Source: a virus. From it: a stretch of 45,648 nt of DNA. Of this stretch, positions 1 to 45,648 are shown in pieces. The translations under genes and the position numbers were made by a program. Under the pieces are notes generated by a model. That model saw only the letters and a list, made by a program, of their open reading frames with translations. It was not told the origin of the DNA and made no database searches. Location of the stretch: positions 1 to 45,648 of the IMG/VR virus record IMGVR_UViG_3300028041_000001; one strand, 5' to 3'. How positions within the stretch are numbered: the first letter of the stretch is position 1; every line of letters begins with the position of its first letter.

Positions 1-27
1 CAAGGCCATCGCCTCGACCAGCGCCCG
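1..27. repeat. Terminal direct repeat, left copy (identical to 45620-45646)
   Basis: The first 27 bases are identical to 45620-45646. Joining the copies keeps the giant gene open, giving a unit length of 45,619 bp. This fits a circular or circularly permuted genome opened inside a gene; it is too short to be a packaging terminal repeat. Confidence 0.85.
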
Positions 28-1263
28 CGCCCCCCGCTGGGCATCGTTGGCGGCGCGAACCCCGCGGATCGCGGCCCCCGGCGCCTCGATGCCCCCCCGC
101 ATCCCGGCGCCCATCCCGGCGCCGGCGACGGCTCCCGCCGTCATCTGATCCAGGGCAACGGCGGGATCGAAAGCGACATCGGTGCCGAGCGTCCCGCCGG
201 CATATTCCAGCCCGCCTTGCACGAACTCGGTGCCGCCCTCGCCGGCCGTCGCCTTGCCGATTCGGGTGACGGCTCCGCCGGCGCCGGGGGCGAGGATGCG
301 CTCAGCGCCGAGCCGTTCCAGCGCCGTCGCGGCGACAGCGAACGGCAGCGCCTTCATCGCGTCGCCGAGCGAAGCGTCGCCGGTGGCGTTGTTGTCGGCG
401 CGATCCTGGGCGATGTTCCCGGTTTGCGACAGCGCGAACACCGGGGAAGCGCCAAGAACGACGCCCATTGCCGGCAGTGATTGAACGCCCTGCTCGTAAA
501 TGTAGCGGCCGAGCGCGCCCATCGACGGGCTTGCTTTCAAATCCTCCCAGGTCGTTTCCCCCTGGATCGGCGTACCGGACAGATAGGCGTCGTTCGCCGC
601 CGCCTGGCGCAAGTCCATCTGCTCGATAGTGCCGGCGCCGACGCGGGCCGCATAATCTTCCTCGCTCTCCCACGGCAGCTTGAACTGAAGCCCTGAAAGG
701 ATCGAGTTGCTGCGATGGATGCCGGCCTGCAGGTCGGTGGCGCCGCGGGTGAGAAGGTCGGTAAAGCGATCGAGCGGGCCGTCGCTGTGCGCGATGTCGG
801 CCGCTTCCATTTCAGTGAAGGCGTCGACCGGCTGCGGAGCCGCGGCGCGCGTCGTGTAGCCAGCCTCATCGCTGACGCGATAGCCGGCGTCGCGCTGGGC
901 AACGAAGTCCTCGACCGTCTTGCGGAACGGGATCGGCTTGCCGTCCGGGCCGGAAACCCAGGCGTCGACGTCGCCGAGGCCGTGCTTCGCCATGAAGGCA
1001 ATCAGGTCGTCCGGTGTCGAGCGGGGATCCTTGGCGAGCGCCGTATAGGCTTCGAGCAGCTTGGGATCGTAGCCCTGGAACGGCGTCGCCTCGTCGCTGA
1101 AGACGGCAATATTGCCGCCGGAAAAGCGGTCGTTCGGGGCAACCGCCTCCGGCCGCCGGATCGCCGGCGCTGGCGCTCCCGGGACGAGGTCGGCGAAAGG
1201 ATCGTCGTCGGCGCCGGGTGCGCCCGCCTGGCGCGGGATGAGGTCGGCGAAAGGGTCGGCCAT
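1..1263 (-). CDS. Giant polyvalent virion/ejection protein, N-terminal part (continues at the right edge)
   Basis: Codons 1-421 of a protein of about 2,127 residues that leaves the window at base 1 and continues in phase at 45619-40499 if the sequence is closed through its terminal repeat. The ATG at 1263 lies 1 base after the stop of the M15 gene. The N-terminus carries DPFADL at residues 3-8 and again near 21-26, in a Pro/Ala-rich stretch. Residues about 270-400 are Ala/Gly-rich and hydrophobic (e.g. LPAMGVVLGASPVFAL), resembling membrane-active parts of phage ejection proteins. As last gene of the virion block, an internal-virion/ejection role is inferred from position. Confidence 0.8.
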   Translation of the reverse strand, partial: MADPFADLIPRQAGAPGADDDPFADLVPGAPAPAIRRPEAVAPNDRFSGGNIAVFSDEATPFQGYDPKLLEAYTALAKDPRSTPDDLIAFMAKHGLGDVDAWVSGPDGKPIPFRKTVEDFVAQRDAGYRVSDEAGYTTRAAAPQPVDAFTEMEAADIAHSDGPLDRFTDLLTRGATDLQAGIHRSNSILSGLQFKLPWESEEDYAARVGAGTIEQMDLRQAAANDAYLSGTPIQGETTWEDLKASPSMGALGRYIYEQGVQSLPAMGVVLGASPVFALSQTGNIAQDRADNNATGDASLGDAMKALPFAVAATALERLGAERILAPGAGGAVTRIGKATAGEGGTEFVQGGLEYAGGTLGTDVAFDPAVALDQMTAGAVAGAGMGAGMRGGIEAPGAAIRGVRAANDAQRGARALVEAMAL

Positions 1264-1264
1264 G

Positions 1265-2686
1265 CTAAAGGTTCTGCCCCGTCATCTGCTTGAAGCGCTG
1301 CCGAACCTTGACCGGGTCGGCGCCCTTGCCGATGGCCGCGAGCGCCTGCTGACGGAGCTGGCCCGCGTCCTGTTTCGCGGGAGTCGCCGCCTGCTGAGGC
1401 GCTGGCTTGCCCTTGCCGGCGCGCGCGTCGTTCTGCTGCTGCGTGTCGCGCGCCCACTGGATCGCGTCGGCGACCGCCTGCGGCATGTTGCCCGACTTCT
1501 GGAAATTGTCGATCGCCCGCGTACGGATGATCCGCCGGGCGCGGCTGTCGACATGCTGCCAAGGCCCGTCCTTGATCTGAGCGTCGACCTCCGTGGTGAG
1601 CGCCTTCATCTGAGGCTGGCTGAGAATTTTCGGCTGAGCGGCCTTCCCGCCCTTCGGCCCACCGGCGAAGGCGAAATGTGAGTGCGTTCCCCGATCGAGG
1701 CTTTCGATGATCGAATAGCCGGCGGCGCGATACGCCTGTTCGATTTGGGCATGGCTGACGCCGGGCTTGCGGGCGATGTCGATTGCGCGCCCGCCTCGCG
1801 TCGTCAGGTGATGACTATTGGCAACGCCGCCGACGCGCCGGTTATGCTCCGGCGTCCTCGCCGTGCTTGTCACCGTTCCGAACTGGCCGCCGATTGCGGC
1901 GGCCGCGCCGGCGTCGAACGAGCCGTCCGCCCGGATGTCCTGCCCGCGGCGTGTGTCCCCTGAACGGATGTCCTGGCCCCGGCGGGTGTCGCGCGATCGG
2001 GTGTCGGTGCTGTAGATCGAGGCATCATAGTCGCGGTCGGTGTTGTACCGGCGGTCGCCGCTGCGGATGCCCTCGACGTCTATTGCCCGGTCATAGGCGG
2101 CGCCGAACTCCTGCCGGCGGATGTCGTCGGCGCGCTCCGGCGTGATGGCGAAATGCTCGCTCGGGCTTCGGCCCTGGGCGACGAGGCCGCGGCGGGCGAA
2201 CTCGTCATCACCGAACATGGCAGCGAGGCCGCCGACGATCCCGTTGGGGTCGATCTTGTCGCCCTTCATCTGGCCCATTGCCGCGAACAGCGCCGGCAGC
2301 CCGGCCTTGAACCGCTCGCTGTCGAAGCCGCCGGGATAATAGGGTTGGCCGGTGTCGACGTCCGCCAGCGGCGCAAGCGGATCGACCTCGCCGCCGGGCG
2401 CTTCGGCTGGCGCCGCCTGCGGCTGGGCGAACAGGCTGGCGATCAGCTCGGGAAGGCTGCGCGACGCATTGTTCTGGATGCCGACGCCTTCGGCCTGGTT
2501 GCCGTAAAGGAGGGCGTGAGCGCGGGCCTGCCCGGCCTGGGCCTCTCGCAGCGCAACCGTCGCCTGATGCTCCTCGAGCTTGCGGCGCATTTCGGGATCG
2601 CCGAACAGCGCGCGGCCGAGTGTCTGCCCGAGGGCTTCGCCAAGCCCCTCGTTCTGATAGTAGAAGGGATTGGCGGCGCGAGCCAT
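1265..2686 (-). CDS. Internal virion protein with M15-type peptidoglycan peptidase domain
   Basis: A 473-residue protein starting at the ATG at 2686, which shares a TAATG overlap with the stop of the gene before it. Residues about 289-305 read SHHLTTRGGRAIDI and about 333-338 read HSHFAF, the SxHxxGxAxD and second-His pattern of zinc M15-type (D-Ala-D-Ala carboxypeptidase-like) cell-wall peptidases. Residues about 205-253 are Arg/Asp-rich with repeated SGDTRRGQDIR-type units. T7-like phages carry a wall hydrolase among their internal core proteins to open peptidoglycan during DNA injection; the same role is inferred here. The C-terminal 120 residues are Gln/Ala-rich and helical. Domain call good, exact family uncertain. 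Confidence 0.72.
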   Translation of the reverse strand: MARAANPFYYQNEGLGEALGQTLGRALFGDPEMRRKLEEHQATVALREAQAGQARAHALLYGNQAEGVGIQNNASRSLPELIASLFAQPQAAPAEAPGGEVDPLAPLADVDTGQPYYPGGFDSERFKAGLPALFAAMGQMKGDKIDPNGIVGGLAAMFGDDEFARRGLVAQGRSPSEHFAITPERADDIRRQEFGAAYDRAIDVEGIRSGDRRYNTDRDYDASIYSTDTRSRDTRRGQDIRSGDTRRGQDIRADGSFDAGAAAAIGGQFGTVTSTARTPEHNRRVGGVANSHHLTTRGGRAIDIARKPGVSHAQIEQAYRAAGYSIIESLDRGTHSHFAFAGGPKGGKAAQPKILSQPQMKALTTEVDAQIKDGPWQHVDSRARRIIRTRAIDNFQKSGNMPQAVADAIQWARDTQQQNDARAGKGKPAPQQAATPAKQDAGQLRQQALAAIGKGADPVKVRQRFKQMTGQNL

Positions 2687-3357
2687 TACAGCCCCACCGC
2701 GCCGCGGGCGGGATAGAGGCCGAAATCGACGCCCTTCCAAGCCTGAGTCGCGCCGGCAGGCGCTCCGCCGCCGCCCATCAGCGCCATCTGGCCGATCGAC
2801 TGCGCGAGGCCGCCGAGCGTCCGCAGCGTCCGGCCTTTCTGCTTGGCCGCGTCCAGCTCCGACTGCAGGACGCCGAGCGAGCCGCGCTTGAACCCGCCGA
2901 GCTGGCCGATGATCTGGCCGTTGCGGCCAATTCGGATGTCGTTTTGCTGAAGCTGGTCGGTGAGGCCGCCCAGCGTCGCCAGCGCCCGGGCAAGCCCGGC
3001 CGTGCGCGAGTTGGCCGCGGCTCCGGCGTTCTCGGCAGCAGCGGCAACGACTGCCGGCGCCGACGACGAGCCGGGGAGATAGCCTTCGGCCCCCGGGTCA
3101 GCCGACTTGGTAGCGGCGATCAGCGCGGCGTTGCGGGCGTCAGCCGCCGCCGCCTGTTCGGCCGGGTCGAAGACCTTGCGCGTCGATGCAAGGCTGTCCT
3201 CGAAGCGGCCATGCTGCTCGTCCTCGAAGCCCCTTTGGCGCGCCCGCTCGGCGTTGAAGGTGCGGATCGACGCTTTCTCGGCCTTCTTCTCGCCGAAATA
3301 TTTCATGCCGGCGCCGGCGGCCATGATCGCGGCGGCTACGAGAGGGGGAAAACACAT
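2686..3357 (-). CDS. Internal virion protein (T7 gp14-like), copy 2
   Basis: A 223-residue protein beginning MCFPPLVAAAIMAAG, then a charged helical region (KKAEKASIRTFNAERARQR) and a long Ala/Gly/Gln-rich helix. T7 gp14 also begins with MC followed by a hydrophobic Ala-rich segment and a Gln/Arg-rich helix, and forms the outer-membrane pore of the ejection apparatus. The next-upstream gene has the same layout, so the two may be diverged duplicates or two pore subunits. It sits between the other gp14-like gene and the M15 gene with only 4 bases or a TAATG overlap between stop and start. Role inferred from layout and position. Confidence 0.6.
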   Translation of the reverse strand: MCFPPLVAAAIMAAGAGMKYFGEKKAEKASIRTFNAERARQRGFEDEQHGRFEDSLASTRKVFDPAEQAAAADARNAALIAATKSADPGAEGYLPGSSSAPAVVAAAAENAGAAANSRTAGLARALATLGGLTDQLQQNDIRIGRNGQIIGQLGGFKRGSLGVLQSELDAAKQKGRTLRTLGGLAQSIGQMALMGGGGAPAGATQAWKGVDFGLYPARGAVGL

Positions 3358-3361
3358 CGGC

Positions 3362-3991
3362 CTATCTCCCTACGACACGCATGGAGCCGCCGCCGGGCGA
3401 GAACAGCCCGGCCCCGCCACCGCCGCCAGCGAAGCCGGAATAGCCGTTGCCGGCCCGAGAGCCGATGCGCGCCACGCTGTCGGCGAAGTTGAGGAACAGA
3501 TTGCCGAGCGGCGAAAAGCCGGCCGGTTGGTTGAGGCTCTGGATCGCCCGCATGGCCGCGTTGCTCGCGGCTGTGTCGTTGCCGGTCGCGTTCAGCTCGG
3601 CGACGACATTGCCGCGGCTGGCCTCGACCTGGTTGCGGAGCTGGTTTGCAAGGTTCAGCCCCTCATTGGCGACGCCGATGCGCTGCCGGTTGCCCTCCTC
3701 GACCAGCTCGGCGTTCTTGTCGATCGCCGCCGAGCTGTCGAGATTGCCGGTGCGGGCGAGCGCGTAGATGAGTTGCTTGCGCTGCTGATCCTGCTGCTGA
3801 TTGACTTGCGGCAGGGCATAGGCGGAATAATCGTCGGCCCTTTTCTTGAAAAAGGCGTCGTTGAAGCCGCCGAACACCTGGTCGATGCTCGACATTCCCG
3901 ACCGGATGCGGGACTGGCGCGCGACTTCATCGTTGCGCTGCTGCTTGGCAATTTTGGAGGCGCCGCCGTCGCCAAAGAAGCACATCAGCAT
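3362..3991 (-). CDS. Internal virion protein (T7 gp14-like), copy 1
   Basis: A 209-residue protein (ATG at 3991; an alternative at 3985 forms TGATG with the previous stop and gives the start MCFFGDGG). The body is helical and rich in Gln, Asn and Arg, typical of ejection-apparatus core proteins; the tail is Gly-rich (GFAGGGGGAGLF). The start MCFF parallels MCFPP of the next gene. Order (nozzle, GNAT-like protein, this protein, a second one, wall peptidase, giant protein) matches T7-like ejectosome gene order. Function inferred from context. Confidence 0.6.
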   Translation of the reverse strand: MLMCFFGDGGASKIAKQQRNDEVARQSRIRSGMSSIDQVFGGFNDAFFKKRADDYSAYALPQVNQQQDQQRKQLIYALARTGNLDSSAAIDKNAELVEEGNRQRIGVANEGLNLANQLRNQVEASRGNVVAELNATGNDTAASNAAMRAIQSLNQPAGFSPLGNLFLNFADSVARIGSRAGNGYSGFAGGGGGAGLFSPGGGSMRVVGR

Positions 3992-4452
3992 TTCTCCCAG
4001 GCGTAAACGTGAAAGTCCTGGCCTTCGCGGCCGTAGCCTCTCAGCGTCGCTTCACGCTTTGCACCGATCATTTCGAGCCACCTTTGCGCTTCATGGTGTC
4101 CCTCCATCGACCGGGCCTCGAGCCGGTGCGCTCCCGCCTTGAACAGCATCGGCACGATACTTCGGGTGATGAGCTTTGTCATCGAAATTCCGATACGTCG
4201 GAAGTCGTCAGTCGCAAAAAGCCACATCGAATAGACGTTCGGCCACATTTCATAGCAGCCGAAGGCGGCGATCGGCCGCTCGAGGCCGGACACCCAGCCG
4301 ACTAGCCTGCCCAGCTCCACGGCTTCGCCGGCGAGCGCCGCGGTATCGTCATCCCAGCGCGTCGCAAAGATTTCGCGGCGATCCGATTCCCGCATCTGCT
4401 CCGCCACCGGAAGCACAAGGTCGGGTCGGTTGGCGATCCTTTCCAGCCACAT
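3985..4452 (-). CDS. GNAT-fold phage protein (T7 gp13-like position)
   Basis: A 155-residue protein whose ATG at 4452 overlaps the stop of the nozzle gene (ATGA). Central residues (VSGLERPIAAFGCYEMWP ... MWLFATDDFRR-IGISMTKLI ... HRLEARSMEGHHEAQRWLEMIGAKREA) follow the GNAT acetyltransferase pattern: a beta strand, an acetyl-CoA-binding helix region, then the family's C-terminal strand. T7 gp13, an internal virion protein, belongs to a GNAT-related family and has the same place in gene order. Whether acetyltransferase activity remains is unknown; the usual Q/RxxGxG/A loop is degenerate here. Confidence 0.65.
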   Translation of the reverse strand: MWLERIANRPDLVLPVAEQMRESDRREIFATRWDDDTAALAGEAVELGRLVGWVSGLERPIAAFGCYEMWPNVYSMWLFATDDFRRIGISMTKLITRSIVPMLFKAGAHRLEARSMEGHHEAQRWLEMIGAKREATLRGYGREGQDFHVYAWEKC

Positions 4453-5864
4453 CAGCTCGCCTCGCCCGGGTGATAGTGGACGACGATCTTGGACAGCCGG
4501 GCCGGGCCGGGCGCCTCGCTGACCAGGCGCAGCTTGATTAGCGGGCCTCTGCCGACAAGGCCGATGGAGTCGAGGTTGAGCGTCGTGCTGCCGACGATCG
4601 CAACCTTGCTTTCGGCGTCGGGATAGTTGGGATCGGTGTTGACATAGACCGACCATTCGCCCTCGCAAACGATGTCGATGGCCGAGTAATTCTTGAACGT
4701 CGCGATCTGGCGGCCGTCGATGTAGGGAAGGTCGACTTCGACGCGGCTGCTGTCATAGGTGCGCCCGTCTTGGCCGCCGAGCAGGTAGATGGTGTTGCCG
4801 CCGCGCAGCCATACCCGGCCGTCGATCACGCAGGCGTCGGTGATTTCGACGTTCAGCTCGTACGTCGACCATGCCGACGTTTTCGACGAAGCGAAATAGG
4901 AGAAGACAAAGGCCCGGGTGCCGAGGAACAGGATGTAGCGCCCGCTGATCGGCTCGAGGACGGCCACCGCCGCCTGGCGCTGCGCTTCGGTGAGCGTCGC
5001 CATATATTCGAGCAGATAGTCGTCGATCGGAGTGCCGACGTCGTTGACGCCCGATTGGTTGGAGCTGTCGCGCGCGCGAAGGCTGCGGATGCCGCTGTCG
5101 GCGAGAAAGAATACGTCCGCATCGCCGAAGCTCTCGACCGACTTGGGGGCGAACGTCCCGATGTTCGGGAGAACCTGCTTTTGGACGTTCTCGAGCGGAT
5201 CGGGGTCGAGATACCAAATTTGGATGTTGCGCCGGGCGAACACGGCCATGAGGTTCTGATAGCGGCCCAGCGCCGTCAGTGCCTCAGAGCCGGCCGATTG
5301 ATTGGACATGTTCTTGAAGCCGAAGCCCACCGCCGGCGCCTGGAACTGAGCAGGTTCGGCAATGCCGCTGAAAGCGAGGATCGAGCTGTAGGCGGCGTAA
5401 ACCTTTTCCTTGTGTGTCAGCAGCGAATTGATCCGCGCTCCTGCGATCACCGAGCCGCTGGCAGGGTCGCCGTCCGTCACCCTCGCGCCGTTGTAGAAAT
5501 AGAGCCGGTCGCCGTTGGCATAATCGGCCAACACCCACGGCTTGCCGTCGAAAAACTCGACCATCGGAACGCCGGTCATGGCATGGCCGTCCGGGTGCGC
5601 GAGCTGCTGATAGGCAACGCCGCCCGGCACTGCCGGAGTCGGCACCGAGCCAAACGTGAACAGCTCGGTGTCCGCCCCGGCCAGCCCGAAGGTCATGCCC
5701 GGCGGCAGCGAATAGATTGGCACCAGTGCAAGCCGCTTCTCAATCTCGCCGCCGCGGGTGATGTGCGCGTTGGCGAGTTGCTGCAGCGATCCTTGCGGCG
5801 AGGCGGCCGGGAGCTTCCGCCGATCGAGGCCGGCGCGAAAGTCCTCAATGATGACGTAGGGCAT
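4452..5864 (-). CDS. Tail hub/nozzle protein (P22 gp10-like)
   Basis: A 470-residue beta-rich protein, nearly the same length as P22 gp10 (472), the DNA-stabilisation/tail nozzle protein. Features include a stretch around residues 180-230 with the pattern ALGRYQNLMAVFARRNIQIW and a later DADVFFLADSGIRSLRARD segment, which look like blades of a beta-propeller. The ATG at 5864 overlaps the stop of the adaptor gene as TAATG. The expected role is a ring below the portal and adaptor that plugs the packaged head and joins it to the tail tip. Family call rests on length, blade-like repeats and gene order. Confidence 0.7.
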   Translation of the reverse strand: MPYVIIEDFRAGLDRRKLPAASPQGSLQQLANAHITRGGEIEKRLALVPIYSLPPGMTFGLAGADTELFTFGSVPTPAVPGGVAYQQLAHPDGHAMTGVPMVEFFDGKPWVLADYANGDRLYFYNGARVTDGDPASGSVIAGARINSLLTHKEKVYAAYSSILAFSGIAEPAQFQAPAVGFGFKNMSNQSAGSEALTALGRYQNLMAVFARRNIQIWYLDPDPLENVQKQVLPNIGTFAPKSVESFGDADVFFLADSGIRSLRARDSSNQSGVNDVGTPIDDYLLEYMATLTEAQRQAAVAVLEPISGRYILFLGTRAFVFSYFASSKTSAWSTYELNVEITDACVIDGRVWLRGGNTIYLLGGQDGRTYDSSRVEVDLPYIDGRQIATFKNYSAIDIVCEGEWSVYVNTDPNYPDAESKVAIVGSTTLNLDSIGLVGRGPLIKLRLVSEAPGPARLSKIVVHYHPGEAS

Positions 5865-6580
5865 TAGCCTTGCGGCTGGACGCTGACGATCGCAGCGCCG
5901 CGCGGATAGCCGCGCCCGTCGCCCTCGCCACCGCCGCCCAGCACGAAGCCCTTCCGCCGCGTCTTGACAACCCGACCCTGCAGCGTCTCGAGGCGGTTCT
6001 TGGCCTGGCTGAGCTTGAGCTGCGCTTCGGGATTCTTCACCCCGCCCATCAGCTCGCCGGCCGCGTAGAGGACAATGAGCTGATCGTCCAAGTCGGCACG
6101 ATCCCCCTGGCTGACCAGCGGGCGCAGCTTGCGGATGCCACTGAAGCGGAGGATCCCGCCGTCGCTCAGTGGCACCGGCCAAACCTCGATCTGCAACTGC
6201 CCGTCTGTGTCGACCGCATCCCAGCGCTGCACCGGGTCTTGCCGGGCGTCGAGGTCGCTGTCGATCGCGCTGTAATGGTCAAGCGTGATGCCCCGCTCAA
6301 CCGGCTGCCAAAAGTTGCCCACCTTGACGTCGACCGCCTGAACGCGCTCGAGGTTGAGGTCGGCCGGGATGTCGTAATATCGCTGCCCGGCCGACAATTC
6401 CTTGTCGCGGCGAACCTTCAGGAACGGCCAGTCGAATTGGTCATACAGCCGTTCCTGAGTGTCCTTCAGCGTTTGCTCGAATAGCGGCACCATGCTCTGA
6501 GACAGGGCCGGGTTGGGGTCGTAGCGCGCGGCAATGCGGAGCTGATTGACTAGCTCTCCAAGGGTCTTGCCGCGCGCCAT
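5864..6580 (-). CDS. Head-tail adaptor protein (SU10/P22 gp4-type)
   Basis: A 238-residue protein. The N-terminal third is helical and contains RLYDQFDWPFLKVRRDKEL, a motif I associate with podovirus adaptor proteins that dock under the portal; a beta-rich middle and a helical C-terminal region (ELMGGVKNPEAQLKLSQAKN) follow. Position between capsid and nozzle genes supports the call. The start at 6580 is preceded by the stop of the 157-residue gene 4 bases upstream. The C-terminus (VVKTRRKGFVLGGGG onward) is basic, Gly-rich and probably disordered. Confidence 0.75.
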   Translation of the reverse strand: MARGKTLGELVNQLRIAARYDPNPALSQSMVPLFEQTLKDTQERLYDQFDWPFLKVRRDKELSAGQRYYDIPADLNLERVQAVDVKVGNFWQPVERGITLDHYSAIDSDLDARQDPVQRWDAVDTDGQLQIEVWPVPLSDGGILRFSGIRKLRPLVSQGDRADLDDQLIVLYAAGELMGGVKNPEAQLKLSQAKNRLETLQGRVVKTRRKGFVLGGGGEGDGRGYPRGAAIVSVQPQG

Positions 6581-6583
6581 GAC

Positions 6584-7057
6584 TTATTCGCCCGAATCCG
6601 CGGCCTCGGCGGCCGTTTCGCCAAACACCATCGGGCCGGTGTCGCTGTCGCCGGCGGGCGCCGCCTCCGGCGGCGCTTCGGGAGCGGCAGCCTCCGCCGA
6701 TGCGGCGCGCTGGCGGCGAGCCGGCTTCGGCGGATCATATTCGGGCATGCCGATGTCGGCGAACGTCACCGGGAGCTGCTTCATCGCGCCCGGGAACAGC
6801 CGCGAGAGGATCGGCGCGTTCTCATCGCCCGGCTCGCTGGTGAAGGCTCCGGCGCCGCGGTCGTAGGCATTGGCGAGACGCTGCCATTCCTGCTCCTGCC
6901 GGCGGCGATCGTCGAAGCTGGTGGGGCGGATGTCCGTCACCGCGTCGTCGCCGTGAATGTGGCGCAGGATGAGAATTTCGGCCGGCGTGACGTCGATCTT
7001 CGGAACGGTGTGAAGAAGGCTCCCGCCGAGGCAGAGGATGATGTTGGCAAGCTGCAT
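6584..7057 (-). CDS. Hypothetical protein between capsid and adaptor
   Basis: A 157-residue protein of unknown function. The start at 7057 (MQLANIILCLGG) is chosen because AGGAG lies six bases upstream. The first 20 residues are hydrophobic; the middle has a charged helix (RRRQEQEWQRLANAYDRG); the last 50 residues are Ala/Pro/Glu-rich and likely disordered. Position suggests a capsid-completion or head-decoration role, but no motif supports this. It lies downstream of a strong hairpin after the capsid gene, so it may be expressed less than the capsid protein. Confidence 0.7.
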   Translation of the reverse strand: MQLANIILCLGGSLLHTVPKIDVTPAEILILRHIHGDDAVTDIRPTSFDDRRRQEQEWQRLANAYDRGAGAFTSEPGDENAPILSRLFPGAMKQLPVTFADIGMPEYDPPKPARRQRAASAEAAAPEAPPEAAPAGDSDTGPMVFGETAAEAADSGE

Positions 7058-7099
7058 ATTTCGCTCCTGAGTTTGCCCGGCTGCCAAGGCCGGAAGGAT

Positions 7100-7127
7100 G
7101 CTCCCCGGAGCCGAAGCCCCGGGGAGC
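7100..7127 (-). terminator. UUCG-capped hairpin after the major capsid gene
   Basis: On the minus strand, GCTCCCCGG at 7127-7119 pairs with CCGGGGAGC at 7108-7100. Inside, a G-U pair and two G-C pairs close a TTCG tetraloop, giving a 12-bp stem. No T-run follows, so it is better read as a partial terminator or an mRNA-stabilising 3' end than as a full stop. Confidence 0.7.
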
Positions 7128-7136
7128 GGCCGCTTG

Positions 7137-8180
7137 TTAGGCGACTTCGTAGACGCCGTGACAGTTGAGCTGGTCGGCGATCAGGCCGCCAGTCCAGGTA
7201 AGCCCGCGGTACAGGACGTACTTCTCGGGGGGCCGGGCCGGCGAGTGCTTCTTCATGTCCTCGCCGTCCATGACCATCGGGTACATGTGGCGCGGGTCGA
7301 TGAAGTAGCAGAACTTCTCCATGCCCAGGTCGTCGAGCGTCGGGTCGTACTGGAACCGGCCGACGCCGCGCATCGAAATGTCGGCCATTCCGATGTCGGT
7401 CTTGCCGTTGTTGGCGAAGCCCTCCTGGGTGTAGACACCCTTTTCGTGGACTTCCAGCTCGAGCGCGTCGAGGAACGCCGAGCCGGCCATCAGCAGGCTC
7501 GGGCGGCCGCCGAAGCGACGAAGCTGCCGGTTTTCCGAACGCAGGGTCTTGGTGAGCGTCTGATTGGCCGCCGAAGCGGTGATCTTGCTCGCCCCGACCA
7601 GCGCGCGGTTGCGCCACCAGGCGTTTGTCGCGCGGCTGATGCCGCCGGTGGTGCCGACTGCCGGGGTCAGCGAAATGATCGACTGGACGCCCGGGAACAC
7701 CTTCGCCGACTGCGAACCGTCGCGCCACAGGATTTCGTTGAACGACCGGGCCGAGCCTTCGGCCATGTCGTCCAGCTTGTCGTCGAGCAGCCCGGTGATG
7801 ACGGTCAGCTCGCGATCGGTGTGCGCGGTCGTTTCCTCGCCGTTGGTGTCGACGACGCTGATGCCGTCCTTTTTCAGCTCGGTGTGAGTGACCGAAATGC
7901 CGGCGTGAAGCTCTTTCCACGGATAGTCGGCCTGCTTCAGGTTAGCCGGGTTGACGTAGCTCACGGTGTCGTCGTGAGTGTAGCCCGCAAAGGACGTGCT
8001 ATACTCGCCCTTGACGTTGCGACGGATCGACTCCTTGCCGCCCGGGAAGGTCTTCTGCACTTTCCGCATAGCGGCGTACAGCGGACGCTCCTGAATGGTC
8101 TGAGCGATGGCCGGCCCCTTCAAGAAGAAGTCGAGCGCGGCATTGGCGATGTTGTCCAATTCCTGCTGAGTGAAAGGCAT
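7137..8180 (-). CDS. Major capsid protein
   Basis: A 347-residue protein directly downstream of the scaffold gene and followed by a strong hairpin. The N-terminal region (NAALDFFLKGPAIAQTIQ, then PLYAAMRKVQKTFPGGKES) and the later block NRALVGASKITASAANQTL ... LLMAGSAFLDALE are typical of HK97-fold capsid proteins of podoviruses with a separate scaffold. Length fits an HK97-fold subunit without an added domain. It should form the icosahedral shell around the portal encoded at 9264-11372. The specific family is not resolved. Confidence 0.85.
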   Translation of the reverse strand: MPFTQQELDNIANAALDFFLKGPAIAQTIQERPLYAAMRKVQKTFPGGKESIRRNVKGEYSTSFAGYTHDDTVSYVNPANLKQADYPWKELHAGISVTHTELKKDGISVVDTNGEETTAHTDRELTVITGLLDDKLDDMAEGSARSFNEILWRDGSQSAKVFPGVQSIISLTPAVGTTGGISRATNAWWRNRALVGASKITASAANQTLTKTLRSENRQLRRFGGRPSLLMAGSAFLDALELEVHEKGVYTQEGFANNGKTDIGMADISMRGVGRFQYDPTLDDLGMEKFCYFIDPRHMYPMVMDGEDMKKHSPARPPEKYVLYRGLTWTGGLIADQLNCHGVYEVA

Positions 8181-8200
8181 GGTCTGAACCCTTTTCGGCT

Positions 8201-9226
8201 CTAGCGGTTAACCGCTGCTGCGATGGCTTCACGGAGCGTTTTCGGCTCCGCGACGGTCGGCGTGGATGAGCCTTGCGGGGTCGGTTTTACTGCCCTGGGC
8301 GGCGGCAACGCGGCCGTGAATTGCCGGTTGACCTCCGCCAGCGCCCGATCTGCCAGCGCAACCGCTTCCTCCGGCGTGGTGGGCGCCTTGCCCTCCCGCT
8401 GGACGATCGCCCGGCAGGTCGTCTCGACCAGCTCGGCTTTTCTGGCATAGTCGGGATCGGTGGTGCGAATCCTTTGCTCCCATCCCTCCACCGCGGTCGC
8501 CATCGCTTGTGCCGTTGCGGCGCGCTGGCGCGCCGCCTCGGCCTCGCTGTCAGCCGTTTCCCTTGCCTTCAGACGCTCCGATGCGAGCGTGGACGTTGCC
8601 CGGGTGCGGGCAACTTCCTTGGCGGTGTCCTCGTCGATCAGGCCGGCCTCGACCTTGTCGCGCAAGTCCTCAGGAAGCGTCAGGCCGAGCTGTTCCCTCA
8701 GAAAGTTGACCCTTGGCTCAAGCCACTCGAGGGCGGCGGAGAGCTGTTCGGGGTCGCCGCTTTTGAGCTTCGCCATGATGTCGAAGCCATCAGCAACTTC
8801 CTCGCCGGTGAGGCTGTTCGCCTCCATGAAACCGGCGATGTTCCGGTAGCGCTCGGCGTCCGGTCGAAGCTCGTTGCGCTCGGCAACAACCTCCTTCCAG
8901 CGCGGGTGGTTGTGGAACGGGAGTTTGGAATCGTCCTCGGCGTCTTCCTCGGATTTTGCCTTGTCGGCACCCTCCTCGGCTTCGGCCTCCGATTTTCCTT
9001 CCTCGCCCTCAGCGGCGGACGACTCCGCTGGCCCCGGCGCCGGCTCGACGGCCGACTTTACGACCGACAAAAGATCGGCGGGTTGATTAGCGTCCTCATC
9101 CACGGTCGACGACTCCGCGGCATTAGCGTCGCTCGAAGCCTCAGCCTCCGCCGAAGCGGCTGCCTGCTCCTCGATTTCTTCCGCAGGGGGCGAGTCTGCG
9201 GGGGGTGCGCCCGTTGAACGTGTCAT
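8201..9226 (-). CDS. Capsid scaffolding protein
   Basis: A 341-residue, very acidic protein. Residues 1-100 are Ser/Ala/Glu/Asp-rich and disordered; residues about 105-300 are predicted long helices (ERNELRPDAERYRNIAGFME; RLKARETADSEAEAARQRA). The C-terminus is Pro-rich and ends in a short helix (KTLREAIAAAVNR), the usual place for a capsid-binding element. The order portal-scaffold-capsid is the P22-type arrangement, where the scaffold guides procapsid assembly and leaves before packaging. A CGACAGACAG motif lies 16-25 bases upstream of the start. Confidence 0.85.
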   Translation of the reverse strand: MTRSTGAPPADSPPAEEIEEQAAASAEAEASSDANAAESSTVDEDANQPADLLSVVKSAVEPAPGPAESSAAEGEEGKSEAEAEEGADKAKSEEDAEDDSKLPFHNHPRWKEVVAERNELRPDAERYRNIAGFMEANSLTGEEVADGFDIMAKLKSGDPEQLSAALEWLEPRVNFLREQLGLTLPEDLRDKVEAGLIDEDTAKEVARTRATSTLASERLKARETADSEAEAARQRAATAQAMATAVEGWEQRIRTTDPDYARKAELVETTCRAIVQREGKAPTTPEEAVALADRALAEVNRQFTAALPPPRAVKPTPQGSSTPTVAEPKTLREAIAAAVNR

Positions 9227-9263
9227 GGCAGGTGTATGCTACTGTCTGTCGCCAAAATCAACA

Positions 9264-11372
9264 TCATTGTTGCGGCGCCGTGTAGCCCGGCTGCCCCTGA
9301 TCGCGCCGCATGTGCGCCTTCCAGGGGGCGCCGCCCTGATCGCCCTGCAGATTGGGATCGGCGGCAGCGCTGTTCGGCTGCGTCCGCTGGTTCATTGCCG
9401 TGATTGACGGGACGCCATCGGCGATCGCCTCGTCAAGGTCGGTGTCGTCATCAACCAGCCGGATCGCGCGCTCTGCCAGCCACCGCGGCGAAATGCCCGG
9501 CACCTGCATGATGAACGGCGCCACGCGCTCGAATTTGGCCGCGTCGCGCTCGATGTTCGGCCGGCCGGAGCTGCCGCCCTTGACCTCGAGCCACAATTCT
9601 TCGGCGATCTCGGATCGGGTGAGCTTCGGCCACACCGCCCCCGGGCCGGCGATGGTGCGAACCGTCTGCTCGTTCAACTCCTCCAGCAGCACCGTTCCGC
9701 AGGCCCGGAACAGCGCCGTCAGCATGTCATCCAAATCGTCGCCGTCGAGGCCGAGCGTCCCTTGCCGGCTGGCCTCGGCGATGCTGCTCTCCGTCGCCGT
9801 GCCGCCGGAGACGCCGCCCAAATTGGCTTCCTGATTGCCGGTGACGCGCTGCATGTCGGCGAACAGGCTCTCCGTTTCGTACAGGTTCGGGTCGATCCCG
9901 ATTTTCTGTACCGGGCAGAGCAGGTCGGTTGCCGGGCGGCCTTTTTCCAACCCGTTCAGCTCGATCACCTGATGCGCCTGGTAGCTGGTCAGCGCCTTGA
10001 CCTCCTCCTCCTCGAAGGCGCCCTTCGGCGAGACATACAACGGCCGGTTGGCGATGCGGTGCTGGCGCAGCGATTCCTTGGAGCGGTTGAACTCCTTCTG
10101 GATGTGCGTCAGGTTCTCAACGTCGCTGTCGGGGAACAGCCGGCCCTCATCCTCGGCGTCGTTGAAGGTGATCGCGAAGACCGGGAAAAACTGCTCGATG
10201 AAGATATCCGGGGCGCCCGGCTCGCGCAAAAAGTCCGGGTAGCCCTCGCAAACCACGAGCTGCAGACCCGTCCTCTTGTCATAGACATGATAGACCCGGG
10301 CCAGCCCGTCCTGTCCGTTGCTGCAGCGCCGAACGTCGCCGCCTTCGGGGGATCCTGCGACGGTGCGATAGGCGGTGTAGCTCTTGCCGACATCGACGCC
10401 ATAGGTTTCCTTGATGCGGTCGGGCGTCAGCATGATTTCCTCGGCCAGCCACTCACCGCCGACCCATCCCATCAGCTTTTCGGTCGAAATGCTCGGGATG
10501 ATCTTGGTCGATCCGGGGAAGCTGAAAACCAGCCCTTCGCGGACGACCCGCTCGGGCTGGCTGCGAATGGCCTCCATCGCCAGCCGCAATTCCTCCGCCT
10601 CCGCGGAGTCGGGATCGCTTTCACCGTCCTGAATGTCGGCATGCAGCCGGCCGATGACCGCCAGCCGCTCGGCCATGTCGGCAAGCTCGGACGTCTGCCG
10701 CTCGGACAAGTCCATTTCGCGCTGGAAGCCGAGCTTGACATAGCCAACGCCGGTGGTGCGCGCGCGCCGGATGAGTTGCTTCATCTGAGTTTTGAAGCAG
10801 GGTTGGCTTTCGCTCAGGTAATGATGCGTACAGGCCACCAGCGTCTTGCCGATGCGGTCGAGCATCTGCCGGCGCTGCATGCCCTGTTGAACGTCCTGCA
10901 GGAGCTGCTGGGCGGCTTGGGCGGCGGCGAGGATGCTGGCCGTCTCCTGCGGCGCTGCCTCGATCGCGGCTGGATCGGCCGCAAGCTCGGCGGCCATCGC
11001 CACAGTCTGCTGAGCCTCGAGCAGGGATTCCGCCTTGCCGTCCCAAATGGTGAAATCGAGCTTCGGCTTGCGCTTGTAGATGACGGTCGGGTTGCGGGCA
11101 TAAAGCGATGCAACGGTCATCTTCAGGACGCGCTGGACAAGGTTGACCTTGAACCTTTCGTCGTCGTCCTTCTGCCCCGGCCACTGCTTGCCGCCGGCGA
11201 ACTTCATGTTCCGCCGCATGCGCTTGAAGTCCGGCTCCCAATGCTTCCGCGCCTGGGCGATGTCGTCCAGCCACCTTTTGACCAGCGCCGCGCGGGCCTG
11301 GGGCGGCTCGGGGGCGTCCCGCTCCATCAGCTTGCTGTCGGGGGCTTCGGCCGCGGTGTCGATCTCGTCCAT
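9264..11372 (-). CDS. Portal protein (P22-type)
   Basis: A 702-residue protein, close to P22 portal size (725). The N-terminus has WLDDIAQARKHWEPDFKRM and NVLRFAGGKQW-like residues (KFAGGKQWPGQ) followed by NLVQRVLKMTVASLYARNP, the usual start of the portal wing and stem. The C-terminal half has a Gly/Thr-rich loop (NLGGVSGGTATESSIAEASRQ) as in other portals. The C-terminal 50 residues are polar and Gln-rich. It forms the 12-subunit DNA entry vertex and the docking site for the terminase encoded just upstream. The ATG at 11372 follows the terL stop by 2 bases. Confidence 0.88.
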   Translation of the reverse strand: MDEIDTAAEAPDSKLMERDAPEPPQARAALVKRWLDDIAQARKHWEPDFKRMRRNMKFAGGKQWPGQKDDDERFKVNLVQRVLKMTVASLYARNPTVIYKRKPKLDFTIWDGKAESLLEAQQTVAMAAELAADPAAIEAAPQETASILAAAQAAQQLLQDVQQGMQRRQMLDRIGKTLVACTHHYLSESQPCFKTQMKQLIRRARTTGVGYVKLGFQREMDLSERQTSELADMAERLAVIGRLHADIQDGESDPDSAEAEELRLAMEAIRSQPERVVREGLVFSFPGSTKIIPSISTEKLMGWVGGEWLAEEIMLTPDRIKETYGVDVGKSYTAYRTVAGSPEGGDVRRCSNGQDGLARVYHVYDKRTGLQLVVCEGYPDFLREPGAPDIFIEQFFPVFAITFNDAEDEGRLFPDSDVENLTHIQKEFNRSKESLRQHRIANRPLYVSPKGAFEEEEVKALTSYQAHQVIELNGLEKGRPATDLLCPVQKIGIDPNLYETESLFADMQRVTGNQEANLGGVSGGTATESSIAEASRQGTLGLDGDDLDDMLTALFRACGTVLLEELNEQTVRTIAGPGAVWPKLTRSEIAEELWLEVKGGSSGRPNIERDAAKFERVAPFIMQVPGISPRWLAERAIRLVDDDTDLDEAIADGVPSITAMNQRTQPNSAAADPNLQGDQGGAPWKAHMRRDQGQPGYTAPQQ

Positions 11373-11374
11373 AG

Positions 11375-12970
11375 TTACATCCCCGCTAGATTGAGTTTCA
11401 GTCGTTCGTGACGCTCCCGGGCAGCGGAAGCCTGCTTAACCCAGCCCATCGTGCCGACCCTCGGCCCGGTTGGGCGATCCTGCTGGACTGGCGCCCGCAG
11501 CAGCTTGTCGAGGCCAAGGCCGATGTGTGCCAGCGCGTCCACAAAGTCGTCGTGCCGGCCGCCGGGGAATTTCAGGCACTCCTGGCGGGCGTCTTCCGTC
11601 CACGCCATCCCTGCCGGGAACTTGACCATGCCCATCGCCGCGCGGCCGGCGATCGGCTGGGCGCGCTGCTGCTTGTCCGCCGCCGGCGTCTGCTCGCGGA
11701 TGGTGATGTAGACCTTTTCCTCCCGCATGCGCTTGTTGAGGAACGGGCCGATCGACTTGCTGATATGGCCGCCCTCCGCCCACCAGCAAAGCGGCTTCCA
11801 CCGCTTCATCAGGGCGATCATGGCTTCAACCACTTCGTCGGACTTGGCGCGCTTCCACCAGCAATCGACGAGCCAGATATTGTCGTCCTCGTCGATGCCG
11901 ACGATCAAAAGGCAGGTGCGGTCGTTGGTCTGCTTGGTGCTGACGGCGTGATCGCTGGCAGCGTAATAACGCAGGTTCCGCGGGCGCTGCTCGATCGAAT
12001 AGGTCGGCAGCATTTCCGAGCGGAAAAAGTCGCCGTCCTGCGGTGTCGGCCGCTGCTGATAGAGAGCCGAGAAGCCGACCGGGTTGCGGCGGCGGAAATT
12101 CTCGAGATATTCGATGCCGAAACGGCTGGGCCACAACGCCTCGCCGGGCTTGCGGCCGAGAATGTCGTCATCCTCGGCGATCGCCGGGATGTTGATGATC
12201 TTCCACTGGGCTGCTTCCTCGGCGTTGTAATGCGGGTTCGCCGGATCGGTCAGGCGCCCGACCAAGTCATCTTCGTGCCAGCGGGTCATAATGATGATGA
12301 TGGCGCCGGTGTCGCTCATCAGGCGGGTCGACATCGTATCGTTGAACCAATCCCACAATTCCTGCCGGATGGTCGCGCTCTGAGCTTCGGCGCGATCCTT
12401 CAGGGGGTCGTCGATGATGAGATAATCGGCGCCGCGGCCGGTCGACGAGCCACCTCGCCCGACGAACGCCAGCATCCCGCCCTGCTCCGTCTTCAGGCGG
12501 TCGGCAGCGGCCGAGCCTTTGGCGAGCGACGTCCCGGGGAAGACCTGCCTGTATTGATCGGACTGGATGATGCCGCGAACGTCGCGGCCATAGTCCTCGG
12601 CGAACGGCTGGTTGTAGGTGGCAAAGATGACATGCCGGTACGGATCGCGGCCGACAAGCCATGCCGGGAAGCGGCGGCTGGTCAGCTCGGACTTCCCATG
12701 CCGGGGCGGGAAGGTGACGATCAGCCGGAGGATGCTGCCCTTTTCGACCTCCTCGAGAGCCGCCGCCAGCGCCCTGTGGAAATATTGCGCGTCATAGCGG
12801 CTTTTGCCGGCGTCCTCGGGGTCTTCGACGCTTGGCATGGTGAACTCGGTGAACTCGATCAGGCTGTTCTTGGCGCGCTTCGCCTTCAGGACGCGGGTTG
12901 CGGCCGCGAGCTGGCGGGCCGCCTGGGCGGCGGCACGTTCCTCGGGGGTCTTGGGCGTCGCGCGCGCCAT
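11375..12970 (-). CDS. terL: Terminase large subunit
   Basis: A 531-residue packaging motor ATPase and nuclease. Residues 87-94 carry the Walker A variant PPRHGKSE; YLIIDDPLKD is the Walker B region; MTRWHEDDLVGRL is the typical coupling motif; the C-terminal RNase H-like nuclease has YAASDHAVS and GRHDDFVDALAHIG acidic clusters. The start at 12970 overlaps the stop of the 77-residue gene (ATGA). It should cut concatemers and drive DNA through the portal encoded next. The small subunit lies 6.3 kb away, beyond the fibre genes, which is unusual. Confidence 0.95.
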   Translation of the reverse strand: MARATPKTPEERAAAQAARQLAAATRVLKAKRAKNSLIEFTEFTMPSVEDPEDAGKSRYDAQYFHRALAAALEEVEKGSILRLIVTFPPRHGKSELTSRRFPAWLVGRDPYRHVIFATYNQPFAEDYGRDVRGIIQSDQYRQVFPGTSLAKGSAAADRLKTEQGGMLAFVGRGGSSTGRGADYLIIDDPLKDRAEAQSATIRQELWDWFNDTMSTRLMSDTGAIIIIMTRWHEDDLVGRLTDPANPHYNAEEAAQWKIINIPAIAEDDDILGRKPGEALWPSRFGIEYLENFRRRNPVGFSALYQQRPTPQDGDFFRSEMLPTYSIEQRPRNLRYYAASDHAVSTKQTNDRTCLLIVGIDEDDNIWLVDCWWKRAKSDEVVEAMIALMKRWKPLCWWAEGGHISKSIGPFLNKRMREEKVYITIREQTPAADKQQRAQPIAGRAAMGMVKFPAGMAWTEDARQECLKFPGGRHDDFVDALAHIGLGLDKLLRAPVQQDRPTGPRVGTMGWVKQASAARERHERLKLNLAGM

Positions 12971-13203
12971 CAGCCGTCCTTTGCCAATCCAAGGCCGGCT
13001 TTGATGAACAGGTAGAGGGCGCCGATTGCGATGACGAAGCTCGACAGCCATTTGACGAAGCGGACGACGTTTCCGGCCGCGTTCCACGCCTGGACAAGCT
13101 CGGTTGAAGACTTGTTCAGCGCCCGCACTTCTTCGCGGAGCTGGTCGACCTCGGCCTTCAGAACGTGGAGGGTAATGATGTCCTCGATTTGACGCTCACT
13201 CAT
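12970..13203 (-). CDS. Small coiled-coil protein with C-terminal membrane segment
   Basis: A 77-residue protein: a heptad-like helix (LKAEVDQLREEVRALNKSS), then a hydrophobic segment (WLSSFVIAIGALYLFIKAG) near the C-terminus. This layout resembles XhlA-type holin-associated and other phage membrane proteins. It lies between the fibre genes and terL, overlapping both neighbours by ATGA, away from the main lysis genes. A role in lysis or in anchoring at the membrane is possible but not shown. Confidence 0.7.
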   Translation of the reverse strand: MSERQIEDIITLHVLKAEVDQLREEVRALNKSSTELVQAWNAAGNVVRFVKWLSSFVIAIGALYLFIKAGLGLAKDG

Positions 13204-13580
13204 TGCTCAATTCCCCCCGGCGGTGTCCGGTCGACATAAAACACTTCGACATCGGCAAAGGCGGACTCGGCGCCGCTGGTGACGGTCACACGAACGGCCG
13301 CGCTGGCTGATTGGCGCTCGCCGACAACGCCGAAATCGAAGCCGGTGCTGGCGTCGCTCGGATTGAGGATGGTGAGCGGATAGACAGGATCGCTCCTGAT
13401 GACTGCCCAGGAATAGGCATAGCCCCCGCTGCCGCCGGCGGCGATCGCGGTGACGGGCGGAACATAGCCGCCATTGGTGCCACCGCCCGAAGCATGAGGC
13501 GGATCGACGGTGACGGTGAGGGCGCTTCCGCCGGCTCCGCCGGCAGCGGCCATCAGGGCCGCGGAAAGGATGCCGCTCAT
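13200..13580 (-). CDS. Hypothetical virion-module protein, Ig/PKD-like
   Basis: A 126-residue protein with a small Ala/Gly-rich N-terminus, then a beta pattern (GGSGGYAYSWAVIRSDPVYPL ... GVVGERQSASAAVRVTVTSG) resembling PKD or Ig-like domains of surface proteins. It starts at 13580 with an ATGA overlap to the receptor-binding protein upstream. Possibly a tail-tip accessory or fibre chaperone; position is the only evidence for a virion role. Confidence 0.6.
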   Translation of the reverse strand: MSGILSAALMAAAGGAGGSALTVTVDPPHASGGGTNGGYVPPVTAIAAGGSGGYAYSWAVIRSDPVYPLTILNPSDASTGFDFGVVGERQSASAAVRVTVTSGAESAFADVEVFYVDRTPPGGIEQ

Positions 13581-14881
13581 CAGGATACCCCCGGGCCGGA
13601 AACGAAGACGCGCCCCGTCTTCACCCATTTGAGGAAGGCCATGCCGCCGGCGCCGATCGTCCGGTTGCCGGTCGTCGCGGTTCCCGCCAGCCGCAAGGTG
13701 ACGCCGCTGCCCTGGGCGAGGGTGATGGAGCTGGCGCCGTCATTGATGACCACAACCGAGCTGTCGGCCGGGAGCTGGGGGACGGTGATCGTCTGCCCCG
13801 CCACGTTCTCGCTGTAGATTGACTTGCCGACGTCGGCGGCGGCGATGGTGTAGGCCGCGTCCTGCTGATTTTGCGGGATGCCAAGATAGCCGAGTGCCGA
13901 ACCGTTTTGCGTCAGCGGCTTCAGCGCGTCGATGCCGTCCGCAGTCACCTTGGCGACGACGACGCCGCCGGCGACAATGTAGACGTCCTTGCCGCGCAGC
14001 CGCAGGTCTTGCCACTGATTAGCGGTGAAATCGTAGCTGTCGACATAGCCGATGTTGGCCGCGTAGCGCAGGAAGGCGCCCGCGCCGCTCGCGGGAGCGT
14101 CGCCGGCAATCGCCCGGATGGCCCCGGGGACATCCATTCCGCCGGTCGAGAGGAAAGTGACCCGGACGGTCGCGCCCTGCCGCAAGCGGAGGCTTGCGCT
14201 GTTCGATGCCTGCTCGAGCGCCCAGGTCGCGTTAACGCCGATGATCTGATAGCCGACCGCGCCCTGGTTGGCGGTCGTCCGCTCGACCTTGGCATGGACG
14301 TCGCCGGCCGCTGCTTTTGCGTGAAACAGGCTGCCCGGCGGCGCCGTTCCCGCCGCGATGCCGCCTTGGCCGCGGATCGCGCCGGCAAGGTCGAGGCCGG
14401 TGAAGCCGATATGTTCCGCCTGGACGGCGGCGGCAGCGAGCTTCGCGGCCGTGACAGAGCCATCGGCCGGTTCGGTGCCGCCGTCATCGAACAGCAGCAG
14501 CCAGCGCCCGGCCGCAAGGGCGGCCTCGAAATCGTCGGAGCCGTGCGCGGCGGCGCAAACATAGGTCGCCGTGCCGTGCGAAACCACATCGGACACCGCA
14601 TAGGCGGTCGCCGTTTCCCAAGGCCCGCGCGGCGTCCAGTTGGAACCGGCGCCGAGCGTTGCGATCGCTGCCGGGGATAGCGCGTCAAGGGTGACGATCG
14701 CGTTCTTCAGTGCGCCGTCGTCGCGCTGCAGCTTGGCGAGATTGCCGAGGGCGCCCTTCAGCGTCTCGACAAGCGCGTTAAACTCCGCATCGAGCGCAGG
14801 GCCGGGGGGCGGCTGCGACGGGCTGGCGGCTTCATGCTCGGTGAAGCTGAAGGTGCGCGCATAAGGTGTCGGCTGAGGCAT
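13580..14881 (-). CDS. Receptor-binding/tail fibre protein 2 (shared anchor)
   Basis: A 433-residue protein. The first 70 residues (MPQPTPYARTFSFT ... PGPALDAEFNALVETLKGAL) closely match the start of the 1,100-residue spike at 15637-18939, indicating a shared virion-anchoring domain. Residues about 85-130 (PWETATAYAVSDVVSHGTAT ... GRWLLL) resemble carbohydrate-binding module family 5/12 repeats. The rest is beta-rich and ends in a compact domain (RTIGAGGMAFLKWVKTGRVF) of a type common in phage fibre tips. The start at 14881 is preceded by GGGAG. Likely a host-recognition protein. Confidence 0.78.
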   Translation of the reverse strand: MPQPTPYARTFSFTEHEAASPSQPPPGPALDAEFNALVETLKGALGNLAKLQRDDGALKNAIVTLDALSPAAIATLGAGSNWTPRGPWETATAYAVSDVVSHGTATYVCAAAHGSDDFEAALAAGRWLLLFDDGGTEPADGSVTAAKLAAAAVQAEHIGFTGLDLAGAIRGQGGIAAGTAPPGSLFHAKAAAGDVHAKVERTTANQGAVGYQIIGVNATWALEQASNSASLRLRQGATVRVTFLSTGGMDVPGAIRAIAGDAPASGAGAFLRYAANIGYVDSYDFTANQWQDLRLRGKDVYIVAGGVVVAKVTADGIDALKPLTQNGSALGYLGIPQNQQDAAYTIAAADVGKSIYSENVAGQTITVPQLPADSSVVVINDGASSITLAQGSGVTLRLAGTATTGNRTIGAGGMAFLKWVKTGRVFVSGPGVS

Positions 14882-14894
14882 TATGCAGACTCCC

Positions 14895-15635
14895 TCACGG
14901 CGTCCATTCAAGAACAATCAGGCCCGGGCGGCCGGCTCCGCCTGCATTGCCCGTCGAGCGGCCGCCGCCGCCGCCAGCGCCGTAGTTTCCACCCGCACCG
15001 CCGACGCCGTTATTGGTGCGCCCGCCACCGCCGCCGCCTGGGCCGGCCTGGATGCTGTCGCTGGTTTGCGTCCACAGGGTTCCTGCACCGCCGGCCTGCC
15101 CTTGGGTGCCGCCGCCAGCGCCGCCGCCGTTTCCGGTGCCACCGTTGCCGGCCCCTCCACTGGTGCCGCTGGCGTTGCCCGCGCCGATTGGCCCAGCGGC
15201 GCCGCCGCCGCCGCCGGAGGTTGAACCGCCCGACGCGCCGCTCCCGCCGCTGCGAACCAAATCACCGATGCAGCTAGAGTCCGACGCCCCCGCGGTGCCG
15301 GTCGCTGACGCTGCCGAAACCGTGCTGCTTGACACGCACCATGTCGCGCCGGAATTGCCGCCGCCGATAGCGACTTGGCAGTTTGCGGTCGCGCCGGGAG
15401 TGAGGGAGACGTTGTTCTTGCTGGCATAGGCTCCTGCGCCGCCACCCGCAGCGCCGGTGTTGGACGACGGGCCGGTGCCGCCGTTGGCGCCGCCGCCGAT
15501 GCAGTGGATTTTGTTGTTGGCGCTGTTCCAATCAGCAGGCACCGTGAAGGTGCTGCCGCTGGTGATGAGCATGAACTTGGTCACGCCTCCGGCGGGGGGT
15601 GGTTGGCGCCGGCGCATAATGGCGATCGGCTTCAC
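14895..15635 (-). CDS. Glycine-rich tail fibre/receptor-binding tip
   Basis: A 246-residue protein, largely poly-Gly/Ser/Ala with short runs such as GGGGGAAGPIGAGNASG, and a conserved-looking N-terminal strand (FMLITSGSTFTVPADWNSAN). Such Gly-rich domains occur in phage tail tips and adhesins and may fold as stacked polyglycine helices. The GTG at 15635 is chosen because AGGAGG sits six bases upstream and it follows the spike stop by one base. Four Cys residues (CIGGG, CQVAIGG, CVSS, CIGD) are notable. Confidence 0.75.
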   Translation of the reverse strand: MKPIAIMRRRQPPPAGGVTKFMLITSGSTFTVPADWNSANNKIHCIGGGANGGTGPSSNTGAAGGGAGAYASKNNVSLTPGATANCQVAIGGGNSGATWCVSSSTVSAASATGTAGASDSSCIGDLVRSGGSGASGGSTSGGGGGAAGPIGAGNASGTSGGAGNGGTGNGGGAGGGTQGQAGGAGTLWTQTSDSIQAGPGGGGGGRTNNGVGGAGGNYGAGGGGGRSTGNAGGAGRPGLIVLEWTP

Positions 15636-15636
15636 C

Positions 15637-18600
15637 TTACGCCTCCTGCGCCACGGAAACGACATCCCATTTGGTTTCGGCTGCGTTAAAAATCATGCCG
15701 AGGTAGAGCGTCTTGCCGGCCACTGTCGTCGTCGGCAGAGTGACGCCGAGCGCGCGATATTGATTGCCGTAGCTGATTGTGCGCGCCGTACCATTGTCCT
15801 TGATGCGGACGACGATGCCCCAACCGTCGACCGCCGTTCCGGTCGGGTTGGCGAGGGTGAGGTTCGCCGCCTGGGCGGTGATGTTCACCTGGTCATTGGC
15901 GAAGGTCGGGGTGACGGTCGCCGCCGATGTGACGCTCTGGATTTGCGGAGTTGCCGCCGCTTTCCCGGCAAGCAGCGCGTCGACCTCGCTATCGGTGTAA
16001 TAGCGCTCGTCATGGTTATGGGCGGCGCCGGCAAAATCCGAGCTGTCGGCAGTCGCCGCCGTGCCGAGGCCAAGCGTTGCCCGGCCGGCCGCCGCGTCGG
16101 CGTCGTCGATCAGCGAGCGGCCGAAGGCCGAGAGAACGGCCGGGTCGATCGCCATGCCCGTTGCGCCGCCGCTGACGATAATATCGCCATAGTCGCCGTC
16201 TTCCAGGCCGCCCCCTCCGCCGCCGCCGAGCGGGATGTTGCTGCCGTTGATGATGAGCCGGCCGGTGAAGGCGGCGATCGTCAAGTTGGGAAAATCGGCA
16301 AGGTCGGCCTCGGCGCCGCTGAACTCGGTCTTGCCCATAAACAGCGCATTGTCGCTGGTCGGGTGAGCGGTCGTCGTCAGGTGCGCCCGGGTGTTGACGA
16401 ACAGGCACTTGCCGGCCGTCGACGGCATTTTCATGCCGTGCTGGTAATCGAAAACGCAGGTGTCGAGGATCGTCCCGTCACCGCCGATCGCGCCGAACTC
16501 GTGGCCGAGCGGCTTATAGACGTCGCCGCTCTCGTGATAGGTCGGATCGTCGGAGAATTTGCAGCGCACGAAGCGGGTTGCCGCGCCTTCCTCGGCCTCG
16601 CCCGGGTTGGTCGGGTGAACGAAGCGGTCATGGAACTTGGCGCGGAAGGCGCCGATAATCAGGGCGTCCTGAAAGACGCAGTCGGGCTTGTCGATCTCGA
16701 GCGCCCAATTCGTAGTGCCGATGATCCGTCCGCCGATCCACTTGACGCCGCGCACCTGGCCGGTTTCGACGCCAAGGCCCGGGCCATCATTGTTGACCGC
16801 CTCGCACTCGAGGAAGGTGATATGGTCGGCATCGCCCCACGAGCCTTCAAGATTGTCCGGCTCGACATCGACGCCGGCGGCGGGGAGGGTGACGAGCGCG
16901 CCCTTGCCGGTATCGTTGAACCGGCACAGATGGGCGAGGAACAGCCGGGCGCCGACCAGCGACAAGCCCTGGCGGGCATTGCCGCGGCAGGTGACGTTCT
17001 GCAGCAGGATCGGCAGCGCCGGCGTGTCCTTGTAGGGATAGAGCTGGCGGATGTTGAGGCCATCGAACGCGCAGTCATCGAAATTGCAGTTGGTGATCTG
17101 CAGCGGGCTTTCGCAATCGTAGACGCGGGCGCCGTCGCAGGCGATCTGGCGGCCGTCCGCTCCCCAAAGGCCGCCGATGATGAGGTTGGCAAGGTTGCCG
17201 TCGACGTTGACGCCGTCGATCGCGATTCGGCCCTTGCAGCGGTCGAAGAAGACCGCGCCCTCGAAAGGAGTCGACTTGTTGCCCTCGATGCCGCCGGTGT
17301 CGGCGGTCGCATCGCCGGTGTTGTGGTCGAAGCCGCCGTAGCGCAGCCCGGCCGCGCATTTGAGCGTCGCGCCGTTGCCGTACACAGCGACATCGCCGGC
17401 GCAGCGGCGGAAGTAGATGACCTTCTCGGGGGCATGCGCCCATTGCGGCGAGGCGCCGAGCGTCTGGACGCCGATGATATAGGTTCGGGCCGGTTCCAGG
17501 TGAAGCGAGCCGCCGCCCCAGGCGGTAATCAGCGCCGATGCCCGCCGAAGCGCAGCGGTGTCGTTGGTGACGCCGTCGCCCTTCGCCCCGAACCATGAGG
17601 CGCTGATGGCTCCCGGCTCGCTCAGTTGCCGGACGAAGGCGCCGGTGATCGCCTTGGGATCCTCGTCGGAGGGAATATAAACCCGGCGGTCAGGATCGGC
17701 GGCGGCAAAGCCGGTGCCGGCGTTCTCGTCGTCGACGATTTTCAGCCGGGCCTGGGCGCCGACCGGGTTGATGAGCGCGTGGAAATATTGCGTGCCGCTG
17801 ACCGCCGGGCCGAACGTGTAGACGAGCGTGGCGCCATCCATGCTCGGCGCCGAAATGTTCTCATAAACCTTGAGAACGCTGCCGCCTTCCTCACGCTGGA
17901 ACAGCAGCCAGCTCGCCGAGGTCGAAATGTCGAAGGTGCCGGGGTTGGCGCCGTTCTGATAAACGTAGACCGTCCCGCCGCTGTAGATGATGCTGAAATC
18001 GACGCTGTCATAGCCGCTCGGAGCAGCCGGCGAAGCGTCGAAGCCGAACTGCATGAACTCGCCCGAGACGTTGCGGACGGCAACGGTGAAAGCGCCCGCC
18101 AAGCCGTCCTGGCCGCGAGCGACCGGCTGATAGGAAGCGGTGCCGGCGTCCTTGGTGACGAGAACCGTGCCGTCATCGGCGATGGCGCCGATCGAGCCGT
18201 AATCGTTCGGAGCCGCATATTCGACGACCGCAACCGCGCCGTCATAATGGTTGACCGCCTCCCACTGGAAAACGCCGCCGTCCGGCAGCCCGAACGCGCC
18301 CGGCGTCGCAGCCGGAAGCGAAGCGATGTCCGCCGGCGTTTCCTTGAGCGCAAAATCGCCGCCCGGCTGAATGTCCAGCACAGCTCGAGCCGTCGCCGCG
18401 TCCGATGCCGAAGCCAGCGATCGGCCGAAAGTGGAAAGAACCTCGGGCCGGATCAGCAGCTCGCCAAGCGCTGCCTCGATGTCGCCATAGCTGCCGTCCG
18501 CAAGCGGGTCGCCCTGGTCGCCCTTGTCCCCTTTGTCGCCTTTGTCGCCCGGCGCTCCCGGTGAGCCGTCATTCCCCGGATCGCCCTTGTCCCCCTTGTC

Positions 18601-18939
18601 GCCCTTATCGCCCTTCGGGCCTGCATCGCCTTGGTCGCCCTTGTCGCCCTTCTCGCCCTTCTCTCCCTGCGGCCCAGTGTCGCCTTTCGGCCCGGGAGGA
18701 GCAGCGTCGGCGATCGCCTGAAGCAGATCGGCGGAAACAGCGTCCAGATGAACGACGCCGTCGCGCAGCTTGCCGTCGTCCCGCTGGATCAGCGCAAGAT
18801 TGACAAGGGTTTCAGCCAGCGTCGTGCCGATGGCGTTGAACTCGGCGTCGAGCTTCGGCCCCGGCTGCTGGTTGGACGGGTTGGACGTCGAGAAGTCCGT
18901 GAAGTCGAACTTGCGCTCGTAGGGCGTCGGCTGCGGCAT
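15637..18939 (-). CDS. Tailspike with collagen-like stalk and beta-helix (depolymerase-like)
   Basis: A 1,100-residue tailspike. Residues 1-70 are the anchor shared with the 433-residue protein. Residues about 81-145 are Gly-X-Y repeats (GEKGEKGDKGDQGD), a collagen-like stalk. From about 446 the segment ISASWFGAKGDGVTNDTAAL is the classic start of pectate-lyase-like beta-helix spikes, which often cleave capsule or LPS. The C-terminal part holds HNHDERYYTDSEVDALL, a common fibre-tip motif. A YGDI ... FGRSL module occurs both at about 151-190 and about 913-955, flanking the beta-helix. CTGTCTG-type motifs lie upstream of the start. Confidence 0.88.
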   Translation of the reverse strand: MPQPTPYERKFDFTDFSTSNPSNQQPGPKLDAEFNAIGTTLAETLVNLALIQRDDGKLRDGVVHLDAVSADLLQAIADAAPPGPKGDTGPQGEKGEKGDKGDQGDAGPKGDKGDKGDKGDPGNDGSPGAPGDKGDKGDKGDQGDPLADGSYGDIEAALGELLIRPEVLSTFGRSLASASDAATARAVLDIQPGGDFALKETPADIASLPAATPGAFGLPDGGVFQWEAVNHYDGAVAVVEYAAPNDYGSIGAIADDGTVLVTKDAGTASYQPVARGQDGLAGAFTVAVRNVSGEFMQFGFDASPAAPSGYDSVDFSIIYSGGTVYVYQNGANPGTFDISTSASWLLFQREEGGSVLKVYENISAPSMDGATLVYTFGPAVSGTQYFHALINPVGAQARLKIVDDENAGTGFAAADPDRRVYIPSDEDPKAITGAFVRQLSEPGAISASWFGAKGDGVTNDTAALRRASALITAWGGGSLHLEPARTYIIGVQTLGASPQWAHAPEKVIYFRRCAGDVAVYGNGATLKCAAGLRYGGFDHNTGDATADTGGIEGNKSTPFEGAVFFDRCKGRIAIDGVNVDGNLANLIIGGLWGADGRQIACDGARVYDCESPLQITNCNFDDCAFDGLNIRQLYPYKDTPALPILLQNVTCRGNARQGLSLVGARLFLAHLCRFNDTGKGALVTLPAAGVDVEPDNLEGSWGDADHITFLECEAVNNDGPGLGVETGQVRGVKWIGGRIIGTTNWALEIDKPDCVFQDALIIGAFRAKFHDRFVHPTNPGEAEEGAATRFVRCKFSDDPTYHESGDVYKPLGHEFGAIGGDGTILDTCVFDYQHGMKMPSTAGKCLFVNTRAHLTTTAHPTSDNALFMGKTEFSGAEADLADFPNLTIAAFTGRLIINGSNIPLGGGGGGGLEDGDYGDIIVSGGATGMAIDPAVLSAFGRSLIDDADAAAGRATLGLGTAATADSSDFAGAAHNHDERYYTDSEVDALLAGKAAATPQIQSVTSAATVTPTFANDQVNITAQAANLTLANPTGTAVDGWGIVVRIKDNGTARTISYGNQYRALGVTLPTTTVAGKTLYLGMIFNAAETKWDVVSVAQEA

Positions 18940-19228
18940 AGCGGAGCTATACCTGTCTGATGTGTCGGGCGCAATGTCTGACGAGTTGCGACAGGTTGGG
19001 GGAAAGGCTTTCGGCGGAGCAAAAATTAGTGCGGAGCGCGGGAATAATTTTTGGAGCCGCGCCGCGGGTGGTGCCGGGGGGTGGGGGTCGCCGCCGTCGC
19101 TGGGCGCTGGCCGAGCCGACCGGGCGCCGATCCGCGCCGTCGCCGCGCCGCTCAGTGTGTGCGATGCACAGTGGTTGCAGTCTCAGAATTGGCGGATTGC
19201 CGCCCTTCGCTGGGGTTCGCTCCCGGCG
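18940..19228. other. 289-base non-coding gap upstream of the spike gene
   Basis: The gap between the small terminase stop and the spike start holds an AT-rich inverted repeat (19020-19053), two CTGTCTG/TGTCGG motif clusters (18953-18995), and otherwise GC-rich low-complexity sequence with no convincing gene. A spike promoter or packaging-related site is plausible here. Confidence 0.5.
19020..19053. repeat. AT-rich inverted repeat in the gap
   Basis: CAAAAATTA at 19020-19028 and TAATTTTTG at 19045-19053 are perfect 9-bp arms around a 16-base GC-rich spacer. Such AT-rich arms stand out in this GC-rich genome. Function unknown: protein-binding site, cos/pac element or weak terminator. Confidence 0.6.
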
Positions 19229-19714
19229 TTACGCTCCGTTGTCGGGCGTGATGTCGATGATCCGGGGCTTGTGAGCCTCCGCGACGGTAGCTTGCGCCCG
19301 CTCGATCACCGCCATCAGCTCATCCTCCGTCATTTCGCTCAGCGGCTTCTCATCCCCGGCGCCGCCAGCCTGCCCCTGTTCGAGGACAAACTTGGCAGCC
19401 TGGAAGCGGGTCGCTGCCGGGGTTTTCTCTCCTAGCAGCGCCTCCATTGTCTGCAGCGCCTTGACCCGCAGCTCGCCCCGGAGCTGAGCATTGCAGGCCG
19501 CTTGGATGGCCTTTTGCACTGCTTCGCTGGCCATCACCTGCGACGGATGAACCGTTTTATCGTAATTGGCATATTCCACCGCTTGTTGGGAATTTTTACC
19601 AACTATCAGCGCTTCGACGAAAAGCCGCTGCTGCTCCGTCAGCGCCGCCATCGCCGGTTCGCGCCTCAGCACCGCTAGGTTCGTCTTCGTCCGCTTGCCA
19701 ATCCTGTTCGCCAT
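19229..19714 (-). CDS. terS: Terminase small subunit
   Basis: A 161-residue protein. Residues about 25-60 (LTEQQRLFVEALIVGKNSQQAVEYAN ...) match the N-terminal helix-turn-helix of phage small terminases that recognise the packaging site; the middle is helical (oligomerisation core) and the C-terminus (RIIDITPDNGA) is the probable large-subunit contact. It is divergent from the early plus-strand operon; the 28-residue early gene begins 95 bases away. It is separated from terL by the fibre module. An internal Met at residue 22 is an alternative start. Confidence 0.85.
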   Translation of the reverse strand: MANRIGKRTKTNLAVLRREPAMAALTEQQRLFVEALIVGKNSQQAVEYANYDKTVHPSQVMASEAVQKAIQAACNAQLRGELRVKALQTMEALLGEKTPAATRFQAAKFVLEQGQAGGAGDEKPLSEMTEDELMAVIERAQATVAEAHKPRIIDITPDNGA

Positions 19715-19741
19715 TGGAACCCGCTCCGCTGTCTGACGTTG

Positions 19742-19770
19742 TTGACACCCCTACCGACAATCTGTAGGAA
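19742..19770 (+). promoter_or_regulatory. Early promoter
   Basis: TTGACA (19742-19747), a 17-base spacer and TAGGAA (19765-19770). The operator palindrome at 19754-19768 covers the spacer and -10. It faces the early plus-strand operon, so it is the likely repressor-controlled early lytic promoter. Confidence 0.7.
19754..19768 (+). promoter_or_regulatory. Operator, CCGACA-N3-TGTAGG type
   Basis: CCGACA-ATC-TGTAGG, an imperfect palindrome. Three relatives occur in the immunity region at 35811, 35856 and 35893. Confidence 0.65.
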
Positions 19771-19808
19771 CGCGCGACAGACAGTAACCGACAAAGGGCC
19801 GGTCGCCA

Positions 19809-19895
19809 ATGCTTCACGCTCTAGCCAATGCCGCCTTCATCTTCGCCGGGGCGCTCGCCCTGCTGGCGATCCTCGACACCTTGGGCGTCCGCTGA
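19809..19895 (+). CDS. Small membrane peptide (28 aa), first early gene
   Basis: A 28-residue peptide, nearly all one hydrophobic helix (AAFIFAGALALLAILDTLGV). It is the first possible coding region after the early promoter and its stop overlaps the next ATG (TGATG). Short membrane peptides are common first genes in phage early operons. Function unknown; reality supported only by position and coupling. Confidence 0.4.
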   Translation: MLHALANAAFIFAGALALLAILDTLGVR

Positions 19896-20191
19896 TGTTG
19901 CGCCTTCCCGACAACAGCCACCGCGCGGTTGAGCGCCATTTGCGCCATGTCCCCTCCCCCCTAAAGGGGGGAGAGGGGAATGAAGGCGCAGCGCTCGGGG
20001 CGATCCGGGCATCCTTTGCGCCATCTTGCGCCATCACTGCGCCACTTGAAGGCGCACTGCTTTTCGACCGCCCCTGCGTCCATTGCGGGGAGCCTCCCGC
20101 CGACCATTACCGGGGCATCCTTCGGGGCTGCCGCCAAGGCCGCTCGATCTACAGCGCCGCGCCGATCCTGCGGCTGAGGGCTGGGCGATGA
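19895..20191 (+). CDS. Hypothetical early protein (98 aa) spanning a palindrome
   Basis: A 98-residue reading frame coupled to both neighbours (TGATG before, ATGA after). It contains RPCVHCGEPPADHYRG, a CxxC pair. Residues about 20-29 are encoded by a GC palindrome of a type usually found between bacterial genes (peptide PSPLKGGEG), and residues about 40-50 by 10-base tandem repeats. Either a real gene that absorbed a repeat, or a looser frame in a regulatory leader. Confidence 0.4.
   Translation: MLRLPDNSHRAVERHLRHVPSPLKGGEGNEGAALGAIRASFAPSCAITAPLEGALLFDRPCVHCGEPPADHYRGILRGCRQGRSIYSAAPILRLRAGR
19951..19977. repeat. GC-rich palindrome with TAAA loop
   Basis: CCCCTCCCCCC at 19951-19961, TAAA, then GGGGGGA with GGGG further on (19966-19977). 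Near-identical hairpins are familiar intergenic repeats in proteobacterial chromosomes. It would form a strong hairpin early in the early transcript. Confidence 0.6.
20016..20045. repeat. Three 10-base tandem repeats (TTGCGCCATC)
   Basis: TTGCGCCATC at 20016-20025 and 20026-20035, then ACTGCGCCAC at 20036-20045. Another TTGCGCCAT lies near 19939. Period matches one helical turn; possible protein-binding array, or simple coding repetition. Confidence 0.45.
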
Positions 20192-20478
20192 GCGCCGCCA
20201 GGTCGAACCGCCGCGAGGTTCGCAACCCGATCCTTGGGCTGCCTGCAGCTCGCGCCGCGCTGGCCGAGCTTCCCGCCGACCAGGCCGAGGCTTTGCGGAC
20301 TGTCCTGCTTGCCATTGCTGCCGATGCTCGGGGGCGCGCCGATGAGAGCTGGCGCAAGCACAAGGGGCCGATGGCCGCCTACTGGAAGGCCGCCAGTGTC
20401 TATGCCGGACACATCGCCAAGGCGATCCGCGCCATCCCCCGCCAACCATCCCTGTTCACCAACGAAAGGAACGCATGA
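20188..20478 (+). CDS. Hypothetical early protein (96 aa)
   Basis: A 96-residue mostly helical protein (AARAALAELPADQAEALRTV; KGPMAAYWKAASVYAGHIAK) with a C-terminus ending RQPSLFTNERNA. ATGA overlaps couple it to the genes on both sides. The family is not recognised. The tail motif QPSLF resembles beta-clamp-binding peptides (QxxLF), so contact with the sliding clamp is a testable guess. Confidence 0.65.
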   Translation: MSAARSNRREVRNPILGLPAARAALAELPADQAEALRTVLLAIAADARGRADESWRKHKGPMAAYWKAASVYAGHIAKAIRAIPRQPSLFTNERNA

Positions 20479-21104
20479 TGCAAGCCGAGCTATTCGCCCC
20501 TGAGCCTTCGCCATCGACCGGCGGCGCCGAGTTGATCCGCCGCCTCACCGGCGAGCCTGAGAACCGCGTCGCCGAGCTTGTGCAGTCGTTCGGCGGAGCC
20601 GCGCCGATCCTCGCCGCCGAGCCGTCGCGGCTGCGCCGTGAAGGGCTGAGCGAGGCCGCGATTGAGGCGCTTGGCGCCGCCAAGGCCGCTGCCGCCTGCC
20701 TGCTGGAAAGCCGCATCGCCGCCGAGCCGGTTCTGTCCTGCTGGGAGGCGCTGCTGGACTATCTTCGGGCTGAAATGGCTTGGGAGCCGGTGGAGCGCGT
20801 CCGCGTCTTCTATCTCAACGGCAAGAACCGGCTGATCGCCAACGAGGCCGCAGGCACCGGCACTGTCGACGAGGCGCCGTTCTTCGTCCGCGAAATCATC
20901 CATCGCGCGCTCGACCTTGGCGCGACGGCGCTCATCGTCGCCCACAACCACCCGAGCGGCGATCCGGCGCCTTCCAGCCCGGACGTCAAAATCACCCGCC
21001 AGCTCATCGACGCCGGAAGGCCGCTCGGCATCGCCGTCCACGACCATGTCATTGTCGGCCGCGACGGCCATGCCAGCCTCCGCGCCCTTGGGCTGCTGGG
21101 CTGA
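20475..21104 (+). CDS. RadC-like JAB/MPN domain protein
   Basis: A 209-residue protein. The N-terminus (residues about 20-80) resembles the helix-hairpin-helix-like region of RadC; the C-terminal JAB domain has AHNHPSGDPAPSSPDVKITRQL, the HxHxSG...SxxD metal-binding signature. RadC-like proteins are frequent on phages and mobile elements; their role is debated (DNA repair or anti-defence), so function is left open. Start ATGATG at 20475 overlaps the previous stop. The N-terminal QAELFAPEPS again resembles a clamp-binding peptide. Confidence 0.85.
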   Translation: MMQAELFAPEPSPSTGGAELIRRLTGEPENRVAELVQSFGGAAPILAAEPSRLRREGLSEAAIEALGAAKAAAACLLESRIAAEPVLSCWEALLDYLRAEMAWEPVERVRVFYLNGKNRLIANEAAGTGTVDEAPFFVREIIHRALDLGATALIVAHNHPSGDPAPSSPDVKITRQLIDAGRPLGIAVHDHVIVGRDGHASLRALGLLG

Positions 21105-21131
21105 CCCTGTTCACCAAGAAGGAGAGAGAGA

Positions 21132-21413
21132 ATGTCCAAGCGCACGATTATCGAAGTGCAGACCAAAGGCGACGCTTGCACCAATCCGGGCGGCATCGCG
21201 CTCCGCGAACACCCGGGCGGCGGCAGCTTCATGGTGCAGGATTTCTACATCACCGAGGGCGTCCGCAGCTACTGCAACGGAGCCTATGACTTAACGCTGG
21301 TCGATGCCTTGGCGGAGTTCCACCGCCGCGCCGCGCGAGCCGAACGCTACACGGCTGGCGGCGCGCTGCTGCCTGACACCGTCACCGCCGCCCAACTCGC
21401 CCTGATCGCCTGA
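21132..21413 (+). CDS. Hypothetical early protein (93 aa)
   Basis: A 93-residue protein with a purine-rich ribosome-binding site (AAGAAGGAGAGAGAG) before ATG 21132. It contains GGIALREHPGGGSFMVQDFY and an alpha-helical end (DALAEFHRRAARAERY). No family recognised. It starts a run of very small early genes with near-identical leaders. Confidence 0.7.
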   Translation: MSKRTIIEVQTKGDACTNPGGIALREHPGGGSFMVQDFYITEGVRSYCNGAYDLTLVDALAEFHRRAARAERYTAGGALLPDTVTAAQLALIA

Positions 21414-21421
21414 TCCGACCT

Positions 21422-21446
21422 GAGCCGTGGGCCAGCTCCACGGCTC
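21422..21446 (+). terminator. Hairpin between small early genes
   Basis: GAGCCGTGG (21422-21430) and CCACGGCTC (21438-21446) form a perfect 9-bp stem with a 7-base loop. No T-run follows, so attenuation or mRNA processing is more likely than full termination. Confidence 0.55.
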
Positions 21447-21476
21447 TAGCCGCATCAGCGGAGAAGGAGAGAGACG

Positions 21477-21665
21477 ATGAAGGCCAAACGCCTTGAGCTG
21501 ACAGTATCGGCAACCGTGCCGAAAGGGATGGGCACGGCCCATTTCCGGGCGCTGGTGCGCGGCCAACTCGGCCAGCGCATCTACCTTTCGATCTATGACC
21601 AAATCCACGCCGACACCAACGCCGGAACCATTCGCGTCGCCGTTTCGGGGGCGAGGCGCAAATGA
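21477..21665 (+). CDS. Hypothetical early protein (62 aa)
   Basis: A 62-residue basic protein with beta-rich pattern (LELTVSATVPKG ... QRIYLSIYDQIHADTN). The leader GGAGAAGGAGAGAGACG gives a strong ribosome-binding site. The stop overlaps the next ATG. Function unknown. Confidence 0.65.
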   Translation: MKAKRLELTVSATVPKGMGTAHFRALVRGQLGQRIYLSIYDQIHADTNAGTIRVAVSGARRK

Positions 21666-21835
21666 CCCGCGCGCCTAGCCTCGCGCCCGGCGCCCGCTGG
21701 GCCATCGACGCCAAGGGGCCAGCCTCGCGCTTGCTGCGCGACAAGACCCCGGTGGCCCGCTTCTACACCGGCAAGCTCAGCCTGCCGGAGTGCTTCGACG
21801 TCGCCCGCCGCCTCAACGCAACCGAGAGGAATTGA
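21662..21835 (+). CDS. Hypothetical early protein (57 aa)
   Basis: A 57-residue basic protein beginning MTRAPSLAPGARWAIDAKG and ending FDVARRLNATERN. It is translationally coupled (ATGA) to the gene before it. No family recognised. Confidence 0.55.
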   Translation: MTRAPSLAPGARWAIDAKGPASRLLRDKTPVARFYTGKLSLPECFDVARRLNATERN

Positions 21836-21838
21836 ACG

Positions 21839-22006
21839 ATGGAACTTAAGCTCTGGCTGGAAAACGACGACTCCGACGCGCTGGCCGACCATCTGGATAG
21901 GATCGCCGATTTGATCCGCGATGGTTTCACAAGCGGCGACATGGGCGCCGAGCGCGGCTGGTGGAGCCTTAGCCACGCGGAATGTTCAGCGCAGGACGCC
22001 GCCTGA
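21839..22006 (+). CDS. Hypothetical acidic early protein (55 aa)
   Basis: A 55-residue acidic protein starting MELKLWLENDDSDALADHLD and ending in GWWSLSHAECSAQDAA. It follows the previous stop by 3 bases, with GAGAGGAA upstream as ribosome-binding site. Small acidic early proteins can be DNA mimics or host-takeover factors, but nothing specific is seen. Confidence 0.55.
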   Translation: MELKLWLENDDSDALADHLDRIADLIRDGFTSGDMGAERGWWSLSHAECSAQDAA

Positions 22007-22016
22007 CGCCCCGGGA

Positions 22017-22037
22017 GGGCGGGAGTGCGACCCGCCC
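22017..22037 (+). terminator. GC hairpin in early operon
   Basis: GGGCGGG (22017-22023) and CCCGCCC (22031-22037), 7-base loop, no T-run. It may attenuate transcription or protect mRNA. Confidence 0.45.
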
Positions 22038-22078
22038 CGACGATGGCGACAGCCAGCAACGGAGAGAAAGGACAGACG

Positions 22079-22408
22079 ATGAGACAGCCCAGGATCAACC
22101 GCGAGCGCGCCGAGCGCGCCGACCGCGCCATGAAGGCGCAAGGCTATGAGACGCCAGAAGACCGCCAATCGGCCATCGCCGACATTCTCTGCGACCTTCG
22201 CCACCTGTGCGACCGCCACGATTACGATTTCGCCGAGTTGGATCGGCGTGGCTACTCCAACTACGCCGCTGAGGTTCAGCCCGACGACATCGAGCTGAGC
22301 GCTCGCCAGATGCACCGCCGAGGCGATTATCCGATCCTTGCTGAGGCCGAGAGCTTCGCCATCCCCGAACCAATGACCGCCGCACCCAGCAACGGAGAGA
22401 GACGATGA
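22079..22408 (+). CDS. Hypothetical early protein (109 aa)
   Basis: A 109-residue charged protein. The start at 22079 (MRQPRINRERAERADRAMKA) is preferred because GGAGAGAAAGGA precedes it; a longer frame exists upstream. It has a helical N-terminal half and a region CDLRHLCDRHDYDFAELDRRG with two Cys and two His. Probably a small regulatory or inhibitory protein. No family recognised. Confidence 0.6.
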   Translation: MRQPRINRERAERADRAMKAQGYETPEDRQSAIADILCDLRHLCDRHDYDFAELDRRGYSNYAAEVQPDDIELSARQMHRRGDYPILAEAESFAIPEPMTAAPSNGERR

Positions 22409-22557
22409 CAACGATGGAAGAAGCGATCGCCTTCGAGGCGCGGGCCATCAAAGAGCTGTGCGACGCGGACGGCTTCAGCCTGAGCCAGATGATCGACGGC
22501 ATCAAGGCCAAGGCCGACAACATCATGAAGACCCTCGAAGAAGGCGACCCGCAATGA
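22405..22557 (+). CDS. Hypothetical early protein (50 aa)
   Basis: A 50-residue helical, acidic protein (MTTMEEAIAFEARAIKELCD ... KADNIMKTLEEGDPQ) coupled by ATGA to both neighbours. Its leader repeats that of the gene before (CAGCAACGGAGAGA...GACGATGA). Function unknown. Confidence 0.5.
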   Translation: MTTMEEAIAFEARAIKELCDADGFSLSQMIDGIKAKADNIMKTLEEGDPQ

Positions 22558-22865
22558 TCGGCGCGCCCTTCGCCGCCTTCATTGTCGATGGCGACCTTGG
22601 CTGCGCTCCCGGCATGGGCCGCGCCGTCCGCGCCTGCGCGACGGTCGAGGAGGCGATCGCCGCCCAGGCCGCATGGGAGCCGTCGCCGAGCCGCAAGGAT
22701 CGCGCGGGCTATTGGAACGGCTGGCGCTTCACGATTGTCTCCTGCTACGCGCCGAGCGACTGCCTGCCGGACTGCGTCGAGGCGACCCGGCGCCACCTGC
22801 TCGAGCTGGGGATGAGGGAGGCGGCTGCGCCCTATGAGGCGCGGCTGCGGAGGCTGGCGGCATGA
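22554..22865 (+). CDS. Hypothetical early protein (103 aa)
   Basis: A 103-residue protein: beta-rich N-terminus (PFAAFIVDGDLGCAPGMGRA), a WEPSPSRKDRAGYWNGWRFT segment and a helical end (EATRRHLLELGMREAAAPYE). Coupled by ATGA on both sides. No family recognised. Confidence 0.6.
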   Translation: MIGAPFAAFIVDGDLGCAPGMGRAVRACATVEEAIAAQAAWEPSPSRKDRAGYWNGWRFTIVSCYAPSDCLPDCVEATRRHLLELGMREAAAPYEARLRRLAA

Positions 22866-23062
22866 CCGGCGCGCCTTGCTTCGTGACTCGCGGCGGCAAG
22901 CCGGAGCGCCTTCACCGGCTCCCGGCCGTCCGCATCCATCACCGCGGCGGGATCCTGCCCAGCGACCGCTACGGCGCCCGCTGGCGCTCGCTTCCCGTCG
23001 AAGGCTCGAAGGCATGGCGCGACGCTCGCCCCGGCCTGCTGGGCCGCCTGTTCAACCGCTGA
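22862..23062 (+). CDS. Hypothetical basic early protein (66 aa)
   Basis: A 66-residue Arg-rich protein (GGKPERLHRLPAVRIHHRGG; PGLLGRLFNR at the end). The start overlaps the previous stop (ATGA). May bind nucleic acid; nothing more can be said. Confidence 0.5.
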   Translation: MTGAPCFVTRGGKPERLHRLPAVRIHHRGGILPSDRYGARWRSLPVEGSKAWRDARPGLLGRLFNR

Positions 23063-23077
23063 GAGAGAGGAACGACA

Positions 23078-23347
23078 ATGCCGATCTACACCATCGAGAA
23101 GACCTATCGCCTGCCGGTTTACAAGCATGAGCGGATCGAGGCCGACAGCCCCGAGGAGGCCATGCAAAAGGCGCTCGAAAGCGACGATTGGGAAGGCCAG
23201 AGGGAAGACTACGAAAGCAGCGGCCCGACCTACATCACCGGCGCTTGGGAGGGCGAGGAAGCATACGGCCCAGGCAGCAACGACCTTGGCCTGCCGATCC
23301 CCGACGAGTTTAGCCGCACGGCCAAGGAGGACGAGCATGACGCATGA
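23078..23347 (+). CDS. Hypothetical acidic early protein (89 aa)
   Basis: An 89-residue, acidic protein beginning MPIYTIEKTYRLPVYKHERI, then SPEEAMQKALESDDWEGQRE, a pattern typical of small phage proteins that pair a beta-hairpin with a short helix. Good ribosome-binding site (GAGAGAGAGGAAC). Function unknown. Confidence 0.65.
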   Translation: MPIYTIEKTYRLPVYKHERIEADSPEEAMQKALESDDWEGQREDYESSGPTYITGAWEGEEAYGPGSNDLGLPIPDEFSRTAKEDEHDA

Positions 23348-23537
23348 CCAGCGATGCACCTGCGGCGAGTGCCACAAGCTAGACCGCAAACACCCTGCCG
23401 AGGGCTTTCAGCTCAATATGTTCGACCAGCGCGAGCAGCGCCCGCCGACCGCTGCCGAGGCGCTTGCCAGCCTGTTCCTGCTCGCCGGGAAGGGCGCGGC
23501 CGACGATCACGGCGGCCAGCGGAGGATGGTGCTGTGA
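23337..23537 (+). CDS. Small CxCxxC protein (66 aa)
   Basis: A 66-residue protein with an N-terminal knuckle (CTCGECHKLDRKHP) that could bind zinc, and a helical tail (TAAEALASLFLLAGKGAADD). It overlaps the preceding stop by 11 bases and the following GTG by 4. Short zinc-knuckle proteins of this kind are common next to phage methyltransferases. Confidence 0.55.
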   Translation: MTHDQRCTCGECHKLDRKHPAEGFQLNMFDQREQRPPTAAEALASLFLLAGKGAADDHGGQRRMVL

Positions 23538-24265
23538 GGGCCATCGGCTCGCACCACAGCGCGGCGGCTCAATCGACGACCTGGCTGACACCGCCGCACA
23601 TCCTCGATGCGCTCGGCGGCTGGCAGAGCTTCGACCTCGATCCCTGCGCCGCGCCGGAGCCGCGACCGTGGCCGACAGCTCGCCGGATGAACGCGCTCGC
23701 CGATGGCGACGGATTGATGCTCGAATGGGACGGGCGGGTGCTTCTCAATCCGCCCTACACCAGCGCCGAGATTGGCCGCTGGCTGGAAAAGCTCGCCGAT
23801 CACGGCTGCGGCACCGCCCTTGTCTTCGCCCGCACCGAAACGGACGCCATGCACCGCTTCATCTGGCAGCGGGCGAGCGGCCTGCTGTTCCTGCGCGGCC
23901 GGCTCCATTTCCATTTCGCGGACGGCCGGCGGGCGAAGGCTAACGCCGGCGCCCCGTCTGTCTTGTGCGCCTACGGCCAGGACGACATGGACAGGCTGGC
24001 GGCGTCCGAGCTGGACGGCGCGTTCGTGCCGCTGAGGCTCGCCCGCTTCGTCCTGATCCCCGGCCTCAGCCAGAGCTGGGCCGAGGCGATGCGCGATTGG
24101 CTGGCGCGGCAGAGCGGCCCGGTCAGCGTTTCCGATGCTTACCGCTTCTTCGCCCGTCACCCCAAGGCAAGGGCGAACCCCAATTGGCGGGCGAAGGTGC
24201 GCCAGAAGCTCGCCGAGGTCGGCGACCGGGTGGCGCGCGACCGTTATCAACCGAGGCTCGTATGA
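23534..24265 (+). CDS. Phage DNA N6-adenine methyltransferase (Dam family)
   Basis: A 243-residue protein starting at GTG 23534 (GTGA overlap). FDLDPCAAPEP at residues 33-43 and LLNPPYTSAEIGRWLEK at 70-86 are the D-P-C and NPPY motifs of the phage Dam-type adenine methyltransferase family; the motif order and LVFARTETDAMHRFIW segment also match. It would methylate adenine in phage DNA, masking restriction sites or host discrimination. The C-terminal 45 residues form an extra basic helical extension. With the Lar-like gene downstream it forms an anti-restriction pair. Confidence 0.85.
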   Translation: MRAIGSHHSAAAQSTTWLTPPHILDALGGWQSFDLDPCAAPEPRPWPTARRMNALADGDGLMLEWDGRVLLNPPYTSAEIGRWLEKLADHGCGTALVFARTETDAMHRFIWQRASGLLFLRGRLHFHFADGRRAKANAGAPSVLCAYGQDDMDRLAASELDGAFVPLRLARFVLIPGLSQSWAEAMRDWLARQSGPVSVSDAYRFFARHPKARANPNWRAKVRQKLAEVGDRVARDRYQPRLV

Positions 24266-24348
24266 CCCCCCTCAACCCGGCCCTGCTGTGGCTCGCCTTT
24301 GTCGCGGCGCTGCTGCTGGCCTATGTGATGAAAGCGAGAACCAAATGA
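24262..24348 (+). CDS. Small membrane peptide (28 aa)
   Basis: A 28-residue peptide with one hydrophobic helix (ALLWLAFVAALLLAYVM) and a basic C-terminus (KARTK), implying the N-terminus points outward. ATGA overlaps on both sides support it as a real coupled gene. Function unknown. Confidence 0.5.
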   Translation: MTPLNPALLWLAFVAALLLAYVMKARTK

Positions 24349-24632
24349 CCCAGGCCATGACCAATGACGAGCTGATCGAGCGCGGGGCAAGCCGCATTCA
24401 GCTTTGGTGGCTAACACAGAAGCATGAGGCGATGATCCGCGATGACGCTCTCGACCTCGCCAAAGCCGCCATCACCGCCCTCCAATCCCGCGCCGATGAT
24501 GTGGAGCGGCTTTGGGACAGGCTGCGCGAGCATCAGTCACCGGACGGAACATGGCTCGGCATCGGCAAAGCCGCTTTCATCGCAGCACTTGGGGAGGGCG
24601 TGACCGATGCCAAGGGAGGACATAATGGATAA
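24345..24632 (+). CDS. Hypothetical early protein (95 aa)
   Basis: A 95-residue helical protein (NDELIERGASRIQLWWLTQK; DDALDLAKAAITALQSRADD) ending in a Gly-rich tail. Coupled to the 28-residue peptide by ATGA and overlapping the next gene's start by 8 bases. No family recognised. Confidence 0.6.
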   Translation: MTQAMTNDELIERGASRIQLWWLTQKHEAMIRDDALDLAKAAITALQSRADDVERLWDRLREHQSPDGTWLGIGKAAFIAALGEGVTDAKGGHNG

Positions 24633-24825
24633 GCAACGGATGCTGCCTTGCCCGTTTTGTGGCGACGATATGTCGCTTGTCACTTGGTTGGGAAACGAAA
24701 CTGGCTCGTTGCAGGAAATGGAAGGCCCGCTGTGCGTCTGCGGAGTTCAGGGGTCGATGTATCCAACGCGCGCCGAAGCAATCACCGCTTGGAACACCCG
24801 CGCCCATGCAGGAGATACCCAATGA
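24625..24825 (+). CDS. Lar-like restriction alleviation zinc protein
   Basis: A 66-residue protein: MLPCPFCGDDMSLVTW, then CVCGVQGSMYPTRAEAITAW ending NTR. CxxC, CxC and the C-terminal AxxAWNxR are the hallmarks of the Lar/zinc-ribbon family; Lar of Rac prophage relieves type I restriction by modulating the host enzyme. Start chosen at MDKQR (24625), with GGAGGACATA upstream. Family match good; anti-restriction activity is inferred. Confidence 0.75.
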   Translation: MDKQRMLPCPFCGDDMSLVTWLGNETGSLQEMEGPLCVCGVQGSMYPTRAEAITAWNTRAHAGDTQ

Positions 24826-25070
24826 GTGAGGTGAAAACCGACAGGGTGCGCGGCGCACTGAAGCGAGCGCATACCATTTGCGATCACGACGAAGCCGCAA
24901 ACGACACGATGAGCACCATGCTCACCGGCGACCTCCGCGCCCTGCTCGCATATATCGAACGGCTCGAAGGGGAGAACGCACGATTACAGGAAAAGCTGCG
25001 GCTCAAGATTGTGCCCGCCAAGCCTGTTGTCCTTGAAGCCGACGAAGCACTTAAGCAGGAGCAGGGATGA
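24822..25070 (+). CDS. Hypothetical coiled-coil early protein (82 aa)
   Basis: An 82-residue protein with N-terminal charged helix (MSEVKTDRVRGALKRAHTIC) and leucine-zipper-like stretch (LLAYIERLEGENARLQEKLR). Coupled to the Lar-like gene by ATGA. Probably a small dimeric protein; role unknown. Confidence 0.6.
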   Translation: MSEVKTDRVRGALKRAHTICDHDEAANDTMSTMLTGDLRALLAYIERLEGENARLQEKLRLKIVPAKPVVLEADEALKQEQG

Positions 25071-25180
25071 TGCCTCGACAAGCTGAGGGGGGAGGGAGGC
25101 GAGACAAGCGGCTCAACTTGAAAATCGTCGCCGGCGCGGGCATCCTCGCCGGCGGCCGCAGTGGAGGAACCGGAACATGA
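25067..25180 (+). CDS. Small basic peptide (37 aa)
   Basis: A 37-residue Gly/Arg-rich peptide (MMPRQAEGGGRRDKRLN ... GRSGGTGT) linking two coupled genes by ATGA overlaps. Reality rests on this coupling. Confidence 0.4.
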   Translation: MMPRQAEGGGRRDKRLNLKIVAGAGILAGGRSGGTGT

Positions 25181-25479
25181 CCAAGCGCATAATCGCCCTG
25201 GTGGCGCTGATCGGCTGGGCCGCGATCACCGCGCTCGCCTGGTATCTCGCCGACGCTCGGATCGACCTGTGCGCTCCGCGCCGCGACGCCAGCTATGCGC
25301 GCGAGTGCATCCTTGCCGCCACCGCTGCGCGCGATACCCTTCTCATCATCTGCCTGTCGGTCGGGCTGGGCCTTTCTCTCCTCGCCCTGCTCGCATCGGC
25401 GGCGGCAACGGCGCGGCGCTTCAGGGGGCCTTCGAGCTGGTCGCCAGCCAGCCCGGCGGATCGCCCTCGCCTGCGCTAG
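25177..25479 (+). CDS. Two-helix membrane protein (100 aa), last early gene
   Basis: A 100-residue protein with hydrophobic segments at residues 5-23 (IALVALIGWAAITALAWYL) and about 53-76 (DTLLIICLSVGLGLSLLALL), separated by a loop with two Cys. The C-terminal 59 coding bases overlap the convergent rusA gene. Possibly a superinfection-exclusion or membrane-modifying protein, by analogy with other temperate phages only. Confidence 0.6.
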   Translation: MTKRIIALVALIGWAAITALAWYLADARIDLCAPRRDASYARECILAATAARDTLLIICLSVGLGLSLLALLASAAATARRFRGPSSWSPASPADRPRLR

Positions 25480-25918
25480 GGGCTTGAGCGGGCCGGCCGT
25501 CGATCGGCTCGGCTAGGACGGCGACTCCGGCCCGCTCGCCCCACCATTTTTCCACCGGCCCCTGCGCCACCTGGCTGTCGTTTCGGAACACCCCGGCGCG
25601 CTCCATCGCATCCAGCACCAGCTTTTCGAGATTGTCCTTGTCCGGCTTTTGGTCATGCGGCTGGCCGATCCGGCCGCGATCCGAAGCGGGCGGCTCAAAG
25701 GTGAAAACCATGCTCACGCGCACCGGCCCGGTGAACAGGGGGACGGGGTCGCCGCGATAGATGACGGCGGCGAAGGCGGCGCGCTCGACCGCCTTCTTCC
25801 ACAGTTTCTCGTGCGGGTTGGCGGTGCTGACCCAGCGGCCCCTGACGAGCCGCGGCCGCGACTTCGGGCGCGGCGTTCCGCGCGCCGAGAAGGTGAGGGG
25901 CGTGGTCAAAACGGACAC
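25421..25918 (-). CDS. rusA: RusA-type Holliday junction resolvase
   Basis: About 165 residues from GTG 25918 (TTG 25909, overlapping the previous stop, is an alternative). The N-terminal GTPRPKSRPRLVRGRWVS and the acidic motif DKDNLEKLVLDAMERAGVF followed by NDSQV are diagnostic for RusA nucleases, which use the Asp residues to cut four-way junctions. Branch resolution before packaging is the expected role, at the distal end of the recombination operon. The C-terminus overlaps the convergent membrane gene. Confidence 0.85.
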   Translation of the reverse strand: MSVLTTPLTFSARGTPRPKSRPRLVRGRWVSTANPHEKLWKKAVERAAFAAVIYRGDPVPLFTGPVRVSMVFTFEPPASDRGRIGQPHDQKPDKDNLEKLVLDAMERAGVFRNDSQVAQGPVEKWWGERAGVAVLAEPIDGRPAQAPSAGEGDPPGWLATSSKAP

Positions 25919-26391
25919 CCGTTGCCGGATTGCGGCAGGAACGGGCGAAGCCAGGCCGGCGGCAGATAGAACGGCGCCCCGGCGTCTTCCGCCGCCGGCT
26001 CGGGCGGCCCCCATTCATCCCAGCCCCACAGCCGGCGCCCCCACATCAGTTGCAGGTTGACGAGCTGCGGCACCGCCTGAAGATGCTGGACGCAAAGCGT
26101 GTCGTTGGCCGGCGCGCCGTGGTCGACGCAGCAATGGTCGACCTGCATCCCGTCGATGTCGAGGCCGTGGATGTGCCTGGCCGCCCAGCGGTGCGCGAAC
26201 CATCGCCGGCCGCCGTCCCAAAAGCTGCCGTAGGGCGCCGTCTTGAGCTGGCCCCTGGTCGTCCCGCCGATCCACAGGACGCAGCCGGTCGCCGGCTCAA
26301 AGCGGCATTTCTCGGCGAACCGCTCGATCGCCGGCCTCGGCAGGAAATGGCCGCGCTCGTCGCGGCACTGGCGCTCGGGCGAGCTAGCCAT
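25906..26391 (-). CDS. HNH endonuclease (zinc-binding)
   Basis: A 161-residue protein starting MASSPERQC at 26391. It contains CVLWIGGTTRGQ, FAHRWAARHIHGLDIDGMQV, DHCCVDHGAPANDTLCV-QHLQAV, the pattern of HNH nucleases found in phage genomes. The catalytic-type DH and later N/H are in order. May act as a homing or packaging-related nuclease. The start overlaps the preceding stop by 8 bases. Confidence 0.75.
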   Translation of the reverse strand: MASSPERQCRDERGHFLPRPAIERFAEKCRFEPATGCVLWIGGTTRGQLKTAPYGSFWDGGRRWFAHRWAARHIHGLDIDGMQVDHCCVDHGAPANDTLCVQHLQAVPQLVNLQLMWGRRLWGWDEWGPPEPAAEDAGAPFYLPPAWLRPFLPQSGNGCPF

Positions 26392-26626
26392 CGCCGACCC
26401 CGTCCGCGATGTCATCGGCCGCTTTGTTGAGCCAGCGCGCCAGCCGCTCCGCCTCGGAGCGCGTGAAGCGGCCCCGTTTGCCCAGGTCGATCGCCTCAAC
26501 CGCGCGGCCGCGAAGCATCGCCGCGGCGGAAAAGCGCTCGGCCTCGCGGCCGGCCTCGAAGCCGGGCAGCTCGGCGATGGCGGCAGCGACCGGCCCGCTT
26601 GCCAGCGGCCCGCCTTCGCCGCTCAC
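26384..26626 (-). CDS. Hypothetical protein (80 aa)
   Basis: An 80-residue helical protein; GTG at 26626 is chosen as it overlaps the previous stop (GTGA). Includes LPGFEAGREAERFSAAAMLR and TRSEAERLARWLNKAADDIA. Function unknown; small accessory gene in the replication operon. Confidence 0.55.
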   Translation of the reverse strand: MSGEGGPLASGPVAAAIAELPGFEAGREAERFSAAAMLRGRAVEAIDLGKRGRFTRSEAERLARWLNKAADDIADGVGDG

Positions 26627-26835
26627 AGCTTGACCCCGTTGTTGAGCAGCAGCCGGGCGTCCTCGAACGGGATGCCGCAACGCTCGGCGGCTTTCTCATA
26701 TTGCCAGTTGAGCCGTCGCCGCAGCGCGTCGCTGCCCATCTTGGCGGCCTGCGCCCGTTGCTTGTCGCCGGCCGGCAGGGCGTCGGCGTCATCGACGCTC
26801 GCCGGCTTGTCGCGGGTGGTGATTGCGTTTCCCAT
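26623..26835 (-). CDS. Hypothetical protein (70 aa)
   Basis: A 70-residue protein (MGNAITTRDKPASVDDADAL ... GIPFEDARLLLNNGVKL). Contains a helical DALRRRLNWQYEKAAER segment. Starts 5 bases after the stop of the TraR-like gene. No family recognised. Confidence 0.55.
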   Translation of the reverse strand: MGNAITTRDKPASVDDADALPAGDKQRAQAAKMGSDALRRRLNWQYEKAAERCGIPFEDARLLLNNGVKL

Positions 26836-26839
26836 GCGC

Positions 26840-27040
26840 TCAGCTCCTTCTCGGGTGGAATCGGTTGCGGCCGTCGCGGCAGGGCGCGCACATCCCGCCG
26901 ACCAGGCGCGGCATGTCGTCGCCGCACCGCTCGCACTCTCCCGGCTCGCCGGGGATGAACGGTGCGCTCCGGGCGCTGGCGATCATCGCCTCGCGCGCCC
27001 ATTCCTCCTGCACCTGCGCGCGGTCGGCTTCATCAGCCAT
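26840..27040 (-). CDS. TraR/DksA-type zinc finger protein
   Basis: A 66-residue protein with a long N-terminal helix and C-terminal C4 finger: CERCGDDMPRLVGGMCAPCR. This is the short phage TraR-like layout; TraR mimics DksA/ppGpp at RNA polymerase. Here the N-terminal helix begins MADEADRAQVQEEWA. The start overlaps the primase-helicase stop. It may shift host transcription; the short phage versions are rarely studied, so the role is inferred. Confidence 0.75.
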   Translation of the reverse strand: MADEADRAQVQEEWAREAMIASARSAPFIPGEPGECERCGDDMPRLVGGMCAPCRDGRNRFHPRRS

Positions 27041-29297
27041 TGTCTGTCTCCATTTCGGAACAAAGGTTAGGAAAAAAGGCAGCCGCGCTCGCCGGGTCGA
27101 CGATCCAGCGGCCGACCGTCAAAGCGTCCTGCGGCTTGCGCTGCTTGTTCGGCCGCGCCTCGATTTTCAGCAGGCCGCTCGCTATCCACTTGTCGAGCAT
27201 GGCGACGATGCGCTTTTTCGACTTGGCCTCGATCGCGTCGATTTTCAGCACGTTGGCGACGACATCGCCCGCCCACGGCTCGGTTCGCGTCGGCCGATAC
27301 CAATAGGTTCCGGCGGCCAGCGCCCGCTGGATTTGGAAGACATGCTCGGTGTCGACGCCGTCCATCACCCGCGGCGGCTTCCAGGCCGAAACCACGCCGA
27401 CGCTGTCGGCTTCGTGGACGTCGGTGCCGTTGCCGAGCGTCACCGACACCAGCTCGTACCAATCGGCGGCCTCGGGCGGGGCGAGGTTGTGCTTGTCGTC
27501 GGCGACCGAGAAGAAGCTGCGATGCTTGGCCGGATCAAGCCCCCAGCCTTCGGCCTGCTCGACCGTCATCCGGTTGAGGACGAGGGTGATTCGCGCGGCG
27601 TTGTTGAGCGCTCCGGCGCCGCGCGCGCTGTCGGCCGTGACTGCGTCGCCGTCGAGCTTGCGGCTATGGTGGACGAGGACGACGGCGCAGCCGGTTTCGA
27701 CCGCGACCCGCGCCCAGCGCTTCGCCACCGCGTCGATCTTGTTGTTGTCGTTCTCGTTGACCCGGTGCGACGAGACGAACGGATCGACGATCAGGACGTC
27801 AATGCCCTGCCGCCGGATCGCCTCGGTGACGTTGGCGAACACCGGCTCGATGATCGTGAAGCTGTTGCGATCCTCGACGGCGACGCACAGCTCGGCGCCC
27901 TCCGGGCCGCTGTCGACGAACAGGCGGCCTTCGACGTCGGCGGCGAGGATGCCGTGATGGATGGCGGCGGCGACCCGCTGGCGGGCGAGGCTGTCGCTGT
28001 CGTCTTCGAGGTTCCAATACCACGCTTTCAGCGGCCCGCCGTAGACCGTCTTGCCCAGCAGCTCCTTGCCCGATGCGACGCTGAGGCAGATGCCGTTCAT
28101 CAGGCTCGACTTGCCGACGCCGCCGGGGGCGATCACCGCCGTCACCTTGCCGCGCATCAGCCACCGGCCGAGCATCCACGGCCGCGGCGGGATGGCCTGG
28201 GCGATCGGGAAGCTCGCCGGCGTCGGCTCGATGACGGTGGCGGCGGGCTGCGCTTGCGCCTGCTGCAGGAGCGCTTGCGGGAACGGGCCGTGGCGGGTGA
28301 CGTCGACGTTGACGAGCGCCTTGAACTCCTGGTCGAAGCGCTGCTGCGGCCACGGCGGCACCATATGCTCGAGCATCCAGCCGTTCGCCGCCTGATAGGC
28401 CGCGTCCAGCGCGATCCGCCCGGCCCGGGCCTCGGCGATGTAGAAGCCGGCGACCTTGGAAAATTCGCCCCAGCGCGTCAGCTCCTCGCCGCCGGCGTGG
28501 ACGTCGCGGTGAAGGGCGTCAACGGCGCTGTCGAACTTCGGTGTGAAGTCCATCAGCCCGCCGGCCGGCTCCGGTTGGGCTGGCTCGATCCCGGCCATCG
28601 GCCGGAGGTCGGCGATAATCTCGGCGAGGTCGTCGAGGCAATATTCCATGTCCGACTGAGCGATGATCGAGCAGGTCGTCGCATGGCCGTTCTTGGCGTG
28701 AACCGAGCCGGGGATTCGGATGACCTGGGTGGCGCGGCCGAACGACGGATCGCCGCCGACCTTTTGCGCCAGCGTCTTGCGGAGCGCGGCGACGCGCTCG
28801 ACTTCCTCGCTGGCTTCGTTGAGCAGCCAGTAGACATGCATCTTGCGGTCGCCGGTTTCGGTCGTCCCGCCGGACGCGACGATCAGGCTGGGTTGGCCGA
28901 GCGCCGCGGTCGCGTAGGATCTTTTGGCCTCGGTGTCGCCGCTGTCGATGTCGAGGATGATGGCGGTCAGCGCCACCACCTTGTCGACCGTCGCCTTCTC
29001 GTCGCGCGCGGCGGCGCCGGACAGCACTGCCGGGACGATGAAGCCGGCGACATGCCATTCCGCCCAGCGGCGAAGATGCTGGTGAGCGGCGCCGATGAAC
29101 GCCGGGGCGACGATCTTGCGCTCGCGGAACTCTCCCTCGCGCGGCGTCCCTTTCTCGCCGATGCCGAGCAGCGAAATGACTTCGCCATCATTCCAGTCGA
29201 CGTTTCGGAACAGGAGCTTCAGATAGGTTTCGACCTGGGCGCTGTCGTACAGGGCCGAATTGTCGGACAGCGGATAAGCGTACAGGCCCGACATCAT
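27033..29297 (-). CDS. Primase-helicase (RepB/AEP-like primase + RepA-type AAA helicase)
   Basis: A 754-residue replication protein. The N-terminal 250 residues contain AIILDIDSGDTEA, SGGTTETGDRKMHVYWLLNE and RIPGSVHAKNG, matching RepB/AEP-family primases (DxD, sxH and R-x-P-G-S-x-H blocks). The second half has VTAVIAPGGVGKSSL (Walker A, about residue 385), YWNLEDDSDSLARQRV, IDVLIVDPFVSSHRVNENDN and AVVLVHHSRK, typical of hexameric RepA-type helicases (AAA_25). A C-terminal winged-helix-like domain follows. Start at 29297 overlaps the wHTH gene stop as ATGA. Probably the replication initiator of the phage. Confidence 0.85.
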   Translation of the reverse strand: MMSGLYAYPLSDNSALYDSAQVETYLKLLFRNVDWNDGEVISLLGIGEKGTPREGEFRERKIVAPAFIGAAHQHLRRWAEWHVAGFIVPAVLSGAAARDEKATVDKVVALTAIILDIDSGDTEAKRSYATAALGQPSLIVASGGTTETGDRKMHVYWLLNEASEEVERVAALRKTLAQKVGGDPSFGRATQVIRIPGSVHAKNGHATTCSIIAQSDMEYCLDDLAEIIADLRPMAGIEPAQPEPAGGLMDFTPKFDSAVDALHRDVHAGGEELTRWGEFSKVAGFYIAEARAGRIALDAAYQAANGWMLEHMVPPWPQQRFDQEFKALVNVDVTRHGPFPQALLQQAQAQPAATVIEPTPASFPIAQAIPPRPWMLGRWLMRGKVTAVIAPGGVGKSSLMNGICLSVASGKELLGKTVYGGPLKAWYWNLEDDSDSLARQRVAAAIHHGILAADVEGRLFVDSGPEGAELCVAVEDRNSFTIIEPVFANVTEAIRRQGIDVLIVDPFVSSHRVNENDNNKIDAVAKRWARVAVETGCAVVLVHHSRKLDGDAVTADSARGAGALNNAARITLVLNRMTVEQAEGWGLDPAKHRSFFSVADDKHNLAPPEAADWYELVSVTLGNGTDVHEADSVGVVSAWKPPRVMDGVDTEHVFQIQRALAAGTYWYRPTRTEPWAGDVVANVLKIDAIEAKSKKRIVAMLDKWIASGLLKIEARPNKQRKPQDALTVGRWIVDPASAAAFFPNLCSEMETDNG

Positions 29298-29617
29298 TCC
29301 TCCGGCTGGGCGAGGCGGTAGAGATAGACTTGGCGGACGCAGCCGCCCGGGATCACCCGGCCCCACGAGCGGACATCGTAACGCACCGGGATTTTGTGGC
29401 GCGTCACCAGCCCCTTCCTGACCAGCGCCTTCAGCGCGTTGTGGACGGTTTCGCGACGCTCGCCGGTCGCGGCGACAATCTCGGGCAGGATCATCGGCAT
29501 GCCGCGCTCGCGCAGCGCCTTCAGCGCCGCCTCCTGGATGACCGGCGGCCTCAGCCAGCCGTCCAGGTGCTGGATGAAGTTGCGCTCGATCGCATGCCGA
29601 CGCTGCTTTGGCCTCAC
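29294..29617 (-). CDS. Winged-helix DNA-binding protein
   Basis: About 107 residues from GTG 29617, overlapping the exonuclease stop. The segment LPEIVAATGERRETVHNALK followed by ALVRKGLVTRHKIPVRYDV is a winged helix-turn-helix. Fits a replication-accessory or transcription factor (the wHTH next to the primase-helicase). No close family recognised. Confidence 0.65.
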   Translation of the reverse strand: MRPKQRRHAIERNFIQHLDGWLRPPVIQEAALKALRERGMPMILPEIVAATGERRETVHNALKALVRKGLVTRHKIPVRYDVRSWGRVIPGGCVRQVYLYRLAQPEE

Positions 29618-30525
29618 TGGCCGAAGCTCCACGCGCCCGCCTCGGGCGTCGCCGGCTTGGGTTCGCGCCAGCAGCGGGCGGCATAGTCGCAAAATTTGCA
29701 GCGGAAGTCGGCTGCCTTGGCGGCGACGCGCGGCAATTCCTCAGGGTCGGCGGTCGCAATAACCCGCACCGCCTTGTCGATGCTGGCCTGAATGAACGCC
29801 GGATCGGCCGGGATCAGCTCGGCATAGATTTCCTGAGTGTCGGCGTTCTTGCAGGTGAACAGCGCCGGGTTCTCGGCGAGGCCCAGGTGAAACATCCCCA
29901 TCTGAACCTGCGGGAAATAGTCGCCGCCATAGGCGCGAAGCCCGCCCTTTTCGAGCTTCTTCCAGCTCTTGCTGCCCAACTCCTTGTTCTCCCACATGAG
30001 GGGGTAGCGCATCGCAAACCCGGAGCCGTCCGGCAGCCTCAGCATCGCGGGGCCGGCGGTGATAACGCCGTCGATCATCCCCTTCACCCGGCCCTTGCCG
30101 TCCTCGTACTGAGCGATGTCGTAGCGAAACTGCTTGCCCGCCGCGTTTTCGGTCAGCAGCGTGAAGCCGGCGAGCCGCAGGTAGCGGGCCATCGCTTCTT
30201 CGCCCCAATGCCCCCGGTCGAAGATGCGGTAGAGCCTTCCGCTGAAGCCACGATCCCCGTCCTTGGGCGCCCGGTGGAACTCGTAGGCGATTGCCCGCAG
30301 ACATTCATTGCCGAGCCTGCCGGCGCCGATGGCCGGGCGGTTTGCAGTCGGTGTCGATGACCGATAGGCAGCGTCGTCGGAGTCCTTGGCCGCCTTGATC
30401 GCTGTGTCCAGATGCTCGCTGAAAGCGGCAGCAAAAGCCGCGCTCGGGCGCGGCATGAAGTCCATCGGGGCGGTCATCGGTCGGTCAGGATAATCGTCTG
30501 TCGGCATTTCATACAAGCCCCTCAA
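29614..30525 (-). CDS. PD-(D/E)XK exonuclease, Cas4/RecB-like with Fe-S cysteines
   Basis: 303 residues from ATG 30525 (starts at 30507 or 30474 also possible). A PD-(D/E)XK nuclease core is seen: VKGMIDGVITAGP (Asp) and MRYPLMWENKELGSKSWKKL (E-x-K-like). Cys in NECLRAI plus C-terminal CKFCDYAARCW give the four-Cys layout of Cas4/AddB Fe-S nucleases. Likely a 5'-3' exonuclease preparing ssDNA for the Sak4-like annealing ATPase. The first codons include the CTGTCTG/TTCATACA motif, so the true start may be downstream. Confidence 0.78.
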   Translation of the reverse strand: MRGLYEMPTDDYPDRPMTAPMDFMPRPSAAFAAAFSEHLDTAIKAAKDSDDAAYRSSTPTANRPAIGAGRLGNECLRAIAYEFHRAPKDGDRGFSGRLYRIFDRGHWGEEAMARYLRLAGFTLLTENAAGKQFRYDIAQYEDGKGRVKGMIDGVITAGPAMLRLPDGSGFAMRYPLMWENKELGSKSWKKLEKGGLRAYGGDYFPQVQMGMFHLGLAENPALFTCKNADTQEIYAELIPADPAFIQASIDKAVRVIATADPEELPRVAAKAADFRCKFCDYAARCWREPKPATPEAGAWSFGQ

Positions 30526-30530
30526 AAGAA

Positions 30531-30734
30531 TTATTCATCGCTGCCGATCGCGTCCCGCGCCCGCTCGGCGATCCGCCGCTGCGTCTCGGGCTGAAGCTGG
30601 TTGCAGGCGCCGCAATAATGGCCGAGCCGCTTCCTCAGCGGCGGGCCGATGCCGAACGGCGCGTTGGGCGCTCCGCAGCCGTCGCAGCTCGGCACATGCG
30701 GGGCGACTCCGGCGGCGATCCAGGGCCGGCTCAC
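30531..30734 (-). CDS. Small zinc-ribbon protein (67 aa)
   Basis: 67 residues from GTG 30734 (GTGA overlap with HNH stop). CDGCGAPNAPFGIGPPLRKR then HYCGACNQLQ give a CxxC...CxxC ribbon. Function unknown. Confidence 0.6.
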   Translation of the reverse strand: MSRPWIAAGVAPHVPSCDGCGAPNAPFGIGPPLRKRLGHYCGACNQLQPETQRRIAERARDAIGSDE

Positions 30735-31090
30735 GCCGCCCTCCCGGCGCGCCGCGCCCGCGCCTCGGCAATCGCTTCCTCGCGCTCGAGCTGGGCCTTG
30801 CGCGCCATCGCCTGAGCGAAGCGGAACTCGCGGACGACACGCTTGACCTGCTCGTTGGTGTCGAACCGTTTCCACCAGCGCGGGTGAGTGTCGATGAACC
30901 AAAACCAGTCGGCGGTGCCAAGGTCGCCCTTGAGCATGTTGCACTTGCGGCAGCACGGCACCCAGCGCCCGCCGCCGAGGCAGACGGCGTTGACATGGTC
31001 GCGCGTCAGGCTGGTCGACCGCTCCGGCTCGGCCGGCGTGAGCTGCCGCTTGCAATAGCAGCAATAGCCCTGATGCCGCGGCCGCTTCAT
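30731..31090 (-). CDS. HNH endonuclease (119 aa)
   Basis: A 119-residue protein from ATG 31090: YCCYCKRQLT, TRDHVNAVCLGGGRWVPCC, RKCNMLKGDL. The DHV...N...K pattern with surrounding CxxC pairs marks a zinc-stabilised HNH nuclease. The C-terminus is a long charged helix (MARKAQLEREEAIAEARA). It overlaps the 94-residue gene by 4 bases. Second HNH protein of the operon. Confidence 0.8.
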   Translation of the reverse strand: MKRPRHQGYCCYCKRQLTPAEPERSTSLTRDHVNAVCLGGGRWVPCCRKCNMLKGDLGTADWFWFIDTHPRWWKRFDTNEQVKRVVREFRFAQAMARKAQLEREEAIAEARARRAGRAA

Positions 31091-31371
31091 GGCGCAACCC
31101 GGTGGCTGAGCGCCTTGGGGACGCTGACGGGGACGCCGAACGTGGAATAGATGACCGAGGCTTTGGCGGGTCTGACCGTATGGCCGCGATATTCGGCGAC
31201 TTGCCGCCTGCCGAGCCGGCGGGCGAGGGCGCGGCGATCCTCGGCGTTGAGGCAGATTCGCCGCACCGCCATCTGCCGCCAGCGGCAAATCTCGAGCGCG
31301 CAGTCGATCCGCTCGGCGATGTCGGTCAGCCGGCTCACGCTCCGGTTCTCTCTGTCGCTATTTCGGATCAC
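31087..31371 (-). CDS. Hypothetical basic protein (94 aa)
   Basis: 94 residues from GTG 31371, overlapping the helicase stop (GTGA). Arg-rich, with a helical N-terminal half (SRLTDIAERIDCALEICRWR) and basic middle (NAEDRRALARRLGRRQVAEY). Probably nucleic-acid binding. No family recognised. Confidence 0.6.
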   Translation of the reverse strand: MIRNSDRENRSVSRLTDIAERIDCALEICRWRQMAVRRICLNAEDRRALARRLGRRQVAEYRGHTVRPAKASVIYSTFGVPVSVPKALSHRVAP

Positions 31372-33056
31372 GCCGCCATCCTCGCCGACCGCTCGAGGAT
31401 CCCGCGGATGGCTTTCTCGCTCCACTTCCACTGCAGCAGGCAGGTCGCCCGGTACTTGGTCAGGCCGAGCGCGTGGAGCGGCTGCAGGCCGAGCATGGCG
31501 AGCTGCTTGTCGCTCGGCGGCTCGGTCATCCACCGTTTCGCCTTGTTGGCGGCGCTGGCGTCGCCATGCTCGCGCAGGAAATCGTCCGCGGCGCTCATCG
31601 CCAGCAGTCTGTCGCCATTGTCGGCAAGGTGGCAAATCCCGACATCGCGCCCGCCGCCGATCGCATGCCAATGGCCGTGAAAAGCGATGACCGCCGCCCA
31701 GGCGTCGATGCCCGACGCCATCGACACCAGCCCGTCGAACAAATTCTCGTAGCGGAACGGGCTGTCGGCGAGCAGGTCGACTTCGGTAAGCACGAACTCG
31801 GCCAGCCCGTCGCGGGTCTTTGGGCCGCTGTCGCTGCCGACGCCGGGAGCGATTAGCGCCCCGTTCTCGTCGCGCGGCCACTCGAAGCCGCAGATCGCGC
31901 AGTCGCGCATCTGATAGGGAACGAGCGCATCGCACTCCGGGCAATTCTTGACCCCGGCCGCGTCAATGTCGACGTCCTGCTCGATCGAGCCGTGCGTCAG
32001 GATCGAGGTTCCGAAGTCCATGACGATACAATCGTCCTTGACCACTCCGGGGTAGCGCGACGGCTCGACCTTGCGAAGGCCGCGGCCGATCATCTGGATC
32101 ATCGTCGACTTGTAGCTGCTCGGGCGAAGCAGGATGACGCAGCTCGTCGGCTGATGATCCCAGCCTTCGGTCAGGACGGCGACGTTGGTGATGACCTGCA
32201 GCTCGCCGCGGTCGTAGGCGGCCAGCGTCTCGCGCCGCTCGGCCGCGCTCATCTTACCTTCGACCGTTGCCGCCCGATAGCCCATCGCCCGGAACGTTTC
32301 GGCGACATGGGTGGCGTGGGCGACGGTCGAGCAGAACACGACGGTCTGCCGGTCGCCGGCAACCTTGCTCCATTCCTCAACGACGCGGTCGTTGAGAACG
32401 GTCTTGTCCATGATCCTTTCGACCGCCGCCATGTCGAAATCGGAAATGGTCTTCTTGACCCCGCGCAACTCCTCCTGAACGCCGAGGTCGACGACCAGGG
32501 TGCGCGGCCTGACCAGCAGCCGGGCCTCGATCAGCTCTTTGAGCGTGATCTGATCGGCGACATTGTCGACGACCGCGCGCAGCGCCTTGCGGTCGCCGCG
32601 CTCCGGCGTCGCCGTCACCAGCAGCAGCTTGACCTTGGGGTTGCGCTCCTTGGCGCGGTGGATGATCTTTAGATAGGACGGGGCGACGGCATGGTGGCCT
32701 TCGTCGATCGCCAGCACATCGACCGGCGGCATGCCGTCGAGGTTCTTGTCGTTCGCCAGCGTCGCCACCATCGCGAAGGTGCAGCCGTAGCCCCATTGCT
32801 TCGCTTGCGACGTGAACAGCCCGGTCGAGGCTCGCGGGTTGACCTTCTCGAAGGTTGCCCGGTTCTGGCTCACCAGCTCGTCGCGGTGCTGCAGGATGAT
32901 CGCCGAGGCGCCCTGGCGGACATAGCCGCCGGCGACCGCCGACAGCATGACCGTCTTGCCGGCGCCGGTCGGCGCCACCCCGAGGGTGTTGCCGCGCTCA
33001 TCGAGCGCGGCAATGGCTTTATCTACGAAAACCCTCTGTCTCGGACGCAGTTGCAT
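31368..33056 (-). CDS. SF2 DEAD/DEAH-type helicase with zinc ribbon
   Basis: A 562-residue helicase from ATG 33056 (an upstream in-frame start is possible). Motif I APTGAGKTV (28-36), motif II DEGH (118-121), motif III TATPERGD (about 150), and motif VI QMIGRGLRK (about 318) are all present. A zinc ribbon follows (CPECDALVPYQMRDCAICGF, about 367-386). This layout is the phage recombination-helicase type (UvsW-like), remodelling forks and D-loops. The C-terminal 170 residues are less conserved. It overlaps the upstream gene by 38 bases. Confidence 0.9.
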   Translation of the reverse strand: MQLRPRQRVFVDKAIAALDERGNTLGVAPTGAGKTVMLSAVAGGYVRQGASAIILQHRDELVSQNRATFEKVNPRASTGLFTSQAKQWGYGCTFAMVATLANDKNLDGMPPVDVLAIDEGHHAVAPSYLKIIHRAKERNPKVKLLLVTATPERGDRKALRAVVDNVADQITLKELIEARLLVRPRTLVVDLGVQEELRGVKKTISDFDMAAVERIMDKTVLNDRVVEEWSKVAGDRQTVVFCSTVAHATHVAETFRAMGYRAATVEGKMSAAERRETLAAYDRGELQVITNVAVLTEGWDHQPTSCVILLRPSSYKSTMIQMIGRGLRKVEPSRYPGVVKDDCIVMDFGTSILTHGSIEQDVDIDAAGVKNCPECDALVPYQMRDCAICGFEWPRDENGALIAPGVGSDSGPKTRDGLAEFVLTEVDLLADSPFRYENLFDGLVSMASGIDAWAAVIAFHGHWHAIGGGRDVGICHLADNGDRLLAMSAADDFLREHGDASAANKAKRWMTEPPSDKQLAMLGLQPLHALGLTKYRATCLLQWKWSEKAIRGILERSARMAA

Positions 33057-33270
33057 CCTCACCCCCGTCATGGACGACCTTGACGCCCACGTTCCGAAGC
33101 AGCCAGTCACTCGCGCGCTGGCGGATGTCCGGGCAGAAGCCCTCGCATGCCAGCCGCATCATGTCCGTGATCGGCTGTGATTGGCCCGGTTGGGCGGCAT
33201 ATTGTTGCGCCGCCCCTGCGAAAGCGAGCCGTTCCGACCCGCCAATCCCCACTCTCTGCATCACGCTCAC
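33019..33270 (-). CDS. Hypothetical protein (83 aa)
   Basis: 83 residues from GTG 33270, one base after the SSB stop. RLACEGFCPDIRQRASDWLL suggests a helical domain with two Cys; the C-terminus overlaps the helicase start by 38 bases, an unusually long overlap. Function unknown; its place between SSB and helicase suggests a recombination-linked role. Confidence 0.6.
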   Translation of the reverse strand: MSVMQRVGIGGSERLAFAGAAQQYAAQPGQSQPITDMMRLACEGFCPDIRQRASDWLLRNVGVKVVHDGGEDATASETEGFRR

Positions 33271-34086
33271 CTATCCTTGGGGCGCGCCACCGGCCTGTTG
33301 AAGCCACCCCGGCGTCGCCCCCGGGTTAGAAGGGGGCGCAGTCGCAGCGGCCGGTGAGGTCGATGGCGTACCCGCACTCGTCGCAAATCCCCCGCTCGAC
33401 TCCGAGCTTGTCGCCGGGGGCTGCTGAAAACCCGGCTGTGGCCCTCCCCCCGGAGCGCCGAAGCCGGACGTCGGGGTGGCAGGGGCAGGTTGGGAACCGG
33501 CACTTGTTCCCGCATTGCCGAAGCCACCGAATTGCTGCTGGGCGCCGGGGGCGGGCGCAGCCGGTGCGCCAAAGCCGCTGGCCGGAGGCTGCTGGGCTTG
33601 GGCGCTGGCATTGAAGATGCCCTGAACGAGCTTCTGATAATGCTTGTGGCCGGACTGGCTCGCCGGGTTCGGCGTCAGCCATTCGCTCACCCGGTTCTTG
33701 TCGTCATGCCCGTCCTTTCCTGCCTCGACGCCGATCTTGATGGCGACCCGAAGGTTGCTCAGCTCGGCAAAGTCGTTCAGCTTGTAGCCGGCCGGGTTGT
33801 TCGGGCCGGCGCCGCGCCCCGCCTCCAAGATGCGGGTAATGGCGATCATGCCCATCTGCCGGTAGGCTTCGCTGTTGCCCTGATGGAACGGGTTTCCGAT
33901 CATCTCGAAAACCCTGCGTCCCGCATAGGGCTGCCCCTGGTCGATCGTCAGCTCGCAGTCGATATATTGACCGCCTGAAGCCGAAGACTTGACCCCTTTC
34001 ACCTGCAGGATCGCCCATGCGAGCTGCCCGTTGGGAATGGTGTCGAACGTCGAGGCGGCCCCTGCGTGACTGCTGAAATCCATCAT
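33271..34086 (-). CDS. Single-stranded DNA-binding protein (DUF669-like), zero-frame product
   Basis: A 271-residue protein. Residues 1-160 are an OB-fold-like domain of the DUF669 type (IPNGQLAWAILQVKGVKSSA ... GGQYIDCELTIDQGQPYAGR). Residues from about 165 on are low-complexity (FGAPAAPAPGAQQQFGGFGN), the expected intrinsically disordered SSB linker. In zero frame the tail lacks the acidic tip usual for bacterial SSBs. At codons 219-220 lies a slippery heptamer, after which the -1 frame gives a Cys-rich tail (separate entry). It coats ssDNA and partners the Sak4-like ATPase encoded just upstream. Confidence 0.82.
   Translation of the reverse strand: MMDFSSHAGAASTFDTIPNGQLAWAILQVKGVKSSASGGQYIDCELTIDQGQPYAGRRVFEMIGNPFHQGNSEAYRQMGMIAITRILEAGRGAGPNNPAGYKLNDFAELSNLRVAIKIGVEAGKDGHDDKNRVSEWLTPNPASQSGHKHYQKLVQGIFNASAQAQQPPASGFGAPAAPAPGAQQQFGGFGNAGTSAGSQPAPATPTSGFGAPGGGPQPGFQQPPATSSESSGGFATSAGTPSTSPAAATAPPSNPGATPGWLQQAGGAPQG
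33326..33433 (-). other. Candidate -1 programmed frameshift site and zinc-knuckle tail of SSB
   Basis: The heptamer GGGTTTT (33433-33427) is in the X-XXY-YYZ phase of the SSB frame (G GGT TTT). After a 6-base spacer (CAGCAG) a hairpin starts: CCCCCG 33420-33415 pairs with CGGGGG 33394-33389, and an inner CTCG/CGAG pairs with a GAGT loop. A -1 shift appends 33 residues, ending at TAA 33326 and containing ICDECGYAIDLTGRCDC (CxxC-x9-CxC). By hand count, 29 of 33 -1-frame codons end in G/C against 22 of 33 in zero frame, so the -1 frame looks selected. The fused product would be 253 residues. Confidence 0.65.
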
Positions 34087-34119
34087 TTCAAGTCGCTCCT
34101 GCTAACATTTATGAGTTTC

Positions 34120-34128
34120 TGTGGATAA
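34120..34128 (-). promoter_or_regulatory. Perfect DnaA box
   Basis: TTATCCACA on the minus strand, in an AT-rich 45-base gap between the Sak4-like and SSB genes. Candidate origin or DnaA-sensing element. I noticed only this copy; no exhaustive search was made. Confidence 0.6.
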
Positions 34129-34131
34129 CTT

Positions 34132-35061
34132 TCACCGGGCGCGAATCACCCCGCCGGGGGGGGCCGGCGCCGAATAATTGGGCTGGTCGATGCGCGGCCC
34201 CGACTGGATCTTCTTCATCAGCGCTCCGAGGTCGGGCGCCTCGAGCAGCGCCAGCCGGCCGCTGCGATCCTTGGCCGGGACTCCGTAGCCGTTGTGAAGG
34301 TGGCAGATGAAGCCGCGCTCGGTGCCTTTCTGGAAGTCGAGGACGGGCGTTCCGCTCGATACGTCGAACAGCCCGCCGGTGATGACCTGGTCGAAAATGC
34401 CCGGCAGCTCGCGGCCGGTCTTGCCGCCTTCGACCTGGGCGGAATATTCGGCCCGGCCGAAGTCGTCCTTGCCGCAGTCGAGGATGCCGACGACGATGAT
34501 GCTCTTGCCCGGGATGTGCTGGGCCTGGGTGAGCCAAGCCACCATTTCCTGCCCCATCAGGCCATAGGCGCCGCGCGTGTCGGGCTTGCCGGTCTTGTCG
34601 CTGAACGCTTCCGGCTGGCGCTTCGACCAGGCGAAGGCGTGGCGGCTGGCGACGGTGATCGAATCGACGAACACCGTCTCGAAGGCGTCGAATTGCGAGC
34701 GCGGGCCGAGCGTGGCTTCGTAGCTCGCCAGAGCCTCGGCCGAATAAGGGCTGCCGGGAGCCGCGGCCGGGTCGGCGCCGCCGAGCATGCAGACGATCGC
34801 CCGCGCCAGCTCCCACGGATGAACCCCGGCCTTGGCCGCCTCCTCGCGGACGTTGACGGTCGAGCCGAGCCAGGCGTCGCTGCCGTCAGGCTTGTCGCCG
34901 TTCAGTGCCAAGGTGCCGGCCTCGAGGTCGAGGAACAAAGTCGTCGCGGCGTCGAGGGTGCGCGCCTGATAGGTCTTGCCCCAGCCGGACGGCGCGAACA
35001 GCGCGATGTTGACCTTGGGCTTGGTCGCCAGCCGTTCTTCGGCGGAAACGATCTTCAGCAT
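34132..35061 (-). CDS. Sak4-like recombination ATPase (AAA_24 type)
   Basis: A 309-residue P-loop protein: LFAPSGWGKTYQARTLD (Walker A, about residues 20-32), TLFLDLEAGTLALNG, TVFVDSITVASRHAF (Walker B-like) and IIVVGILDCGKDD. This RecA-core layout matches the phage Sak4/AAA_24 family of single-strand annealing ATPases, usually encoded beside an SSB, as here. C-terminus is Pro-rich. Start at 35061 follows the previous stop by 2 bases. It should pair with the exonuclease and SSB in phage recombination. Confidence 0.8.
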   Translation of the reverse strand: MLKIVSAEERLATKPKVNIALFAPSGWGKTYQARTLDAATTLFLDLEAGTLALNGDKPDGSDAWLGSTVNVREEAAKAGVHPWELARAIVCMLGGADPAAAPGSPYSAEALASYEATLGPRSQFDAFETVFVDSITVASRHAFAWSKRQPEAFSDKTGKPDTRGAYGLMGQEMVAWLTQAQHIPGKSIIVVGILDCGKDDFGRAEYSAQVEGGKTGRELPGIFDQVITGGLFDVSSGTPVLDFQKGTERGFICHLHNGYGVPAKDRSGRLALLEAPDLGALMKKIQSGPRIDQPNYSAPAPPGGVIRAR

Positions 35062-35063
35062 TA

Positions 35064-35522
35064 TCAGTCCTCCCTGATGAGGGTGATCGCCGGCTCGGCG
35101 ATCTTGGTGGTGCGCGCCGCGTCGATCTTGGCGCGAAGCTCGGGGCTGAGCGCGGCGACGCCGGCGTAGATTTTCTCGCTCATCGAAAATTCGATCTTGA
35201 ACAAAGCGTCGACGCGCTCCCACGGCAGGGTCTTGGCGACATCCATCAGCGCCGCACTGTCCCATTTGACCATTTGCTTGACGTCGCCCTTGACCTTGAA
35301 GCCGTCCTGCAGCTCGAGCGTGACGCTGCCGTGATCCTTTTCGGCCTGGGCGAGCGCCTGCCTGACGCTATCGCCGTAGCGGCGGCCCAGCTCCGCCTTG
35401 ACTTGCGCGAGCCGCGCCTTCAGGGACGCGACGCCGCTGGCATAGCCTTCCTGAAGCTCAAGGAGCTGGGGAAGCGTCGCCTTGGCAAGGTCGCGATCGA
35501 GGGATTTGGCTGGTGCGTCCAC
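35064..35522 (-). CDS. Hypothetical protein (152 aa) in recombination operon
   Basis: A 152-residue protein: an N-terminal coiled coil (LQEGYASGVASLKARLAQVK), a beta region (GSVTLELQDGFKVKGDVKQM) and a helical end (MSEKIYAGVAALSPELRAKI). It sits between the Cro-like gene and the Sak4-like ATPase. Proteins of this size and place are often recombination-associated factors, but no family is recognised. Confidence 0.6.
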   Translation of the reverse strand: MDAPAKSLDRDLAKATLPQLLELQEGYASGVASLKARLAQVKAELGRRYGDSVRQALAQAEKDHGSVTLELQDGFKVKGDVKQMVKWDSAALMDVAKTLPWERVDALFKIEFSMSEKIYAGVAALSPELRAKIDAARTTKIAEPAITLIRED

Positions 35523-35533
35523 GCGCGTTGCTC

Positions 35534-35761
35534 CTATGCGTAGTTTGCAAGGTTGAGAGGCTTCTTCGGGATACTGATGACCCGCAGCAGCCAGGCGCTC
35601 GGGATCGACCCCCTCTCAAACCACTTGGCGACGCCCTTCTCGCTGATCGAGCCGGCGCCGTAGCGCTCGGTTAACATTTCAGTTAACCTGATGTGCTTCT
35701 GACGCTGGCTGGTGCCTTCCGGCATTTGCGTGACGTCGTCGAGAAGGCGGTCGAGCTGCAT
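35534..35761 (-). CDS. Cro-like small HTH protein
   Basis: About 75 residues from ATG 35761 (a longer start at 35836 would read through the operators and is not preferred). RLTEMLTERYGAGSISEKGV then AKWFERGSIPSAWLLRVI looks like a helix-turn-helix of the Cro/XRE kind. It is first gene of the minus-strand replication operon and faces the repressor gene, the classic cro position. Confidence 0.7.
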   Translation of the reverse strand: MQLDRLLDDVTQMPEGTSQRQKHIRLTEMLTERYGAGSISEKGVAKWFERGSIPSAWLLRVISIPKKPLNLANYA

Positions 35762-35804
35762 GGCGATACGGGTCTTTCCGCTGCAATGTCTGATTTGTCG
35801 GGCG

Positions 35805-35833
35805 ACAATGCCGACAGTCTGTAGCAGCGTCAA
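35805..35833 (-). promoter_or_regulatory. Minus-strand lytic promoter (PR-like)
   Basis: TTGACG (35833-35828), a 17-base spacer and CATTGT (35810-35805). The spacer contains the operator at 35811-35825. It drives the Cro-like gene and replication operon. Confidence 0.55.
35811..35825 (+). promoter_or_regulatory. Operator, copy in immunity region 1
   Basis: CCGACA-GTC-TGTAGC, in the minus-strand promoter. Confidence 0.6.
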
Positions 35834-35855
35834 CACCCCCGCCCAAAAAAATATT

Positions 35856-35870
35856 CCGACAGTTTGTATG
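35856..35870 (+). promoter_or_regulatory. Operator, copy in immunity region 2
   Basis: CCGACA-GTT-TGTATG, between the divergent promoters. Confidence 0.55.
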
Positions 35871-35880
35871 AAAAAGGGGG

Positions 35881-35909
35881 TTGAGTATTATGCCGACAAA
35901 GCGTAGGAA
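35881..35909 (+). promoter_or_regulatory. Repressor promoter (PRM-like)
   Basis: TTGAGT (35881-35886), 17-base spacer and TAGGAA (35904-35909), the same -10 as the early promoter. The operator at 35893-35907 covers the spacer and -10. Confidence 0.6.
35893..35907 (+). promoter_or_regulatory. Operator, copy in immunity region 3
   Basis: CCGACA-AAG-CGTAGG, over the repressor promoter; consistent with autoregulation. Confidence 0.55.
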
Positions 35910-35958
35910 GTCCGGTTCCGGGGACGGGAACGACCGACAAACCGGAAAGGAAAGGACT

Positions 35959-36435
35959 ATGGCAAGACGATCGCATTTTGCACTGGCGCCGAGCGACACG
36001 CTCGACGACCAGCGCGGCGAGCCGATGACTCCGCGGGCGCTGACCAAGCAGGAGTTCGGTCGCCGGCTGCAACGGCTCCTCGACGAGCGCGGCTGGCGCC
36101 AAAGCGACCTGATGCGGCGCACCGAGGAAACCGATCCCGAGAAGCGCGGGCTGAAGCGGGACGCGATTTCGACCTATATCAACGGCCGCAGCTTCCCAAC
36201 GCCGGCATCGCTCAACCTGCTCGCTCTGGCGTTCGGCCTGAGCAAGGAGGAATTGCTGCCCAACGCGACGCTCAACGCGATGAACGACGAGCATCCCGCG
36301 CTCGAGCTTCGCGCCGCCGCTGGCCATCCCGGCAAGGCATGGGTTCGCGTCAACCGGCTGATGAGCTTCGAGACGGCAACGCAAATCGTCCAGCTCATCA
36401 ACGAGGAAGACAAGCGCGACTTCGAGGGCCGGTGA
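35959..36435 (+). CDS. CI-like repressor (XRE family)
   Basis: A 158-residue protein from ATG 35959, preceded by AAAGGAAAGGA. Residues about 30-100 form an XRE HTH: TKQEFGRRLQRLLDERGWRQ ... AISTYINGRSFPTPASLNLL ... FGLSKEELL. The C-terminal part (AWVRVNRLMSFETATQIVQL) shows no Ser-Lys peptidase motif, so it is unlikely to be cleaved in LexA/CI fashion during SOS. It should bind the CCGACA-N3-TGTAGG operators. It faces the Cro-like gene and starts the lysogeny operon. Confidence 0.8.
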   Translation: MARRSHFALAPSDTLDDQRGEPMTPRALTKQEFGRRLQRLLDERGWRQSDLMRRTEETDPEKRGLKRDAISTYINGRSFPTPASLNLLALAFGLSKEELLPNATLNAMNDEHPALELRAAAGHPGKAWVRVNRLMSFETATQIVQLINEEDKRDFEGR

Positions 36436-36740
36436 GCGAGCTGCTGACGCAGGAGGAGGCGGCTCGCGAGCTTCGCCGCTCCGTCCGCTGGGTCGAGCGC
36501 AAGCGCGCCGCTGGCGAGCTGCCGTCGATCCCGGGGCGCCCGGTGATGATCCGCAGGGCCGACCTGCAGGCGTTCATTGAAAGGAGTGTCCGATGGCAAA
36601 AGCCAACAACGGGCCGCGGCTCAAGCTCAACGACCGCGGCATCTACGAAATCCGGTGGACGGAAGCTGGACGATCGAAGCGCAGCTCTACGCGCACATCA
36701 GATTATGAATCGGCGAAGAAAGTCCTCGCCGCCTTCCTGA
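36432..36740 (+). CDS. Excisionase-like MerR/HTH_17 protein
   Basis: 102 residues from GTG 36432 (GTGA overlap). LLTQEEAARELRRSVRWVER then AGELPSIPGRPVMIRRADLQ and AFIER match the AlpA/Xis HTH_17 fold. The frame runs on 148 bases into the integrase gene in another frame, adding a Ser/Arg-rich tail; such a long overlap is unusual. Likely controls excision direction. Confidence 0.7.
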   Translation: MSELLTQEEAARELRRSVRWVERKRAAGELPSIPGRPVMIRRADLQAFIERSVRWQKPTTGRGSSSTTAASTKSGGRKLDDRSAALRAHQIMNRRRKSSPPS

Positions 36741-37717
36741 CGCTCGACGGGCAGGAGCAGCGCCGGGTCGACAACGGGCCGATGCTGGTCATGGACGCGC
36801 TCGGCGATCCCGACTTGCCGGACGGCGACGATTATTGGCACGAGCATGTCGTTCCCAAGGTCGTCGACCAGGAGCGCATCCGCTACGACTTCGCCAAGCT
36901 GAAGGTGCATTTCGGCGCAATGGCGATCCGCGACATCACTCCGGCCGATGTCCGCGCCTATGTCCGCGACCGGCGGGCCGGGCGTCTCGGGCGGCCGAGC
37001 GTCAACCACACCATCAGCCGCGAGCTGGCGACGCTCAACGCCGCGCTCAACCATGCGGTCAAGGAAAAGCGGCTGTCGGCCGCCGAGAAGCCGTTCATCG
37101 AGCTTCCCGGGACGTCGCCGCCGCGTGATCGCTGGCTGCGCTTCGACGAGGCCGAGCGGTTGATTGCCGCCGCCGCCGAGCGCGTCGATCCGCACACGCC
37201 CAGGGACTTGCCGCCGCGCGTCTACCGCTTCGTCATGCTGGCGCTCGAAACCGGCAGCCGCAAGACGGCTCTGCTCGAGCTGAAGCGGGGGCAGGTCGAC
37301 TTGGCCGGCGGCCTCATTCACCTGAACCCGGCCGGGCGCCGGCAGACCAAGAAGCGCCGCCCGCCGGTGCCGATCAGCCGCCGCCTGCGGCCGGTGCTGG
37401 AACAAACGCTCGCCGTGATCCCCGAGGATCCCGGCGCCTATCTGCTCGACCACCCTGGCTGCATCCGCACCGCCTTCGAGAATTGCGTCGAGCGGGCGGG
37501 GCTGGGGCGCGATGTCACCCCGCACGTTCTTCGCCACAGCAAGGCAACGTGGATGGCCCAGGCGGGAGTGTCGATGTTCGAGATTGCCGGGCTGCTCGGC
37601 GACACCGTCGCGACGGTCGAGAAGACCTATGCCAAGCACCATCCCGATTATCTCCGTGACGCGGTCGAGGTCGGGCCGGGCGCGCCGCGGCTGCGGGTTG
37701 TAGGGGGCGCAGCATGA
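36593..37717 (+). CDS. int: Tyrosine integrase
   Basis: 374 residues. The N-terminal 60 residues form an AP2-like arm-binding region (RLKLNDRGIYEIRWTEAGRS); a SAM-like core-binding region follows; the catalytic domain has ETGSRKTALLEL (Arg), TPHVLRHSKATW (H-x-L-R-H) and VEKTYAKHHPDY (Tyr nucleophile). Integrates the phage at attP 38003-38053, 290 bases downstream. Coupled with the excisionase-like gene. Confidence 0.93.
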   Translation: MAKANNGPRLKLNDRGIYEIRWTEAGRSKRSSTRTSDYESAKKVLAAFLTLDGQEQRRVDNGPMLVMDALGDPDLPDGDDYWHEHVVPKVVDQERIRYDFAKLKVHFGAMAIRDITPADVRAYVRDRRAGRLGRPSVNHTISRELATLNAALNHAVKEKRLSAAEKPFIELPGTSPPRDRWLRFDEAERLIAAAAERVDPHTPRDLPPRVYRFVMLALETGSRKTALLELKRGQVDLAGGLIHLNPAGRRQTKKRRPPVPISRRLRPVLEQTLAVIPEDPGAYLLDHPGCIRTAFENCVERAGLGRDVTPHVLRHSKATWMAQAGVSMFEIAGLLGDTVATVEKTYAKHHPDYLRDAVEVGPGAPRLRVVGGAA

Positions 37718-37911
37718 CAGGGAAGCCAAGCCTCGCCGCCATCGCTCAACTCGCCGGGCAAGAGCTGCAGCCGTGGCAGCGCGACATCATTGAAAAGATA
37801 GCGTCGCTTCCCCCCGGCCAGCGGCTCATTATTTGGCCGCCGCGCGGCAGCCGCGTGACCCTGCCCAATCGGGGCGCGAAACGGGGCGTTAACGCTCAAC
37901 CGGGCGTCTGA
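37714..37911 (+). CDS. Short hypothetical protein (65 aa), possibly truncated
   Basis: 65 residues overlapping the integrase stop. The first 48 residues (LQPWQRDIIEKIASLPPGQR then LIIWPPRGSR) resemble the start of P-loop proteins such as terminases, but no Walker A Lys follows; the last 15 residues come from an integrase arm-site-like repeat. It may be the stump of a longer gene cut at the attachment region. Confidence 0.5.
   Translation: MTGKPSLAAIAQLAGQELQPWQRDIIEKIASLPPGQRLIIWPPRGSRVTLPNRGAKRGVNAQPGV
37878..37892 (+). repeat. attP arm-type repeat, left
   Basis: GAAACGGGGCGTTAA, identical to 38121-38135 on the other side of the tRNA-like core; a likely integrase arm-binding site. Confidence 0.65.
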
Positions 37912-37943
37912 TTTGTCGGCCAACATCCTACAACGGCGCTGAG

Positions 37944-37959
37944 CGTTTCATGTGAAACG
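37944..37959. promoter_or_regulatory. parS-like palindrome
   Basis: CGTTTCATGTGAAACG, 7-bp perfect arms around TG. It differs from the bacterial parS consensus TGTTTCACGTGAAACA at the two end bases and one central base. Confidence 0.5.
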
Positions 37960-37974
37960 GCGGTTTTCCGCCGT
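37957..37974 (+). terminator. Terminator-like hairpin after the integrase operon
   Basis: ACGGCGG (37957-37963), TTTT loop, CCGCCGT (37968-37974). No long T-run; it may stop the lysogeny transcript before attP. Confidence 0.5.
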
Positions 37975-38002
37975 CCGATTTGTCTGACGACACGCCGGAA
38001 AG

Positions 38003-38053
38003 ACTGTGTTGACATCGCAGGGGTCGCAAGTTCAATCCTTGCCACGCCCACCA
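38003..38053 (+). other. attP: attP core: 3' half of a tRNA-Val(GAC) gene
   Basis: ACTGTGTTGACATCGCAG is an anticodon arm: CTGTG and CGCAG (one T-G wobble) enclose TTGACAT, with anticodon GAC. It is followed by GGGTCGCAAGTTCAATCC (variable loop/T arm) and an acceptor 3' strand ending CCACCA. No D-arm or 5' acceptor strand precedes it, so it is a fragment that would restore the host tRNA on integration. 234 bases (37912-38145) around it hold no other gene. Confidence 0.85.
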
Positions 38054-38057
38054 TGAA

Positions 38058-38091
38058 AAAGCCCGCCGCAACAGAGAGTTGGGCGGGCTTT
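38058..38091. terminator. Bidirectional rho-independent terminator
   Basis: AAAGCCCGCC (38058-38067) and GGCGGGCTTT (38082-38091), 14-base loop. Minus strand continues TTTTTC-like, plus strand TCTATTTC. It ends the late/anti-defence transcript and may be carried over from the host tRNA locus. Confidence 0.75.
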
Positions 38092-38120
38092 CTATTTCAT
38101 CCGACAAGCGCCGGACGCCG

Positions 38121-38135
38121 GAAACGGGGCGTTAA
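38121..38135 (+). repeat. attP arm-type repeat, right
   Basis: GAAACGGGGCGTTAA, the same as at 37878-37892; a further partial copy AAACGGGGCG follows at 38134-38143. Confidence 0.65.
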
Positions 38136-38145
38136 ACGGGGCGCA

Positions 38146-38382
38146 TCACCCCGTCAGCCCCTTGACCGCCCACATGACCGCTTCCTCGATCTTGGTGCGG
38201 GCAAGAGCGGCTTCGCGGCCGGCCGGGACGACGCGATCGACGGCTTTGACGAAGCCGGCGCCGATGTCCTTCAGCTCGACCATCGCCACCTTCTCGGCCT
38301 CACTGAGGACGCGGTACTGATGGCGGACGGCGTTGTTGGCCGTCCGCTCATCGTCGGCGCTGTCGACCCGCTCAGCGCCCAC
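38146..38382 (-). CDS. Acb2/Tad1 hairpin-domain-like protein (candidate anti-CBASS sponge)
   Basis: 78 residues from GTG 38382, overlapping the RyR gene end by 11 bases. The segment YRVLSEAEKVAMVELKDIGA, then FVKAVDRV and ALARTKIEEAVMWAVKGLT, is the two-helix pattern I associate with the phage Acb2/Tad1 hairpin family (DUF7681). Members of this family bind cyclic oligonucleotides and block CBASS or Thoeris signalling. It is last in the late operon, just before the terminator beside attP. Family call rests on memory of the motif; no search was run. Confidence 0.7.
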   Translation of the reverse strand: MGAERVDSADDERTANNAVRHQYRVLSEAEKVAMVELKDIGAGFVKAVDRVVPAGREAALARTKIEEAVMWAVKGLTG

Positions 38383-38839
38383 TGGCCGCCACCGTCAGCC
38401 GGACGATCGCCGAGAACAGATAGTCCTTGAACCTCTGCTCGGTCGGCAGCTCGCAATAAGGGACGATGCAGGGGTGCGTCTTCGCCTCGGCACATTTTTT
38501 CGGCCCGTAGCGCCAGCCCTGGGCGACTTTGTCGCGCTTCCAGTTTTCGTGCATCTGCTCGGGCGTGGCGCTGGGGTTGGCCCGAAGGTAGCGGACGCCG
38601 CGGATGGTCGTTGCCCGTATCTCGGGCGATGTGTTCTGCCAGGAGCGATGCGAGAAGTCGCCTAGCGAAATGCAGTAAGCCCGGTTGGCTTCATGCACGA
38701 TCCGGGCGATATGGTCGTCCCTGAGAACGAAGCATGGCGGCGGCGCGACGACCGGGAACGGCCGCAAAGCGTAGCAGAGGGCGGCGCCGAGGCCCGCGGC
38801 AACGGACAGCAGCGCAATCAGCAAGAGAAAATCAGCCAT
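38372..38839 (-). CDS. Membrane-anchored RyR-domain protein
   Basis: A 155-residue protein: residues 3-25 a membrane helix (FLLLIALLSVAAGLGAALCY), then a RyR domain: IARIVHEANRAYCISLGDFS, PEQMHENWKRDKVAQGWRYG, HPCIVPYCELPTEQRFKDY. The conserved W...GWxYG...HPxxVPYxELP signature is clear. RyR domains occur in prokaryotic conflict systems and have been proposed to bind nucleotide-derived ligands; this one would lie just under the inner membrane. It overlaps the Acb2-like gene, suggesting a shared role. Confidence 0.82.
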   Translation of the reverse strand: MADFLLLIALLSVAAGLGAALCYALRPFPVVAPPPCFVLRDDHIARIVHEANRAYCISLGDFSHRSWQNTSPEIRATTIRGVRYLRANPSATPEQMHENWKRDKVAQGWRYGPKKCAEAKTHPCIVPYCELPTEQRFKDYLFSAIVRLTVAASGR

Positions 38840-38845
38840 AGCGGC

Positions 38846-39400
38846 TCACTCCTTTTCGGTTGTCGCCGCGTGGGTGGCGGCAAGCTCGGACTGGAACTGG
38901 CGCCAGGTCAGGACTTCGGCGCGGTTGAGGTCGCACTGCTCGGCGAAGGCGATGGCGCCAGCGAAGGGCAGAGCGATGAGGTCGACCCGTTCTCGATCAG
39001 GCAGCGGAGCCACGGCAGCATCGGCGGCCCCACCGGGCGGCTGATGTCCACCGGGGGCGGCGGGGGCGGCGACGGGACAAGCTGCCTTTCCCGGGCCGCG
39101 CAGGCGCAGGTCGTCAGCATCAGCAGCGATAAGGCGATTCGTTTCATTGTTTCGGCTCCTGAGGGTTTCGGCGAGGGCGGCGGCCTTACGTTCCAGCGCG
39201 ATCGCCTTGGCGGTGACGCGGGCATAGGCGGCGTCGGCGCCGCGCTTCTCGGCGGCGGCAATTACGGCGTTGACCCTGCTGCTGTGCCAAAGCTGGAAGC
39301 CGAGCAGCAGGACGGCGAAGGCGACGCCGATCCAAAACCATGACGGCGCGCGCGAAAAGAAACCGGCGAGCTTCGCGCCCGCCTTGGCAATGGCGATCAT
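38846..39400 (-). CDS. Inner-membrane spanin (Rz-like)
   Basis: 184 residues: N-terminal membrane helix (WFWIGVAFAVLLLGFQLW) followed by a coiled-coil (AAEKRGADAAYARVTAKAIA) and a long periplasmic part. A second gene, the outer-membrane spanin, is nested in another frame. Position after holin and endolysin fits the Rz/Rz1 function: fusing inner and outer membranes at the last step of lysis. Length is typical. Confidence 0.8.
   Translation of the reverse strand: MIAIAKAGAKLAGFFSRAPSWFWIGVAFAVLLLGFQLWHSSRVNAVIAAAEKRGADAAYARVTAKAIALERKAAALAETLRSRNNETNRLIAADADDLRLRGPGKAACPVAAPAAPGGHQPPGGAADAAVAPLPDRERVDLIALPFAGAIAFAEQCDLNRAEVLTWRQFQSELAATHAATTEKE
38908..39147 (-). CDS. Outer-membrane spanin lipoprotein (Rz1-like), nested in Rz
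   Basis: 79 residues from ATG 39147 in a different frame from the inner spanin. MKRIALSLLMLTTCACAARE is a lipoprotein signal with the Cys of the lipobox (LMLTTC), and the body is Pro-rich (SPPPPPPVDISRP), both typical of Rz1. Fully embedded in the Rz gene, as in lambda. Confidence 0.8.
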   Translation of the reverse strand: MKRIALSLLMLTTCACAARERQLVPSPPPPPPVDISRPVGPPMLPWLRCLIENGSTSSLCPSLAPSPSPSSATSTAPKS

Positions 39401-39711
39401 TCACTATCTCCTTTTCCGGCTTCGAGCGTCACACCGTCGCGGCCGACGCCGCCTTTGAAGCGGCCGACCGGCCCGCCAATCATCAGGCCGATAATCACGG
39501 CGCTCATCGCGGTAATGAAGCCGCCGAGCGAGCAGCCGAAGATGATGACGATGGTATGCTCGCGCTCAGGCGACCAGCCGCCCCACATCAGCAGGGCGAT
39601 CATCGCAATCGCCATCGCTCCGCAGAACATGCCGGCGGCGGCGACCAGGCAGCCGTAAACGAGCCGCTGGCCTTCGGCGAAAGTGGTTGGCGGCGGGAGG
39701 TGCTTAATCAC
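39397..39711 (-). CDS. Holin (two membrane helices)
   Basis: 104 residues from GTG 39711 (GTGA overlap). Two hydrophobic helices: CLVAAAGMFCGAMAIAMIAL and TIVIIFGCSLGGFITAMSAV, with a charged loop between and a charged C-terminus. Placement between endolysin/lipoprotein and spanins supports a holin that times lysis. Confidence 0.72.
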   Translation of the reverse strand: MIKHLPPPTTFAEGQRLVYGCLVAAAGMFCGAMAIAMIALLMWGGWSPEREHTIVIIFGCSLGGFITAMSAVIIGLMIGGPVGRFKGGVGRDGVTLEAGKGDSE

Positions 39712-39890
39712 GCGATCCTGCCCGTCGACGGCTGGCGCGGCGGCATCGGGCAACAGGGCATCGCGCGCGGCTCGACCGGAGCGGCGGCGGGAGCGGCGCG
39801 CGGTTTGACGACGATCACGCAGCCCGAGACGAGCAGGGCGATGGCAACCCATGCCACCCAGCCAACGCCGAGCGCCGCCACGACTCTCAC
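39708..39890 (-). CDS. Small lipoprotein in lysis module (60 aa)
   Basis: 60 residues from GTG 39890, overlapping the endolysin stop. WVAWVAIALLVSGC is a membrane/lipobox segment with a Cys after LVSG, followed by a Pro/Ala-rich tail containing CC. Could be a lipoprotein or a holin partner; role unknown. Confidence 0.55.
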   Translation of the reverse strand: MRVVAALGVGWVAWVAIALLVSGCVIVVKPRAAPAAAPVEPRAMPCCPMPPRQPSTGRIA

Positions 39891-40438
39891 AGCTCGCCGA
39901 TCCGGTGCAGCAGCCAGCCGAAAACAAAGGCTTCCTGGCTGGGGTTGGCTTCGGCGAGGCGGATGTAGCGCTCGCCCTGAAGGCAATCGAGCGCCCGCAG
40001 CATGACCTTTTCGCCGTCCCGGCCGCGGGCCTTCAGGAGCGCCTGCAGGGCAGCGACGGTGCGCGGGCCAATGCGGCCGTCCACCGCCAGGTCGGGATAG
40101 TCCTTGCCCTGCCGGTTGAGGACGTTGAGCGCCCGCTGCAGGAAGGTGGCGGCGGTTCCCGGCCCCATGTTGACGCCGGTATCGAACAGCTCGAGCGCGA
40201 TCTTCGGCGAGGCGGTCGCGACGCGATCGAAGCCGGGCGCCTTCCAATAGAGCTTTTCGTAGATGGCCTCGGCGGTGGCGCGGGGGAGCTGGCGAAGGTC
40301 GCCGGTGTAGCCATTGGCGCGGGCAACCGCCTGAGTGATGCCCCAATTCGTCGGGCCGCCCTTGTCTGCCGGGTGATTGACATACCCGCCTTCGCGGCGA
40401 ATCAGCTCGTCGATAAGCTGCTCAAGTGACTTGGACAT
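39887..40438 (-). CDS. Endolysin, GH108 muramidase-type
   Basis: 183 residues. REGGYVNHPADKGGPTNWGI is the GH108 catalytic motif (Glu of EGGY); the C-terminal region resembles the small peptidoglycan-binding domain that follows it in this family (VDGRIGPRTVAALQALLKAR). It cuts the cell wall after the holin opens the membrane. Start at 40438 follows GACAGGAGCAGG. No signal peptide, so it needs the holin. Confidence 0.88.
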   Translation of the reverse strand: MSKSLEQLIDELIRREGGYVNHPADKGGPTNWGITQAVARANGYTGDLRQLPRATAEAIYEKLYWKAPGFDRVATASPKIALELFDTGVNMGPGTAATFLQRALNVLNRQGKDYPDLAVDGRIGPRTVAALQALLKARGRDGEKVMLRALDCLQGERYIRLAEANPSQEAFVFGWLLHRIGEL

Positions 40439-40498
40439 GCCTGCTCCTGTCTGTCGGCAATTCATACACTACCGACAAAACGGCGCAAGCCTCTACGG
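40439..40498 (-). promoter_or_regulatory. Lysis promoter region with CTGTCTG and TTCATACA motifs
   Basis: Minus strand: a -35-like TTGCGC, then TTTTGTCGG and TATGAA, followed by CCGACAGACAGGAGCAGG before the endolysin start. The CTGTCTGTCGGCA..TTCATACA combination also occurs at 30496-30517. Confidence 0.45.
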
Positions 40499-43400
40499 TC
40501 AGTCGTCCGTCTTCCGCTCGACCTTGCCGAACGTGGCGTCGAGCCATTCGTCATAGGCGGTCGGGCCGCTCTTGGTCTTGTTGCCCTCTGCATCCGGGCG
40601 GCCGTGCTTCCTGCCAACGATCGCGTCGGCGAACTTGTTGGCGGCGATCGGCCCGGTGCCGGTCGCCGTCGTCGCTCCGGCGAGGGCGGTCGCAACCGGC
40701 CCGCCGCCGGGCGCGGCATTGACCACCGCGGCGAGGCTCGGGGCGATGGCGAAGCCGTAGGCGGCGGCGAGAGCGTTATGCTCGGCGCTGTTGGTCTTGC
40801 GGCTGTTGACCTGGAACAGCTTCGCCATCTTGCTGACGTTCTGAGCGTCCTGGCCGGCGTAGGCGCCGAGCGGGAGGTAGGCGAGGTCGCGGTTGTACCT
40901 GAGGCCCGTCCAGGCGTTGATGAGCGGATCGCCGGCGCCGAACGAAAAGGTGCGGCTGGCGGCGAGCGCGGCATTGTTCTCGAGCCACTTGCCCTCCTTC
41001 TCCCATTCGTCTTGGCGATCGGGGTTGAACAGCATTTCGCGCGCGACGCTGGCGAGGAATTGCAGCGCGTATAGGACGCCGACGCTGAGGATCGTCCCGC
41101 CGGCATGGGCGGCAAGCAGGTCGAGGTCGCCCTGCCGGGCGAGCCGGGCGCCTTTGAGGACGGGCCGCTTCAAGAGGTTGCGATAGGCCGACTGGATGTA
41201 GGCGGTGATCGAGTATGTCGCGTAGGATGCCAGCGGGTTGCGGCTGAGCGGAGCCATTTCGGCCGGGTCGGGCTTCTGGATCGCCATGCGCTCGATACGC
41301 TTCAGCGCCGTGTTGTAATCATAGCCTTCAGGCCCGGCGAGCCATGCATCGGAGGGAAGATCGCCGCCCATGTCGGCGAGCTGCCGGGCGAAGGCTTGCG
41401 GATCCCTGATGCCCAGCTCGCGCATCAAATTCTCCGCTTCGGAGCCGCGCTTGCCGCCGGCGACGACCCGGTGCGCCATGTCGTTGAGGATGCCGCGGCG
41501 GCCGACATCGGCAACCGCCGCGTCCGAGGCGGCGGTGAGGAAGATGAGGCCGGTGTTGCGGTACATCGCGCTCGAGAGGCGGTCGAAGCGGGTTGGGGTG
41601 TCCGACGACGTCTGGAAGCGGTCGAGCGCCCGGAACTGCTCGAGCATGTGGTGTTTGATGAAGCCCTGCGCGCGCGCCCATTCCATCATTTCGGCGCGGC
41701 TGCCCTTGCTGAGGATGTTCGCCCAGGTCTTCGCCACCGCCTTGACGCCGTGAACGGGGTTGCCGGTGACGATGCCGAGCGACGCCGGCTCGAAAATGGA
41801 CAGGGTGACGGCTCGGCCCATCATCGCCAGCGTCCCCTTGACCCGAAGGAAGCCGAGCGAGTTGGCGACGGCCGGGTTGGCAAGGAGGCCGGCGCGGCGG
41901 TAGCGGCCGCTCATCCGGTCGACCAAATCCCAAACGTAGCGCCGGTCGCTGGCCGGGACGCCTTCGCGGGCCATTTGATCGTCGAGCTGGCGGGCGATCG
42001 ACGGGCCGCTTCTCTTGACGCCGGGGGGATGGCCGAACCGGCGCTCCCATTCCGTCCGCCGCACCGAGTCGACGACATAACGCACCAGCGACGAAACCGG
42101 GTCGGGGTTGTAGAAGTCGCGCAGCAGCGCGTCCGCCTCGGCCGGCAGCTCTCGCTTCTTCTCGCTGTTGGGCAGGGTCGCGCTCGCCGTGTGATCGGCG
42201 AACGTCTCCTGATGAAGGATCGCGTCGCGATAGGCAGAAGCCGACTGCAGCGCAAAAGCGTCGCGCACGGCGTCGAACATTTCCTCGACCAGCCCGGCCG
42301 GATCGGTGTCGCTGTCGTCCTTCAGCGCCTTGCGAAGCTCCGCATAGCCGTCGATGCCGTACTTGGCGGCGAGGGCGGCGAACGCCTGCAGCCGCTCCGG
42401 GCTGGCGGCGATGCTCTCCGCGTCGTCGCCCACATGCTTGTCGAAGACAATCTCGTAAACCCGTACCGCCTGCTCGAGGAAGCGGTCGGGGTTGCCAGCC
42501 ACCAGCTCGCGGTCGATCTGCCGGTTAAGATAGCCGGCGTCCTGAACATAGCCGAGCTGGATGCCGACGTTGCGGTTCTCATACCACTCGTCGTTGAACG
42601 CCTTCCGCATGGCGCTCGCCAGCGGCCTCAGCCCCATGTCATCGGCGACGTCGCGGCCGCCCAGCAGGGCCGCGAGTGTGTCGCGCTGCTCGCGGGTGAG
42701 CTTCTTATAGACCCAGCCGCTGCCGCCGACCTTTTCCAGCTCCCTGAACACCGGGTTGAGCGCCTTGTTCTCGCGAATTTCCACGGCGTCACCGAAGGTT
42801 CGGCTGACATGCCGGGTGCCGCCGAGGTCGAAAGCGAAATGGTCGTGGATGCGAAGCGCTGCCTTCGATCCCCAGCGGTTCGCCACCATCTTCACGCCGT
42901 CCGCGGCGGCCGAAAAGGCGAGCGCGCGGACATTGTTGACCTTCGACATGATCTTGACCGGATCGGCCGCGCGGCGGCTGTTTTCCTCCTTGTCGACCTG
43001 CCGATTGTGGAACCATGTGTCGACCGCCTCGAAGTCGGCGGCGAGCAGCCGGCCGAACAGGTTGCGCGTCCGGTTGGCGGAGCGCCTGGCCTGCCGTTGC
43101 TGTTCGGGCGTGGCGACGTCGGCAAAGCCGGTCGCGGCTTCGGCCGGCGGCGCGCCGCTTTCAGCGATGGCCTGCAGGCCCAGCGTGTCGATGAGCTTCT
43201 GGAAGGCGTCGAAGATGGCAATGCGTTCCTCGCCCTTGGGAAAGGTCAGGCGGAACCGATCTTCGGCTTCGGACAGATAAGCGTCATTGCCCTTGCCGAC
43301 GAACTCGCTGCCGAACCCGGCATTGGCGAGCTTGAAGCCGATCCATGCCTCGAAGGCGCGAGCGAGCATTTCGGTCGGCCGAGTCCAATAGTCGCCGGCG

Positions 43401-45646
43401 CCGCTCGTCTTGTTCATCGCGTCGGCGCCTCGCCAGTAGCGGCTTTTCTCCTTAGCCCGGCTGCGGCCGGACAGGATGTTGTCGATCTGAGCCTGTAGCG
43501 CCGTTTTCTGCTTCGCGCTCTTGGTTTTGGCGATCTGCTGCTGCAGCCGCATCACCTTCGCGGCAATCTCGGCGCCGTCGAAGAACATGGCATTAAGCAG
43601 GTTGACGAACGCCTCGCGCACGTTCCCCGGCTGGAAGTCGGCGCCGCTCTCGCGCACCAGGCCGGACAGCCCTCGCGCCTGTTCGTCGGTGAGCTGGTCG
43701 AGCAGGTAATAGTCGAGCGCGTGGCCCCATTCGTGGCTGAAGCTGTTGGAGCGCCCGGGAAGCATGATTTCGGCGCCCTCATGGCTGTAGGCGCCAAGGA
43801 AGTTGGCCTTGCCCATCAGCGTCAGCTTCAGCCTGCCCCCGAGCGACAATGCCCTCGGGGCAATGCCAAGGACGGCGGCCATGCCCTGAAGCGTCTGATG
43901 AGCGTCGAGAAGCTGGTCGATCGCATATTGCAGCGGCATGCCCGGCGCTATCTCGGCCTTGATGCCGGTCAAGCGTTCCAGCGCCTCGATCAGCAGCCTC
44001 GCCTTGCGCCGCGGCGGCAGCAGGTTGAATTTTTCCTCCGTTATGCCGAGCGCCTGGATGGCGCTGGCATAGGCCGACTGACGGTTGGTGAACGACGCCT
44101 CGAGGAAGCCCGGTTCATAGCTGCCGCGCTCGCGCTTGGTGTGGCCGTCGATGTCCAGCTCGGCATCCATATCGGGGCCAGCGTCGAACAAGTCCGGGCC
44201 ATCGGTGCCGTCGCGCTGGCGCAGCAGCCCTTTGAGGATGTCGACCGGCGCTTTGCCCGGCTCGGCGCCGAACAGTCCTTCGCTCGCCTCCTGGCGGTTG
44301 GCCTCGGCGATATAGTCCTGAAGCAGCTCCGTCACCTTCTTGCGGCTGGCCGCGCGCGTCATGTCCGCGTTGTAGAACGCGCGGATCAATTCCTCGGTGA
44401 CGGGTGACATGGCATCGAAAGCGTCGACCTGGGCGAGGATGTCGGCCGGCTTGGTGCCGCGCTTTCTCGCGTCGCTTACCCGCGCTGCCGCGTCGGCGAG
44501 GTCGTCGGTGATGTCGTAGCGGGCTTCGATTTCACCGGCCGCCGCTCTCTGCCGCATCTTCGCCCAGGCGGGAGCCACATCGGCAAGCGAGCTGGTGATC
44601 GCCCGGATGTCATCGTGCGCGCTCTCCATCATTCGCTCAAGCAGTTTCGGCTTGCCATAGGCCGCCGCGACGACTGCGTTCTCGATCCGCTGCAGCCCGG
44701 TCGTGGTCAGCCGCCGGTCGCTGCCGATGAAATTACCCATTTCGCCGGCGGTGAGGTTGCGCGCGAAGGCTTCGACGAAGCCGCGGTTGGCGGCGCTGTT
44801 GAGGTCGCCGCCCGCATATTGAGCCAGCAGCTCCGGGGTGATCGTGTCGGCGTCGGACTGCGCCCGCTCGACCGGCGACATTTCGAGCTTGGTGTCCTTG
44901 TTGCTCTCGACGACGAACTGGCGCTTTTGCTCGTCGCTCAGCGCCTCGGTGACGCGCCGCACCAGCACCGGCCGCTCGATGCCGGTGATGTCGTGGCCCT
45001 GGCTGCGAAGGAAGGCGCGATAGGCTTCCGCCTGCTCCGGGTACTCGTCAAAGATTTTGTTGAGCGCCAGCATGCGGCCGTTGCCGCTGAGGACGACGCC
45101 GTTCTCGTCGACGATCGGCGCGCCGCGGTCGCTGCTGGGGTCATCGCCAAGCAGCTCCGGGTCGAACTTGGCGATGATGTCCTGCACCTGCAGGGTCGTC
45201 GTCTCGCGGCTGCGGTCGCGGTTCTGAAGCCGCCCTTCGGCCTTCGCCAGCTCGGCGGCGTCGATGACCTCGGCGCGGGTACGAACCTTGTTCCCGGCCG
45301 GGGTGCGGACATATTTCTCGCCCTCCTCGAGCGGCTGAGGCTCGCGCGCGGCGGCCGGCTCCGCCTTCGGCGCGTCATTCCCCAGCCCGCCTTCAACCGT
45401 TGGAGCGGGCTGAGCGACGGGCTGGGGGTCGACCGGCTGCGGCGCAGGAGCGGGCGCCGCTTGGGTTGACGCGGGAACAAGGTCGGCGAAGGGGTCGCCC
45501 TGCGGCTCGGGCTGCACCTGCCTTGGCCGCTCCGTTTCGGGCGGCGTGATTGGCTGAGCCTCGGCGCGGCGCGACGCCGGCTCGAGCGGGGCGGACGGAA
45601 GCGGCGCATCGGGCGCTGGCAAGGCCATCGCCTCGACCAGCGCCCG
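40499..45646 (-). CDS. Giant polyvalent virion/ejection protein, C-terminal part (continues from the left edge)
   Basis: Codons of a 2,127-residue protein joined to 1-1263. Full-length residues about 526-650 contain a DdrB/ParB-like domain (LQVQDIIAKFDPELLGDDPS; IVDENGVVLSGNGRMLALNK; FVVESNKDTKLEMSPVERAQ), as described for phage and plasmid polyvalent proteins. About residue 1050 is a zinc metallopeptidase motif HEWGHALDYYLLDQL. A third DPFADL lies near residue 463 after DPFADL at 3 and 21. Further alpha-helical domains follow, and near the C-terminus is a membrane segment (ILSVGVLYALQFLASVAREM, about 1930). Likely injected with DNA and protective against host defence; inferred from the family. 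Confidence 0.85.
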   Translation of the reverse strand, partial: RALVEAMALPAPDAPLPSAPLEPASRRAEAQPITPPETERPRQVQPEPQGDPFADLVPASTQAAPAPAPQPVDPQPVAQPAPTVEGGLGNDAPKAEPAAAREPQPLEEGEKYVRTPAGNKVRTRAEVIDAAELAKAEGRLQNRDRSRETTTLQVQDIIAKFDPELLGDDPSSDRGAPIVDENGVVLSGNGRMLALNKIFDEYPEQAEAYRAFLRSQGHDITGIERPVLVRRVTEALSDEQKRQFVVESNKDTKLEMSPVERAQSDADTITPELLAQYAGGDLNSAANRGFVEAFARNLTAGEMGNFIGSDRRLTTTGLQRIENAVVAAAYGKPKLLERMMESAHDDIRAITSSLADVAPAWAKMRQRAAAGEIEARYDITDDLADAAARVSDARKRGTKPADILAQVDAFDAMSPVTEELIRAFYNADMTRAASRKKVTELLQDYIAEANRQEASEGLFGAEPGKAPVDILKGLLRQRDGTDGPDLFDAGPDMDAELDIDGHTKRERGSYEPGFLEASFTNRQSAYASAIQALGITEEKFNLLPPRRKARLLIEALERLTGIKAEIAPGMPLQYAIDQLLDAHQTLQGMAAVLGIAPRALSLGGRLKLTLMGKANFLGAYSHEGAEIMLPGRSNSFSHEWGHALDYYLLDQLTDEQARGLSGLVRESGADFQPGNVREAFVNLLNAMFFDGAEIAAKVMRLQQQIAKTKSAKQKTALQAQIDNILSGRSRAKEKSRYWRGADAMNKTSGAGDYWTRPTEMLARAFEAWIGFKLANAGFGSEFVGKGNDAYLSEAEDRFRLTFPKGEERIAIFDAFQKLIDTLGLQAIAESGAPPAEAATGFADVATPEQQRQARRSANRTRNLFGRLLAADFEAVDTWFHNRQVDKEENSRRAADPVKIMSKVNNVRALAFSAAADGVKMVANRWGSKAALRIHDHFAFDLGGTRHVSRTFGDAVEIRENKALNPVFRELEKVGGSGWVYKKLTREQRDTLAALLGGRDVADDMGLRPLASAMRKAFNDEWYENRNVGIQLGYVQDAGYLNRQIDRELVAGNPDRFLEQAVRVYEIVFDKHVGDDAESIAASPERLQAFAALAAKYGIDGYAELRKALKDDSDTDPAGLVEEMFDAVRDAFALQSASAYRDAILHQETFADHTASATLPNSEKKRELPAEADALLRDFYNPDPVSSLVRYVVDSVRRTEWERRFGHPPGVKRSGPSIARQLDDQMAREGVPASDRRYVWDLVDRMSGRYRRAGLLANPAVANSLGFLRVKGTLAMMGRAVTLSIFEPASLGIVTGNPVHGVKAVAKTWANILSKGSRAEMMEWARAQGFIKHHMLEQFRALDRFQTSSDTPTRFDRLSSAMYRNTGLIFLTAASDAAVADVGRRGILNDMAHRVVAGGKRGSEAENLMRELGIRDPQAFARQLADMGGDLPSDAWLAGPEGYDYNTALKRIERMAIQKPDPAEMAPLSRNPLASYATYSITAYIQSAYRNLLKRPVLKGARLARQGDLDLLAAHAGGTILSVGVLYALQFLASVAREMLFNPDRQDEWEKEGKWLENNAALAASRTFSFGAGDPLINAWTGLRYNRDLAYLPLGAYAGQDAQNVSKMAKLFQVNSRKTNSAEHNALAAAYGFAIAPSLAAVVNAAPGGGPVATALAGATTATGTGPIAANKFADAIVGRKHGRPDAEGNKTKSGPTAYDEWLDATFGKVERKTDD
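45620..45646. repeat. Terminal direct repeat, right copy
   Basis: Identical to bases 1-27. Bases 45647-45648 (AT) then break the match (CG at 28-29). Confidence 0.85.
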
Positions 45647-45648
45647 AT

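Follow-up and report, generated by a model that had tools for sequence, protein, structure and literature searches.

A probable programmed -1 frameshift in a phage ssb gene that may restrict an SSB-tip-like C-terminus to one of two products

The window analysed here, a viral contig from IMG/VR, comprises 45,648 bases. Its minus strand carries an ssb gene (33271..34086), recognised by ORF reading, an AlphaFold2 core and a PDB fold match, which starts at 34086, ends at 33271 and encodes 271 aa in its zero frame. The coordinates given in a preliminary description of this DNA hold for the tail and the slippery heptamer discussed below, not for the span of the gene. Directly upstream lies a gene for a Sak4-like annealase (34132..35067, minus strand, start codon approximate; phrog_124 E=5.9e-31, Pfam AAA_24), and sak4 was found upstream of ssb at all loci checked. 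Between ssb and the helicase gene is a small ORF (33019..33270, minus strand) with a match in the contig of the relative L005 (MMRLALEGVSPQIRQLAAHWLKRMVGV); peptides resembling it by eye are encoded in L003 and L004. The helicase is a RadD/ResIII-like SF2 enzyme (31368..33110, minus strand; NCBIfam RadD E=2.7e-36, phrog_16, PDB RadD 6jde E=2e-19), which scores 125 bits against the 720 required by the NCBIfam RadD equivalog cut-off. Its C-terminus holds a four-Cys segment (NCPECDALVPYQMRDCAICG, Pfam UPF0547) that recalls the zinc ribbon reported for RadD. The same recombination cassette contains a Cas4-domain exonuclease gene (29614..30525, minus strand; phrog_1990 E=3.6e-51) and an ORF at 30731-31288 (minus strand) whose cysteines follow an HNH-like pattern (GYCCYCKRQL...RDHVNAVCLGGG...CCRKCNMLKG). 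The gene order is kept in 15 other loci as far as the contigs reach; L072 gave no helicase match.

No model of Pfam, PHROG or NCBIfam matches the window SSB directly. Its relatives match phrog_378, 6015 and 9002 ('single strand DNA binding protein'), and AlphaFold2 modelling on 29 family members gave a core with pLDDT >90. The best PDB fold match of this core is PrgE of plasmid pCF10 (8s4s, E=1e-4), an ssDNA-binding protein with 16-17% identity and thus a relative at the level of the fold only; bacterial SSBs appear in the same search at E 0.06 and worse. The label 'DUF669-type', used in the preliminary description, fits as far as the fold is concerned, since several BFVD fold matches (E ~1e-4 to 1e-7) are phage proteins so named, but Pfam DUF669 (PF05037) does not match the window protein, and the best of the 29 family members, the only one to reach E=0.0017, stays below the curated cut-off. 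Judged by its modelled fold and by its sak4 and helicase neighbours, the window protein appears to be an OB-fold SSB that would bind ssDNA.

The zero-frame protein consists of the OB-fold core (approximately residues 18-155) and a low-complexity linker, and ends ...GWLQQAGGAPQG; this tail contains Trp (...GWLQQAG...) and lacks a tip. The -1 frame of the gene is open as well and ends CDECGYAIDLTGRCDCAPF before its stop codon. Read in this frame from GGG, the sequence yields GFSAAPGDKLGVERGICDECGYAIDLTGRCDCAPF and a stop; that is, Gly-Phe is followed by a tail of 33 residues (SAAPGDKLGVERGICDECGYAIDLTGRCDCAPF; 33329..33427, minus strand) and by TAA at 33328-33326. Similar tails occur in eight relatives. 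The predicted product has 271 aa when read in the zero frame and 253 aa after a -1 shift, and both lengths, like the 33-residue extension with its CxxC-x9-CxC pattern and terminal TAA, had been put forward before and follow from the sequence. Over the 35 codons from GGG, third-position G/C amounts to 30/35 in the -1 frame versus 22/35 in the zero frame, in agreement with the earlier counts of 29/33 and 22/33, which were made without the Gly-Phe codons.

Four cysteines of the -1 tail form a cluster, C-x2-C-x9-C-x-C (33338..33385, minus strand), which might possibly bind metal. The name 'zinc knuckle' that it had been given does not hold in its strict sense: such a knuckle is of the CCHC type (C-x2-C-x4-H-x4-C), the pattern found here has no His and no Pfam match, and none of the Pfam zinc families matched the window -1 ORF. 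The tail then closes with Ala-Pro-Phe-stop (33326..33337, minus strand), a C-terminus resembling the SSB tip that had gone unremarked. In E. coli, SSB ends with MDFDDDIPF, and many partner proteins, RadD among them, have pockets in which these residues dock (PMC10238739).

The two reading frames would be joined at a slippery heptamer, G_GGT_TTT (33427..33433, minus strand), which lies in ssb phase (codons ...CCG GGT TTT CAG CAG...) as first reported. It is followed by a six-base spacer, CAGCAG (33421..33426, minus strand), again as reported, and by a candidate stimulatory hairpin (33389..33420, minus strand) identified by RNAfold and by stem comparison with relatives. The outer arms of this hairpin, CCCCCG/CGGGGG, are those originally described; the inner pairing CTCG/CGAG gives way to CGAC/GTCG in the RNAfold structure. 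The window stem is only moderately more stable than other parts of the gene, as 18-33% of stretches along the gene fold equally stably, and it is less distinctive because the gene is GC-rich. No Rfam family matches the region. Transcriptional slippage was set aside, the T run being only four bases long. A purine run resembling a Shine-Dalgarno (SD) sequence (GGGGGGAGGG; 33442..33451, minus strand; read from the sequence), 8 nt upstream of the heptamer, is a possible extra stimulator of the shift, but it is confined to the window, with no counterpart in the relatives, and therefore lies outside the conserved signal. On mammalian ribosomes, G_GGU_UUU counts as one of the most shift-prone heptamers (PMC5009743). 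In E. coli, shift-prone tetramers rank A_AA.G > U_UU.Y > C_CC.Y, and the heptamers that shift most efficiently include H_HH.U_UU.Y (PMC4066793); G_GGU_UUU is not in the class named there as most efficient, and the shift rate could therefore be low.

Profile scans together with a scan of sak4 neighbours gave 105 distinct SSB homologues among the matches listed. In the first scan, L003, L004 and L005 all had an in-phase GGGTTTT and a four-Cys -1 tail ending in Pro-Phe-stop. Altogether, a -1 tail with this ending was found in the window and in eight of the 105 listed homologues (L003, L004, L005, L008, L054, L012, L222 and L276). Among the same 105, no further -1-frame ORF and no +1-frame tail ends in P-F/Y-stop. 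The zero frame of the GGGTTTT relatives ends WL.QAN (a W-L-x-Q-A motif). Core identity is roughly 55-69% for the five GGGTTTT relatives and 39% for L012. The SSBs of the sak4 neighbours L046-L051 had no shift, nothing closely related to the window SSB turned up in the annotated phage and plasmid collections, and 398 genomes from the order of the Erythrobacter match contributed no further member. Matches in Wolbachia and Acidithiobacillus phages were distant. As a specificity control, a DNA-pattern scan with GGGTTTTNNNCAGCCCC returned at least 119 stretches; two known members aside, none of the pattern matches listed had the Cys/Pro-Phe tail.

A single record is insufficient against a sequencing or assembly frameshift error, or against an originally in-frame Cys tail having been disrupted by a recent indel, and the preliminary description had itself named this alternative. 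However, the two-frame layout is the same in nine divergent sequences of differing sample origin, with the zero frame open in each, and a zero-frame Cys tail is present in 0 of the 105 listed homologues, so that error or indel is left with a practically negligible probability. A Cys tail in the zero frame and a lack of conservation, the two outcomes that had been named as speaking against the frameshift, were both sought in the homologues and not found. The -1 frame might also be a separate small overlapping gene with its own start, and the window -1 ORF does contain an ATG, which lies 118 codons ahead of the ORF's end. Yet in five of the nine sequences (L003, L004, L005, L012 and L276) the -1 ORF has no ATG, GTG or TTG, and there the tail is therefore only possible as an extension of SSB. 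Moreover, no available start has an SD-like sequence, and a separate gene would leave the slippery heptamer and the stem unexplained. We give such a gene hardly any credence.

The window heptamer recurs in the same phase and place in L003, L004, L005, L008 and L054, and the remaining three relatives have other sites. The distant homologue L276 (3170-4249, plus strand) would shift at C_CCT_TTC into ...RRTEFDDEIPF and a stop, an acidic tip without cysteines; about 23 codons of open -1 frame precede the site with no start codon among them, which makes it the cleanest case. C_CC.U_UU.C supports high-level shifting in E. coli (PMC4066793). In L012 (4995-5828, plus strand), the candidate site is A_AAC_CCG, with a GGGC/GCCC hairpin 5 nt after it and an A_AAT_TTG heptamer farther upstream. 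In L222/L223 (L222: 2907-3641, plus strand), the site has shrunk to the tetramer T_TTT within GGT CCT TTT CCG. Heptamers of the form XXXYYYZ are rare in phase in the linkers of the 96 non-shifting homologues (11 in 4,320 positions), and GGGTTTT and CCCTTTC never occur there in phase.

Downstream of the site, L003, L004, L008, L054 and L222 share a common geometry, in which a spacer of 5 nt precedes a GC stem of 5 bp with a loop of 7-8 nt. Elsewhere in eight of the shifting genes, this geometry occurred at only 5 of 1,853 in-phase positions. A longer stem that begins 5-6 nt downstream is present in the window and L005, L012 has a weaker one (four pairs and one mismatch, swapped in orientation like that of L222), and L276 has no stem of the shared geometry. 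The arms of L222 read GGGGC...GCCCC versus GCCCC...GGGGC elsewhere, and three stem pairs flip from C-G to G-C on both sides. Such paired changes, seen in five sequences whose alignment was hand-cut to the geometry, are suggestive of a conserved stem. A tree of 66 sequences requires at least three changes for the shifting genes (two when only starred branches are trusted); it sets apart L276, with its different heptamer and tip, and places L222 and L012 on long branches of unsure position. L276 may have gained its shift independently, or the shift may be ancient and have disappeared many times.

The tail was further analysed by resampling, in which the zero-frame protein was kept fixed and synonymous codons were redrawn. 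For the window, 0 of 40,000 trials produced a -1 frame with at least four Cys and ending in Pro-Phe-stop; for six relatives, 0.0025-0.26% of trials did. These values come from related sequences (cores ~40-70% identical, tails nearly unalignable outside the motif) and are not freely multipliable. In pairwise comparisons of the tails, zero-frame third positions differed least (109 of 400 codon comparisons) and -1-frame third positions most (162), the alignment being guided by the -1 peptide, which favours a low zero-third-position count somewhat. In the upstream linker (281/412) and in the core (1186/2362), by contrast, it is the zero-frame third positions that show the most differences. With a zero-frame-guided alignment of the same stretch the pattern is flatter and zero third positions differ most (285, 278 and 350 of 624). 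L054 ends GTCCCTTTCTGA where others have CCCTTCT, by which the -1 frame stays Val-Pro-Phe and a zero-frame Pro becomes Leu.

These data also bear on the idea that the frameshift product is a minor by-product and that the role of the signal is autoregulation of translation or mRNA through ribosome pausing. A low shift efficiency would suit such a role. Against it, the -1 amino-acid pattern (Cys, Pro-Phe-stop) is conserved while the DNA diverges, which argues that the peptide itself is selected, and we consider the by-product explanation very unlikely. As judged by comparison of sequences, the -1 tail is very probably made by a selected, programmed frameshift. This is what the preliminary description had claimed, and site, stem and both frames are conserved in divergent phages.

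The terminal Pro-Phe-stop is the sole feature common to the nine -1 tails. Their ends read APF, VPF, IPF, VVPF and SIPF, and the residues leading up to Pro-Phe include EFDDEIPF (L276), DDCDHSIPF (L008), CQCVPF (L003) and CACVVPF (L005). With the exception of L276, these tips are less acidic than DDDIPF, and partner binding may therefore differ. Two close relatives, L011 and L052, have no tip in any frame, and the tip is therefore dispensable in some phages. It could still be that the shift is real and that the four-Cys cluster is its functional part, serving as a metal-bound module that contacts DNA, links SSBs to one another or selects partners, while Pro-Phe is incidental. This comes close to the earlier view, and four Cys are indeed kept in eight of the nine tails. 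Their spacing, however, is variable (roughly C-x2-C ... C-x(1-4)-C in those eight), no Pfam zinc family matches, and L276, whose tail has zero Cys, shifts into the acidic EFDDEIPF all the same. A primary role of the cysteines is therefore unlikely in our judgement, and the tip is more probably the part that matters.

Tips also exist without a shift in this family, as 24 of the 105 listed homologues end in P-F/Y-stop in the zero frame. L009, for example, ends ...DDEIPF in its zero frame (...GWLAQANAQPGDDEIPF) and has the W motif and the tip on one chain; the shifting genes split these ends by frame, with the W motif in the zero frame (in most of them) and the tip in the -1 frame. Nearly all members of the family have a Trp close to the C-terminus (WLxQAN, PAWLK, PAWAQ), with W260 invariant in a 29-row alignment, and this Trp may be a second docking motif.

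We therefore favour, with a probability of about 0.7, a two-way decoding of ssb in which the shifted form alone would bear the docking tip and would set partner recruitment; metering of the tip is the probable purpose of the shift. Most ribosomes would finish in the zero frame and produce a tip-less, Trp-tailed SSB. A fraction, with help from the GC hairpin that follows after 5-6 nt, would slip by -1 on GGGTTTT and add the four-Cys segment and the SSB-tip-like end ...CDCAPF-COOH. With the tip on the shifted form only, the shift would set the number of recruiting SSB subunits on ssDNA. The computation shows that both frames are conserved, and it shows the slippery site with its stem, the tip-like ends and the neighbouring genes; slipping, its rate, the mixing of both forms on DNA and the identity of the partner are what we infer here.

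The Sak4 annealase encoded next door would be the most likely partner, followed by the RadD-like helicase encoded downstream or by host SSB-interacting proteins; Sak4 and helicase had both been suggested before and are plausible. In phage HK620, Sak4 binds SSB-coated ssDNA and is stimulated only if the SSB retains its six terminal residues, NDYPPF (PMC5928155). Given this precedent and phrog_124 in common, the mechanism that we would consider best supported, by analogy, is that the shifted form recruits Sak4. The case for the helicase is weaker: at the RadD tip-pocket positions R21, R49 and R145, only R145 has a basic residue (Lys) in the phage enzyme, in an alignment read by eye. As a tentative extension, a fixed minority of tip-bearing subunits might meter the loading of Sak4 (and of the helicase), with sites and tips that differ by lineage and possibly have more than one origin, and docking could depend on metal or redox state through the Cys segment beside the tip.

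The number of SSB tips, and with it the balance between ssDNA protection and enzyme recruitment, is usually studied with engineered tail-less mixtures. If the proposed decoding is right, one gene naturally makes mixed SSB tails, in a ratio set by a slippery site and tunable by single-base changes. Programmed frameshifting would then extend to phage SSB genes, with a two-product output as the prediction, and the current annotation of such genes would be lacking the tip-bearing form.

Among known systems, dnaX likewise uses a -1 shift in a replication gene to make two forms, tau and gamma, that differ in their partner-binding C-terminal part. There the shifted form loses interaction domains, whereas that of the phage SSB would gain a tip, and gene, site and stem differ. 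The phage tail assembly chaperone G/GT likewise combines a conserved -1 shift with two C-termini (Xu et al. 2004, cited in PMC10885494); it is a structural tail gene whose extension is not an SSB docking tip. We found no earlier report of frameshifting in an SSB gene in the open-access literature searched. The Sak4-SSB pair of HK620 resembles the window in that sak4 lies beside ssb, the SSB has a bacterial-like tip and both Sak4 proteins match phrog_124. In contrast, the HK620 SSB belongs to a different family (phrog_743) that has no significant profile match to the one described here, and its tip is in frame on every subunit, with no frameshift. With the bacterial SSB C-terminus (E. coli ...DDDIPF) the phage protein shares a C-terminal Pro-Phe after a flexible linker, as well as a RadD-like helicase in the cassette. 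However, the phage tip would be reached only through a -1 shift, comes after four Cys and has less acidic character, and the RadD pocket arginines are not clearly conserved.
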